A program made the position numbers and the translations under genes. Shown here piece after piece: positions 1-47,415 of a DNA stretch of 47,415 bases. Position 1 is the first letter of the stretch; every line of letters starts with the position of its first letter. The stretch is from Nitrospiraceae bacterium. Lineage in GTDB: Bacteria > Nitrospirota > Thermodesulfovibrionia > UBA6902. The DNA is taken from the NCBI GenBank assembly GCA_020356065.1, contig CP070632.1, forward strand, positions 1,350,842-1,398,256, written 5' to 3'. The notes beneath the pieces are model-generated. The model saw only the letters and a program-made list of their open reading frames with translations. It ran no database searches and was not told the origin of the DNA.

Positions 1-169
1 TAATGTCCATTAATTTATGTTTTCATGCAACTATTTTGGAGATGATCCGATTTTTTTAACTTGATATTAAGCAGTTGCAGGAGCATGATATTTGAAAATG
101 CATTGAATGGATAGAGAACATATTCTCCGTGGTCTCGCCACAGGGAATATCAATATTTTGGGCTTTGAG

Positions 170-526
170 GTGAGAGCGGCAAGAGAGTATTCCTAAAATA
201 TAGAAGATATATTGAAGGCTATTGGAAATGTTGAATCTTTTGTTGAAGGTCTTAGCTTTGAAGACTTCAAAAAAGACGACAAAACATTATACTCTGTAAT
301 ACGGGCACTTGAAATTATCGGTGAGGCATCCTAGAAAATCCCTGATGATGTTTGCAATAAAACAGGTGGCATCCCATGGAAGGAAATGGCAGGTATGAGA
401 GATGTACTGATCCATGATTATATGAGTGTAGATGTTGAAACAGTATGGTTAACTGCAAAAGTGAAGATCCCCCCAATAAAGTCCCTTCTTAATAAATTTA
501 GCCGAGGACTAGATGAGAGATATTGA
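170..526 (+). pseudogene. hepT: HepT-like toxin (HEPN/DUF86), broken by two stop codons
   Basis: One reading frame, with GTG at 170 as a notional start, gives a HepT/DUF86 protein of the HEPN RNase fold. It contains the hallmark stretch MRDVLIHDY (the RX4-6H motif) preceded by IPWKEMAG. The frame is interrupted by TAA at 194-196 and TAG at 332-334 and ends with TGA at 524-526, so no full-length toxin can be made. HepT toxins pair with MntA nucleotidyltransferases, and the next gene overlaps this one by 14 bases exactly as in intact hepT-mntA operons. The match after the first stop is clear by eye; the N-terminus is uncertain and may begin further upstream (ATG at 107 is in frame). I read this as a dead toxin half of a toxin-antitoxin module. 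Confidence 0.72.
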
Positions 527-785
527 AGAGTTAAAAAAAATATTGGATAACCATAAAAGCAGCCTGGAAAGTGAATACATGATCAAGGAGATCGGTATTT
601 TCGGATCCTATATCAAACATGAAGAAGAGGAAGACAGTGATATAGATATACTCGTAGATTTCGGAAGGGAGTCGATCTCCTTACGTTTGTTCATCTTAAA
701 AAACTATCTCTCCGAGCTATTAAGAGTCAATATCGATCTTGTAATGAAAAAGGCCTTGAAACCAAATTCGGTGAACGAATTCTGA
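513..785 (+). CDS. mntA: MntA-like minimal nucleotidyltransferase antitoxin, C-terminus frameshifted
   Basis: The product is a 90-residue minimal nucleotidyltransferase. It has the GSX10DXD active-site signature: Gly31-Ser32, then Asp43-x-Asp45 in DSDIDILVDF. MntA antitoxins AMPylate or otherwise inactivate HepT. The reading frame ends in SVNEF, whereas family members end in a sequence like GERILKEVVYI. That expected ending is present one frame over (bases 767-805, stop at 803-805), so a single base seems to have been lost near 764-767. The active-site half is intact and may fold, but the C-terminal strand is replaced. Together with the stops in the neighbouring toxin this looks like a decaying module rather than a working antitoxin. 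Confidence 0.7.
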   Translation: MRDIEELKKILDNHKSSLESEYMIKEIGIFGSYIKHEEEEDSDIDILVDFGRESISLRLFILKNYLSELLRVNIDLVMKKALKPNSVNEF

Positions 786-942
786 AAGAGGTTGTATATA
801 TCTGAATGATTTTCCAAATAATAACTTGTCCTGAAACCTAAAAGCGTTTGCAGAAATTGTAAAGGCTTTTCTTGATTTTTTATCTCTTCGAATAATTTGC
901 GTTTGCAGGCACTTGTGATAGTCTCCTGAATTAGGATGGTAT

Positions 943-980
943 TCAAGAGGTCGTCGGTTCGATCCCGATCAGCTCCACCA
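943..980 (+). other. 3' fragment of a tRNA-Ala gene (T arm, acceptor strand and CCA)
   Basis: The stretch contains a complete T arm (stem GTCGG/CCGAT around the TTCGATC loop) followed by acceptor strand CAGCTCC, discriminator A and encoded CCA. This is the usual 3' end of bacterial tRNA-Ala. The matching 5' acceptor strand (GGAGCTG or similar) and the D arm are absent in the preceding 80 bases, so it is not an intact tRNA. A tRNA 3' end on its own is what integration or recombination at a tRNA gene leaves behind. It could be an attachment-site copy for a lost element or a by-product of rearrangement. Confidence 0.7.
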
Positions 981-1526
981 TTTATTTAAAAACCTTACCT
1001 CCCGTTGACTTTACTGATTCCCTGCTTTTCTATGCAGTAATTATCAAATGATTATGTGTCATTTATACCTCAGTCCAGTCATAATTGAACACGAAATTAT
1101 TCATGTTCAATTCTTATAAATACTTCTCTTAAGAAAATATCTCTATATTTCAATATGTTAAAAGGGAATATAATTCTGGAATGCTAATTGCGTTAGCCCA
1201 ATAAGAAGAAAATACAAGACTGACCAGAATAATGGAATGCATCAATCAGTTTTAAATGTTGTAAACAACAGCAATATATCACAAACTGCTCTTAGCAAAT
1301 CAAGTGTCAGTAATGACATAAAATTTCCTTGTATTACTTGATAAATGTATTTTGGGTTAATCCAAGAATTACTAAGGATGGCCCCATTAGGGGACTGGAA
1401 AAAGATATTAAAATTTTAGGTGGGGCAATGAAAAAAACAGGCACTAACTTGAGGAGAAATAAAAAGAGAGCATGGAATAAAATGAATGATTATAAAATCA
1501 TCAGTTCCACTGTGGCGGTATAAATT
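981..1526. other. AT-rich stretch with no supported gene
   Basis: No convincing coding sequence is visible here. A 64-codon frame opening at a TTG (1329-1523) has no recognisable motif, no ribosome site and low-complexity basic composition, so I do not call it. The stretch separates the tRNA fragment from a small possible membrane protein and looks like eroded sequence. Confidence 0.5.
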
Positions 1527-1781
1527 ATGAGTACTACAACTTTATCAGGTAACGATAAAACAAATCCTGATCTTAATCATGCAGAAGATCATAAAGTCGT
1601 TCAAGACCATAACACAACTTTAAAAAATAATAATTATTTAATGAAGGGAATCAGACGCAGGACGTATCGTGCGACTTTAGAGATAATGAAATCTGTTTTT
1701 ATCTTATTTCCTTTTTTATTGGCATATAAGGTTATAGGAGTTCATGATTTGTGGATACAGTTAGTGGAAAAATACTTTTAA
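1527..1781 (+). CDS. hypothetical small protein with one membrane segment
   Basis: An 84-residue frame opens at an ATG. It has a polar, Asn/Asp-rich first half, a basic patch (KGIRRRTYR) and one hydrophobic segment near residues 57-70 (FILFPFLLAYKVIGV), so the product would be a single-pass membrane protein. I recognise no family and see no good Shine-Dalgarno sequence. It stands alone in a gene-poor stretch. The basic patch before a hydrophobic helix is consistent with a real small membrane protein, but chance is not excluded. Confidence 0.3.
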   Translation: MSTTTLSGNDKTNPDLNHAEDHKVVQDHNTTLKNNNYLMKGIRRRTYRATLEIMKSVFILFPFLLAYKVIGVHDLWIQLVEKYF

Positions 1782-2139
1782 GCCAGAAAGAAATTCAAGA
1801 AGTACGTTTTAGTGAATAGGATTTTACAAAAAGCAGGGCAGGCATGGATTTGCCATTTTTTATTGACTTGATGATACAATCTATTATGAGCATCACTCTG
1901 AATCAAACATCATTTCTATAAAAGGTAATTCATGCTCACTTGTCCTCTCTTATCTTCAATTTTTTGTTGTAGATTCCACAAGAATTTTAGGTAAGTCGAA
2001 AAATACATAAACAGCTTTCCGGATCAGCTTTTTTCTGCTAGATTAAAACAAGCTAAAAACAGATAATGGGTGTTTATAATTAGCTGTTATTTCATATGTG
2101 AAAAATTCGATAGTAGTTCTTCTTTTCAAAGGAGTTTAA
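1782..2139. other. intergenic stretch, nothing recognised
   Basis: This is AT-rich sequence without a supported gene, hairpin or repeat. Its last bases carry an AAAGGAG ribosome-binding site for the glycosyltransferase that follows. Confidence 0.5.
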
Positions 2140-2844
2140 ATGAAAGCCTATATCATTCATGTAAGTGATGCCTACGAACGTGAAAGATATATTAGATCAC
2201 AAATAGCAGATAAGAATCTTGACTGCAGTTTTATTCTTTATGGAGATAAAAAAGATTTAAGCGAAGAGGTACTCGAAAAATATTTTGCTGGGGAGATGAA
2301 AACTGTAGTTGCTGACACCTCCTGTGCCTTTAAACACATATTGTCGTATGAGGAAATAATTAAGCAAGGTAACGACATTGCATTAATCTTAGAAGATGAT
2401 ATCTCGTTCTATCTAAATTTTAACGATACGTTTGATAAAGTTATTAAAGATATTAAGCAACAAGGTTTAAGGAACTTTATTGTTTCGCTTGAAGATTCGT
2501 ATTTAAAGTACGTAAAGGGTAGCGAAAGAAAAAAGGGCACGTATGTTTATCCCAAGTCTTATGGGAGAACTGCCGGGGCCTATCTCATCGATTTACAAGG
2601 GGCAAAATCCATAATTGATCAAATAAGCAAGAATAAATGTCATTTGCCAATAGGATGGTTTCATAACCATTGTTCAAAAAATAAAGTATTAAACATTTAT
2701 TGGTCTCATCCTGTAATGGCAATCCAGGGTAGCCTCGATGGAACAATCAGGTCTTTGATAGACAATAAAAAATTTGGGGTTAAACGGGTGCTCTCTTTTA
2801 AATTACAACGTTTATATAAGCGTTTGTTGTATGCATTAAGATAG
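2140..2844 (+). CDS. glycosyltransferase family 25 (LPS/lipooligosaccharide type)
   Basis: This 234-residue protein matches the LgtB/LpsA (GT25) family, which adds sugars, often galactose, to lipooligosaccharide on the cytoplasmic face. Visible marks are an N-terminal strand of the type KAYIIHVSDAYERERYI, a SCAFKHILSYEEI segment corresponding to the family's S.AHK motif, the metal/nucleotide acidic cluster LEDDISF near residues 82-88, and GAYLIDLQGAKSI in the middle. A good ribosome site (AAAGGAG) supports the ATG start. The gene stands alone with no other LPS genes nearby, and the local sequence is more AT-rich than the dsr region, so it may be an acquired surface-sugar gene. The donor and acceptor sugars cannot be told. 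Confidence 0.8.
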   Translation: MKAYIIHVSDAYERERYIRSQIADKNLDCSFILYGDKKDLSEEVLEKYFAGEMKTVVADTSCAFKHILSYEEIIKQGNDIALILEDDISFYLNFNDTFDKVIKDIKQQGLRNFIVSLEDSYLKYVKGSERKKGTYVYPKSYGRTAGAYLIDLQGAKSIIDQISKNKCHLPIGWFHNHCSKNKVLNIYWSHPVMAIQGSLDGTIRSLIDNKKFGVKRVLSFKLQRLYKRLLYALR

Positions 2845-3432
2845 ATCACTAGCTTTAAATCAGTGGGACTGTAATTGTTAGAGTTATTAGCGACAAAAAA
2901 TCATAAAATATAACCGATCCCGATGCGTAAATGTAGCCTAATGTCATGCGGAACCACTATCATCTATCCTCGCCATTACAGGATCAGGCACATTCGCAGT
3001 AAAAACTTCTTCTGAAGAAAACAATTTAGATCAATGTTCAGTTCTCACCTTACTCAATACATGACGATTACCGAAATACATTATGATTTTCCGGCGATGT
3101 AATCCGATTAGCTTTAGTGATTCATCAGGCCTTAATCCCGAGGGTTTTCCGTCTTATCGAGTTTTTATATCAGACCGGGTTTCATGAATAAGTAGATATT
3201 ATCTGAAAATACAAATAGATCCATTGATACAGATTACAAGTTAATCGTAAGTCCCGGTATTTGATTGAATTATCTTATAACGTATATTTATAATTTCTAT
3301 AAATATTATTTAATTGACATGAGAAGCAGTAATTGATATCAAACATATATAGTAGTCAACGTTAATGACGTTTTAAAACACATGATAACGCAGGGAAATA
3401 AATTTTGTATATCTCTTCCAAAGGCATAAGGA
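2845..3432. other. long intergenic stretch without a recognised gene
   Basis: About 590 bases with no convincing open frame on either strand. The sequence is mixed AT-rich and non-repetitive. It may be eroded coding sequence or the upstream control region of the response regulator, but I can point to no specific site. Confidence 0.4.
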
Positions 3433-3876
3433 ATGAAAAGAGATCCGGTAATTATATTAACTGAAGATGATGTTGGGCATGCAGGCCTTATTTTAAGCAG
3501 CTTAAAAAATACAGGAATTACAAATGATATTCTTTGTTTTGAAAATGGTGAAGATACTCTGGATTTCCTTTTCAAAAGAGGAAGAGAACCTTACAGGGAA
3601 GACGGGGTGTTATATGTTTTGCTTTTAGACATTCGATTGCCCGGGATAGATGGTACTGAGGTATTGCATCGGATAAAGAATGATAAGTGGGTTAACAAAA
3701 TACCGGTAATAATGTTATCTGTTTCGGATAATCCTGAAGAGATTGAGAAATGCAGAAGATTGGGGTGTAATAATTATTTTGTGAAACACACGACGTATGA
3801 AAAGTTTCATCTGACTGTAGAGCAGTTAGGACTGTATATAAATCAAGTAGTATTCCCTGATATTGCAAACGCATAA
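3433..3876 (+). CDS. single-domain response regulator (Rcp1-like receiver)
   Basis: The product is a 147-residue stand-alone CheY-like receiver domain. The phosphorylation site is Asp66 in LLLDIRLPGIDG, the acidic pocket is Glu11-Asp12, the switch Ser/Thr lies in IMLSVSDN, and the conserved Lys is Lys118 in YFVKH. The loop before the phospho-Asp and the CRRLGCNNYFVKH ending resemble the Rcp1 family, in which receivers act downstream of phytochrome-type or hybrid histidine kinases. There is no output domain, so it would work by protein-protein contact or as a phosphate shuttle. No kinase gene is adjacent, so its partner must lie elsewhere. Confidence 0.88.
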   Translation: MKRDPVIILTEDDVGHAGLILSSLKNTGITNDILCFENGEDTLDFLFKRGREPYREDGVLYVLLLDIRLPGIDGTEVLHRIKNDKWVNKIPVIMLSVSDNPEEIEKCRRLGCNNYFVKHTTYEKFHLTVEQLGLYINQVVFPDIANA

Positions 3877-4050
3877 TCATTTGAAGTGCTTTGTGTCAGG
3901 TCTCCATCAGCCTCTCCTTCGCCTATCTCGCCACATGCAGGGATGCATCATAATATTTGAAGTCTCAAAATGTTAAAATTGATGCTATGATCACATATTA
4001 TTGATACTGTATTTTTAGACATCATTACAGGAAAGGACCAGGAGGATGAA

Positions 4051-4962
4051 ATGAAGATCAGAACCATTCTCGATTCAATCGGCAACACAGATCATGTGAG
4101 AGTCAATAAATTATTCGGAGATGGCGTTGACGTCTGGATGAAGCTGGAACGTTCAAATCCCGGCGGCAGCATTAAGGATCGAATTGGATTATCTATGATT
4201 CTGGACGCGGAGCATAAGGGGATTCTCAAGGAAAACAGTGTAATTATTGAACCAACGTCCGGTAATACAGGCATCGGCCTTGCCATGGTTGCCGCGGTGA
4301 AGGGATACAGGCTGATTCTTGTCATGCCTGAGTCAATGTCTGTTGAACGCCGAAGGCTGATTGCAACATTTGGAGCTGAACTGGTCCTGACACCCAAAGA
4401 ACAGGGCATGAAGGGTGCAGTTGAAAAGGCAACAGAACTGGTCAGGGACATTGAAAATGCATGGATGCCGCAGCAATTCGAAAACGATGCAAATACTGAA
4501 GTTCACAGGCAGTTTACAGCGCAGGAAATCATCAGGGATTTCCCGGACGGTATCGATTACCTTATTACCGGGGTGGGCACAGGCGGACACATTACAGGAT
4601 GTGCACAGGTTCTTAAAAAGGAATTCCCGGGGCTTGAAGTTTTTGCCGTTGAGCCTGACCTTTCGCCGGTTCTCAGCGGCGGCAACCCGGGACCACATCC
4701 CATCCAGGGGATAGGCGCAGGGTTTATCCCGGGAATTCTTGACAGGGATATTTTAGATGGCATCATACAGGTGACAAAAGAGGACGCTTTTGCCTTTGCA
4801 AAGAGATGTGCCAGAGAAGAAGGTATCCTTGTCGGTATATCTTCAGGGGCATCTCTGGCAGCAGTGTCGCAAAAAATAAAGGACATCCCCTTAGGAAAGC
4901 GAATCCTGACGTTCTGTTACGATACAGGTGAGAGGTATCTTTCCATAGAAGATCTCTTCTGA
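4051..4962 (+). CDS. cysK: cysteine synthase (O-acetylserine sulfhydrylase)
   Basis: This PLP enzyme makes L-cysteine from O-acetylserine and sulfide in the cytoplasm. At 303 residues it is the usual family length. The PLP-binding lysine is Lys42 in PGGSIKDR, the substrate loop is [11 protein letters not shown] (residues ~69-79), and the phosphate cup is [10 protein letters not shown] (residues ~174-183). SSGASLAAV near residue 264 completes the cofactor site. An AGGAGG ribosome site lies just before the ATG. The following spermidine-synthase-like gene is 53 bases away. CysK and CysM cannot be separated with certainty from motifs; cysK is the default. In a sulfide-producing organism this is the direct route from sulfide to cysteine. 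Confidence 0.92.
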
Positions 4963-5015
4963 ATTTACTTCATGGTCATGTTCATTTATCTTTTACAAAG
5001 CATTTCTTATTCATC

Positions 5016-5693
5016 ATGATTCCCTGGGAATTTCTTGACAGCGCAAAAATACCGGGACAAAAAAAGGATCTTTGCCTTTACAGACGCGGTAAAGAATACT
5101 CAATAAGGATAGGCGGTTCTGAACTGATGAACAGCCGTGTCCATGCATCAGAGGATTCTCTGGCAGAAATTAGCTGCAATAAAATTGAACACCAATCCCG
5201 CCCGCGCATTCTGATCGGAGGCCTTGGCATGGGATTTACATTGGCCACCGCCCTGAAATATTCAAAAAATGATGCGGTCATTACCGTATCTGAAATTGTA
5301 CCGACTGTAGTGGAATGGAACCGGGGAGTCCTTGCAGATCTTGCCGGTGATCCTCTTAATGACAAGAGGGTCATCATCAGAGAAATTGATGTTGCACAGA
5401 TTATAAAATCAGTTCATCAAACCTTTAACGCCATTTTACTGGACGTTGATAATGGACCTGAAGGTCTTACCCGTTACGGCAACGACTGGCTGTACTCCCT
5501 GCATGGTCTTAATGCGGCCTATGCAGCGCTAAAACCTGAAGGTGTACTGGCAGTCTGGTCAGCAGGTCCTGATCAGGCATTTCCCAATCGTATGCGATCA
5601 GCAGGTTTTTATGTGGAGGAAAAGAGGGTACGTGCACGTGGCCCGCGTGGAAGAGCGCACCACACAATCTGGCTGTCAACAAAAAGTCCGTAA
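5016..5693 (+). CDS. spermidine-synthase-like methyltransferase-fold protein
   Basis: This 225-residue protein resembles the SpeE-type Rossmann methyltransferase fold. It has a glycine-rich nucleotide loop (ILIGGLGMGFTLATAL, residues ~65-80), an acidic residue at the end of the next strand (SEIVPTVVEW), and a DVDNGPEGL motif near residue 148 in place of the usual DxTDP. Such proteins are often annotated as spermidine synthase, but the short length, lack of the N-terminal beta-barrel and altered catalytic loop make true polyamine synthesis uncertain. The stop codon is one base before the ATG of the next gene, so the two are probably co-transcribed. Confidence 0.65.
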   Translation: MIPWEFLDSAKIPGQKKDLCLYRRGKEYSIRIGGSELMNSRVHASEDSLAEISCNKIEHQSRPRILIGGLGMGFTLATALKYSKNDAVITVSEIVPTVVEWNRGVLADLAGDPLNDKRVIIREIDVAQIIKSVHQTFNAILLDVDNGPEGLTRYGNDWLYSLHGLNAAYAALKPEGVLAVWSAGPDQAFPNRMRSAGFYVEEKRVRARGPRGRAHHTIWLSTKSP

Positions 5694-5694
5694 C

Positions 5695-5982
5695 ATGGAA
5701 ATCTGGTTCTTATATCTAATAAGATGTAAAGATCACAGCTTATACACAGGCATCTCAACAGATGTAAGACGACGGTTGAAAGAGCATCAGGGAAATGACA
5801 AAAAAGGATCAAGGTACCTAAGGGGGAAAGCCCCTCTAAAAACGGTATTCAAAAAGAAAATCGGAGATAAAAGTCTGGCTTCAAAAGTTGAGATTAAAGT
5901 GAAGAAACTGCCCAAGGCAAAAAAAGAGCTGCTTGTAAAAGGAAAGCTCAGGATAAAAGAGATAATTGACCAGGTTGATTAA
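5695..5982 (+). CDS. GIY-YIG nuclease superfamily protein (YhbQ-like)
   Basis: A 95-residue single-domain GIY-YIG protein. The two short strands read FLYLIRC and LYTGIS (the GIY and YIG equivalents), followed by the helix with DVRRRLKEH holding the conserved Arg, and GSRYLRG. The family includes small structure-specific endonucleases such as E. coli YhbQ; the biological role is poorly defined. The start is set at ATG 5695, one base after the upstream stop, because the domain begins there; the same frame continues upstream only as a shadow of the previous gene. The C-terminal part is very lysine-rich, fitting nucleic-acid binding. Confidence 0.85.
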   Translation: MEIWFLYLIRCKDHSLYTGISTDVRRRLKEHQGNDKKGSRYLRGKAPLKTVFKKKIGDKSLASKVEIKVKKLPKAKKELLVKGKLRIKEIIDQVD

Positions 5983-5993
5983 CCAGAAAATCA

Positions 5994-6023
5994 CCTCCCC
6001 TGGCCCTCCTTGGTAGGGGGGGA
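5994..6023. repeat. GC-rich palindromic repeat (family B)
   Basis: A stretch of the form CCTCCCCT...AGGGGGGG, folding on itself, lies between the convergent GIY-YIG and dsrP genes. Related sequences occur at 14141-14176 (inside dsrN), 28646-28754 and 29409-29450. They appear to be one family of small non-coding palindromes. Confidence 0.55.
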
Positions 6024-6132
6024 TAAAGCTCGTACAAGCGTATTCTTCCCTCACCAATGGGAGAGAAAGAGGGGTTGTGATGAATTCATTGCTCGGGAAA
6101 TTGAGTCAATAGAGGAAAAAAATAAACAAATC

Positions 6133-6164
6133 AAAAAAGGCGGTAAGCTCATACTTACCGCCTT
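6133..6164 (-). terminator. rho-independent terminator of the dsrMKJOP operon
   Basis: A perfect 11-base stem (6137-6147 with 6154-6164, AAGGCGGTAAG) with a 6-base loop is followed on the minus strand by a run of six T. It lies 20 bases past the dsrP stop, so it ends the operon. On the plus strand the T run is absent, so it acts mainly in one direction. Confidence 0.9.
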
Positions 6165-6184
6165 CATAATTATTACTTAAATCC

Positions 6185-7357
6185 TTAATACTCCGACTTT
6201 ACCGTACCTAATTCCTCTCTCACGGAAATCGCAACTTTATAAAGGATGGTAAGGGTCAGAAACCCGATTGCCCAGACACCGAGCGTGATGACCGTCTCGA
6301 TCAGTGTAGGCCAGTACTCGGTTACTGTACCAAAGTGGTTCGGTACAAACCCTCCGATTACAAGGCCGAATCCCTTGTCTATCCATAATGAGATAAATAC
6401 GAGGACACAGGCTTTGATAAGGTTTGACTCCTTATTTCTGATTTTCGGGGGTATAAGCATTATCAGGGATATAACGGCAAAAATGACTGATATCCACATT
6501 AGGGGTACCAGTTTGCCATGACCCTCAATTCCGACAAAGAGATATTCAAAGGAATGCATATGGCCAGGAATATTACTGTAAAACGCTGTAAAAACTTCCA
6601 GGAGAATAAAGAATACATTGGCACACATTGCATAGGTGACAATTTTACCAACAGCCTGAATCGGTTCCCTTCCCGGATCAAACTTTGTGTACTTCCTCAA
6701 GATCAGCGCAAGGATGATCAGCAGAGCCGGTCCTCCGGCAAATGCAGATGCAAGGAACCTGGCTGCCATGATTGCCGTAAGCCAGAAATGTCTTCCCGGA
6801 ATACCGGCATAAAGAAACGCCGTAACCGTATGAATGCTGACCGCCCAGGGTATGGACAGATAGATGAGAGGCTTCACCCATGACGGCGGCGGGGCCTGCT
6901 TCTTTTCAGCATGCAATGTTGTCCATCCGATCACAATATTCAGAAAGAGATATCCGTTAAGAACTGTAGCGTCCCAGAACAGAATTGAGTTCGGAGTTGG
7001 ATGCAGAATGACATTCAGGATCCTCATGGGCTGTCCCATATCAACAAAGATAAACAGCATGCACATCGTTACCGATGCCACGGCAAGGAATTCACCAAGA
7101 ATAACTATCTTGCCGAACTTCTTATAGTCATGAAGATAATAGGGAATGACCAGCATTACAGCTGATGCTGCGACACCGACAAGAAAGGTAAACTGTGAGA
7201 TATAAAAACCCCATGAAACGTCCCTGCTCATGCCGGTGACTCCCAGGCCGTTATTAAACTGATAAAGATATGCCAGCGTCCCTGCCCCGGCTATTGAAGC
7301 CAGAACGATGATCAGTGTCCAGTATGTTTTACCGCCGTGCAGCGCCTTATCCAGCAT
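6185..7357 (-). CDS. dsrP: DsrP, NrfD-like membrane subunit of the DsrMKJOP complex
   Basis: DsrP is the NrfD/PsrC-type quinone-interacting membrane subunit of DsrMKJOP. It passes electrons from the menaquinone pool to periplasmic DsrO/DsrJ or the reverse. The 390-residue product is almost wholly hydrophobic with about ten membrane helices; the first follows KTYWTLIIVLASIAGAG, and the family pattern of polar loops (PGREPIQ) is visible. The start is taken as ATG 7357: an AGGAGG lies eight bases upstream of it, whereas the in-frame GTG at 7366 would sit directly on that ribosome site. The gene overlaps dsrO by 11 bases, so translation is coupled. It is the last gene of the operon. Confidence 0.93.
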   Translation of the reverse strand: MLDKALHGGKTYWTLIIVLASIAGAGTLAYLYQFNNGLGVTGMSRDVSWGFYISQFTFLVGVAASAVMLVIPYYLHDYKKFGKIVILGEFLAVASVTMCMLFIFVDMGQPMRILNVILHPTPNSILFWDATVLNGYLFLNIVIGWTTLHAEKKQAPPPSWVKPLIYLSIPWAVSIHTVTAFLYAGIPGRHFWLTAIMAARFLASAFAGGPALLIILALILRKYTKFDPGREPIQAVGKIVTYAMCANVFFILLEVFTAFYSNIPGHMHSFEYLFVGIEGHGKLVPLMWISVIFAVISLIMLIPPKIRNKESNLIKACVLVFISLWIDKGFGLVIGGFVPNHFGTVTEYWPTLIETVITLGVWAIGFLTLTILYKVAISVREELGTVKSEY

Positions 7358-8144
7358 AGTCTTCACCTCCTATTATGTAAAATACACTTGGCATCGTTCC
7401 CAATGTAGGTTTACGACGCAGTGTGAAGTGTGTACTGAGAATGTTTCTTATCTCTGAATGTGAATCAGCAAGGTTGCCAAAAATCATGGCACCGTTAGAT
7501 ACCTCAACACAGGCAGGCTGCTGCCCTCTTGCCAGTCTTTCCGGACAGAACGTACACTTCTCCACAACCCCGATGGTACGTGTCGGGAAATCCGGATTCC
7601 GCTTTGGTATGTACGGCCTTGGATCAACCCAGTTAAAGCTCCTTGAGCCATAGGGACATCCTGCCATACAGAACCGGCAGCCTATGCAGCGGTGAGGGTC
7701 CTGCACAATCATTCCGTTTTTGGCCCTAAAAGTGGCCTTGGTAGGACAGACCCTTACACATGGCGGCTTATCGCAGTGGTTGCAGAGCAGAGGAAACGTC
7801 TTATTCCTTAGTGCCTCCGGATGATAATCATTTATCTGCTCAGGAAACGTATGGTTGTACGTATCTGTCCATATCCATTTCACCTCGTTCTTCACGTTAT
7901 TCTTCTCAGGAATAAGCGTTGGAACATTATGCACGGTATGACAGGCATCGGCAATTCTTGCATAATCCGCGTCTGTCAGTTTTCTCACATCTATTGCCAT
8001 TCCCAGTCGTTCGCCGGAACTGGGAAGTGAATGTCCGCCTGAAGCCTCTGCAGGACTCATCAATATAAAATCCCTTGCACTCAGGCTCAGACCAAGGCCG
8101 GTCAGACCGGCGATTTTAAGAAATTTTCTTCTGTTTATGCTCAT
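7347..8144 (-). CDS. dsrO: DsrO, periplasmic ferredoxin subunit of DsrMKJOP
   Basis: DsrO is a periplasmic iron-sulfur protein of the DMSO-reductase ferredoxin-subunit type. The N-terminus is a Tat signal (NRRKFLK followed by a hydrophobic stretch to about residue 34), so it is exported folded. Cysteine clusters for several [4Fe-4S] centres are visible: CNHCDKPPCVRVCPTKA, CIGCRFCMAGCPYG and CTFCPERL with a later lone Cys in PACVEV. It would link DsrJ with DsrP. The 265-residue length is normal. It overlaps dsrJ by four bases (ATGA type) and dsrP by 11, which implies tight co-translation. Confidence 0.94.
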   Translation of the reverse strand: MSINRRKFLKIAGLTGLGLSLSARDFILMSPAEASGGHSLPSSGERLGMAIDVRKLTDADYARIADACHTVHNVPTLIPEKNNVKNEVKWIWTDTYNHTFPEQINDYHPEALRNKTFPLLCNHCDKPPCVRVCPTKATFRAKNGMIVQDPHRCIGCRFCMAGCPYGSRSFNWVDPRPYIPKRNPDFPTRTIGVVEKCTFCPERLARGQQPACVEVSNGAMIFGNLADSHSEIRNILSTHFTLRRKPTLGTMPSVFYIIGGEDYAG

Positions 8145-8539
8145 AACCGGCCCTCCCCTCTGTCAAAGTGACAATCCCAGCAGTAAGGATCAATCCCTGC
8201 ATATTTATGACATTCCGTACAGAACTGCTCCTTGTTTGAGTGACAGTGCATACAACCGTTCTGCAGGCTCTTTTCCAGCTCAGTACCGCCAACACTGATC
8301 TTTTCTCTTTTTCCTTCCCTGACAACTTCATCTCTCCACTCATCAAGCACCTTCATATGCTCTTTCTTCATGTACTCGCCGGATCTCACACACTCTTTCG
8401 TTGCAAGGGCATAAATTTCCGGTGTGTCAAGACTCGGCATTGCTTTTTTGGCAGACCCGCCCAGATTTGAATAAAAAGGGAAGGTCACGATAGCAAGAAA
8501 GATGATCAGTCCGAATATGATCTTTCCTCCGTTATACAT
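8141..8539 (-). CDS. dsrJ: DsrJ, triheme cytochrome c of DsrMKJOP
   Basis: DsrJ is a membrane-anchored periplasmic triheme cytochrome c. One N-terminal helix (residues ~5-24) acts as anchor. Three CXXCH heme sites are present: Cys96-His100, Cys107-His111 and Cys120-His124. A single upstream cysteine, Cys50 in TKECVRSGEYM, matches the conserved cysteine that in characterised DsrJ is the unusual His/Cys heme ligand. The protein is 132 residues, a normal length. The ATG overlaps the dsrK stop by one base and the end overlaps dsrO, so the three are translated together. Confidence 0.94.
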   Translation of the reverse strand: MYNGGKIIFGLIIFLAIVTFPFYSNLGGSAKKAMPSLDTPEIYALATKECVRSGEYMKKEHMKVLDEWRDEVVREGKREKISVGGTELEKSLQNGCMHCHSNKEQFCTECHKYAGIDPYCWDCHFDRGEGRL

Positions 8540-10182
8540 TATTCTCCTCCCTCCTCATTATTGTCATCATCATCGTCATCATCCTCCACACCTGGAAGGT
8601 CTTCCAGCCTCAGGTCCTGGGTCCTTTTGATCTCACCCTTCATTACAAGGGCGTTTGCAAGCAGTTCATGGGTTCCGCATACATCGACGCCGGGCGCCCA
8701 GTAGTCCATCAAAGGGGGAAGAACGGCTCTGTCGATAGCGCAGATATTTGCCAGCATATTTACCCCGTATTTTTCCTGTACCCGCTTGACCGCATGCCCT
8801 CTCGGCATTCCGCCTCTCATTCTCAGTTCAATATTTTCTCCGGCGTTCAAACCGGACCCGCTTCCACAGCAAAATGTCTTTTCCCTTGTGGCGTCACTGG
8901 ACATCTCAAAGAAGTTGTTACAAACATTTTTAATAATGAAGCGTGGTTCATCAAAAATACCCATTCCCCGTGCCGTGTTGCAGGAGTCATGAAAAGTAAC
9001 GTTCAGATGGTCATTGCGGCTCGGGTCAAACTTTAGCTTGTTATGCTTAATCAGATCAGCGGTAAACTCACAAATGTGTACCATCTTTGTGCTCTTAGCA
9101 TTTTCAAACTTTGTCCCCGTAATGGGTGATACCGGCTCTTCCATGAAGTCTGCAGGACCGTTCCATGTATCCATATACTGATTGAGAACCCTCCACATAT
9201 GCCCGCACTCACCGCCGAGTATCCACTTTACACCAAGCCTTTTTGCTTCTGCATATATTTTGTAATTAAGCCTCTTTGCCATTTCCATTGAGGTAAAGAA
9301 ACCGAAATTACCACCTTCAGATGCATAGGTGCTCCAGGTGTAGTCAAGGCCCAGCTCATGCAACAGCATGAGGTATCCCATTGCCGTATACGTACCGGGA
9401 TCACCGAAAAGGTCTCCTGACGGCGTTACAAAGAGAATCTCGGCCCCTTTTCTGTTGAAACTTGGCTCTATGGTGATACCTGTTATTTCCTCAATGTCGT
9501 CTAACAGATACTCTATATTGCTTGTTATGGCATGGGGTTCAAGACCGAGGTGGTTACCTTTCTTGTAACAGTTTGCAACCGGCCCCCCTATCCAGTCAGT
9601 CTGTAAACCCAGAAGATTAAGGATCTCCCTACCGATCATGGTTATTTCTGCCTGATCAATGCCGTAAGGACAGAACACTGAACAGCGGCGGCACTCTGTG
9701 CACTGGTAGAAGTAATACCACCATTCCTTGATTACATCTTCTGTAAGTTCTCTTGCACCGGCTCTTTTACCCAGCAGTTTTCCGCCGATGGTAAAGTATT
9801 TCCTGTAAATGGACCTTATCAGTTCAGCCCTTAAAACAGGCATATTTTTTGGATCACCAGATCCTATATAAAAATGACACTTATCTGCACACGCACCACA
9901 TCTTACACATATGTCCATGAAGACCCTGAAAGAGCGGTATTTACTGAGCCTCTCTTCCATGGCAGTAAGCACTATCTCCTTCCAGTTTTCAGGAAGCTTC
10001 CAGTCCTCATCTGCCGGACTCCACTCTCTCGGATTGGGAAATCCTACCTCTTGAAGGTAGACAGGTCGGGATCCGTAACAGTACATCCCTTCCCTGAATT
10101 CAACAGGAGTTTCAGTCCAATCCTTTTTCGGAGCTTCATAATCTACGTTCACTAATTCTTCGGGTGTTGTTTCTTTTGCCAT
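8539..10182 (-). CDS. dsrK: DsrK, HdrD-like catalytic subunit of DsrMKJOP
   Basis: DsrK is the cytoplasmic HdrD-like subunit that acts on the DsrC trisulfide, taking electrons from DsrM. Two [4Fe-4S] ferredoxin clusters are visible: Cys92, 95, 98 and 102 (CVRCGACADKC) and Cys161, 164, 167 and 171 (CTECRRCSVFC). A CCG domain lies at about residues 390-450, with HDSCN and FCCGSGSG holding ligands of the non-cubane catalytic cluster. The 547 residues are normal. The extreme C-terminus carries a run of seven aspartates followed by NNEEGGE, an unusual acidic tail. Four bases separate it from dsrM. Confidence 0.95.
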   Translation of the reverse strand: MAKETTPEELVNVDYEAPKKDWTETPVEFREGMYCYGSRPVYLQEVGFPNPREWSPADEDWKLPENWKEIVLTAMEERLSKYRSFRVFMDICVRCGACADKCHFYIGSGDPKNMPVLRAELIRSIYRKYFTIGGKLLGKRAGARELTEDVIKEWWYYFYQCTECRRCSVFCPYGIDQAEITMIGREILNLLGLQTDWIGGPVANCYKKGNHLGLEPHAITSNIEYLLDDIEEITGITIEPSFNRKGAEILFVTPSGDLFGDPGTYTAMGYLMLLHELGLDYTWSTYASEGGNFGFFTSMEMAKRLNYKIYAEAKRLGVKWILGGECGHMWRVLNQYMDTWNGPADFMEEPVSPITGTKFENAKSTKMVHICEFTADLIKHNKLKFDPSRNDHLNVTFHDSCNTARGMGIFDEPRFIIKNVCNNFFEMSSDATREKTFCCGSGSGLNAGENIELRMRGGMPRGHAVKRVQEKYGVNMLANICAIDRAVLPPLMDYWAPGVDVCGTHELLANALVMKGEIKRTQDLRLEDLPGVEDDDDDDDNNEEGGE

Positions 10183-10186
10183 TTCC

Positions 10187-11176
10187 TTACTCCTTTTCTA
10201 CAGGTATTCCTGCCTCTTTCATTTTCTCTCTGAACTCGTCCTCATATGCTGCATATGAATGGACTTTTACGTCATAGTTCCATGGGTTAACATGTCTTAC
10301 CTCGCGGTTGTTATTTGCCAGGTTCCTGGTCGGACTGAGGAAGACGCCTCCCATATGCATGAGTTTGCTAAAAGGGAAGTACACCAGCAGAGCACTTATA
10401 AGAAAGAGGTGAATGTAAAATATCGCCCCGATACCGGCAGGCGTTCTTGGACGTAAGCTGACAAGCCCCAATGTAAAGGCCTTTACGCTGACGATATCAA
10501 CCTTTACAAAATAGCGCATAATGATTCCGGAGAGTGCGATCCCGATGATAAGCAGAAGCGGAAAGTAATCAGCAGGCAGAGATATATGTCTTACCTGTGA
10601 ATTATTTATTCTGCGGAATAAAAGATATCCCCCGGCCGCAACTAATAATACTCCTGTCAGCAGCAGGTGCGGCACTCCCACCTGGACAAAACCGTCAAGG
10701 GCATCGATCATGTTGATAAAGGACGGAACAGGTTCAATAAAGAACCTCAGGTGTCTGATCAACACGATAAAAAATGAAATATGAAAGAGAAGACCTGCGA
10801 GCCACAGAATTTTGTCTGATCCATACGTGACCCTTCCATCATTCATCTCTGTTCTGAGATTTCTGAAGAGTGACCTGAAAAGAAACACTTCCAGCACCAT
10901 TCTGATAATGACCTGGCCTGTTGTCTGAGGATTGTCATACTTACTGTGTTTTATCCAGGGAAGGGATTGCTGCTGTCCACATGTAGTGGGAATGCGAAAT
11001 GGAACTGGTGACCGGCCCCATTTAGCAACTTTGAGCACAACGCCGACAAGAAAAACCAGAACCGCCAGGTAGGGGATGACGACACCGAAAAAATACTGCA
11101 TACCTGGTATCCAGACACCGGCAAAGGCAATCACGGTGAGTGCCACAACAACGGAGAAGGAAAAAAATATTCCCAT
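10187..11176 (-). CDS. dsrM: DsrM, NarI-like cytochrome b subunit of DsrMKJOP
   Basis: DsrM is the membrane cytochrome b that binds quinol and passes electrons to DsrK. The 329-residue product starts with two membrane helices (residues ~5-45) and continues with a NarI-like core of about four helices, including LLFHISFFIVLIRHLRFF and IFYIHLFLISALLVYF, with histidines placed for two b hemes. The C-terminal soluble tail contains NPWNYDVKVHSYAAYEDEF, typical for the family. A G-rich ribosome site precedes the ATG. It opens the tight dsrMKJOP run; an RsbRD-like gene lies 85 bases upstream. Confidence 0.94.
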   Translation of the reverse strand: MGIFFSFSVVVALTVIAFAGVWIPGMQYFFGVVIPYLAVLVFLVGVVLKVAKWGRSPVPFRIPTTCGQQQSLPWIKHSKYDNPQTTGQVIIRMVLEVFLFRSLFRNLRTEMNDGRVTYGSDKILWLAGLLFHISFFIVLIRHLRFFIEPVPSFINMIDALDGFVQVGVPHLLLTGVLLVAAGGYLLFRRINNSQVRHISLPADYFPLLLIIGIALSGIIMRYFVKVDIVSVKAFTLGLVSLRPRTPAGIGAIFYIHLFLISALLVYFPFSKLMHMGGVFLSPTRNLANNNREVRHVNPWNYDVKVHSYAAYEDEFREKMKEAGIPVEKE

Positions 11177-11261
11177 ATCTACCCCCTTAATTTTTACTGT
11201 GTAATACTCGTAATTACGTTATTTAAATTTTATGTATTGAGGAGCCTTATGAGCCGGAATA

Positions 11262-11780
11262 CTACTCCTCTGTCCGGACTTCCTTGTAAAACCCGGTTTT
11301 ATGCAGTGCCCTGTATGTCCAGTTCCTCATTTCATTGGCTTTGATTTCGTAAATTTTCTCGCGGCACTTCATATAAATCTCAAAAGCAGAATTTGCAAGA
11401 GAATCTATTCTTGTTTCCAGGCCCAGTAACTCCTTGAACATCTTCGGATCACATATTTCTTTATCCAGCTCTTTTCGTATCACTTCCTTCAGGGAGAATA
11501 TAAAACTGACGGCCTCAGAAGGAGAAAAGTCCTGTATCGCCCTGACCCTGATGACATTATCAAGATATATATTGAGTTTGTCTTCATCATCTTCATGTAC
11601 CAGTCCGTTAAAAATTCCCTCAATGCCTTCATAAATTGCCTGGGTTACAGGATTGCGGGTCTGAGAGTTCTGGCTTTTTAAAAAGCTTGAGGTTTCTTTC
11701 GGGTAAGTTTCTAAAATGAGAGCAAACCATTTTTTTAACACATCAGGTTTTTTCTCTGCTAACAGACTGTATATCTTCAT
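11262..11780 (-). CDS. RsbRD N-terminal-like regulatory protein linked to dsrMKJOP
   Basis: A 172-residue all-helical soluble protein that resembles the RsbRD N-terminal domain (a four-helix sensor fold first described in stressosome RsbR proteins). Visible features are an opening helix with KPDVLKKWFALILETYP, a central VRAIQDFSPSEAVSFIFSLKEVIRKEL and a closing helix of YMKCREKIYEI. There is no STAS domain, so it is not a full stressosome component. Genes of this type commonly sit just upstream of dsrM in sulfate reducers, which suggests a role in sensing or assembling the Dsr membrane complex. That role is inference. It lies 94 bases after dsrC and 85 before dsrM. Confidence 0.75.
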   Translation of the reverse strand: MKIYSLLAEKKPDVLKKWFALILETYPKETSSFLKSQNSQTRNPVTQAIYEGIEGIFNGLVHEDDEDKLNIYLDNVIRVRAIQDFSPSEAVSFIFSLKEVIRKELDKEICDPKMFKELLGLETRIDSLANSAFEIYMKCREKIYEIKANEMRNWTYRALHKTGFYKEVRTEE

Positions 11781-11874
11781 AAGTGTAAAAACAGGACAGG
11801 GAAACCGCTACATTTACAATCAAAGGGCTAAGGCCTGCAAAGGCCTCAACCCTCAATATTGATGCTATTGATTC

Positions 11875-12210
11875 TTATACGCAGCCAGTCGGTTTTGGAA
11901 GACCGGCATATCTGCATGCCTGCTTGGCAGGACCGGCAGGATACAGTTCGTAGAGATACTTGGTGTTACCTTTTTCTTTACCGTATTTTTTCTTCAGTTC
12001 TTTTGTGAGGATTTTGATCATGGGTGCAATCTGGTATTTCTCAAAATAATCTCTGAGAAACTTGATGACCTCCCAGTGTGCTTCACCGAGTTCAAGGCCG
12101 TCTTCTTTTGCCATTGCGCCGGCAAGGCCCTCATTCCACTGCTGCCAGTCTATAAGGTATCCGTCCTCATCAACCTCATAGGATGTTCCTTCAAAGTCTA
12201 ATGTAGCCAT
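11875..12210 (-). CDS. dsrC: DsrC, sulfur-carrier protein of sulfite reduction
   Basis: DsrC is the small cytoplasmic partner of DsrAB that leaves the reaction as a trisulfide between its two C-terminal cysteines and is then reduced by DsrMKJOP. Both cysteines are present: Cys99 and Cys110 in CRYAGLPKPTGCV, 11 residues apart with the last one penultimate, as in true DsrC rather than TusE-like relatives. The body shows the expected DGYL-W-W start and GxxLxxxHWEVI helix. The 111-residue length is typical. A GGAG ribosome site precedes the ATG, and a separate promoter is proposed at 12319-12348. Confidence 0.97.
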   Translation of the reverse strand: MATLDFEGTSYEVDEDGYLIDWQQWNEGLAGAMAKEDGLELGEAHWEVIKFLRDYFEKYQIAPMIKILTKELKKKYGKEKGNTKYLYELYPAGPAKQACRYAGLPKPTGCV

Positions 12211-12550
12211 GCATAATCTCCTTTCCTAATTAAATCGTTGATTATTTGTGAAGGTATTCTTTTATTCTGGATGAGTTCCCAGATAATAAGAGAAACAGCT
12301 AATTACTCCAAGTCTGGAACTATAAAAGAAAACCATCTGTTTGGTCAAATAAAAAAAACTTATATGTCATTTATTTCTCTTAATAGATTGGTGTATATGT
12401 CATAATCGTTTGAAAAATAAGAGAATTAGCAATATCCAGGCCAAAATGCTACATACATGCCTGATGACTCAATGACGTAATAAACTCGATGTGACGAATC
12501 ACACAGGTGAGTCATTTGACATTTCAAATTTGAAATCTCGAATATAATTT
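12211..12550. other. control region upstream of dsrC
   Basis: This 340-base non-coding gap separates dsrC from the dsrABDN block. Reading on the minus strand it contains the proposed dsrC promoter and an A/T tract shared with the dsrA upstream region. A perfect 16-base palindrome (12521-12536, ATTTCAAATTTGAAAT) lies close to the end of the upstream zinc-ribbon gene and could be an operator or the base of an mRNA hairpin. No further gene is seen. Confidence 0.5.
12319..12348 (-). promoter_or_regulatory. candidate sigma-70 promoter of dsrC
   Basis: On the minus strand TTGACC (12343-12348) is followed after 18 bases by TATAGT (12319-12324). It is preceded by an eight-T tract. The 15 bases from that tract through the -35 start (TTTTTTTTATTTGAC) are identical in the upstream region of dsrA. 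This supports a genuine, shared promoter type, about 110 bases ahead of the dsrC start. Confidence 0.5.
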
Positions 12551-12898
12551 TTACTGCCCCTTCTGCTCATTACTCGTTAATCTGGCAAAAATGATCTTGC
12601 AGTGTATTTCTCCTGCCTTTTTTGCTCCAATCGTATTGCTCTGATAATTATAATCAACCTCAACTGTTTCATATTCCTCAGGGTCAAGATTCATGGCCTT
12701 ATCATAATCCCCTCTGCTCAGGAACGTCAGTGCATTCAAGTAGGTTTCGCCCATATTTCTCCCTGACCTGTCCAGAAGATAAACAGCTCTGCAGGGGCAT
12801 ATGCCACCGGTAAATTCCATGTCCTTGAAATTAATATCCATCGGACTTCTCAGCATTGTATTGCAATAAGGACATTGTAAAGGTTTAACTCTGGCCAT
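12551..12898 (-). CDS. unrecognised small zinc-ribbon protein in the dsr locus
   Basis: This encodes a 115-residue protein that I cannot assign to a named family. The N-terminus holds a split zinc-ribbon: Cys9-x-x-Cys12 (CPYC) and Cys34-x-Cys36 (CPC), presumably a metal site. The remainder has an aromatic/acidic stretch (DPEEYETVEVDYNY) and ends on a basic, polar tail. The start at 12898 is preferred over the in-frame ATG at 12931 because the zinc ribbon begins right after MARVKPLQ and the extra 11 residues are a hydrophobic, AT-rich run. It lies 60 bases downstream of dsrN in the same direction and before the dsrC promoter, so it is probably the last gene of the dsrABDN transcript. A role in sulfite reductase or siroheme maturation is only a guess from position. 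Confidence 0.7.
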   Translation of the reverse strand: MARVKPLQCPYCNTMLRSPMDINFKDMEFTGGICPCRAVYLLDRSGRNMGETYLNALTFLSRGDYDKAMNLDPEEYETVEVDYNYQSNTIGAKKAGEIHCKIIFARLTSNEQKGQ

Positions 12899-12958
12899 AA
12901 TATAAATTAAACATAAATACTTAATAATCAAAGATGAGGAAATGATTAAAAAAATCCC

Positions 12959-14422
12959 TTAATTTTGATTTTTCATTTTATCTTTTTTATTCTTATATTC
13001 CTTCGCAGCTTTCAGCATGCCATCAGCCCACTCAGGAGCACCAGCAGCATGAAGATGCGTGTAGGTAGCGAAGGTATTTTTATAACACATTCCATCTTTT
13101 TTGTCTCTTATGCCCCTGCCGCGCTTTACAGTGAATGCCATGGTCACGTCTCGTTCTCCGACATCCATAACCCTGGAGTAATGAAACTCATGTCCTTTTA
13201 GCACTGTTCTTAAAGGAAAAAACGGATTGGCCCGGCTTACTTCGACTAGGGAGTAGCCATGGGCCTGTGGTTTTTTGTCCAGTCTGAATGTGACCGGTAG
13301 TATCCCTGCCATCGGGTATGTTTTTTCTCCCATTCTTATATTACTTCCGAGATACATCAAGCCCCCGCACTCCGCATACACAGGCAGTCCCTGTTCAATT
13401 AAACGGTGAAGGGACTCTTTAAACTTCGTATTCTCTGCAAGTGCAATGGCATGCGTCTCGGGAAACCCGCCTCCGATATAAAGTGCATCAATATCGGGAA
13501 GACGATCATCCTTTAAGGGGCTCACCTCAACCAGCTCGGCCCCTCGCTTTTCGAGTTCTTCAAAATTTTCCTGATAATAAAACTGGAAGGCAGAGTCCCG
13601 GATGATACCGATGCGGAGGCTGAAGTTGTGGGTTTGGAGTTTATTTTTCTGATTCAACTCATGACTCTTCACTCCCGACTCTTCACTCAATTTTAATTTA
13701 TCAACACTGTTTGCCACTTTAATAATGCCATCATAATCCAGATATTTTTCTCCAATCTCCCTGACTGCTGCCATTGACTCATCAATGCCCCCCCGCTCCT
13801 GATGGGGGACCAGCCCCATATGTCTCTCCGGGAACGGGTCTTTTTGTAACCGTGGTATGGCACCCAGCACAGGAATGCCGCATATACTGAATATGGCCTT
13901 TCTGATCACATCCTCCTGCCTCACTGTAGCAACCCGGTTTAATACTACACCTCCGATTATAATGTCCGGGTCCAGCTTCTGACAGCCCAGTACCAGAGCT
14001 GCTATGGTGCTCGTTGTTTTTGTGCAGTCCACCGCCAAGACGACAGGAGCCATGACAAGCTTTGCAAGCTCGGCTGAACTGTATGAACCCTTTTCATCAA
14101 TCCCGTCATATAGTCCTCTGTTGCCCTCAATTATGGATATACTCCCCCCTTTAATAAAGGAGGGAAGGGGGGGAGTTGAATGTATCGCAAATGATTTCAG
14201 GACCTGATCCGGGGACATCATGAAAAGGTCCAGATTGTAACAGGGTACTTCCGCCGCCCGGGCAAGCCAGCCCGCATCAATATAGTCCGGACCTTTTTTA
14301 AAAACAGAGACCTGCAGTCCTTTGTTTTTTAGGAGGGTAATAAGAGATAGAGATACGACGGTTTTGCCACTACCGCCCCTCAGGCCGGCAACAACCAGTC
14401 TTGGGATTTTTCTATTTGACAT
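12959..14422 (-). CDS. dsrN: DsrN, siroheme amidase (CbiA/CobB-type glutamine amidotransferase)
   Basis: The product resembles cobyrinate a,c-diamide synthase (CbiA/CobB). Located in a dsr cluster it is best read as DsrN, which amidates siroheme for DsrAB with glutamine and ATP. The N-terminal ATPase domain has GLRGGSGKTVVS (residues 13-24), KKGPDYID and IEGNRGLYDG; the C-terminal class I glutamine amidotransferase domain has YAECGGLMYLG with the nucleophilic Cys, and a late HEFHYS. No other cobalamin genes are near. Two stretches look foreign: STPPLPSFIKGGS at about residues 82-94, and a linker between the domains (residues ~245-267). Both coincide with repeat DNA at 14141-14176 and 13622-13690. 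The length of 487 is slightly above usual, as those insertions predict. Confidence 0.9.
   Translation of the reverse strand: MSNRKIPRLVVAGLRGGSGKTVVSLSLITLLKNKGLQVSVFKKGPDYIDAGWLARAAEVPCYNLDLFMMSPDQVLKSFAIHSTPPLPSFIKGGSISIIEGNRGLYDGIDEKGSYSSAELAKLVMAPVVLAVDCTKTTSTIAALVLGCQKLDPDIIIGGVVLNRVATVRQEDVIRKAIFSICGIPVLGAIPRLQKDPFPERHMGLVPHQERGGIDESMAAVREIGEKYLDYDGIIKVANSVDKLKLSEESGVKSHELNQKNKLQTHNFSLRIGIIRDSAFQFYYQENFEELEKRGAELVEVSPLKDDRLPDIDALYIGGGFPETHAIALAENTKFKESLHRLIEQGLPVYAECGGLMYLGSNIRMGEKTYPMAGILPVTFRLDKKPQAHGYSLVEVSRANPFFPLRTVLKGHEFHYSRVMDVGERDVTMAFTVKRGRGIRDKKDGMCYKNTFATYTHLHAAGAPEWADGMLKAAKEYKNKKDKMKNQN
13622..13690. repeat. simple repeat inserted in the dsrN interdomain linker
   Basis: On the minus strand the sequence is a degenerate series of units like AGTGAAGAGT and GAGTTGAA. 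It encodes the low-complexity linker SEESGVKSHELNQ and following residues between the two DsrN domains. The same kind of short GAGTTAGAAGT-type sequence is otherwise intergenic in this window (24897-24930 and 25375-25470). Confidence 0.55.
14141..14176. repeat. GC-rich palindrome (family B) inside dsrN
   Basis: Arms ACTCCCCCC (14141-14149) and GGGGGGAGT (14168-14176) are perfectly complementary, with an inner near-palindrome CCTTTAATAAAGG. It is the same family as the intergenic palindromes at 5994-6023, 28646-28754 and 29409-29450. Here it is read in frame as TPPLPSFIKGG within DsrN. Confidence 0.7.
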
Positions 14423-14452
14423 TAAACAGAGGAGACTTCTGAAGAATATGAA

Positions 14453-14519
14453 TCAGGGACCAGGTATCACATGCCGGAACTGTCACCTTAATTCCCGACA
14501 TCTGGAACCTGGTCCCTGA
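14453..14519. repeat. inverted repeat between dsrD and dsrN
   Basis: TCAGGGACCAGGT (14453-14465) and its exact complement (14507-14519) bracket 41 bases. Pairing continues imperfectly inward for about ten more bases. In the dsr transcript this would form a strong hairpin of roughly 67 bases between dsrD and dsrN. It has no T tract, so it is more likely a processing, stability or attenuation element, or a mobile palindrome, than a terminator. Confidence 0.75.
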
Positions 14520-14527
14520 AAGCTGTT

Positions 14528-14773
14528 TTAGAGCAATCCTTTTTCTTTAAGGTACTCTTCGCTGGGAATCTCAACAGAGCTGGCACCTCCGCCATATGAA
14601 TACATGACTCTCCCAACATTAATCATTTCTCTAAGAGCTGTTTTCACTGTGGCTTTGTCTTCACCAGTTTCAGCCATAATAGCCTTGAAAATATCTTTCT
14701 CTTTCAGCTTTTTTTTGCCCTTCATTTTTTCCAGGTAGGCAAATATCTTGTCCTGTAATTCTGACTGTTCCAT
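14528..14773 (-). CDS. dsrD: DsrD, winged-helix activator of DsrAB
   Basis: DsrD is a small winged-helix protein that has been shown to be an allosteric activator of DsrAB; it is characteristic of sulfate and sulfite reducers rather than sulfur oxidisers. The 81-residue product matches the family: an opening helix EQSELQDKIFAYLEK, a recognition-type helix EDKATVKTALREMINVGRV, and a C-terminal MYSYGGGASSVEIP wing. It lies 91 bases after dsrB and 105 before dsrN, both gaps containing strong hairpins. Confidence 0.94.
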   Translation of the reverse strand: MEQSELQDKIFAYLEKMKGKKKLKEKDIFKAIMAETGEDKATVKTALREMINVGRVMYSYGGGASSVEIPSEEYLKEKGLL

Positions 14774-14812
14774 ATTTTCACCTCTCTAATAGAAGTTTAT
14801 TCAAAAGCTGGC

Positions 14813-14846
14813 AAGCACTCCCTCGAATAATCGGGCGGGACTGCTT
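14813..14846. repeat. hairpin between dsrB and dsrD
   Basis: AAGCACTCCC (14813-14822) pairs with GGGACTGCTT (14837-14846), nine of ten positions, with additional TCG/CGA-type pairing inside. It sits in the 91-base gap just after the dsrB stop on the minus strand and lacks a T tract. It is therefore a candidate mRNA-stability or partial-attenuation element that sets the DsrB:DsrD ratio. Confidence 0.5.
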
Positions 14847-14864
14847 ACCAGTCTCTTTTACTCA

Positions 14865-15935
14865 TCAATACTTAAATGCTGCTGATGTCCTCAAGGTGTC
14901 CCTCATGAATGTGAAGTCATCGATATGCTGGAACGTAAACTCAATACCGGTCTGTTTAAAGAAGTCTTCCCATCCGATTCTCTCGATCCATTCACCAACC
15001 CTCTCATGCTTCTTTGCATTTTTTGCATATGTCTCAAGAATGTTCCTGATAGCAGCTACAACCTTGGGCCACCTTGGGGGTTCATTATAGAAGAACGGGA
15101 TAGCCAGCTTGGAGAACTTTGGATCAGTTCTCAGGCTGCCGATCTTCCCGCCCACAACAATGGCAACACCATCCTGCTCAGGATTGTGAATTTCGATCGG
15201 AGGACATACGGTAAAGCAGTTACCGCAGTACATGCATTTTTCTTCATTAATGGTGACTGATTTCTCTTTCGGGTTTGGTCTGATGGCTGATGTCGGGCAT
15301 GATGCGATTGTGGTTGGTATCTCACATGCCTTCTTGACAGCGTCATCATTGATAACAGGGACTTTCCTGTGCACGGCAACAACTGCGATGTCAGAGACGT
15401 GCACAGCGCCGCACATGTTAACGCAGCATGCCACGGCAAGTCTTACCTTGTTGGGCAGAGCCTTTGTGGTGAAGTACTCGTGTAAATCATCCATGATTGC
15501 TTTTACAAGACCTGAAGCATCGGTACATGCGCTGTGGCAGTGTACCCAGCCCTGTGTGTGAATAACATTACTTACACGGGGTCCGATTCCGCCGATCATA
15601 TGCCCCTTTTCTTTAAGAGCAGCTACCAGAGGTTCAAGCTTGCTCTCATCAGAAACAAGGAACTCAACGTTGTTTCTTGTGGTAAAACGGAGATATCCAT
15701 CGCAATATTCCTCAGCAAAGTTACAGAGTTCACGTATAGAATCTGTAGCAAGAAGCCTTGGAGAGGCGACCCTCACTGTGAAAAGCTTGTCACCGCTTTC
15801 TGCATAATGGACCATAGTTCCCGGAGTCAGGATTTCATGATGGGACCATTTGCCGTAATTTTTCTCTATTACCGGTGGTAAGAACTGTCTATAATCCGGT
15901 GGTCCAATGTCTGTCTGTCTTTCTGGTAATGCCAT
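14865..15935 (-). CDS. dsrB: DsrB, dissimilatory sulfite reductase beta subunit
   Basis: DsrB is the catalytic-heme-bearing subunit of the alpha2-beta2 siroheme sulfite reductase. The 356-residue product shows the siroheme/[4Fe-4S] cysteines Cys133 and Cys137 (HCHSACTDASG), Cys170/171 and Cys175 (CCVNMCG). An inserted ferredoxin domain has Cys213 and then Cys234, 237, 240 and 244 (CMYCGNCFTVCPP). The gene follows dsrA after 40 bases with its own AAGGAGG ribosome site. Confidence 0.97.
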   Translation of the reverse strand: MALPERQTDIGPPDYRQFLPPVIEKNYGKWSHHEILTPGTMVHYAESGDKLFTVRVASPRLLATDSIRELCNFAEEYCDGYLRFTTRNNVEFLVSDESKLEPLVAALKEKGHMIGGIGPRVSNVIHTQGWVHCHSACTDASGLVKAIMDDLHEYFTTKALPNKVRLAVACCVNMCGAVHVSDIAVVAVHRKVPVINDDAVKKACEIPTTIASCPTSAIRPNPKEKSVTINEEKCMYCGNCFTVCPPIEIHNPEQDGVAIVVGGKIGSLRTDPKFSKLAIPFFYNEPPRWPKVVAAIRNILETYAKNAKKHERVGEWIERIGWEDFFKQTGIEFTFQHIDDFTFMRDTLRTSAAFKY

Positions 15936-15975
15936 GTAAGCTACCTCCTTAAATTATATTTTCTTAGTTAAGTAA

Positions 15976-17166
15976 TTATGCAAAATCGCTCTCTGACCAG
16001 AAGAAGAACGGGTCTTTTCTCGGCTCGTATACCTGCTGCGGCTGAGGATCTACTCCTATTGCCTCAAGGAAAGGCCTCATGCCTTTTACTTCGATAAGCT
16101 CACCGATTCTTTCTCTGGGCTTGGCATTGTCGTCCCACCACTCGATCATGTTCTCGAGAAGCTCAATATATTCTTCATAGGGAGATTCCATTTTCATAAA
16201 AGGAACAATGACCCATGAGAGTAATGATCCCACAACGATAGGTGCCTTTGAACCGACGAGGATGCTGGCGCCCCTCTCCTTGCCCGGCTTTAACGCCTTT
16301 GTCATTCTTGTGATGCAGTGCATGCACCTGTTGCACTGAGAGTTGTCGATCGTTATTGATGACCCGTCAAAGGACATACATTCGGTGGGGCACCAGTCAA
16401 TGACATCGGACTGGATGTCCATTCCGCTGTCAGCATATTTCTTGACTTCTGCCTGGTTTATCTGGATATCACCCTTCCATGTTCCGATTACAGAAATGTC
16501 AGCACGTGCAATAGCTGCTACACAGTCACATGCACATCCTGAAATTTTATTCTTGATCTTATAGGGATAGGCCGGTCTGTGCAGCTCATCCTGAAAATGC
16601 TGGGTAACCGTGTTACATATATCCATGGTGTCGATCATTGCCCACTCGCAGCGGGCCTGACCTACACAGCAGCTCGGTGTTCTCATGGCTGATCCAGATC
16701 CGCCGAGGTCCCATCCGCGTGATGAGTACTCTGCAAAGAGAGTTTCCAGATTCTCAGTGGTTGTTCCTAAAAGAACAAGGTCACCAGTTGAACCGTGCAT
16801 GTTTGTCAGTCCGCTTCCATACTTGTCCCAGATATCACATATTTCCTTAAGGGCCTTTGATGTATAGAAGAAACCGCTTGGCTGGTTGATTCTGTACGTG
16901 TGGAAATGAGCAACTCCGGGGTATTCATCGGGGAGTGAAGAGTATCTTCCGATAACCCCTGATCCATATCCTAGAACTCCCACGATACCGCCATGCTTCC
17001 AGTATCCCCTCTTGCTGTTGTAGGATTTTTCCAGCTGTCCCAGCTCATCATCTGCCATTTCAGGCATCGCACTGCTGTTTCTCGCTTTCTTGATTTCCGT
17101 AATAAAACTTGGAAACGGGCCTTTTTCAAGCTCATCAAGCATTGGTGTTTTGTGCTTACCGCTCAT
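15976..17166 (-). CDS. dsrA: DsrA, dissimilatory sulfite reductase alpha subunit
   Basis: DsrA pairs with DsrB to reduce sulfite by six electrons in the cytoplasm, delivering sulfur to DsrC. Counting from the chosen start (396 residues), the siroheme-cluster ligands are Cys167 and Cys173 (CVGQARC) and Cys211 and Cys215 (CACDC). The ferredoxin insert holds Cys259, Cys263, Cys278, Cys281 and Cys284 (CNRCMHC). ATG 17166 is chosen because AGGAGG precedes it by five to six bases; the in-frame ATG at 17202 would read through that ribosome site and add a non-family MINKGERKKEGY leader. It is the first gene of the dsrABDN block. Confidence 0.97.
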   Translation of the reverse strand: MSGKHKTPMLDELEKGPFPSFITEIKKARNSSAMPEMADDELGQLEKSYNSKRGYWKHGGIVGVLGYGSGVIGRYSSLPDEYPGVAHFHTYRINQPSGFFYTSKALKEICDIWDKYGSGLTNMHGSTGDLVLLGTTTENLETLFAEYSSRGWDLGGSGSAMRTPSCCVGQARCEWAMIDTMDICNTVTQHFQDELHRPAYPYKIKNKISGCACDCVAAIARADISVIGTWKGDIQINQAEVKKYADSGMDIQSDVIDWCPTECMSFDGSSITIDNSQCNRCMHCITRMTKALKPGKERGASILVGSKAPIVVGSLLSWVIVPFMKMESPYEEYIELLENMIEWWDDNAKPRERIGELIEVKGMRPFLEAIGVDPQPQQVYEPRKDPFFFWSESDFA

Positions 17167-17471
17167 GTATCCCTCCTTTTTTCTTTCTCCCTTATTGATC
17201 ACTAAGGGAACTGTTCATCAAATTTTAAACATCAAAAAAATTCTTGTTGCTGTAAGATTCTTTTGAATTTCAGGATTGCTCAGAAAAAATTGGTCTTAGA
17301 TAGTAGTATATCTCTCGTTTTCACGTCAAATAAAAAAAATTAATGTATCGATCATGAAAGCTTATTCACTGCAGAAATTATAATTATTAATTAAAGGGTT
17401 AGCATTGACTATTTTCCCCGAGTTTATTTATTTTGATAATGTTCATAACCTCTGGACTCGAATAAAATAAT
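17167..17471. other. control region upstream of dsrA
   Basis: A 305-base gap between pyrE and dsrA (both on the minus strand). It contains the proposed dsrA promoter (17300-17329) with the A/T tract shared with dsrC. A short CCCTTA/TAAGGG hairpin (17189-17194 with 17203-17208) in the leader lies close to the ribosome site. The rest is AT-rich with no gene. Confidence 0.5.
17300..17329 (-). promoter_or_regulatory. candidate sigma-70 promoter of dsrA
   Basis: On the minus strand TTGACG (17324-17329) is followed after 18 bases by TACTAT (17300-17305). Directly upstream is an eight-T tract in a context (ACAT, TAA, T8, ATTTGAC) nearly identical to that in front of dsrC. The shared 15-base core is TTTTTTTTATTTGAC. 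The leader would be about 130 bases. Confidence 0.5.
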
Positions 17472-18080
17472 CTACGACAGTCTTTTTTTGCTATAGACTT
17501 CGAATATTTCCTCTCTGGTCAGGAGGGTTTCCACTTTTACCCCTTTGGCCTCAATTTTCGCTTTTCCGCCTTCCTGTCTGTCAATGAGCACAATGACCCC
17601 GAGAACGTTCAGACCAGATTTTTTGGCCCGGTCAATCGCCTTTATTGTGGAACCGCCGGTAGTTATGACATCTTCAATAATAATCACGTTATCACCCCTG
17701 CCGACATTTCCCTCAACCCATAACATGGTACCATGCTTTTTCGGCTCCTTGCGTACAACAAATGATTCCATCTGTTCCCCTTTTATATGGAATGTGTATG
17801 CAATTGCATTGGATATGGGATCAGCCCCGAGTGTGAGTCCGCCAACGGCTTTGGCCTTCCACGATTTTTGTCTCTTCATTAAGTCATATAAAAGGTTTCC
17901 GATGAGATACATGCCTTCAGAATTAAGGGTGGTCGGTTTACAGTTAAAATAATAGCTGCTTTTCTTACCGGAGGCTAACTTGAAGGTCGGTGCGTCAGTA
18001 AACCTGAACGTTCGTTCGATAATTAACTGTATCAGCCTCATCCTCATTGTATTAACAGAACGGCATCTGTGCATTCTCAT
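17472..18080 (-). CDS. pyrE: orotate phosphoribosyltransferase
   Basis: PyrE converts orotate and PRPP to orotidine 5'-phosphate in pyrimidine synthesis. The PRPP-binding signature is VIIIEDVITTGGST near residues 126-139, and the flexible-loop segment VVRKEPKKHG near residue 107 is present, as is the N-terminal SGKKSSYYFNCK. The frame opens with a Met-rich stretch; the start could be ATG 18080 or 18047, since the family normally starts near MRLIQLI. At 202 residues from the first ATG it is of normal length. It is flanked by AT-rich spacers and is probably transcribed alone or with atpZ/atpI. Confidence 0.92.
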   Translation of the reverse strand: MRMHRCRSVNTMRMRLIQLIIERTFRFTDAPTFKLASGKKSSYYFNCKPTTLNSEGMYLIGNLLYDLMKRQKSWKAKAVGGLTLGADPISNAIAYTFHIKGEQMESFVVRKEPKKHGTMLWVEGNVGRGDNVIIIEDVITTGGSTIKAIDRAKKSGLNVLGVIVLIDRQEGGKAKIEAKGVKVETLLTREEIFEVYSKKRLS

Positions 18081-18256
18081 GCTCCCTTTTAAATTGATTT
18101 ATATAAAGTCAAACTGGTCTGCAGTAACATAGTGACTATAACGTAGAAATAAATTAAATTAAAATATCAAAAATACAGATTGAAACTTAAAGATAAACAA
18201 AAAAATTATTTTTTATTTTTGATTTTTTTTTAGAATTTTTATGTTTAATTTTTTAT

Positions 18257-18610
18257 TTACTGCGTTTTACTGACCCTGGCGCCTTCTATAAGTATCAACA
18301 TAAATACCACGGTAAATCCAAAGAGCAGTCCGAATACATTTACAATTCTGTAGTATACAAGAAAAAAAATGGCTACAAAAAGTATCATCAGTCTCGCCAT
18401 GCTGAGAAAGACAAGTTTGAAAGTGGCCTTTTCCGAGCCGACAAGTCCTGAAACATTTCTTGTAAGCTGTCTGAGATTAAAAAGACCGAACAGTCCTCCA
18501 AGCAAAATCCCGAGCGGTATTTTCTGAGGCTCGATATACAGATGGGATATGATTGCTGCCGGTAAAATAATACACGCGCTTTTTACAATAACTCTCTTCA
18601 AGATTTCCAT
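18257..18610 (-). CDS. atpI: ATP synthase subunit I-like membrane protein (AtpI)
   Basis: This 117-residue protein with about four membrane helices (IILPAAIISHLYI, GILLGGLFGLFNL, KLVFLSMARLMILFVAIFFLVYY, GLLFGFTVVFMLILIEG) resembles the ATP synthase I family. That family helps assemble the c-ring of F-type ATP synthase, often with AtpZ. It follows atpZ by 93 bases in the same direction. Oddly, atpB and atpE do not follow; pyrE does. The family is short and hydrophobic, so the assignment relies strongly on the neighbouring atpZ. Confidence 0.62.
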   Translation of the reverse strand: MEILKRVIVKSACIILPAAIISHLYIEPQKIPLGILLGGLFGLFNLRQLTRNVSGLVGSEKATFKLVFLSMARLMILFVAIFFLVYYRIVNVFGLLFGFTVVFMLILIEGARVSKTQ

Positions 18611-18703
18611 AATTAATAAAGGAGTCCTGGGATCAGTGATGAAAGGGGTCGAATATACATAAACATCATTTCGTCTTCTATACTATTTGCATTCATCAGA
18701 TCC

Positions 18704-18988
18704 CTAGACCCCTTGTTCACTCGAATCCTCTTTTTCATTAGCCTTTTTCGCTATTCTGAAAAGATATCTGAACCCGGCTGCTATCCCCAGGGCCGTAAGG
18801 AGCAGAGTACACCAGGGGTATGAGTCAAGGTATCGATCCAGCACCCAATAGCCAAGGGCAAAACCAACAAATGTGCTGACCACCATATTTATCCCAACCG
18901 TGCTCGCAACACCGAGATACCGGATAACATCGCCTTTTTTCTGCCTGTCAGTCCTGGGTTTCTGAGTCGGGTGAAGAGTCATGTGCAC
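18704..18988 (-). CDS. atpZ: AtpZ/AtpI-family protein
   Basis: This 94-residue protein has two membrane hairpin helices: LGVASTVGINMVVSTFVGFALGYW (residues ~25-48) and WCTLLLTALGIAAGFRYLFRI (~59-79). The GxxLGYWLD-type motif between them is typical of AtpZ, which works with AtpI in ATP synthase c-ring assembly and possibly Mg2+ supply. The N-terminus is basic and the C-terminus acidic, both cytoplasmic. It heads the atpZ-atpI pair and is divergent from uppP across a 141-base gap. Confidence 0.8.
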   Translation of the reverse strand: MHMTLHPTQKPRTDRQKKGDVIRYLGVASTVGINMVVSTFVGFALGYWVLDRYLDSYPWCTLLLTALGIAAGFRYLFRIAKKANEKEDSSEQGV

Positions 18989-19090
18989 AGAAGTTTAACA
19001 AAAGGGATAAAAAAATCAAAGGTGCATACAGCAGGCTCGAGGTAAGAGACGAGAGGTTACAGGCACACCCGTTGTCTATTACCTGCCGCC

Positions 19091-19120
19091 TTGTGACAGA
19101 CACAGGGGAATTGCTATAGT
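19091..19120 (+). promoter_or_regulatory. candidate promoter of uppP, probably leaderless
   Basis: TTGTGACA (19091-19098) and TATAGT (19115-19120) have a usable spacing of 16-18 bases. Only nine bases separate the -10 box from the ATG at 19130, and no Shine-Dalgarno sequence is present, so the mRNA would start at or just before the start codon. Confidence 0.45.
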
Positions 19121-19129
19121 AGGTACCGT

Positions 19130-19921
19130 ATGGACACAGAAATCATTAAGGCAGCAGTACTTGGCATTGTTGAGGGCATAACCGAATTCCTGCCCGTTTC
19201 ATCGACAGGCCACCTCATCATCGCCGGAGATGTCCTCGGTTTTACCGGAAAAACAGCAAAAACGTTTGAAGTATTTATACAGCTTGGTGCAATCCTCGCA
19301 GTGCTCTGGTTTTACCGGGAAAAGATGTCATCCACCATAAAAGGAATTGGCACTGAAAAAACAAACCGGTTCCTGCTCAATCTCCTGATTGCGTTCCTGC
19401 CTTCAGCCTTTTTCGGTTTTCTGACTCATTCCCATATTAAACGCTACTTATTCAGCCCCCTGACTGTTGCCTTTGCGCTTATCGCTGGAGGCATTGCCAT
19501 CTTTTTGATTGAACGATTGGTGAAAAAATCCCGCGTACTTGATGTGGATGAAATTTCCTATAAGCATGCTTTTGGCATAGGCATGGCTCAGACCCTTTCT
19601 CTGTTTCCGGGAGTGTCCAGGGCAGGAGCCACGATCATGGGAGGCATGTGCATTGGTCTGGAACGAAAAGTTGCTACAGAGTTTTCCTTCTTCCTTGCAA
19701 TTCCAACGATGTTTGCTGCCACTTTTTATGATCTGCTTAAAAACATTGACCATTTAACCGCCGGAGATTTTCCAGTCTTTGCCGTAGGATTTTTTGTTTC
19801 TTTTTTTTCGGCATTAATTGTCATCAAGGCATTCCTTGGATTTGTAAAAGGGCACACGTTTGACACTTTTGCCATATACCGAATCATATTTGGTTCAATA
19901 ATACTTTTTTATTACTTTTAA
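19130..19921 (+). CDS. uppP: undecaprenyl-diphosphate phosphatase UppP (BacA)
   Basis: UppP removes one phosphate from undecaprenyl diphosphate at the inner membrane to recycle the lipid carrier for peptidoglycan and O-antigen synthesis. The 263-residue multi-span protein carries both signature regions: GIVEGITEFLPVSSTGHL at the N-terminus and the PGVSRAGATIMGG loop near residues 161-173. It is full length. The downstream ftsK starts 60 bases later but appears to have its own -10 box. Confidence 0.95.
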   Translation: MDTEIIKAAVLGIVEGITEFLPVSSTGHLIIAGDVLGFTGKTAKTFEVFIQLGAILAVLWFYREKMSSTIKGIGTEKTNRFLLNLLIAFLPSAFFGFLTHSHIKRYLFSPLTVAFALIAGGIAIFLIERLVKKSRVLDVDEISYKHAFGIGMAQTLSLFPGVSRAGATIMGGMCIGLERKVATEFSFFLAIPTMFAATFYDLLKNIDHLTAGDFPVFAVGFFVSFFSALIVIKAFLGFVKGHTFDTFAIYRIIFGSIILFYYF

Positions 19922-19966
19922 TGGCAAAACGGACCTACCGCCATCCACAAAACGCCCCTCTTCTGT

Positions 19967-19972
19967 TATCAT
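19967..19972 (+). promoter_or_regulatory. -10-like box immediately before ftsK
   Basis: TATCAT ends nine bases before the ftsK ATG at 19982 and no Shine-Dalgarno sequence is visible. A -35 element is not obvious. If functional it would give a leaderless mRNA. Confidence 0.3.
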
Positions 19973-19981
19973 ATTGCAAAC

Positions 19982-22102
19982 ATGGACAGCAGCAGGATAA
20001 AAGAAGAGATTAAAGGAATCCTGGCAATTGTGGCCGGGCTTATCATATTAATCAGTCTTATCAGCCACAGCCCCTGGGACCGGTCGCTTTTCACTGAAAG
20101 CAGAGAGCTGAATAATCTGTTAGGCAGCTTCGGCGCACAGTTGTCCGAGTTACTTTTGCAGTTCATAGGATATGCCTCATTCATCATACCTGTCATCCTT
20201 CTCATAGCTGGAATCAAAATGGTGATGGGTAAATCAGTCCATCATAGATATGTTATTTTCTTCGGGGCACTTGTTCTGTTAATCATTGCGTCTTCCTCAA
20301 TAATTCAACTCATGATCGGAGAATATGCAGGAGGGTTAATCGGGATCAAATGCACTGCTTTTACTTTAGCCGTTGTTTCAACAACCGGTTCATATCTGAT
20401 TTTTGCAACACTCACCTTAATCTCACTGATGTATCTGATCCATTTCTCGGTCCTTGGTTTCATGGGAAATGTGAGAACAAGGGTGTATCTCGGATCAAAG
20501 GCAATTTCGGATGCCACTGCTAGGCGCAGGGAACGAAGGCAGAGAAAGATTGAAAGTATGGTGGTTCCTGAAACCGTATATGAACAGGAAGAGCTGCCCA
20601 TGGCTGAACCTGAAATTAAATTGAAACCTTCTTTTAAAAAAGCAGCTAAATCAATGAAAAAGAAAAAGACTGCTGACGGCGAATATGAACTCCCAGGACT
20701 TGATCTTCTTAATGATCCACCTCCTTCGGTAACCAAGCCTTCAAAGGAAGAGTTAATAGAACGCTCCGACCTTCTGGAGAAGAAACTGCTTGATTATTCA
20801 GTGCAGGGAAAAGTCACGTATGTCTCTCCCGGTCCCATTGTGACGATGTTTGAATTTGAACCGGCACCCGGAATAAAGATCAGCAAAGTCATGTCCCTGG
20901 CCGATGACCTGTCAATGGCGCTCAAGGCCAGCAGCATCAGGATCTCCCCTATTCATGGACGATCGACATTGGGCATTGAGGTCCCGAACAGGGACAGGGA
21001 GGCGGTATTTCTCCGTGATATCATCGCAAATGATGCATTTCTCAAAAGCAGCGCTAAGCTCACGCTGGCACTTGGAAAAGATATCTTCGGCGTTCCTGTC
21101 ATGACAGACCTTGCCAAAATGCCTCACCTGTTAATTGCAGGAGCCACCGGCTCCGGGAAAAGTGTCGGGCTGAATACTATTGTGATAAGCCTCTTATACA
21201 GGGCAACTCCCAAAGAAGTGAAAATGCTCATGATCGATCCCAAAATGCTTGAGCTTTCCGCCTATGAGGACATTCCCCACCTGTTAATGCCCGTTATAAC
21301 CTTGCCCAAGGAGGCATCAAATGCACTGAAAACACTGGTGATTGAAATGGAACGGCGATACCGCCTTCTCGCAGATACAGGGGCAAGGAATATCGAGTCC
21401 TTTAATAAAAAAGTACAATCACAGTCACTGTTGAAGCCATCAGGAGATGCTGACAGTACCCCAGAGCCTTTACCGTATATTGTCATTTTCATTGACGAGC
21501 TCGCTGATCTCATGTTTGCTTCTGGCCGTGAAGTGGAAGATTCTATCGCAAGGCTTGCAGGTATGGCTCGGGCAGCAGGCATCCATCTGGTACTGGCAAC
21601 ACAGCGTCCTTCTGTAGATGTAATCACAGGCATCATCAAGGCCAATTTCCCATCACGTATATCGTTTCAGGTCTCTTCAAAAATGGACTCCCGTATTATC
21701 CTGGATACATACGGAGCTGATCAGCTTCTGGGTAAAGGGGACATGCTGTTTACGAGCCCCGGGAAAAGGATAAAGAGAATACACGGAGCCTATGTGAGCA
21801 GCGAAGAAACGAGAAACGTGGTAGATCACATAAAGGCCCAGGCCGGACCAGACTACACGCTCCTTGAAAACCTTGTGACCTCACCACAGGAGATCTCGAA
21901 TTTCGATGAGCAGGATGAATTATACTCACGTGCCAGAGACATCGTACTTTCTGCCGGACAGGCATCCATATCATATATACAGCGAAGAATGAAAATAGGC
22001 TATAATCGTGCTGCAAGAATTATGGAAATGCTTGAGGAGGAGGGCATTGTAGGTCCGCCCGGAGACGCCGGAAAACCAAGGGAAGTTATCAGGAGACGCT
22101 AA
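19982..22102 (+). CDS. ftsK: FtsK/SpoIIIE DNA translocase
   Basis: FtsK pumps chromosome ends through the division septum and activates dimer resolution. The 706-residue protein has four N-terminal membrane helices (to about residue 165), a short charged linker, an alpha-beta-gamma motor and a C-terminal winged-helix gamma domain. The Walker A motif is GATGSGKSVG near residues 387-396, the Walker B region is IVIFIDELADL near 500, and the gamma domain ends with QRRMKIGYNRAARIMEMLEEEG. The linker is much shorter than in E. coli FtsK. The stop overlaps the lolA start by one base. Confidence 0.95.
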   Translation: MDSSRIKEEIKGILAIVAGLIILISLISHSPWDRSLFTESRELNNLLGSFGAQLSELLLQFIGYASFIIPVILLIAGIKMVMGKSVHHRYVIFFGALVLLIIASSSIIQLMIGEYAGGLIGIKCTAFTLAVVSTTGSYLIFATLTLISLMYLIHFSVLGFMGNVRTRVYLGSKAISDATARRRERRQRKIESMVVPETVYEQEELPMAEPEIKLKPSFKKAAKSMKKKKTADGEYELPGLDLLNDPPPSVTKPSKEELIERSDLLEKKLLDYSVQGKVTYVSPGPIVTMFEFEPAPGIKISKVMSLADDLSMALKASSIRISPIHGRSTLGIEVPNRDREAVFLRDIIANDAFLKSSAKLTLALGKDIFGVPVMTDLAKMPHLLIAGATGSGKSVGLNTIVISLLYRATPKEVKMLMIDPKMLELSAYEDIPHLLMPVITLPKEASNALKTLVIEMERRYRLLADTGARNIESFNKKVQSQSLLKPSGDADSTPEPLPYIVIFIDELADLMFASGREVEDSIARLAGMARAAGIHLVLATQRPSVDVITGIIKANFPSRISFQVSSKMDSRIILDTYGADQLLGKGDMLFTSPGKRIKRIHGAYVSSEETRNVVDHIKAQAGPDYTLLENLVTSPQEISNFDEQDELYSRARDIVLSAGQASISYIQRRMKIGYNRAARIMEMLEEEGIVGPPGDAGKPREVIRRR

Positions 22103-22197
22103 TGACAAAATTACAAATTACAAATTACAAGTTACAAATATTGCTTATTGTTTTTTCCCTCACCTATTCCCTATTCCCTATTCCCTATAACCCGTTA
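22102..22197 (+). repeat. simple repeats forming the lolA signal-peptide codons
   Basis: ATGACAAAATTACAAATTACAA-type units (22102-22138) are followed by tandem CTATTCC units (about 22162-22188). The first type shares the 11 bases AATGACAAAAT with the repeat over the queH stop codon (31187-31197). Both are normally intergenic sequence types. Confidence 0.6.
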
Positions 22198-22791
22198 CTT
22201 ATAACCACTGCGTTATGCGCTGAAACTGCGGATGAAGTTGTAAATCGAATTCAGAGTGAGTTTGAATCGATCAAGGATCTGACCGGCAGGTTTACGCAGA
22301 AGAGCTATATCAGGGACCTTGAAGAGACACATGAATTTAAAGGAATCTTTCATCTGAAGAAACCGGCACGGATAATGTGGGAATACACAGAGCCACGGGA
22401 TGAGAAAGTAGTGATCAGAGACAGGGAAACCCTGATTCACAAGAGATCAGAAAACCAGGTCATAAAGACCACATTCAGTGAAGAATCGTACAGCCAGGTC
22501 CCGATTGCCATGCTGGAGAGCTTTGAAAACATAAAAAATGATTTTAATATCTCGATGCCGGAAGAAAATGCCTTGCAGCTTATACCTGAAAAAAAGATGG
22601 GCCACATTAAATCTGTCATAATGGAGACCTCAGTAAAAGGGTTCCCGATACGGATGTTTACTATTCTTGACACATATGGAAATATTATCATGATCGAACT
22701 GACAGACATAAAAACGAACCCGGGCCTGGATGATTCACTGTTTATTTTACAGATACCTGACGATGCTGAAGTGTTTGATATGAGTCAGTAA
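22102..22791 (+). CDS. lolA: outer-membrane lipoprotein carrier protein LolA
   Basis: LolA is the periplasmic chaperone that takes lipoproteins from LolCDE to the outer membrane. The 229-residue product has a signal peptide (cleavage plausible after ALCA, residue ~40) and the family fold, including FTQKSYIRDLEETHEFKG, the LKKPARIMWEYTEP strand and a C-terminal IELTDIKTNPGLDDSLF. The ATG overlaps the ftsK stop by one base. Its first 30 or so codons are made of simple repeats (ACAAATT units, then CTATTCC units), an odd origin for a signal peptide; an internal start cannot be excluded, but none offers a better signal. Confidence 0.88.
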   Translation: MTKLQITNYKLQILLIVFSLTYSLFPIPYNPLLITTALCAETADEVVNRIQSEFESIKDLTGRFTQKSYIRDLEETHEFKGIFHLKKPARIMWEYTEPRDEKVVIRDRETLIHKRSENQVIKTTFSEESYSQVPIAMLESFENIKNDFNISMPEENALQLIPEKKMGHIKSVIMETSVKGFPIRMFTILDTYGNIIMIELTDIKTNPGLDDSLFILQIPDDAEVFDMSQ

Positions 22792-22796
22792 AACAG

Positions 22797-22866
22797 GTAC
22801 AAAGGCGCAGAGGAGTATAGGCACAAGAAAAGAAATGTTGAGACTTTGTACCTCTGTCCCACTGCC
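22797..22866. repeat. ACAAAGGCACAGAGG-type palindrome (family A), copy 1
   Basis: GTACAAAGGCGCAGAGG at the left faces CTTTGTACCTCTGTCCC at the right. The element fills the gap between lolA and the polysaccharide deacetylase gene. Further copies lie at 27186-27275 and 30494-30573. Confidence 0.6.
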
Positions 22867-22881
22867 CCTTTTTTAAAAACT

Positions 22882-23742
22882 ATGCCCCCGAAAAAAAGAC
22901 GTATCAGAAAAAAAATAAATAAAAGCAGGATCATCTTTTTAATTCTGGTTGTTGTGCTGGCCGGCATTTTTTTTCTGTACCGGGAATCGGATAAAGACAG
23001 AGTTCCCCCTTCCGAAAGCAAGCTGTTTAAGACTGAAAAAAAAGTCCATCCACCTGTTCCTGATGTAGCTCCTCTCGCTCCTGTACCGAAAGTTGCCATT
23101 GTCATGGACGATCTCGGACCCAGCAAAAAAAAGGTCATGACTTTGTTTCGTATGAAACAGCCCTTTACCTTTTCTGTGTTACCCCTGCAACCGTATTCAC
23201 GATGGACAGCAGAAGAGGCCCATAGACGGGGCTATGACGTAATTCTTCATATTCCGATGGAGGCATCGAGAAAACTGAAACTGGGACAGGGTGGACTTTA
23301 TCTACATATGTCAAACAGTGAAATAATAGAGACCCTTGAAACAAATATTAAATCCATGCCGTTTATTAAAGGGGCCAGCAGTCATATGGGATCAGCCTTT
23401 ACCCTGGACAAACGGGCCATGGGCACGGTTGCTGCCGTGTTAAAGGAACACAATCTTTTTTTCCTTGACAGCGTTACGTCCCCGGATACAGTTGGGTACA
23501 GTATGGCAGAAGCTTCCGAAGTAAAGGCGCTGCGTCGTGATATTTTCCTTGACAATGAGGAAGATCCCGAAAAAATGTCTCATCAGTGGGAACGACTCAT
23601 GAAGATAGCAAAAAAGGAAGGGTATGCCATTGCCCTGGCACATCCGCGTGAAAACACATTTCAATTCCTGCAGGAAACCCTGAAAAACAATACTGACATC
23701 ACAGTTGTACCCCTGTCAAAACTGCTCGATGAAAGACAGTAG
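22882..23742 (+). CDS. divergent polysaccharide deacetylase family protein (YibQ-like)
   Basis: The product is an envelope protein of the divergent polysaccharide deacetylase (DUF610/YibQ) family. After a basic start (PPKKRRIRKK) one membrane helix (residues ~16-34) anchors it, then a proline-rich linker leads to the NodB-like barrel. The barrel has VAIVMDDLG with the metal-binding Asp pair, FSVLP, DVILHIPMEA, HMGSAFT, FFLDS and IALAHPR. A protease inhibitor or carbohydrate esterase function is unproven in the family. ATG 22882 is chosen because the in-frame TTG at 22846 lies in repeat DNA and would add a Cys/Pro leader. Length from there is 286 residues. Confidence 0.85.
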   Translation: MPPKKRRIRKKINKSRIIFLILVVVLAGIFFLYRESDKDRVPPSESKLFKTEKKVHPPVPDVAPLAPVPKVAIVMDDLGPSKKKVMTLFRMKQPFTFSVLPLQPYSRWTAEEAHRRGYDVILHIPMEASRKLKLGQGGLYLHMSNSEIIETLETNIKSMPFIKGASSHMGSAFTLDKRAMGTVAAVLKEHNLFFLDSVTSPDTVGYSMAEASEVKALRRDIFLDNEEDPEKMSHQWERLMKIAKKEGYAIALAHPRENTFQFLQETLKNNTDITVVPLSKLLDERQ

Positions 23743-23821
23743 TTAGTAGCTGGTGTTTAGCAGGCATGTTTAATTGTTCAAGTCTTTTCCTGACTTCTGC
23801 CTTCTGGCTGCTGATTACCTG
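23737..23821. repeat. imperfect palindrome of TTCTG/CTGCTGATT type (family C)
   Basis: CAGTAGTTAGTAGCTGGTGTTTA at the left is an imperfect complement of the CTGACTTCTGCCTTCTGGCTGCTGATTACCTG right arm. It lies directly behind the polysaccharide deacetylase stop codon. Confidence 0.4.
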
Positions 23822-23890
23822 TTTTTTTGACATAAGAAAAAATTTAATATACATTTAATAAAGTTAATTCTTATGCTGGAGGTCAGAATT

Positions 23891-24022
23891 ATGGATTCCA
23901 ATTATATGGTAAAAGTTCAGGATGCAAAAGCGGTTGATGTCCAGAAGGCCCTGCAGGCGGCCGGGATCAAGGTAACAAGCATTATTGAGGTATATAAAGA
24001 GAAAGCAGATGAAGCATCTTAA
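23891..24022 (+). CDS. 43-residue small protein of unknown function
   Basis: This short gene is well supported by a GGAGG ribosome site (23878-23882) nine bases before the ATG. The predicted protein starts MDSNYMVKVQDAKAVDVQKA and continues through AGIKVTSIIEVYKEK. It looks like one compact beta-alpha-beta unit, strand (YMVKVQD), helix (AVDVQKALQAAG), strand (IKVTSIIEVY), rather than random codons. An upstream ATG at 23873 is in frame but overlaps the ribosome site. I do not recognise the family. It stands between two repeat elements and ahead of the translation-factor-like gene. Confidence 0.65.
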   Translation: MDSNYMVKVQDAKAVDVQKALQAAGIKVTSIIEVYKEKADEAS

Positions 24023-24053
24023 CAGATGCTTGATTGCACAGATTAAATTGAGA

Positions 24054-24095
24054 TTACGCAGATAGGAAACTCGATTATCCATATAATCTGTGTAA
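24054..24095. repeat. ATTACGCAGAT/ATCTGTGTAA inverted repeat
   Basis: TTACGCAGAT (24054-24063) pairs with ATCTGTGTAA (24086-24095) in nine of ten positions. Further AATCTGTG-like units follow to about 24120. It is another short intergenic palindrome type, between the 43-residue gene and the EF-Tu-like gene. Confidence 0.45.
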
Positions 24096-24126
24096 ACATT
24101 ATTAAATCAGTGTAATCATCTGAAAG

Positions 24127-24381
24127 ATGGAGATCCTCGCAGGAAGAGCAAGGAAGTATTATCGAAAAATAAGTGTGGCCAGCATCGAAGTATGTGAATC
24201 CCTCAAACTAGGGGACGTTATTCATATCAAAGGACATGTTACGGATTTTGATCAGGAGATACGTTCGATTGAAATATGTAATGTATCGGTCAGGGAAGTC
24301 GGTAAGGGCCAGACAGCAGGCATTAAAATGACTGATTATGTCAGAAAGAATGATCTTATTTACAGAGTAGATAACACATGA
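24127..24381 (+). CDS. translation-elongation-factor-like protein (EF-Tu domain 2 type)
   Basis: The product is an 84-residue stand-alone beta-barrel resembling domain 2 of EF-Tu. It contains KISVASIEVCESLKLGDVIHIKG, TDFDQEIRSIEI and a final RKNDLIYRV, the pattern of small translation factor-like proteins found in many anaerobes. Such proteins are often genetically tied to U32 peptidases that hydroxylate or modify RNA, but no such gene is visible here. There is no GTPase domain, so it cannot work as an elongation factor itself. Its stop overlaps the start of the next gene by four bases (ATGA), so the two are co-translated. Confidence 0.75.
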   Translation: MEILAGRARKYYRKISVASIEVCESLKLGDVIHIKGHVTDFDQEIRSIEICNVSVREVGKGQTAGIKMTDYVRKNDLIYRVDNT

Positions 24382-24896
24382 GCGAATTAATCAAGCCAAC
24401 CCCCGAATGGTACGCTGTACACGTCAAGTCCAGACATGAGGCAAAAGTGAACGAAAGGCTGATCCTGAAAGGTGTGGAATCATTTCTCCCGACGGTGGAG
24501 AGACTCCGGAAATGGAAGGACAGAAAAAAGAAAGTCCAGTTCCCCTTGTTCCCCGGATATTTATTTGTCCACACAACAAGTGAGGCCGACAACCTGTTAA
24601 GCGTCTTAAAGGTCGCCGGCGTTGTAAGAATGATATGCACTATTCCGGGACGCCCGGATCCTATCCCTGATGAGCAGATTATCTCTCTGCAAAAACTTAT
24701 AGAAAACAAGGAAGAGCTCGATCCCTATCCTTATTTAAATGAAGGTCAGCAGGTCAGGATAACCAGGGGAGCACTTGCCGGTGTTGAAGGCATTCTGGTC
24801 AAAAAGCTTGATAAACACCTGCTGGTACTCTCCGTTGACGTTCTTCAGCAGGGAGTTGCCCTGAAGATAAGCGCCTCAGAGGTGGAGAAAGTGTAA
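24378..24896 (+). CDS. UpxY/NusG-family transcription antiterminator
   Basis: A 172-residue NusG paralogue. The NGN domain (residues ~11-105) begins EWYAVHVKSRHEAKVNERL and contains the FPLFPGYLFV motif typical of RfaH/UpxY-type specialised factors. The KOW domain follows with GQQVRITRGALAGVEGIL near residues 122-139. UpxY-type proteins let RNA polymerase read through long polysaccharide operons, but no such operon follows; the target must lie elsewhere or may have been lost. It overlaps the EF-Tu-like gene by four bases. Confidence 0.85.
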   Translation: MSELIKPTPEWYAVHVKSRHEAKVNERLILKGVESFLPTVERLRKWKDRKKKVQFPLFPGYLFVHTTSEADNLLSVLKVAGVVRMICTIPGRPDPIPDEQIISLQKLIENKEELDPYPYLNEGQQVRITRGALAGVEGILVKKLDKHLLVLSVDVLQQGVALKISASEVEKV

Positions 24897-24937
24897 TTAG
24901 AGTTAAGAGTTTTGAGTTTAAAGTTAGGGGACAATTT

Positions 24938-25298
24938 ATGTACTGGAAAGAACTTGAATGTAAGAAAAGGGCTCGTGAACTGGTTCAACGTATTTGTAAG
25001 GTCATTGTTACATACCCTGATACAGTAAAATATGCTTTGTCAAATCAATTAAAGCGTTCCGCTTATTCCGTTTCCGCTAATATAGTTGAAGGTCATGCAC
25101 GAAAAACATCAAAGGAATTTATACTGTTCCTTTATCAGGCACGAGGGTCCCTGAAGCAATTACGCTATTTTTTTGCTTTCAATAGATCTGAACTACTTAT
25201 CACTTGGGCCTTACAGCGAATTGGAGGATAATTCAATAATTATCAGTAAAATGATTAACAGCCTGATCAGCTTTGTAAAGAGAAAAATAAACTCCTGA
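24938..25298 (+). pseudogene. four-helix-bundle protein (S23/IVP-like), frameshifted
   Basis: The first 75 or so residues match the four-helix-bundle family found in 23S rRNA intervening sequences and elsewhere: ARELVQRICKV, SNQLKRSAYSVSANIVEGHARKTSKEFILFLYQARGSLKQLRY. The frame then ends early at 25229. The expected last helix (IDLNYLSLGPYSELED ... SFVKRKINS) is present in another frame, to a TGA at 25296-25298. The switch occurs at a run of seven T (25168-25174), so an insertion or deletion in the homopolymer has broken the gene, or slippage rescues it. The single-frame product would be 97 residues with a wrong C-terminus. Confidence 0.72.
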
Positions 25299-25810
25299 CG
25301 CATATCTCCAGACGACAGAAAGTGCGTCCTTTTTACATCATCACCATTGTACGAACACCACATTTGATAAAGTTAGAAGTTTAAAGTCAGAAGTTGGCAA
25401 AAATTTTTCTTAACAACTTTAACATCATGTTTTAATTGTCTTTTCTCACTTCTCACTTCTCACTTCTTCCCTGTTTTTTTAAACTGGCACACCTTTTGCT
25501 GTCTACAATTTGTCGTCCATTGTTCTTTGTAAACAGCTGAACGGAGAATAGTCTCCAATTAATGGAGATATAAAAAATGTGTGTTATTAATAAGATGTAA
25601 GATTTTTTAACAAATAATTATGAAGATGTCATAAATGATGCATTAAGAAGTATCAGATGATTGTGACAGATAAAAATTGATGAAAACCTTAATTGAAAAG
25701 GGGGTGGTGAATTATAGAAATGAATGTCCGGCATTCCGGTTTATCCGGAAGACTGGATTTGCAGTATAGAGATCATAAACTATGAACAAATTTAACAAGG
25801 AGGTTTTTGA
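25299..25810. other. long leader and control region of the porin gene
   Basis: This 512-base gap has three parts. Bases 25370-25470 hold AAAGTTAGAAGT-type repeats and a tandem TCACTTC array. A sigma-54 promoter follows at 25485-25500. Bases 25512-25800 would be an unusually long untranslated leader, with a GGAGAATAGTCTCC hairpin near 25543 and a TTCCGG/CCGGAA hairpin at 25734-25750. The porin ribosome site AAGGAGG closes it. Confidence 0.5.
25485..25500 (+). promoter_or_regulatory. sigma-54 (RpoN) promoter upstream of the porin gene
   Basis: TGGCAC, five bases, TTGCT is an essentially perfect -24/-12 element, with GG at 25486-25487 and GC at 25498-25499 in the required ten-base spacing. It reads toward the porin, whose ATG lies about 310 bases downstream. 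No other gene intervenes. A sigma-54 promoter needs an enhancer-binding activator; the repeats upstream are possible but unproven sites. Confidence 0.75.
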
Positions 25811-27049
25811 ATGAAACGATATTTAGTAATTCTTTTAAGCTTGGTGTTCGTGCTCGGCACGGTCAGCTTTGCTGTTGCTGATGACGGCGGTATGGACAGC
25901 GTTAGGGCAATGCAGCCCGGAGCAAAGGTGATGCTCGGCGGTGATATGCGTGTAAGAGGAACCTGGAAAAAGAACAATGATTTCGATAAAGATACCATTA
26001 ATCCCAAAAATGATAATGCGTACTATGACCAGAGGTTCAGACTGAAAATCAAGGGCGAAGCTGGCAATGGAGTCAGTGCAAATGTAAGGTTATATATGGC
26101 TAACAGCGTAAAATGGGATGGTGCTGCTAACTCCTGCACCGGCTGCATAAAGATTGACTATGCATATGTCACAGTTCCCGTATCAACTTTCACAGTGAAT
26201 GCCGGTCTCATGAAAACGTACTACGGAAATGCCTTTATGAATAATGAAAATATTCCTGGGCAAATGGGGGATCAGTTTGACGAGAGGCGCGAAACAATAG
26301 AAGTGATCGGCACATTTGAAACTGTTACCATTAAAGCATTTACTTCTAAAATTGCTGACACGTTCGACTCCGTTACAGGTGATGAAAACCTTAAAGATTT
26401 CAATGACTACGGTGTAATGCTCGTCGCTGATCTCGGTGAGATCGAAGCTGGTGGAATTGTTATTTATCATCATGACAACCGTGAAACTATTCCCGGAACC
26501 GGCAATGACGACGGAACTGACATCTCCATTTATGCAAAAGGAGCCATGCAGAACATTAAAGTTGGTGCTGAGGTTGTATTCCTGACCGGTGATATTAACA
26601 AGGACAGTGCAGACAATACACCTCTTGGCTTTATGGCCTATGCAGAAACCACGGTAGGAGCAATCGGCGTAAGAGCTGATGCTGCATTTTCAATGAACGG
26701 TTACCAGGCAAGTTACTCCTATGAGCCGACACTGTTAATTGGTACAACTCAGCAGACAGCCTTAACAGATTTCACTTCGTTTGATGATGAAAATGCATTC
26801 TTAATCGCTGCATCTGCAAATACAGACGTCATGGAAAACGTAAACGCACTGGCCAGAGTTGCATACTGGAACGCCAAGCCTACGGGTGGCGGTGACAGTT
26901 TAGGTCTTTTGGAGCTTGATGGCGAAATTCTTGTTCAGATTGCAAAGAACGCACGGTACTTCATTGAAGCAGCGTGGGGAAATCCGAATGATGAGTTAGG
27001 TGAAGATTCTGCATTTGTGCTTGCAAACAGAGTAGAATTATTCTTCTAA
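25811..27049 (+). CDS. outer-membrane porin
   Basis: A 412-residue beta-barrel outer-membrane protein. The signal peptide (KRYLVILLSLVFVLGTVSFAVA) has a cleavage site at AVA-DD. The mature part is rich in alternating strands and acidic loops, with few cysteines (one CTGC pair in a loop), and ends in VELFF, with the terminal Phe that BamA recognises. It resembles porins seen in Nitrospirota and deltaproteobacteria, with general diffusion or anion/carbon-source uptake as possible roles. Strong ribosome site (AAGGAGG), a sigma-54 promoter and a perfect terminator suggest a highly expressed, regulated single-gene unit. Confidence 0.85.
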   Translation: MKRYLVILLSLVFVLGTVSFAVADDGGMDSVRAMQPGAKVMLGGDMRVRGTWKKNNDFDKDTINPKNDNAYYDQRFRLKIKGEAGNGVSANVRLYMANSVKWDGAANSCTGCIKIDYAYVTVPVSTFTVNAGLMKTYYGNAFMNNENIPGQMGDQFDERRETIEVIGTFETVTIKAFTSKIADTFDSVTGDENLKDFNDYGVMLVADLGEIEAGGIVIYHHDNRETIPGTGNDDGTDISIYAKGAMQNIKVGAEVVFLTGDINKDSADNTPLGFMAYAETTVGAIGVRADAAFSMNGYQASYSYEPTLLIGTTQQTALTDFTSFDDENAFLIAASANTDVMENVNALARVAYWNAKPTGGGDSLGLLELDGEILVQIAKNARYFIEAAWGNPNDELGEDSAFVLANRVELFF

Positions 27050-27070
27050 GAAGGTTATACAGTTAGTTCA

Positions 27071-27103
27071 AAAGGCGTTCCGGATGTCCGGAACGCCTTT
27101 TTT
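27071..27103 (+). terminator. rho-independent terminator of the porin gene
   Basis: A perfect 14-base stem (27071-27084 with 27087-27100, AAAGGCGTTCCGGA) closes on TG and is followed by six T in a row. It lies 22 bases after the porin stop and is nearly symmetrical. Confidence 0.93.
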
Positions 27104-27185
27104 CTTCTCGAATGATATTAATTCCCCGTCTCATTGCCTTTCAATCAATACATTGCTTATAATTCCGTAACTAAACAGGTGCAAT

Positions 27186-27275
27186 GTAACAAAGGCACAG
27201 AGGAAATAAGAATTGTAGATATTTAAGAAAAGTTTTGTATCTTTCATTCTTTTATTCACTTTGTCCCTTTGTTAC
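27186..27275. repeat. ACAAAGGCACAGAGG-type palindrome (family A), copy 2
   Basis: GTAACAAAGGCACAGAG (27186-27202) pairs with CTTTGTCCCTTTGTTAC (27259-27275) in 15 of 17 positions. It sits between the porin terminator and yebC. Confidence 0.7.
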
Positions 27276-27360
27276 CATAAGCCTTTTGTGCCTGATTGAA
27301 CTGTTAGTTGCATAATTACTGAATTTTATTATCTTCAGAATACAAGGAGCGGAACACTCT

Positions 27361-28104
27361 ATGTCAGGACATTCTAAGTGGGCAGGAATAAAGCACAAAA
27401 AGGCGGTTGTCGACGCAAAACGGGGAAAGGTGTTTTCAAAAATATCCAAAGAGCTGAGCGTTGCGGCAAGACTCGGCGGCGGTTCGCCTGACATGAATCC
27501 CAGGCTGAGACTTGCGATGGAAAAGGCAAAAGAGGCCAACATGCCTTCTGACAATGTTAAAAGAGCTATCCAGAAAGGGACTGGTGAGCTTCCGGGATCG
27601 ACCTATGAGGAGACCATTTATGAAGGATATGGGCCGGGCGGTGTTGCCATTTTACTGGAAATAATGACTGACAATAAGAACCGGACCGTTGGAGAAATAC
27701 GGCACATTCTGACCAAACAGGGCGGCAACATGGGCGAGGCAGGCTGTGTTGCCTGGATGTTTGACAAAAAAGGGTATATCCTTGTCGACAAACAGATTAT
27801 TGATGAGGATACCCTTATGACTGCAGCTCTGGACGCCGGAGCAGAAGATTTCAGAAATGATCCGGATGAAGAAAACTATGAGATCACAACTGCTCCCGAG
27901 GATTTAAACACAGTCCGTGAATTCCTGGCAAAAAAAGATATTTCTTTTAACCTGGCAGAGGTAACCCAGATTCCGCAGAACTATGTAAAACTGGAGGGTA
28001 AAGACGCTGAAAAAATGCTTAAGCTTATGGAGGCCCTTGAAGATCATGACGATGTCCAGAACATATTTGCAAATTTTGATATACCTGACGAGATGGTGGA
28101 ATAA
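27361..28104 (+). CDS. yebC: YebC/PmpR-family protein
   Basis: YebC-family proteins are now known in part to relieve ribosome stalling at proline runs and were earlier described as transcription regulators. The 247-residue product has the typical opening [15 protein letters not shown], then [43 protein letters not shown] and [16 protein letters not shown] ribosome site lies before the ATG. It is followed after eight bases by ruvC, the common yebC-ruvCAB order. Confidence 0.96.
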
Positions 28105-28112
28105 AGAAATTC

Positions 28113-28607
28113 ATGCGCATCATTGGTATAGATCCTGGAACGGTTACCTGTGGATATGGCATAGTTGAAATAGAGAAGAAACCCGGCGCTTCACCAATTT
28201 ACATTACAGCAGGGGATATAAAGATGAATAAAAAAGCCGGGCTTCCTGAACGCCTTAACACCCTTTATAGCTCGCTCAAGTCTACGATACGTGAATACAA
28301 TCCATCTTCTCTCTGTATTGAGAAAATTTTTTATCACAAGAGTATCCGCTCTGCCATGGCCCTAGGCTATGCAAGAGGAATCATTATGCTTCTTGCTGCT
28401 CAAAATCACCTTCCGCTGTTTGAATATAATCCCACAGAGTTGAAGATGGCCCTTACCGGTTATGGTAGAGCAGAAAAAAGGCAGGTCCAGGAGATGGTCA
28501 AAAGAATACTTAAAATTTGCCCTTCCCAGGGCAGGCTCAGCCAGGACAGCACTGATGCCCTTGCTCTCTGCATCTGCCACATTAACTCTTCGTTTCAGTT
28601 AAAATAG
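28113..28607 (+). CDS. ruvC: Holliday junction resolvase RuvC
   Basis: RuvC cuts Holliday junctions symmetrically with RuvAB. The 164-residue product carries the catalytic acids: Asp7 in IIGIDPG, Glu in CIEKIFYHK (near residue 69) and the C-terminal Asp pair in SQDSTDALALCICH (near 145-148). It is full length and close behind yebC, while ruvA follows across a repeat-filled 213-base gap. Confidence 0.96.
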   Translation: MRIIGIDPGTVTCGYGIVEIEKKPGASPIYITAGDIKMNKKAGLPERLNTLYSSLKSTIREYNPSSLCIEKIFYHKSIRSAMALGYARGIIMLLAAQNHLPLFEYNPTELKMALTGYGRAEKRQVQEMVKRILKICPSQGRLSQDSTDALALCICHINSSFQLK

Positions 28608-28645
28608 ATACGCAGGGATTTACCCGTAGCTGCGCAGCCTGTTAT

Positions 28646-28754
28646 CTCCCCTCCTTTGGACGGGTCGGAATCGACTCGTACCGAGAGGGGATTAAGGGGA
28701 GGGTGTTTAATCAGCACCCCCACCGTGACCCTTCCCTGTCAAGGGGGAGGGAAG
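28646..28754. repeat. GC-rich palindromes (family B) between ruvC and ruvA
   Basis: Two neighbouring units are present: CTCCCCTCC...GGGGAGGG (28646-28702) and CACCCCCACC...AGGGGGAGGG (28715-28752). The first has a stretch around GTCGGAATCGACTCGTACC in its loop that looks like a secondary insertion. They belong with the palindromes in dsrN and before ruvB. Confidence 0.6.
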
Positions 28755-28820
28755 AAGATTAATAGATCAGATTACATTTGAATGCTCTTGGTTAAGTTTT
28801 ATCGCTTGGAGATGTAAGTA

Positions 28821-29408
28821 ATGATAGCCTCTCTTAACGGCATAGTACTAAGGAAAAAGCCCGAAGGCATTATTATCGATGTACACGGTGTGGGATATCA
28901 TGTTTCAATACCTCTCTGTAATCTTGCTGACATACCTGAACCGGGAGACAGGGTATTTCTTCATACCTACACCCACGTAAGGGAAGATGCCCTTCAGCTG
29001 TACGGTTTTGTAAATGAAGAGGACCGTAAAGTTTTTACCACTCTTATAGGAATCAGCGGGATAGGGCCGAAGCTGGGGCTTACCATACTTTCGGGAATGC
29101 CTGTTGACAGATTTATCGAAACAATCAGTAATGAGGATGTCGCTTTGCTGTCTACGATTCCCGGACTCGGCAAGAAAACAGCCTCCAAAATCATTCTTGA
29201 ACTTAAAGGCAAGCTCCCGTCTCTGGACACGGAAGAGAAAGGAATTGCAGGAAGGGCGTCTCATACTGGAGATGCGGTGTCAGCTCTCATGAACCTTGGT
29301 TATAAAAGACCGATATCTGAGAAAGCGGTTGAGAAAGCCCTAAAAAATCATGCAGGATCAATTGAAGATATAATAAAGGAATCATTAAAATATTTAACGG
29401 AGAAGTAA
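28821..29408 (+). CDS. ruvA: Holliday junction branch-migration protein RuvA
   Basis: RuvA binds four-way junctions and loads RuvB. At 195 residues it has the usual three domains: the OB fold from [23 protein letters not shown], the double helix-hairpin-helix with [16 protein letters not shown] and [17 protein letters not shown], and the RuvB-contacting C-terminal helices beginning [17 protein letters not shown] ribosome site precedes the ATG. Confidence 0.96.
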
Positions 29409-29450
29409 TCCCCCTTGCTCTTCCCCTTAGTAAGGCGAGGAGGGATGGGG
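29409..29450. repeat. GC-rich palindrome (family B) supplying the ruvB ribosome site
   Basis: The ruvA-ruvB gap is filled by one family B unit (CCCCCTT...AAGGCGAGGAGGGATGGGG). Its right arm contains AGGAGG (29438-29443), six bases ahead of the GTG start of ruvB. Confidence 0.6.
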
Positions 29451-30481
29451 TGAATAATATAATAATGACAGATATACCGAAAAGAAGCATTGCCCCTGAA
29501 CCTGATGTTGAAGATCTGAACTTCGAACTCAGCGTTAGACCCCGGACGTTTGATGAATTTGTTGGCCAGGATAAAATGAAAGAAAACCTGAAGGTCTTTA
29601 TCCAGGCTGCAAAGCAGAGGGACGAGGCACTTGATCATGTCCTGTTCTGCGGCCCTCCCGGACTGGGCAAGACCACCCTTTCCCACATTATCGCGTCAGA
29701 GATTGGATCGGAAATCAAGGTCACTTCCGGACCCGTACTTGAGAGGCCCGGTGATCTGGCTGCAATACTAACGAACCTGGGAGAAAAAGACATTCTCTTT
29801 ATAGATGAAATCCACAGGCTCCCCCGCATGGCAGAAGAGATCCTCTACCCTGCCATGGAAGACTATCAGCTGGATATTATTATAGGACAGGGACCCAGCG
29901 CACGCTCCCTGAAGCTGGGCCTTCCGAAATTTACGCTGGTCGGAGCAACAACGAGAACCGGTCTGCTTACCTCGCCTTTACGGGACAGGTTTGGGATTAT
30001 TAACAGGCTTGATTTCTATACTCCTGAAAACCTGGAGCAGATAATTATTCGTTCATCACACATTCTTCAGACTCATATCACAGAAGAGGCTGCCTTTGAA
30101 ATTGCCGGCAGATCACGGGGTACCCCAAGAATAGCCAACCGTCTCCTGCGAAGGACCAGAGACTTTGCACAGGTTAAAAGTGATGGAGCAATCGAGATAG
30201 AGATAACCCACAAGGCTCTCGCGGCAATGGAAGTCGATAAAATGGGTTTTGACGAGATGGACAAGAAATTATTAATGACCATTATTGATAAATACAGTGG
30301 CGGACCCGTAGGACTTGAGACGTTGGCATCATCGATCAGGGAAGAGAAAGACACTATTGAGGACGTGTATGAACCCTACCTGTTACAGGAGGGATTTATT
30401 GAAAGGACACCCCGCGGCAGAGTGGCTACGAGTCTTGCCTATGAACATTTTGGAATTAAAAGAACAGATGAACTATTTTAG
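29450..30481 (+). CDS. ruvB: Holliday junction DNA helicase RuvB
   Basis: RuvB is the hexameric AAA+ motor that drives branch migration. The Walker A motif is [12 protein letters not shown] near residues 66-77, Walker B is [10 protein letters not shown] near 108-117, sensor 1 is [10 protein letters not shown], the arginine-finger region is SPLRDRFG, and the C-terminal winged helix ends in RTPRGRVAT. The GTG at 29450 is preferred because AGGAGG lies six bases before it; ATG 29465 would lack a ribosome site at the right distance. The length is 343 residues from the GTG. Confidence 0.96.
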
Positions 30482-30493
30482 TTCATCTGTCAG

Positions 30494-30573
30494 GAACAAA
30501 GGCGCTGGGGCACAAAGGCACAGAGGAAAAGCGATACCCCTTTGCCACTTTGTCTCTTTGTCCCTTTGTCCCT
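30494..30573. repeat. ACAAAGGCACAGAGG-type palindrome (family A), copy 3
   Basis: AACAAAGGCGCTGGGGCACAAAGGCACAGAGG at the left faces CACTTTGTCTCTTTGTCCCTTTGTCCCTC at the right. It fills the ruvB-queH gap and would put a hairpin just ahead of the queH start. Confidence 0.7.
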
Positions 30574-30580
30574 CGAAAAT

Positions 30581-31219
30581 ATGAACATCCTCCTTCATAT
30601 CTGCTGCAGCAACTGTTCTCTTTATCCACTTAAATTATTAAGGAGCGGAAACCATAACATTACGGGGTTCTGGTTTAATCCCAACATCCACCCTCTTGAG
30701 GAGTACCGGTCCAGACTGGCCTCCTTAAAAAAACTCTCTGATGTATGGCAGGTGGATATTGATTATGCAGAAAAATATGCTCCGGAAGAATATTTTAAAG
30801 CTTTAAATGTACCGAAAGAGAGTGCCCTTTGCCAAAACAATGTGAACGGTCTGATGAACAGTTCAAGCCGTTCGGGCGATTTTAATATTCCTCCTGCACC
30901 TGACAGATGCAGGGCATGTTATCAGCTCCGGCTTGAGAAGACAGCGGAAAAGGCCAGGGAAGACGGCTATGATGCGTTCACTACAACACTTCTCATTAGT
31001 CCTTACCAGGATTCTGAACAGATCAGTAACGCCGGCGCCAGATGTGCCGAAACATATAATATAATGTTTCATATGGAGGATTTCAGACCATTTTTCAGGG
31101 AAGCCATGGACCTTGCAAAGGAAGTGGGACTCTATAGACAGAAATATTGCGGATGCATTTTCAGTAAGGAAGAAAGATACAAGAAAAATGACAAAATCCA
31201 AATTTCAAATAACAAATGA
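30581..31219 (+). CDS. queH: epoxyqueuosine reductase QueH
   Basis: QueH performs the last step of queuosine synthesis in tRNA, reducing epoxyqueuosine, as an alternative to QueG. The 212-residue protein has the signature cysteine pairs for an iron-sulfur site: HICCSNCSLYP (Cys8, 9 and 12) and DRCRACYQLRLEKTA, with CGCIFSKEERYKK at the end. The start is ATG 30581, because the in-frame start at 30542 lies in repeat DNA. The last dozen residues (NDKIQISNNK) are encoded by repeat sequence that continues past the stop. queA lies three genes downstream, giving two queuosine steps in one run. Confidence 0.92.
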   Translation: MNILLHICCSNCSLYPLKLLRSGNHNITGFWFNPNIHPLEEYRSRLASLKKLSDVWQVDIDYAEKYAPEEYFKALNVPKESALCQNNVNGLMNSSSRSGDFNIPPAPDRCRACYQLRLEKTAEKAREDGYDAFTTTLLISPYQDSEQISNAGARCAETYNIMFHMEDFRPFFREAMDLAKEVGLYRQKYCGCIFSKEERYKKNDKIQISNNK

Positions 31220-31251
31220 TTTTCTTGTTGATAACGTTTTAATTTGTCATT
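31187..31251. repeat. AATGACAAAAT inverted repeat spanning the queH stop
   Basis: AATGACAAAAT (31187-31197) pairs with AATTTGTCATT (31241-31251) in ten of 11 positions; further AAATTTCAAAT/AAATTTGTAATT units extend to about 31285. The left arm lies in coding sequence. Confidence 0.6.
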
Positions 31252-31293
31252 TTTTTTAGGATGTATTCGAAATTTGTAATTCTTAGTTAAATT

Positions 31294-31527
31294 ATGTCCG
31301 AACCTCTTGGTTACATAGGAAAATTCCTGATTGTTTTTGGTATAATAATCGCACTTGTTGGCATATTACTGCTTATATTCAGAAACACCGGATTACCCTT
31401 CCTTGGCAAGCTGCCGGGTGATATCGTTATTCAAAAGAAGAACTTTACTCTTTATTTCCCCGTAGCCACGAGTGTATTATTAAGCATTATATTGACACTC
31501 ATATTTTATTTTTTAGGAAAGAAATAA
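31294..31527 (+). CDS. DUF2905-family membrane protein
   Basis: A 77-residue protein with two membrane helices (FLIVFGIIIALVGILLLIF and YFPVATSVLLSIILTLIFYFL) separated by the family motif GLPFLGKLPGDIVIQKKNFTLYFP. This is DUF2905, of unknown function. It is repeatedly found near ruvB and queA in diverse bacteria, as here. The spoIID-like gene follows after 11 bases. Confidence 0.88.
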   Translation: MSEPLGYIGKFLIVFGIIIALVGILLLIFRNTGLPFLGKLPGDIVIQKKNFTLYFPVATSVLLSIILTLIFYFLGKK

Positions 31528-31538
31528 ACCGGGGACTG

Positions 31539-32591
31539 ATGAGAAATTTTATGCATCAATCTACATACCCTCTCATGAAACGCATTATATACATTATGCT
31601 TCTGTCATTTGTTCTGTTCTGCACTGTTTCTGCGCAGGCAGAGGACTCCATTAAAGTCCTTATGCTTGAAACGCCGTATGATTCTCTTCCCGCTGAAGAT
31701 GCAAAAGTTATGAATTCCGTCTCAGGGAGGGTCTTTTTAAACGGACGCTACTATGAGGGAGACCTGAATATCTTAAGCGATAATAAAGGCATTTATGTTG
31801 TAAAGACGTTACCCTTTAATCAGTATTTAGAGGGTGTCGTTGCCTCAGAATCAGGAAATGACTGGGAGCTGGAGGCGTTAAAGGCCCAGTCAATAGTCTC
31901 AAGAACCTATGCAATGTTTTTTAAGACACTGAATGCAGGTAAAAATTATCACATTACATCATCGGTTAATGATCAGCTTTATAAAGGAAATAATTCTGAT
32001 TCCAAAATAAGCCGTGCTGTAAAAAATACGGAAAATGAGATCCTGACGCACAAGCATGCCCCGATCAAGGCATTTTTCCATGCCACCTGTGAAGGGAAAA
32101 CAGAGTTGCCTGAAGAGATATGGGACGAAAGTTACCCTTACATCAGGTCCGTTGACTGTCGTAACAAAAACGCTCCATATGAGAACTGGAAGAGAAGATT
32201 TTCCCTTGAAATAATTGGCAGGGCAATGGGTATGAAAGAACTCAAAGATATCGTCATAGACTCCTACACGTCAACAGGCAGGGCCAAGACCATTAAATTT
32301 ATACTCTCGGACGAAAGCTCTCCGTCAGTAACTGTTAAGGCAATTGATTTCAGAAAAACCCTTGGGTACAAGGAAGTCCCCAGTACTCTGTTCACCGTGT
32401 CTGTGAAAAATGATGTGCTCCTCCTTAGGGGGAAAGGCTATGGTCATGGTGTCGGTCTCAGCCAGTGGGGAGCACTTGAAATGGCCAGACAGGGTAAGGG
32501 TTACAAGGAGATTCTCTCCCATTACTATCCCGGGGCCATACTTGAGCATTCTGAAACACTGTACAGCAGAAAAAAAGAAGACAATGACTGA
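31539..32591 (+). CDS. SpoIID/LytB-domain protein (septal or murein-associated lytic transglycosylase-like)
   Basis: An exported 350-residue protein with the SpoIID domain, which in Bacillus is a peptidoglycan lytic transglycosylase; in non-sporulating Gram-negatives the role is in cell wall remodelling and division. The signal peptide is KRIIYIMLLSFVLFCTVSAQA. Domain marks are YLEGVVASESGNDWELEALKAQSIVSRTYA, with the conserved Glu, FHATCEGKTE and GKGYGHGVGLSQWGALEMA. ATG 31539 has weak ribosome-site support; ATG 31575 would begin right at the signal peptide. No sporulation genes are nearby. Confidence 0.87.
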   Translation: MRNFMHQSTYPLMKRIIYIMLLSFVLFCTVSAQAEDSIKVLMLETPYDSLPAEDAKVMNSVSGRVFLNGRYYEGDLNILSDNKGIYVVKTLPFNQYLEGVVASESGNDWELEALKAQSIVSRTYAMFFKTLNAGKNYHITSSVNDQLYKGNNSDSKISRAVKNTENEILTHKHAPIKAFFHATCEGKTELPEEIWDESYPYIRSVDCRNKNAPYENWKRRFSLEIIGRAMGMKELKDIVIDSYTSTGRAKTIKFILSDESSPSVTVKAIDFRKTLGYKEVPSTLFTVSVKNDVLLLRGKGYGHGVGLSQWGALEMARQGKGYKEILSHYYPGAILEHSETLYSRKKEDND

Positions 32592-32622
32592 GGCCGATCC
32601 TCATCAAACGTAATACATCGTT

Positions 32623-33657
32623 GTGAAACTTTCCGATTTTAATTACTCCATCCCTGAAGACCTGATAGCTCAGCATCCTTTACCGCAAAGGGATTTCTCC
32701 AAACTTCTCGTGCTTCACAAAGATACCAACAGGGTTGAACACAGGACATTCAGTGACGTACATGAATATTTTAATCCCGGTGATGTACTCGTTCTGAATG
32801 ATACAAAGGTTATACCGGTGCGTATGAGCGGCAGGAAATCCAGTGGAGGCAAAGCTGAGATAACCCTGCTGCAGGAACTGGGACCGAATAAGTGGGAAGC
32901 TCTTGTTAAAGGACTTAACAGCGGACTGATCTTTATTGAAAAAAATATTAGCGCTAAAGTTACACGTCAGCACGATAACATATGTGAGGTAGAGTTTGCA
33001 TTCACATCTGATACGTATCAGCATAATAAACCTGATATCAGAGATTATATCGAAGAGATAGGGGACATGCCGCTTCCTGTCTATATTAAGAGAAAGTCAA
33101 CAAAATCAGACCGGATGCAATATCAGACCGTATATGCCAAAAAAGAAGGGGCTGTTGCAGCGCCAACAGCCGGACTGCATTTTACTGACAGTTTATTGAA
33201 TAATATTAAGAAAAAAGGTATCTTCGTATGCACAATAACGCTTCATATAGGTTACGGAACATTCAGGCCTGTCAAAGTTACAGAAATTGAAGAACATACT
33301 ATGGATGAAGAACGAATGGAAGTTCCTGATATTACGGCCGAAATTATAAATGCCGCAAAAAAAGAGCGCCGACGGGTAATAGCTGTAGGCACCACGGTTA
33401 CGAGAGCGCTTGAGGCATTTACTGATCAGACAGGCAGACTGCGTCCCGGAACCGGGAGGGCTGGAATATTCATATATCCGGGCTATACATTCAGGGTTCC
33501 GGATGCACTCCTGACGAATTTTCATCTGCCGCAGTCAACTCCCATGATGCTTGCATCAGCCTTTTCAGGACTTCAACTGCTTAAAAAATCATATAAAACT
33601 GCGATATCAGAAAACTACAGATTTTTTTCATACGGTGATGCGATGTTAATACTATAG
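32623..33657 (+). CDS. queA: tRNA preQ1(34) S-adenosylmethionine ribosyltransferase-isomerase QueA
   Basis: QueA moves the ribosyl part of SAM onto preQ1 in tRNA anticodons to form epoxyqueuosine, the substrate of QueH encoded upstream. The 344-residue product shows the typical LSDFNYSIPEDLIAQHPLPQRDFSKLLVL start, DVLVLNDTKVIPVRM, GAVAAPTAGLHFT, and TNFHLPQSTPMMLASAF near the end. The start codon is a GTG with a TAATAC box six bases ahead and no clear ribosome site. Confidence 0.95.
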   Translation: MKLSDFNYSIPEDLIAQHPLPQRDFSKLLVLHKDTNRVEHRTFSDVHEYFNPGDVLVLNDTKVIPVRMSGRKSSGGKAEITLLQELGPNKWEALVKGLNSGLIFIEKNISAKVTRQHDNICEVEFAFTSDTYQHNKPDIRDYIEEIGDMPLPVYIKRKSTKSDRMQYQTVYAKKEGAVAAPTAGLHFTDSLLNNIKKKGIFVCTITLHIGYGTFRPVKVTEIEEHTMDEERMEVPDITAEIINAAKKERRRVIAVGTTVTRALEAFTDQTGRLRPGTGRAGIFIYPGYTFRVPDALLTNFHLPQSTPMMLASAFSGLQLLKKSYKTAISENYRFFSYGDAMLIL

Positions 33658-33659
33658 AT

Positions 33660-33752
33660 CAACAATTGCTCAACAGGAGATCGGTAGTAGAGCAATTATA
33701 GTTAATGCGTGAGCCATTGTTTATCTACTGCTTATCCGTTGTTGAACGATGA
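33660..33752. repeat. degenerate CAACAATTGCTCAACA-type palindrome
   Basis: CAACAATTGCTCAACAGGAG at the left and ATCCGTTGTTGAACGATG at the right are imperfect complements, with inner GGTAGTAGAG/CTACTGC units. The sequence type is the same as the longer palindrome at 41692-41820. It fills the queA-phoH gap. Confidence 0.4.
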
Positions 33753-33779
33753 TTTTTTAAAATTTCTTGAAAATTGGCA

Positions 33780-33785
33780 TATAAT
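33780..33785 (+). promoter_or_regulatory. -10 box of the phoH operon
   Basis: A perfect TATAAT lies 17 bases before the phoH ATG. The best -35 candidate is weak (TTTAAA at 33756-33761, 18 bases upstream). No Shine-Dalgarno sequence is visible, so a very short leader is predicted. Confidence 0.4.
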
Positions 33786-33802
33786 AGTCATATAAGACTC
33801 AA

Positions 33803-34852
33803 ATGGAAAAGGAAAATAATATATTTAGACTTGAATTTGATCTGGGTGAGGAAAAAGATCTTTCATCTGTGTACAGCAGACTTGACTCAACATTGAAAGT
33901 CATGGAAGATGCCCTTGGCATTGAGGCCACGATCAGAGGAAGTAAAATACTCCTTCAGGGAAAAGAGGAACCGGTAACCAAGGCACGGAAGTTTATCAAG
34001 GAGTTCTATTCCATTGATGCCAACGGCTATGTCATCAGTCCTGAGGATATAAAATATGTGTTAAAGGCAGTTGATTCTGCTGTACCTGATGAAACGGCAG
34101 GGCATACTCCTGTTTCAGGGCAGAACGGACCTGCTTCTTTAAAGGATTATTTTTTACGGAACATCCCGGTATCTTCCAAAAACAAGTTTATTGTTCCCCG
34201 ATCTGAGACACAGAAACAGTATATAGATGCTATCAAACAGCATGATATGGTAATCGGGATCGGTCCCGCCGGTACAGGAAAGACCTATCTGGCCATGGCA
34301 ATGGCCATTAACGCGCTTTTAAAGAAACAGGTAAGCAGAATCATCCTTGCAAGACCTGCAGTAGAGGCCGGGGAGCGTCTGGGTTTTCTGCCGGGGGATC
34401 TGTATGAAAAGGTCAATCCCTATCTCAGGCCCCTGTATGACGCTCTCTTTGACATGATGGAGGCTGAAAAGGCATACCGGCTTATCGATAAGGGAATTAT
34501 CGAGATCGCACCTCTGGCATTTATGAGAGGAAGAACGCTGAATGATTCCTTTATTATTCTTGATGAGGCGCAGAACACCACGTCTGAACAGATGAAAATG
34601 TATCTGACAAGGCTTGGATTTAATTCAAAAACAGTCATAACAGGGGATATTACCCAGGTTGATTTGCCCTCGGGGAGGATGTCTGGCCTGGTGGAGGCAG
34701 AGAAACTCCTCAAAGGAATTAAGGGTCTTTGCTTTATTTACTTTTCTGACAGGGATGTGGTAAGACATAGACTCGTACAGAAGATCATAAAGGCTTATGA
34801 AAAATTTGAGAAAAGCCGTAGTATAAGCCATGAAAAAGAAAAAACAGACTGA
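33803..34852 (+). CDS. phoH: PhoH-family ATPase
   Basis: PhoH-like proteins are P-loop ATPases linked to RNA metabolism and found next to ybeY. The 349-residue product has an N-terminal KH-like region (residues ~5-75) and the ATPase core with Walker A GIGPAGTGKTYLAMA near residues 151-165, Walker B FIILDEAQNT near 250-259, and ITGDITQVDLP. It heads a run of four overlapping genes; its end overlaps the HD-domain gene by 23 bases. Confidence 0.94.
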   Translation: MEKENNIFRLEFDLGEEKDLSSVYSRLDSTLKVMEDALGIEATIRGSKILLQGKEEPVTKARKFIKEFYSIDANGYVISPEDIKYVLKAVDSAVPDETAGHTPVSGQNGPASLKDYFLRNIPVSSKNKFIVPRSETQKQYIDAIKQHDMVIGIGPAGTGKTYLAMAMAINALLKKQVSRIILARPAVEAGERLGFLPGDLYEKVNPYLRPLYDALFDMMEAEKAYRLIDKGIIEIAPLAFMRGRTLNDSFIILDEAQNTTSEQMKMYLTRLGFNSKTVITGDITQVDLPSGRMSGLVEAEKLLKGIKGLCFIYFSDRDVVRHRLVQKIIKAYEKFEKSRSISHEKEKTD

Positions 34853-36320
34853 CAAAAAAAAGAAATTCTTCAAGGTCACTGCAACTGACCTGAAAAAGTA
34901 TTCCTTCCTTATACTGTTTACAGCTCTGTTAAGTTTTACAGTCATCAGAAGCAATGTATCGTCGATCGAGACAGTAACCGGCACATCTTTTATTGTCGCC
35001 CTCCTTCTGATCCTTTTGTACAGGGATTTTATACGATACAAGCCTGAGATAAGAAAAGATTTTAAAATGCTATTTCTTATCGGTATCCTTTTGTCAGGCA
35101 ATCTGATCATAGGGCATGGGATCTTCTATGTGCTTGAGGGATTCACAAAATGGATCGGGAATTTCGATCCATCAATGATTGTGTATGCCTTACCTCTGGC
35201 AACCGGCTCCATGCTGACTGCACTTTTGATAGACATACACACAGCCATTGTGTGCACCGTCATAACGAGTCTTGTTGCAGGATTATGGCTTGGCACACCG
35301 CTTTATTCAGTTTTTGTATTCACCACCGGTCTCACAGCAGCTTTTGGAGTTATCAGATGCAAGAAGAGATCAGCCATATGGAGAGCCGGGTTCTCGGTCA
35401 GCCTTGTCGGTATATTCACTTCAATCGCTATCTCTCTGTTCAGGGGGAATTTCATATCAATGGAACCTGTGATGGCGGTCAGCTCAGCATTTATCGGGGG
35501 CATTATTGTTGTCACACTGGTCTCAGCCCTGCTTCCCTTATTTGAAAGCCTGTTCAAGTTGACAACTGATATCAGTCTGCTTGAACTCGTCGATCTTAAC
35601 CATCCATTAATGAAGGAACTGCTTGTTGAGGCCCCCGGAACATACCATCACAGTATAATTGTAGGCAATCTGGCAGAGGCGGCAGCAGAGGCCGTCGGCG
35701 TTAACCCGCTTCTGGCAAGAGTAAGTGCATATTATCATGATATCGGCAAGATAAAGATGCCTGATTACTTTATAGAAAACCAGATCGTATCTTCCAGCAA
35801 ACATGACAAACTGGCTCCCCGGATGAGCAGTCTTATTCTTCTGTCTCATGTAAAGGAAGGCGTTGAGCTGGCAAAGAAGTATAAACTGCCACCGGAGATC
35901 ATAGATATTATTCAGCAGCATCACGGAACATCTGTGCAGACCTTCTTTTATCATAAGGCAAAAGGGCAGAGTGACAATGTTACTCCTATTACAGAAGAAG
36001 ACTTCAGGTATCCGGGTCCCAAGCCCCAGTCGCGGGTGGCTGCACTGGTACTAATGGCCGATGCTGTTGAAGCAGCATCAAGAGTACTTACCGACTGTTC
36101 TCCCGCAAGAGTGTCCCTGCTTGTTGACAGGATCATTAACCACTGTTTCATTGATGGACAGCTGGATAACTGCGAACTTACTTTTAAGGACATCCGTGAA
36201 ATCAGGAGTAATTTTGTTTTCCTTTTGACAAGCATGTACCATAGACGCATTCAATATCCGGGTTTTGATATCGATCATGAAGGTACTCATAAAGAACCAG
36301 CAAAGGCATCGACCTCTTGA
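34830..36320 (+). CDS. 7TM-HD phosphohydrolase (PgpH-like), lacking the extracellular domain
   Basis: The product resembles PgpH/YqfF-type proteins, which degrade the second messenger cyclic di-AMP. Seven or so membrane helices occupy residues ~22-235, and the cytoplasmic HD domain follows with GTYHHSIIVGNLAEAAA, YYHDIGKIKMPDYFIENQ, LLSHVKEGVELAKKY and IIQQHHGT, all metal-binding His/Asp residues being present. Family members are usually about 700-800 residues, with a 200-300-residue extracellular domain after the first helix; here only about 10 residues separate helix 1 from helix 2, so that domain is missing at 496 residues total. It overlaps phoH and ybeY. Confidence 0.88.
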   Translation: MKKKKQTDKKKKFFKVTATDLKKYSFLILFTALLSFTVIRSNVSSIETVTGTSFIVALLLILLYRDFIRYKPEIRKDFKMLFLIGILLSGNLIIGHGIFYVLEGFTKWIGNFDPSMIVYALPLATGSMLTALLIDIHTAIVCTVITSLVAGLWLGTPLYSVFVFTTGLTAAFGVIRCKKRSAIWRAGFSVSLVGIFTSIAISLFRGNFISMEPVMAVSSAFIGGIIVVTLVSALLPLFESLFKLTTDISLLELVDLNHPLMKELLVEAPGTYHHSIIVGNLAEAAAEAVGVNPLLARVSAYYHDIGKIKMPDYFIENQIVSSSKHDKLAPRMSSLILLSHVKEGVELAKKYKLPPEIIDIIQQHHGTSVQTFFYHKAKGQSDNVTPITEEDFRYPGPKPQSRVAALVLMADAVEAASRVLTDCSPARVSLLVDRIINHCFIDGQLDNCELTFKDIREIRSNFVFLLTSMYHRRIQYPGFDIDHEGTHKEPAKASTS

Positions 36321-36720
36321 CAGATCCACAATCCTGAATGCGGCCAGCAATATCCTTTCCCTGATAAACCAGTCAATGGCTGAATTAAGCATTCTTTTTG
36401 TTGGTGATAAAAAGATGCTTGAACTGAACAGCATGTACCGAGGGAAAAACAAAACAACTGACGTTCTTTCTTTTGATGCCCGCATCCCCGTGGACATCAG
36501 TGATGGTCATGATGTTCTTGGCGACATTGTCATCAGCGTGCCTCAGGCAGCATCCCAGGCAAATGCTGCACATATTGATTTTTATGATGAACTGCGCAGA
36601 TTATTGATTCACGGTATCCTTCACCTGAATGGATATGACCACGAAACCTCGCCTTACATGTCCCGGAAAATGCAGAAAAAAGAAGAGGAGATATTCGATG
36701 CCCTTAAGAAAATGGATTAA
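36277..36720 (+). CDS. ybeY: endoribonuclease YbeY (rRNA maturation factor)
   Basis: YbeY is a zinc-dependent enzyme needed for 16S rRNA 3'-end maturation and ribosome quality control. The 147-residue product has the metal-binding HGILHLNGYDH motif near residues 109-119, preceded by LRRLLI, and the typical YRGKNKTTDVLSF strand. ATG 36277 (MKVLIKNQQ) is preferred over the upstream TTG. It overlaps the HD gene by 44 bases and the dgkA-PAP2 gene by 23 bases. Confidence 0.95.
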   Translation: MKVLIKNQQRHRPLDRSTILNAASNILSLINQSMAELSILFVGDKKMLELNSMYRGKNKTTDVLSFDARIPVDISDGHDVLGDIVISVPQAASQANAAHIDFYDELRRLLIHGILHLNGYDHETSPYMSRKMQKKEEEIFDALKKMD

Positions 36721-37396
36721 AAGTGCGAACTTTGCAATAGAGGGCATTCTCCACGCTGCAAAAACACAGAGGCATATGAGATATCATCTGTACGCATCTG
36801 TCCTGATTCTGTTGTTAAGTTTCAGTCTTGGTATCGGCTGGATCGAGTTCATCGCCCTTGTAGTCCTGTCAATCATCGTTATTTCGGTTGAGATGATCAA
36901 CACCGCAATTGAATCAATAGCCGATGTACTTTTCAAGGAATACGACCCCAGAGCAAAGGCGATAAAGGACATTTCTGCCGGTGCTGTCCTGATTACCGCC
37001 ATCGGAGCGGTTGTAATAGGATACATAGTACTCTTTGAGCCACTCAAAAATATGTTTTATTCCGGCATTACCATCGCAAAACATACGGAGGGGGACGTGG
37101 CAATTGTTGCATTGATTATCGTGCTGATACTGGTGGTCATAATTAAGGCATATCTCGGGACCGGCGAACCATTACGAGGAGGCATGCCGAGCGGACATGC
37201 AGCTGTGGCTTTTTCTGTATGGGTTGCAATCACTTTTCTTACGGAGAGTTTCATCCCGTCCTTGCTTATATTTATAATGGCGATTTTTATTGCCCAGAGC
37301 AGAGTCAATATCGGAATACACAAACCCATTGAGGTAGTACTGGGCGCGTTGCTCGGATCGATTGTAACATTCCTATTATTTAAGATTTTTTCATGA
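36698..37396 (+). CDS. diacylglycerol kinase-PAP2 phosphatase fusion
   Basis: One 232-residue chain joins two membrane enzymes. Residues ~1-120 are a DgkA-type diacylglycerol/undecaprenol kinase, with NFAIEGILHAAKTQRHMRYHLYA, the EMINTAIESIAD active-site helix and DPRAKAIKDISAGAVL. Residues ~140-232 resemble a PAP2 phosphatase half, with RGGMPSGHAAVAFSV (the SGH motif) and QSRVNIGIHKPIEVVLGALLGS (with His). The classical KxxxxxxRP element of PAP2 is not obvious. Kinase and phosphatase acting on the same lipid carrier is plausible. The start ATG 36698 has a GAGGAG ribosome site inside ybeY. Confidence 0.85.
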   Translation: MPLRKWIKSANFAIEGILHAAKTQRHMRYHLYASVLILLLSFSLGIGWIEFIALVVLSIIVISVEMINTAIESIADVLFKEYDPRAKAIKDISAGAVLITAIGAVVIGYIVLFEPLKNMFYSGITIAKHTEGDVAIVALIIVLILVVIIKAYLGTGEPLRGGMPSGHAAVAFSVWVAITFLTESFIPSLLIFIMAIFIAQSRVNIGIHKPIEVVLGALLGSIVTFLLFKIFS

Positions 37397-37474
37397 CTGC
37401 CAGCTTAGTTTACCCTCTGTTATTCTCACCTTGAAATGAGATCATCCGCAGCAGACCGATACCTGCATTTAAGT

Positions 37475-37480
37475 TATAAT
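37475..37480 (+). promoter_or_regulatory. -10 box before the 146-residue membrane protein gene
   Basis: A perfect TATAAT ends 16 bases before the ATG at 37497. The -35 region is weak. There is no ribosome site. Confidence 0.35.
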
Positions 37481-37496
37481 ATTTGCGTAACAGATA

Positions 37497-37937
37497 ATGA
37501 GCACAATGTTAAGTAAATTCGATCCTGCTGTTGATAAGCGCTTTCTGATAGCACTCTCAGGATTCATATGGAGTGCTATTGGTGTATTGTTATGCAGCAC
37601 CGCCTATAGCTGGTTGACTATGGAACATGTCCGGTCTGGCCCGCTGCTGGTAATATCAGGAATATTGCTTGCACTCACAATACATCATTTTGGATTTCTT
37701 AAAATCGCCAACAGAAACATCGACCGTATTTTGTCAAAAAAAGGGAAAGTATGCATCTTCGGTTTTCAGCCATGGAAAAGCTATATGATTATTCTTATTA
37801 TGATAAGTATGGGCGCAGTTCTAAGGCAGTCGCCGCTGCCCAAACCATATCTGTCTGTCATTTACATAGGGTTCGGTGGGGCAATGTTTCTTTCAAGTTT
37901 TCGATATTACAGAATTTTTTATAAAAAAATGTTCTGA
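37497..37937 (+). CDS. hypothetical membrane protein, about four helices
   Basis: The 146-residue product has helices at about 18-40 (ALSGFIWSAIGVLLCSTAYSWL), 48-66, 95-108 and 117-132, and a conserved-looking cytoplasmic loop of the form KGKVCIFGFQPWKSYMIILIM with RQSPLPKPYL after it. I recognise no named family, though the clear polar motifs suggest a conserved one. It stands alone between the dgkA-PAP2 gene and rpmH, in the same direction as both. Confidence 0.65.
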   Translation: MSTMLSKFDPAVDKRFLIALSGFIWSAIGVLLCSTAYSWLTMEHVRSGPLLVISGILLALTIHHFGFLKIANRNIDRILSKKGKVCIFGFQPWKSYMIILIMISMGAVLRQSPLPKPYLSVIYIGFGGAMFLSSFRYYRIFYKKMF

Positions 37938-38078
37938 TCAATGACATCACGTCTCATCTCCTTCATAATTATTTTCCCCTGTATATTTGATTTTTTAAAA
38001 TTCTATAAGTAGAATATTAAGTCTGAATTCGCATAGTATATGGATAAGTTGCGCATATAGCATGTTAAGGAGACTGTA

Positions 38079-38216
38079 ATGACATACACAACCTATCGTC
38101 CTCATAATAAAAAACGTAAAAGAACTCATGGCTTTCGTGAAAGAATGAGTACCCCGGGCGGTCGTCGCATCATAAAGAACAGACGGTCAAAGGGACGCAA
38201 GAGACTGGCTGTATAA
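38079..38216 (+). CDS. rpmH: 50S ribosomal protein L34
   Basis: L34 is a small, very basic protein of the large ribosomal subunit. The 45-residue product reads as a typical L34: [46 protein letters not shown] ribosome site precedes the ATG. The yidD gene begins only 46 bases after the stop. rnpA, which normally follows rpmH, is absent. Confidence 0.96.
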
Positions 38217-38262
38217 TGCCGTTAATCTTCTGTTTATCTTATTTTCAACACAAAAGGAAAAA

Positions 38263-38490
38263 GTGAAGGCGTTAGTTCTTTTTGCTTTTAACATATACAG
38301 GAAATGTATTTCGCCTTTTTTACCTCAATCCTGCAGATTTCATCCATCGTGTTCAACATACTGTTCAGCAGCCGTGGAGAGATATGGTATTGCAAGAGGG
38401 GGATGGCTTTCATTTAAAAGGATCATGAAGTGTCACCCGCTTCACCCTGGCGGCTATGATCCTTTGGAACATCCGGAAAATTCCCGTTAA
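38263..38490 (+). CDS. yidD: membrane protein insertion efficiency factor YidD
   Basis: YidD is a small membrane-associated protein that assists YidC. The 75-residue product shows the family hallmark CISPFLPQSCRFHPSCSTYCSAAVERYG and GGWLSFKRIMKCHPLHPGGYDP. The start is a GTG with AAGGAAAAA before it. yidC follows after 19 bases. Confidence 0.95.
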   Translation: MKALVLFAFNIYRKCISPFLPQSCRFHPSCSTYCSAAVERYGIARGGWLSFKRIMKCHPLHPGGYDPLEHPENSR

Positions 38491-38509
38491 CATTTTTTAA
38501 GAAATAACT

Positions 38510-40051
38510 ATGGAAAAAAGAACAATTCTGGCCGTTGTTTTATCAGTATCAATACTGCTCATCTGGTCTTATCTATTTCCGACAAAACAGGCTCCTCAAA
38601 GACCTGCTCCGTTACCTGAACAGCAGGCACCTGTTCAGACTGACACACCGACACAGGCACCCCCTGTCCATCAGCCCCCTTCAATTCCTGTTCAACCAAT
38701 AGCTCCGGCATATGGAGAAGGTGAAGAGGTCACTGTTGAAACTGATCTGTACAGGGCTGTTTTTTCTACAAGAGGTGCGATCGTTACATCATGGGAACTT
38801 AAAGAATATGATGACAAGAACGGCAATCCTGTTTCTCTTCTCAGGGCCCGCGGTGTGGTCCCTTCGCTGGGAATACTGTTTGAGGACGAAAACCGCAACC
38901 TTCCGCAGCAGCTGATTTTCAGCTCGTCCGCCGAAAGCCTGATACTGTCTCAAGAGGGAAAACAGAGCGGGGAGATTGTATTCTCATATAATGAAAACGG
39001 TATCGCCATATCAAAGCGATTTGTTTTTTATAACGATGATTATAAGGTCGACCTCTCACTTAAAACACAGAATACTCCATCATACATGCTCCCGATCGGT
39101 ACCGATTTCGGCGTATATAACAAAGACCAGCGAGAGCACAAGGGACCCATTCTGCTCATTGATACTGATAAGGAAACCTTTGATGATGGCATGGAAAGCC
39201 CTGAATATTTTACAGGCAACATAGGCTGGATAGCCCAGGAAGACAATTATTTTGCCGCTGCACTTATACCGGTCACGCCGTATGAAGGTGTCAGCGTGTG
39301 GAAAGAAAGGGCAGCCGCTGAAATTGCATTCAAGCTGAAACCACAGGACCACAATTTTATATTCTACGCAGGACCAAAGGAATATGATCGCCTTGAGAAA
39401 CTGAATTCAGGACTGGAACACATCGTGGACTTCGGCTGGTTCACCGTTGTTGCCCTTCCCCTGTTTCTGGTTTTGAAATTTTTCTATTCATTCCTGGGTA
39501 ACTATGGCTGGGCAATCGTCCTGCTCACCATCGTTACAAGAGTACCATTTATTCCCATTCTGATGAAAAGTCAGAAATCAATGAAGAAAATGCAGAAGGT
39601 CCAACCGTTGATGGCCGAGATCAAGGAGAAATATAAAAAAGATGCAGCCAAAATGCAGAAGGAGATGACCGCGCTTTACAAAAAGCACAAGGTCAATCCT
39701 ATTGGCGGCTGTCTGCCCATGTTTTTGCAGATCCCTGTGTTTATCGCGCTCTTTAATGTACTCCAGAAAGCCATTGAACTGCGGGGAGCGCCTTTTGTTC
39801 TCTGGATCACGGACCTCTCTGTAAAAGACCCCTATTATGTTCTTCCCATTGTCATGGGAGCTACCATGGTTCTGCAGCAGAAGATGACACCCTCTGCCAT
39901 GGACCCGAAACAGGCCAAGATGATGATGCTCATGCCCATCGTGTTTACCTTCATGTTTTTAAGTTTCTCATCAGGTCTGGTTCTTTACTGGCTGGTCAAT
40001 AATATTCTGGGCATTGCACAGCAGTTTTACGCGAATAAAAAGGCCGACTGA
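38510..40051 (+). CDS. yidC: membrane protein insertase YidC
   Basis: YidC inserts proteins into the inner membrane alone or with SecYEG. The 513-residue Gram-negative type begins with an N-terminal helix (TILAVVLSVSILLIWSYLF), a proline-rich stretch (residues ~26-68), a periplasmic beta-sandwich domain (~70-300) and the conserved five-helix core with GNYGWAIVLLTIVTRVPFIPILMKSQKSMKKMQ and NPIGGCLPMFLQIPVFIALFNVL. The large periplasmic domain supports a Gram-negative host. jag, often next, is absent. Confidence 0.96.
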   Translation: MEKRTILAVVLSVSILLIWSYLFPTKQAPQRPAPLPEQQAPVQTDTPTQAPPVHQPPSIPVQPIAPAYGEGEEVTVETDLYRAVFSTRGAIVTSWELKEYDDKNGNPVSLLRARGVVPSLGILFEDENRNLPQQLIFSSSAESLILSQEGKQSGEIVFSYNENGIAISKRFVFYNDDYKVDLSLKTQNTPSYMLPIGTDFGVYNKDQREHKGPILLIDTDKETFDDGMESPEYFTGNIGWIAQEDNYFAAALIPVTPYEGVSVWKERAAAEIAFKLKPQDHNFIFYAGPKEYDRLEKLNSGLEHIVDFGWFTVVALPLFLVLKFFYSFLGNYGWAIVLLTIVTRVPFIPILMKSQKSMKKMQKVQPLMAEIKEKYKKDAAKMQKEMTALYKKHKVNPIGGCLPMFLQIPVFIALFNVLQKAIELRGAPFVLWITDLSVKDPYYVLPIVMGATMVLQQKMTPSAMDPKQAKMMMLMPIVFTFMFLSFSSGLVLYWLVNNILGIAQQFYANKKAD

Positions 40052-40319
40052 CCATCCGTCTTCATAACCTGCAGATTCAAACTCAATAAGAAACAGATAT
40101 CTTAAGGATGTGTCCCTATTCTATGTGTAACTCCACAGCAGATCTGAGAGCTATAAAAAGATATCAGTGTCCGGCAGTTCTTTAGCCGGTATCCAGTTCC
40201 TTATGGAAAGACTCTGGACTCCCGCTTAATAAATCGAGGGAATGACAAAAAAAGAAAAGAGTACATGATTAATCTATATACACCTGACAACCCCTGCCCC
40301 TTCCCTGTAAACTAATACC
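40052..40319. other. yidC-mnmE gap with promoter and a CTCCCGC-type repeat
   Basis: The gap contains a repeat of the form ACTCTGGACTCCCGCTTAATAAATCGAGGGAATGAC (about 40207-40243), a hairpin-forming sequence of a type frequent in intergenic regions of such genomes. A likely mnmE promoter follows at 40284-40313. No jag gene and no other frame is supported. Confidence 0.45.
40284..40313 (+). promoter_or_regulatory. candidate promoter of mnmE, probably leaderless
   Basis: CTGACA (40284-40289), 18 bases, TAAACT (40308-40313) ends six bases before the mnmE ATG at 40320. No ribosome site is present, so transcription would start at about the A of the ATG. Confidence 0.4.
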
Positions 40320-41687
40320 ATGCATACTGATGATACGATTGCTGCCATCTCAACGCCCGCTGGACAGGGCGGTATTGGCATTGTCCGGCTGAGCGGTAAA
40401 GACGCAATAAAAATCGCGGACAGTATTTTCCGGTCTTCCAAAAAACACAGGATAAACAAAACCAGATCTCACAGAATCCTCTACGGCCATATCCTGGACC
40501 CTGACAGCAAAGAGCCTGTCGATGAAGTGCTCATTTCCGTAATGAAAGCACCCAGGACTTTTACGAGAGAGGACATCATCGAAATAAACTGTCATGGCGG
40601 AGCAGTATCAATCAGAAGGGTGCTTCAACTCGTTATAGACAATGGTGCCCGACTTGCCAATCCCGGGGAATTCACACAAAGGGCTTTTCTCAACGGACGA
40701 ATAGATCTTGCCCAGGCTGAGGCAGTGCTGGATGTTATAAACTCCCGTACTATTGAGAGCCAGAAGACCGCGGTTAACCAGCTCAAAGGGAATTTATCAG
40801 GAAAAATACGAAAGATCAGGGAGGAGCTGATCGACCTTGCAGCACTTGTCGAGACCTATATAGACTTTCCTGAAGAGGACATGGAACCATTATCTTTAAA
40901 AGACATGCATAACCGGTCCTTAAAGATTTCGAAGGCCCTTGAGAAACTGATTGACAGCGCAAAGTATGGATTGATTCTCAGAGAAGGCTTACGAACAGCC
41001 ATTGTCGGCAGGCCAAATGTCGGCAAGTCATCGCTGCTCAATGCGCTTGTTGAGAAGGACAGGGCTATTGTGACTGAAGCTCCCGGCACAACCAGGGACG
41101 TGATCGAGGAGTATCTGAACATTCAGGGGCTTCCCCTCAGGATAATGGATACAGCAGGTATCAGAAGCGTTGAAGATATTGCTGAAAAGGAGGGTGTCAG
41201 GAGAAGCCTCAAAGCCATCGAGGATGCAGATCTGGTTCTTCTGGTTCTTGACGGAAGCGAACCCCTTCATAAAACGGATAAAGAGCTCATTGACAAATCA
41301 AAAAACAAAAAACGGATACCCGTGATAAATAAAACAGACCTCTCACAAAAATTAAAGATCGACAACTTAAAAAAAGACTCTGTGAAAATCTCTGCCAAAA
41401 AAGGGACAGGCCTCAGCAGGCTTAAAAATAAAATTGTAACCACAGCTCTCAATGGAAACACTGGGAGCAATACGGAAGCCGTTACCAATATCAGACATGT
41501 TCATGCTCTGGAAAAGACCCTCGCTTCATTACATGCATTCAGGGAAGAAATGCATAAGCGAACATCTCCAGAGTTTCTATCCGTAGAGCTGAGAGAAGCA
41601 CTGGACGCGGTTGGTGAGATTATCGGAATTACCACCCCCGATGACATTCTCAAAAGGATCTTCAGCAGTTTCTGTATAGGAAAATAA
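40320..41687 (+). CDS. mnmE: tRNA modification GTPase MnmE (TrmE)
   Basis: MnmE works with MnmG to modify wobble uridines of tRNA (cmnm5U34). The 455-residue product has the N-terminal folate-binding domain ([24 protein letters not shown]), the GTPase domain with [14 protein letters not shown] near residues 223-236, [16 protein letters not shown] and NKTD, and the C-terminal catalytic Cys in the FCIGK ending. All key motifs are intact. Confidence 0.97.
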
Positions 41688-41691
41688 TATT

Positions 41692-41820
41692 ACAATAGTT
41701 CCGCAATAGTTTAAAAGTAGCTCCACAGTGGTTCAACAGTTGTTTAAAAAGGATCGAACTATTTTTGAACAATCATTGAACCATTTTAAAACTAGTATTG
41801 TTCTATTGTTGAACTATTGT
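41692..41820. repeat. 129-base palindrome between mnmE and the cation transporter
   Basis: ACAATAGTTCCGCAATAG (41692-41709) pairs with CTATTGTTGAACTATTGT (41803-41820) in 16 of 18 positions, and imperfect pairing continues inward through GTGGTTCAACAGTTGTTTAAAA/TTGAACCATTTTAAAAC-type units to the centre near 41760. It would fold as one long hairpin. The same unit type occurs before phoH (33660-33752). The right arm abuts the promoter of the next gene. Confidence 0.75.
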
Positions 41821-41828
41821 CGTTCATG

Positions 41829-41834
41829 TATAAT
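41829..41834 (+). promoter_or_regulatory. -10 box of the cation transporter gene, probably leaderless
   Basis: A perfect TATAAT with an upstream TG (extended -10, ATGTATAAT) ends eight bases before the ATG at 41843. TTGTTG at 41806-41811, 17 bases upstream, lies inside the palindrome arm. No ribosome site is seen. Confidence 0.5.
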
Positions 41835-41842
41835 CTAAAACT

Positions 41843-42715
41843 ATGTCACGTCTAAGAAAAGTCAGACAGGTCCTTCTATACACACTGCTGCTGAATGTCA
41901 TCGTGGCATTGGCCAAAGTCATATATGGTTATTCAATCGACTCCATCAGTATGCTCTCTGACGGATTTCATTCATTTTTTGACGGTACCTCCAATGTAGT
42001 GGGGCTTGTGGGAATATGGATAGCCTCTCATCCGCCTGATGAAAACCACCCGTATGGACACAGAAAATATGAGACCCTTGCCACCATAGCAATCGCTGTA
42101 CTGATTTTTGCTGCAGGGATGGAAATACTAAGAGAAACGTATTCCAGAATTCAGTCTCCCGGCGATATACAGGTTACCTGGGTCAGTTTTGTAATCATGG
42201 CAATTACACTGGCTGTTAATTTCAGTGTTATGACATATGAAACGAAAAAGGGCCGGGAACTGAAAAGCGATTTTCTTTTGGCAGATGCTTTGCATACCAG
42301 ATCAGATATTTATATATCCCTGTCTGTTATTGTCAGTCTTATCGCAGCGAAGGCCGGATATCCGGTCGTTGATATCATAGCGGCTCTCATCATTGTCTTT
42401 TTTATAGCAAAGATGGGATTCTTCATTTTAAAATCTGCGGCCTCTGTGCTCACGGATGAAGCCTGCATACATCCTGATGAGATCAGGGACGTTGTTACAT
42501 CAGTTACAGGTGTCATGGACTGTCATGGCATAAGAACAAGGGGAAATGAATCTTTTGTAAATATCGACCTTCATATACAGGTCAATCCGGAATTGAAAAT
42601 AGTTGACGCACATAAAGTCTCACATGCGGTTGAGGCCAATATTAAAAACCATTTCCCGGCAGTAATTGATATCGTAATCCATACCGAACCGTATAAGGGA
42701 AGAAAAAATCCCTGA
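41843..42715 (+). CDS. cation diffusion facilitator (CDF) family transporter
   Basis: CDF proteins export divalent metals such as Zn, Fe, Co or Mn in exchange for protons. The 290-residue product has six helices with the family motifs: SDGFHSFFDGTSN (residues ~34-46, site A Asp/His), HPYGHRKYE, and ADALHTRSDIYIS in helix 5. The C-terminal cytoplasmic domain (~205-285) has GVMDCHGIRTRG and VNIDLHIQV. The metal cannot be told from motifs alone. The next gene, hemB, encodes a likely zinc enzyme, but the two are separate units. Confidence 0.92.
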   Translation: MSRLRKVRQVLLYTLLLNVIVALAKVIYGYSIDSISMLSDGFHSFFDGTSNVVGLVGIWIASHPPDENHPYGHRKYETLATIAIAVLIFAAGMEILRETYSRIQSPGDIQVTWVSFVIMAITLAVNFSVMTYETKKGRELKSDFLLADALHTRSDIYISLSVIVSLIAAKAGYPVVDIIAALIIVFFIAKMGFFILKSAASVLTDEACIHPDEIRDVVTSVTGVMDCHGIRTRGNESFVNIDLHIQVNPELKIVDAHKVSHAVEANIKNHFPAVIDIVIHTEPYKGRKNP

Positions 42716-42871
42716 CTCTGTACTCTGGTCCTGAGTAAAAAAAACAAATTTGATATACTTAAGAAATTAAAAATCAAACATTAGAGAACAAAATTATGGA
42801 AGGTTTTTTATTCAATGAATCATTTTCTTATTTTTTACCTTTTACATTTTATTTTTTGAAAGGAGCTTAAT

Positions 42872-43846
42872 ATGCCTTTTCCGATACATAGACCGAGAAG
42901 ACTGAGATCAAACAGCATACTGAGAAGAATGGTCCGCGAGACAATGCTGTCACCCTCTGATCTTATTTATCCTTTATTTGTTACATTTGGTAAAGGAGTC
43001 AGGAAAAAAATATCGTCCATGCCGGGTTGCTTTCAGATGTCCGTAGATAACATTGTTAAGGAAGCGCAGAAAGTATACAGCCTTGGAATCCCGGCTATTA
43101 TTCTCTTTGGTATTCCGGAACATAAAGATGCCAAAGCATCGGAGGCGTACAGTCCCCAGGGCGATGTGCAGAAGGCAGTCAAGGCCATTAAAAACAAAGT
43201 TCCCGAGCTTATGGTTATCACTGATGTCTGTTTGTGCGAATACACAGATCACGGCCATTGCGGAGTTATCAGGAAGGGAAAGATTCTGAATGATCCCACT
43301 CTTGAACTCCTTGCAAAAGAGGCACTGTCCCATGCAAAAGCAGGAGCTGACATGGTAGCACCCTCTGATATGATGGATGGCCGTGTCGCCGTTATCAGGG
43401 ACATTCTGGACAGCAATGGTTATGATGATATCCCCGTGATGAGTTACGCGGCAAAATATGCCTCAGCCTTTTACGGTCCTTTCAGGGAAGCTGCAGAGTC
43501 TACCCCATCTTTTGGTGACAGAAAATCCTATCAGATGGATCCTGCCAACAGGAGGGAGGCCCTGAAGGAGGTTGCCCTGGATATCGAAGAAGGAGCTGAT
43601 ATTGTCATGGTTAAGCCGGCAATGAGTTATATGGATATTATCTCGGATGTGAAAGAGAATTTTGATCTGCCCGTTGCAGCCTATAATGTCAGCGGCGAGT
43701 ACTCTATGATAAAAGCAGCTGCAAAAATGGGATGGATAGATGAAACAAAAGTCATGATGGAGCTTCTTACCTCGTTCAAACGAGCGGGAGCAGACCTTAT
43801 CCTGACATATCATGCAGTAGAAGCGGCAAAAGAAATGAACAGATGA
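42872..43846 (+). CDS. hemB: porphobilinogen synthase (delta-aminolevulinate dehydratase) HemB
   Basis: HemB joins two 5-aminolevulinate molecules to porphobilinogen, the first common step toward heme, siroheme and corrinoids. The 324-residue product has both active-site lysines ([15 protein letters not shown] and [10 protein letters not shown]) and the cysteine-rich loop [13 protein letters not shown] of zinc-dependent enzymes. A GGAG ribosome site precedes the ATG. In this organism the product also feeds siroheme for DsrAB and heme for DsrJ and DsrM. Confidence 0.96.
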
Positions 43847-43982
43847 TGGAATCATGGAGACTTGGAGTATTGAAACTTTTTGATTTTAATAAATTATTCC
43901 AACCCTCCATACTTCCGGTACTCCTATAAGCTAACACTATACGTCATACTGCATCCGGAAAACAATTAAATCTGCTGAGCAA

Positions 43983-43988
43983 TATAAT
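43983..43988 (+). promoter_or_regulatory. -10 box immediately before the RACo-like gene
   Basis: TATAAT ends only five bases before the ATG at 43994. There is no ribosome site, which fits a leaderless mRNA. The -35 region is weak. Confidence 0.4.
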
Positions 43989-43993
43989 TAACT

Positions 43994-45871
43994 ATGAAAA
44001 TTACCTTGTCGACAGGCCAAACGCTCGAGTCTACATCAGGGACCTCAATTCTGGCATCTCTTAAAGAAGCAGGGATTTTTCTCACCTCTTCTTGCGGAGG
44101 CAAAGGCGTCTGCGGCAAATGCAAGGTCATTGTCACATCAGGTGATGCAGATTCGAAATCAAAGATGAAACTTTCCCGGGAGGAGATCGGTCAGGGATAT
44201 GTCCTTGCATGCACCGCGTTCCCTTCCGGTGACCTTCTGATCGATATCCCCAAGGAGTCAATTCTCACGGTTGAGGGCAAGGTTGTCACAGGCAGATCAA
44301 AAGACCTGCTGGCATTATTACAGTCTACCGGCGCGACTATTGATCCGTTGAGCGAAAGATTTATTATGCAGCTACCGGCAGCCACTCTTGATGATAATAT
44401 CAGTGATCTCGAAAGGTTGAAAAGAGAACTGATGGCCAGGGGGCTTGGCTGTCTGAGAGTGCCTTTCAGGTTTCTAACCAATCTTGCTCAAACCATGAGA
44501 AAAGAGAACTGGCAAATTACATTGTCTACGATTCATACAGATGAGTGCTATGAAATTATCAACATTTTTGCCGGTGATCAGAAAGCGCCCCGGTATGGAG
44601 TAGCCCTTGATATCGGAACAACAACTGTAGTGCTCTATCTGGTGGATCTGACCAGTGGAGAACTGGTTGATGTTGCGTCAACCTATAATTCACAGATACG
44701 GTTTGGAGATGATGTCATTACCAGAATAGTTCATGCTACCGAGCATAAGGAATTAAATAATATACACAGGGCAGTCATCTCGGATGTGAATGATCTGTTA
44801 TCGCTTGTGGTCAGTAACCATGATTTAAACTCTGATGCCATTGACTGTTTTGTTATTGCGGGAAATACGACAATGACCCAGCTCTTTCTCGGCCTGGACC
44901 CGACCACAATCAGGGAAGATCCTTATATTCCAACCGCAAACATCTTTCCCCTTGCCTATGCAGGTGAGCTCGGGATCAGATCACACCGCAGCACCCCGAT
45001 TTACTCGTTCCCCTGTGTTGCCAGTTATGTAGGCGGTGACATAGTCGCCGGTGTTCTGGCCACTAGACTGCATGAGAAGGAAGAGATCAGCATTTTTATT
45101 GATATTGGAACAAATGGCGAAATAGTTATAGGCAATTCAGAATGGCTCATGTCTGCCGCCTGCTCTGCCGGGCCATGTTTTGAGGGAAGCGGAATAAAGC
45201 ACGGGATGAGGGCAACTGATGGAGCAATCGAGGACGTCCTTATAGATCCTGAATCAAAAGACGTGCAGATTAAAGTCATCGGTGATAATGTCCCGCCTGC
45301 AGGTATTTGCGGATCCGGCATGATCGATGCAGTTGCTGGGATGTTCCTTGCCGGCATTCTTGATCAGAAAGGCAAATTACAGGAAGATGTATCAGACAGG
45401 GTGAGACGAGGCGAAGACGGCCTTGAGTTTGTTGTTCATTCATCTGATGGAAGAGACATTGTTCTCACAGAACCTGATATAGAAAATCTGATCAGGGCCA
45501 AGGCAGCAATCTATGCCGGATTCGCAACGCTGTTACATGAAGTTGGATTTACCTTTGATGATGTACAGAAAGTATACATTGCCGGTGGCTTCGGCAAGTT
45601 TCTCGACATAGAAAAAGCAATCACCCTTGGCATGCTTCCCGAGATGCCAAAAGGCAAGTTTGAATACATGGGGAACACGTCTATTGTAGGATCATATCTC
45701 TGCCTTCTTTCCAGAAAAATGCGCTCAGAGGCTGAGGACATATCACAGAAAATGACCTACCTTGAACTATCGGTCTCCAATTCATTCATGGATGAATACA
45801 TGTCCGGGTTGTTCATTCCACACACAAACATGGAAGCATTTCCGGGCGTTAAAGCAATGATGAAGAAATGA
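43994..45871 (+). CDS. RACo-like corrinoid activation protein (ASKHA ATPase with N-terminal 2Fe-2S domain)
   Basis: The 625-residue product matches reductive activators of corrinoid proteins. Residues ~1-95 are a plant-type [2Fe-2S] ferredoxin with Cys34, Cys40, Cys43 and Cys73 (CGGKGVCGKC ... ACTAF). After a linker the ASKHA ATPase domain follows, with GVALDIGTTTVVLYLVDL, FVIAGNTTMTQLFLG, FIDIGTNGEIVIG, CSAGPCFEG and YIAGGFGKFLDIEKA. Such proteins use ATP to drive Co(II) to Co(I) reduction in methyltransferase systems or the corrinoid iron-sulfur protein of the Wood-Ljungdahl pathway. No corrinoid protein gene is adjacent, so the partner is unknown. hemB upstream is a separate unit but is thematically related through tetrapyrroles. 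Confidence 0.9.
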   Translation: MKITLSTGQTLESTSGTSILASLKEAGIFLTSSCGGKGVCGKCKVIVTSGDADSKSKMKLSREEIGQGYVLACTAFPSGDLLIDIPKESILTVEGKVVTGRSKDLLALLQSTGATIDPLSERFIMQLPAATLDDNISDLERLKRELMARGLGCLRVPFRFLTNLAQTMRKENWQITLSTIHTDECYEIINIFAGDQKAPRYGVALDIGTTTVVLYLVDLTSGELVDVASTYNSQIRFGDDVITRIVHATEHKELNNIHRAVISDVNDLLSLVVSNHDLNSDAIDCFVIAGNTTMTQLFLGLDPTTIREDPYIPTANIFPLAYAGELGIRSHRSTPIYSFPCVASYVGGDIVAGVLATRLHEKEEISIFIDIGTNGEIVIGNSEWLMSAACSAGPCFEGSGIKHGMRATDGAIEDVLIDPESKDVQIKVIGDNVPPAGICGSGMIDAVAGMFLAGILDQKGKLQEDVSDRVRRGEDGLEFVVHSSDGRDIVLTEPDIENLIRAKAAIYAGFATLLHEVGFTFDDVQKVYIAGGFGKFLDIEKAITLGMLPEMPKGKFEYMGNTSIVGSYLCLLSRKMRSEAEDISQKMTYLELSVSNSFMDEYMSGLFIPHTNMEAFPGVKAMMKK

Positions 45872-45950
45872 TCTCATATGAGGTTAAACTCTGACAATGA
45901 ATTATGATCCTCTAATTTAGCTCACTTTGTTCATAAATATTTAAGCCAAG

Positions 45951-46090
45951 GAGGTAAGCCTTAAAAAAGTTTTGGATACGGCGCAAAGCGTGGGGATATT
46001 CTCAAACTTAACACTTCATTAACGCTTAAACTGAGTATTGACGTACTGCTGTGAAAGCCGCTCCCGAAACTTTTTTTTAAAGCTTACCTC
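45951..46090. repeat. 140-base element with 25-27-base terminal inverted repeats
   Basis: GAGGTAAGCCTTAAAAAAGTTTTGG (45951-45975) is matched by the complement of 46064-46090 (GAGGTAAGCTTTAAAAAAAAGTTTCGG) apart from two substitutions and extra A's. About 88 bases lie between. It sits between convergent genes, the right arm overlapping the last codons of the minus-strand gene. The T-rich arms could stop transcription from both sides; the size and ends also fit a small non-autonomous mobile element. Confidence 0.7.
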
Positions 46091-46796
46091 ATTGGCTTTG
46101 TGAATATCGTGGGTCAGGTTTTACAAAAAAAGCTGAAACGATCGAGACCGTCATGAAAACCGAGCCAATAACAAATATCGTCTTTGCAATTGCATGATCA
46201 TGTCTCAGGAGACCCCATCTACCCAGTAAAACATTCCAGTCATGTATTCCGCCGCCTACAAGTGGCAGGACCATCGCCCGGGCATCGGCAACGTATTTAC
46301 TTATATTCAGAAAATTTTCTCCGAACCAGAACAGGCAGAACCATGCTGAAAGCCATTCTTTTCTCCTGATAAAATAGATAATAAGGATAAACGGCCATAT
46401 CAATTGACCGATAGTTCCTCCGAGAAATTGCGCCGTCTCTCCAAAGGGGCTGAAAAGGATATGGCCGGATTCATGAAAGGGCAGGTTAACATAATCAAGA
46501 AAGCACCATGCGTTGCGCTTTATCACCATGTAAAAGAAGAAAAAAGACATCAGGCAGATTATTATGAATTTTTTTGCTCTGTTTATACACCTGTCTGTTG
46601 CATCGATGTTTGTTTTGAGATTTGAATCAGTGGTGTTGTGCACTGCTCCAGATTGATCAGCATCGTATTTCGCAAACACGATCCCGCATTTCATGCACTC
46701 GGTATGACCCTGATGCAGGTACCCGCATTTTGGACAGGCTTCTTTATCCATGACAATGTTATGCGGCGCGTTTTTGTCTTCATCCATAATATGCAT
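46089..46796 (-). CDS. membrane protein with zinc ribbon and HExxH motif (M50-like)
   Basis: The 235-residue product opens with a zinc ribbon (Cys21-x2-Cys24 and Cys34-x2-Cys37, CPKCGYLHQGHTECMKC), then a linker and about five membrane helices from residue ~76. In or near the second helix it has LPFHESGHILFSPFG with the HExxH motif (His108-Glu109, His112) that is the zinc-binding catalytic centre in M50 site-2 proteases. The length and a lack of an obvious second-half NPDG motif make catalysis uncertain. It lies alone, convergent with the RACo-like gene, and its last bases lie in an inverted-repeat arm. Confidence 0.65.
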   Translation of the reverse strand: MHIMDEDKNAPHNIVMDKEACPKCGYLHQGHTECMKCGIVFAKYDADQSGAVHNTTDSNLKTNIDATDRCINRAKKFIIICLMSFFFFYMVIKRNAWCFLDYVNLPFHESGHILFSPFGETAQFLGGTIGQLIWPFILIIYFIRRKEWLSAWFCLFWFGENFLNISKYVADARAMVLPLVGGGIHDWNVLLGRWGLLRHDHAIAKTIFVIGSVFMTVSIVSAFFVKPDPRYSQSQ

Positions 46797-47301
46797 TTTA
46801 TATCCTGCTTCTCTTTCTTTGTTTCATATGTACAGCTTTCGTGTTTCGTCCTACTATACAATCGACTGTATGCTCATGATCCTGAAGCTTTTTGCCATTG
46901 AAGGAAATAAATCGCTCGTGGTTTTCTGATAACATCATGTTGTCTTCTGAATTGATGAAGGGCAAAGACTGGAGAATTGCATCCTTATCTTATGCGGAAT
47001 GTCGTTGGTAATTTTACATACGGCCACAAACAAAAAAATATGTTCTAAAGATAAATTAAAATAGTTCCGACATGATTAAAATAATATCTTCTATACTGGG
47101 CAACCCCTGGGATCAGATGTGAATATTGAAATAAAGTTTGCTGATAGGGCTGGTTCTTTTTGAATAAGCACATTATGAACCAGGGACGCAAATTGATAGA
47201 GATGTTAAGAATATTTGAATGTACACCTACAAATACTATGTTCGGTTAAAAGTATTTATTGAAATATGAATAGGAATAGACAGATACAAAGGAGGGACAT
47301 A
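46797..47301. other. intergenic stretch, no gene recognised
   Basis: About 505 bases of AT-rich sequence between the divergent zinc-ribbon membrane protein and the gene at the right edge. No frame, hairpin or repeat is convincing. The last 15 bases hold a strong AGGAGG ribosome site for the edge gene. Confidence 0.45.
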
Positions 47302-47415
47302 CTGTCGAAAAACTGTTGGCAATTTAAAAATTGTGGGCGAGAGCCGGGCGGAGTAAAAACAGCAGAACTTGGGATATGTTCTGCTACGAGCTATGAGCAA
47401 TATAATGGGAAAAAT
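47302..47415 (+). CDS. two-CW-domain-type protein, start only (cut by window edge), possible CTG start
   Basis: The frame running off the right edge encodes SKNCWQFKNCGREPGG followed by KTAELGICSAT, the characteristic start of small cysteine-rich proteins with CW-type repeats seen in sulfate reducers and other anaerobes; some are fused to signalling domains. Cysteines at codons 5, 11 and 26 look like metal or redox ligands. AGGAGG (47290-47295) is correctly placed for a start at 47302, but the codon there is CTG; the only other option is ATA at 47299. Either a CTG start is used or a base is wrong. Only 38 codons are visible. Confidence 0.65.
   Translation, partial: MSKNCWQFKNCGREPGGVKTAELGICSATSYEQYNGKN

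Follow-up and report, generated by a model that had tools for sequence, protein, structure and literature searches.

The window analysed here is the whole 47,415-nt stretch of DNA from a Nitrospiraceae bacterium (GCA_020356065.1, contig CP070632.1, positions 1,350,842 to 1,398,256 of the forward strand), and all locus coordinates are positions within it. The host genome is a single contig of 3.17 Mb. Genes resembling those for dissimilatory sulfite reductase and its membrane complex were recognised by eye at 6185 to 17202, and are consistent with a sulfur-metabolising host. The locus described below comprises a porin gene, the DNA upstream of it and a neighbouring gene for a NusG paralog, with the following features:

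24378 to 24896, forward strand: gene for a UpxY-family NusG paralog, a candidate partner (NCBIfam antiterm_UpxY, above cut-off)
25326 to 25362, forward strand: conserved upstream motif, a probable activator or enhancer site (genome uniqueness, class survey, phased distances)
25363 to 25483, no strand assigned: spacer of 121 bp from motif to promoter, with degenerate 7-bp and 14-bp tandem repeats (TRF and repeat search)
25484 to 25500, forward strand: sigma-54 promoter, -24 TGGCAC and -12 TTGCT (consensus match; conserved in 20 of 20 family loci)
25511 to 25810, forward strand: predicted 5' leader of about 300 nt (start placed 12 nt past the GC box; folding)
25520 to 25529, forward strand: TTGTTCTTTG box close to the 5' end of the mRNA (loci aligned at the -24 box)
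25551 to 25569, forward strand: genus-level hairpin GTCTCC...GGAGAT at the leader 5' end (common to relatives L015 and L016; predicted fold)
25694 to 25772, forward strand: conserved leader element, consisting of the AAAGGGGGTGGT tract, a hairpin at 25726 to 25758 and GGATTT..GTATA (covariance model R1, pair counts, duplex energies)
25797 to 25803, forward strand: porin Shine-Dalgarno sequence AAGGAGG (sequence)
25811 to 27049, forward strand: porin gene, 412 aa, with signal peptide and predicted 18-strand beta-barrel (Pfam, AlphaFold, Foldseek)
27070 to 27101, forward strand: strong intrinsic terminator (terminator scan)

A first-pass annotation of this DNA had called the gene at 25811 a porin, and the protein comparisons agree. 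A short stretch of the protein scores above the Pfam cut-off for Porin_O_P, and a signal peptide was read by eye from the sequence. An AlphaFold model made with an input of 13 sequences, from the window and its relatives, has 18 strands at moderate confidence (pLDDT 66, pTM 0.63). Its best PDB match in Foldseek is the Campylobacter jejuni MOMP (E = 6e-12), an 18-stranded trimeric porin (PMC5090048), and OprD-type porins are also among the matches. As modelled, the gene product has both hallmarks of a general porin, a barrel of 16 to 18 strands and a signal peptide. The strong terminator that follows the gene makes the porin unit seemingly monocistronic. Between the UpxY and porin genes lies a gene (24938 to 25231) for a four-helix-bundle protein of the 23S rRNA-intervening-sequence type, which is also found in the relatives L072 and L076.

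Of 61 related genomes, 20 were found to encode a homologous porin. The relatives that a protein search returned are metagenome assemblies from the Thermodesulfovibrionia and Nitrospirota. Upstream of the relatives' porins, the DNA shares one layout, in which a 37-bp motif is followed by a -24/-12 box, then by a leader that contains a G-tract and a hairpin, and last by a Shine-Dalgarno sequence.

The sigma-54 promoter and the upstream motif

The first-pass annotation proposed that the porin is preceded by a full -24/-12 consensus, and this proved correct. The sequence TGGCACACCTTTTGCT at 25485 to 25500 matches TGGCAC-N5-TTGCW in full, with exactly 10 bases between the GG (25486 to 25487) and the GC (25498 to 25499), and it is the only match in the window, against a mean of 0.01 in 100 dinucleotide shuffles. 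Genome-wide, the pattern occurs 13 times and its reversed form once; 12 of the 13 matches lie outside any ORF of at least 100 aa, and the genes downstream of these sites include, as named from their translated starts, what we take to be dnaK and a motA-like gene. Both the sigma factor and its activators are encoded in the genome, with one rpoN (PF04552, E = 3.9e-61) and 26 enhancer-binding proteins represented by strong PF00158 matches. The -24/-12 site lies upstream in all 20 family loci that bear the leader element, and in every one of them the -12 box ends TTGCT; the -24 GG is replaced by AG or CG in several relatives.

Roughly half of the relatives have a near-consensus sigma-70 promoter (TTGACA-N17-TATAAA-like) downstream of the sigma-54 box and ahead of the leader element, as would be expected if the sigma-54 site were a relic and most porin transcription came from a sigma-70 start within the leader. 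In the window, however, a promoter scan found no sigma-70-like site between 25500 and 25811, the best score in that stretch (9.5 of 12.5) being no better than in shuffles (p = 0.37), and the -24/-12 box, the upstream motif and the spacing between them are all still conserved, which leaves a relic very improbable. Because the window lacks a sigma-70 site, sigma-54 is seemingly the sole recognisable promoter in its genus, and the relatives may use two promoters, one for each sigma factor. L070, L072, L078, L079, L082, and L083 combine a -24 box whose GG has become AG with a near-consensus sigma-70 promoter further downstream, which suggests weakened sigma-54 dependence in these relatives.

The upstream motif at 25326 to 25362 reads GTCCTTTTTACATCA-N5-ATTGTACGAACACCACA and is an imperfect inverted repeat, whose centre we read from the alignment as TTNNTRCM-N10-KGYANNAA. 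Searches with the pattern RTCCTTTTTRCMTCA-N5-ATKGYATRAANACCACA, allowing up to three mismatches, returned a single match in the motif's own genome and none in the reversed control. The motif was present in 22 of 200 genomes of the class, with a maximum of one per genome, and in 20 of 20 family leader loci (score of at least 26/31). From the end of the motif to the -24 box the distance is 97 to 100 bp in most loci, 109 to 110 bp in two and 117 to 121 bp in others, with outliers at 127 and 133 bp; for L023 and L030, where the -24 box is degenerate, the distances were set by hand to 99 and 100 bp. Successive distance classes differ by about one helical turn, and a phasing simulation restricted to the distinct distance values gave a p of about 0.008, a figure that ignores the shared ancestry of genomes that are not independent. 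The spacer contains degenerate tandem repeats at 25368 to 25395 and 25443 to 25467, and random gain or loss of a 7-bp repeat would also yield distances of about 106 and 113 bp, neither of which was seen. Degenerate 7-bp or 14-bp tandem repeats also occur at 22108 to 22139 and 22163 to 22188, and in relatives the corresponding spacer, ahead of the -24 box, carries other heptamers.

The 37-bp motif often starts at or just past the stop codon that ends the preceding gene and could, on that account, be a conserved end signal of that gene rather than an activator site. We consider this improbable: the motif is kept in L017, L028, and L085, where UpxY was not found upstream, it is tied to the sigma-54 box by phased distances, and it is absent behind UpxY genes that have no porin. 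It looks like a dedicated activator site, and we judge that it probably is one. Sigma-54 activators bound at distal sites contact the polymerase by DNA looping (PMC7057263). With sigma-54 systems of the NtrC type (PMC7057263), the locus shares the -24/-12 box, the 10-bp spacing, a distal motif, a genome that encodes rpoN and activators, and a helically phased spacing compatible with looping; unlike those systems, it has an upstream motif that is single in the genome. A search for the GAFTGA motif detected no activator gene in the window and none near the porin in 13 relatives.

Conservation of the site in 20 of 20 loci, the presence of rpoN and enhancer-binding proteins, and the phased upstream motif together support sigma-54 control of the porin strongly, about as well as sequence alone permits, and we regard such control as highly probable. 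Sigma-54-driven porins are an already known kind, since BCAL3473 of Burkholderia cenocepacia, a porin with sigma-54-like elements and an extended spacer, is controlled in addition after transcription, by the small RNA NcS25 (PMC10117139). The window porin resembles BCAL3473 in its sigma-54 promoter elements and differs from it in that its box, in place of the extended spacer, is perfect and conserved (PMC10117139). No sigma-54 porin from the Nitrospirota was described in the literature we searched.

The conserved leader RNA

With a predicted start about 12 bases past the GC box, at 25511, and the porin ATG at 25811, the leader would be about 300 bases long. A leader of this length containing hairpins had been anticipated in the first-pass annotation, and the predicted fold has an energy of -65.2 kcal/mol (z = -2.4 against shuffles). 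About 10 to 20 nt past the predicted start lies the TTGTTCTTTG box, which is recognisable in many relatives. Further downstream, the conserved leader element was described by a covariance model, R1, of 76 positions and 11 pairs. The model has one significant match in the genome of the window (E = 4e-9; the next has E = 1.1). Among 37 family genomes, 20 contain the element, each in a single copy that is always at the porin locus, with E values from 1e-12 to 2e-7. Outside the family, no match was found among 396 genomes of the phylum under strict filters; weaker versions of the element precede the porins of other relatives. The element carries a mean of 1.06 bits of information per column, against 0.51 in the leader just upstream.

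A function for the element is likely. The earlier proposal of a sigma-54 porin with a second control level in its leader can accordingly be divided: its promoter half is strongly supported, and the second level is plausible, in view of the conserved 76-position element that 20 genomes keep in single copy before the porin. Nutrient-dependent control of the porin and small-RNA control of the leader, both also suggested at that stage, are guesses.

The AAAGGGGGTGGT G-tract lies about 110 to 130 nt ahead of the porin start codon and is complementary to the 3' end of 16S rRNA. Calculated with the standard anti-Shine-Dalgarno sequence, its duplex energies range from -17.3 to -23.1 kcal/mol, against -11.2 to -14.0 kcal/mol for the porin Shine-Dalgarno sequence, and the G-tract is the stronger of the two in 20 of 20 loci; the pairing often includes G-U wobbles and is not a perfect anti-Shine-Dalgarno match. 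An upstream ORF in the leader was considered and rejected, a start codon being in reach in only 6 of 20 loci and in differing frames, and the 20 loci have no small ORF conserved after the G-tract. In the adjoining hairpin, 89.5% of pair cells are intact, compared with 51 to 64% when the pairing is slid by one column, figures that lean towards structure because the alignment was fitted to it. Changes on both sides were seen at 3 of the 11 pairs, a modest covariation. RNAalifold, applied to the leader alignment, returned a weak consensus of 6 pairs at -2.6 kcal/mol, and the hairpin therefore rests on single-sequence folds and the structure that we named.

Porin leaders are among the classical targets of base-pairing small RNAs, NcS25 acts on the sigma-54-like porin of B. 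cenocepacia (PMC10117139), and the leader folds better than its shuffles, all of which would accord with a small-RNA target or a ligand-binding riboswitch. Both are nonetheless unlikely, given that the leader matched no family in Rfam 15 at gathering or relaxed thresholds, that no small-RNA gene was identified, and that the conserved hairpin is small for a riboswitch (11 pairs), with little covariation. The element resembles a 16S-complementary site joined to a hairpin more than it does a small-RNA target.

The nearest precedent for a 16S-complementary leader site is the STAB-SD of Bacillus thuringiensis cry3A, a Shine-Dalgarno-like leader sequence that binds the 30S subunit and protects the mRNA without a translation start (PMC4113751). 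The G-tract is likewise Shine-Dalgarno-like, can pair with 16S rRNA, has no conserved start codon after it and, as there, stands about 110 to 130 nt ahead of the porin start codon; unlike STAB-SD, it precedes a conserved hairpin, lies away from the predicted 5' end and belongs to the porin mRNA of a diderm (PMC4113751). At about 190 nt from that end, it would, in an unprocessed mRNA, be unlike a classical 5' stabiliser. A second precedent, for control of stability, is the 5' UTR of Escherichia coli ompA, the leader of a major outer-membrane protein mRNA, which sets mRNA stability (PMC2777011); the porin leader may have a comparable role. The ompA mRNA is in addition subject to MicA/Hfq control. 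Of the roles considered for the element, we find ribosome standby or stabilisation of the mRNA the likeliest, and put it forward tentatively. The element appears to be previously undescribed and is a candidate new leader RNA.

The UpxY neighbour and a proposed mechanism

The genome encodes only two proteins with a NusG domain, UpxY and a longer one elsewhere. UpxY adjoins 17 of the 20 leader loci, where, across genera, it is far better conserved (70 to 91% identical to the window's protein) than the porins (20 to 58%). In the window, it does not stand beside an exopolysaccharide cluster; in L109, L110, L112, and L115, UpxY homologs precede genes of the sugar-nucleotide type. The ops element of RfaH is G-rich, and the leader G-tract recalls it. 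The leader element might then be a loading site at which UpxY, as a protein of the NusG/RfaH/LoaP type, joins RNA polymerase and rides with it through the porin gene or couples ribosomes to it.

The distribution of UpxY argues against such a loading site. UpxY homologs (73 to 77% identical) occur in L092, L093, L094, L103, L104, and L108 with no adjoining leader element, motif or porin, and in L093 UpxY directly precedes yebC, so that the adjacency of UpxY and porin may be shared synteny. Conversely, L078, L085, and L087 have the leader element and no UpxY in the stretch examined. We had also considered UpxY and the cassette as an obligate pair, which is rejected on the same pattern, each occurring without the other beside it. 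A terminator scan found no terminator-like site within the leader through which UpxY could promote read-through. The locus thus resembles UpxY, RfaH and LoaP systems in its directly upstream UpxY gene and G-rich conserved leader element, and differs from them in having neither a polysaccharide operon nor a terminator to pass. A loading site for UpxY is on balance unlikely, a little more so than a small-RNA target or riboswitch; some functional link between UpxY and porin is possible, and our literature search found no report of one.

Our preferred reading, to which we assign a probability of roughly 0.8 on sequence evidence, is that sigma-54 RNA polymerase and a distal activator would drive a monocistronic porin transcript whose conserved leader would tune the duration or efficiency of its translation. 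An enhancer-binding protein of the NtrC type would bind the single 37-bp motif at 25326 to 25362 and, by looping of the DNA, would meet sigma-54 RNA polymerase at 25484 to 25500 on the same face of the helix, in keeping with the phased spacing observed. As in established sigma-54 biology, ATP hydrolysis would open the promoter, and the transcript would start near 25511. In the leader, the G-tract may base-pair with the 3' end of 16S rRNA, and the element may thereby retain a 30S subunit; this subunit would stabilise the porin mRNA or feed ribosomes to the real Shine-Dalgarno site. More speculative, and in our estimate doubtful as a whole, is a single-target circuit in which a dedicated activator serves one porin through the only enhancer site of each genome, and in which the G-tract and hairpin of the leader set porin output, possibly read by UpxY.

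Gene regulation has been little studied in the uncultured Thermodesulfovibrionia, and the locus offers a compact case of sigma-54 control of an outer-membrane protein outside the Pseudomonadota. Its natural spacer-length variants appear to report the helical phasing of enhancer against promoter, and its candidate leader RNA could bind 16S rRNA by base pairing and yet not initiate translation.
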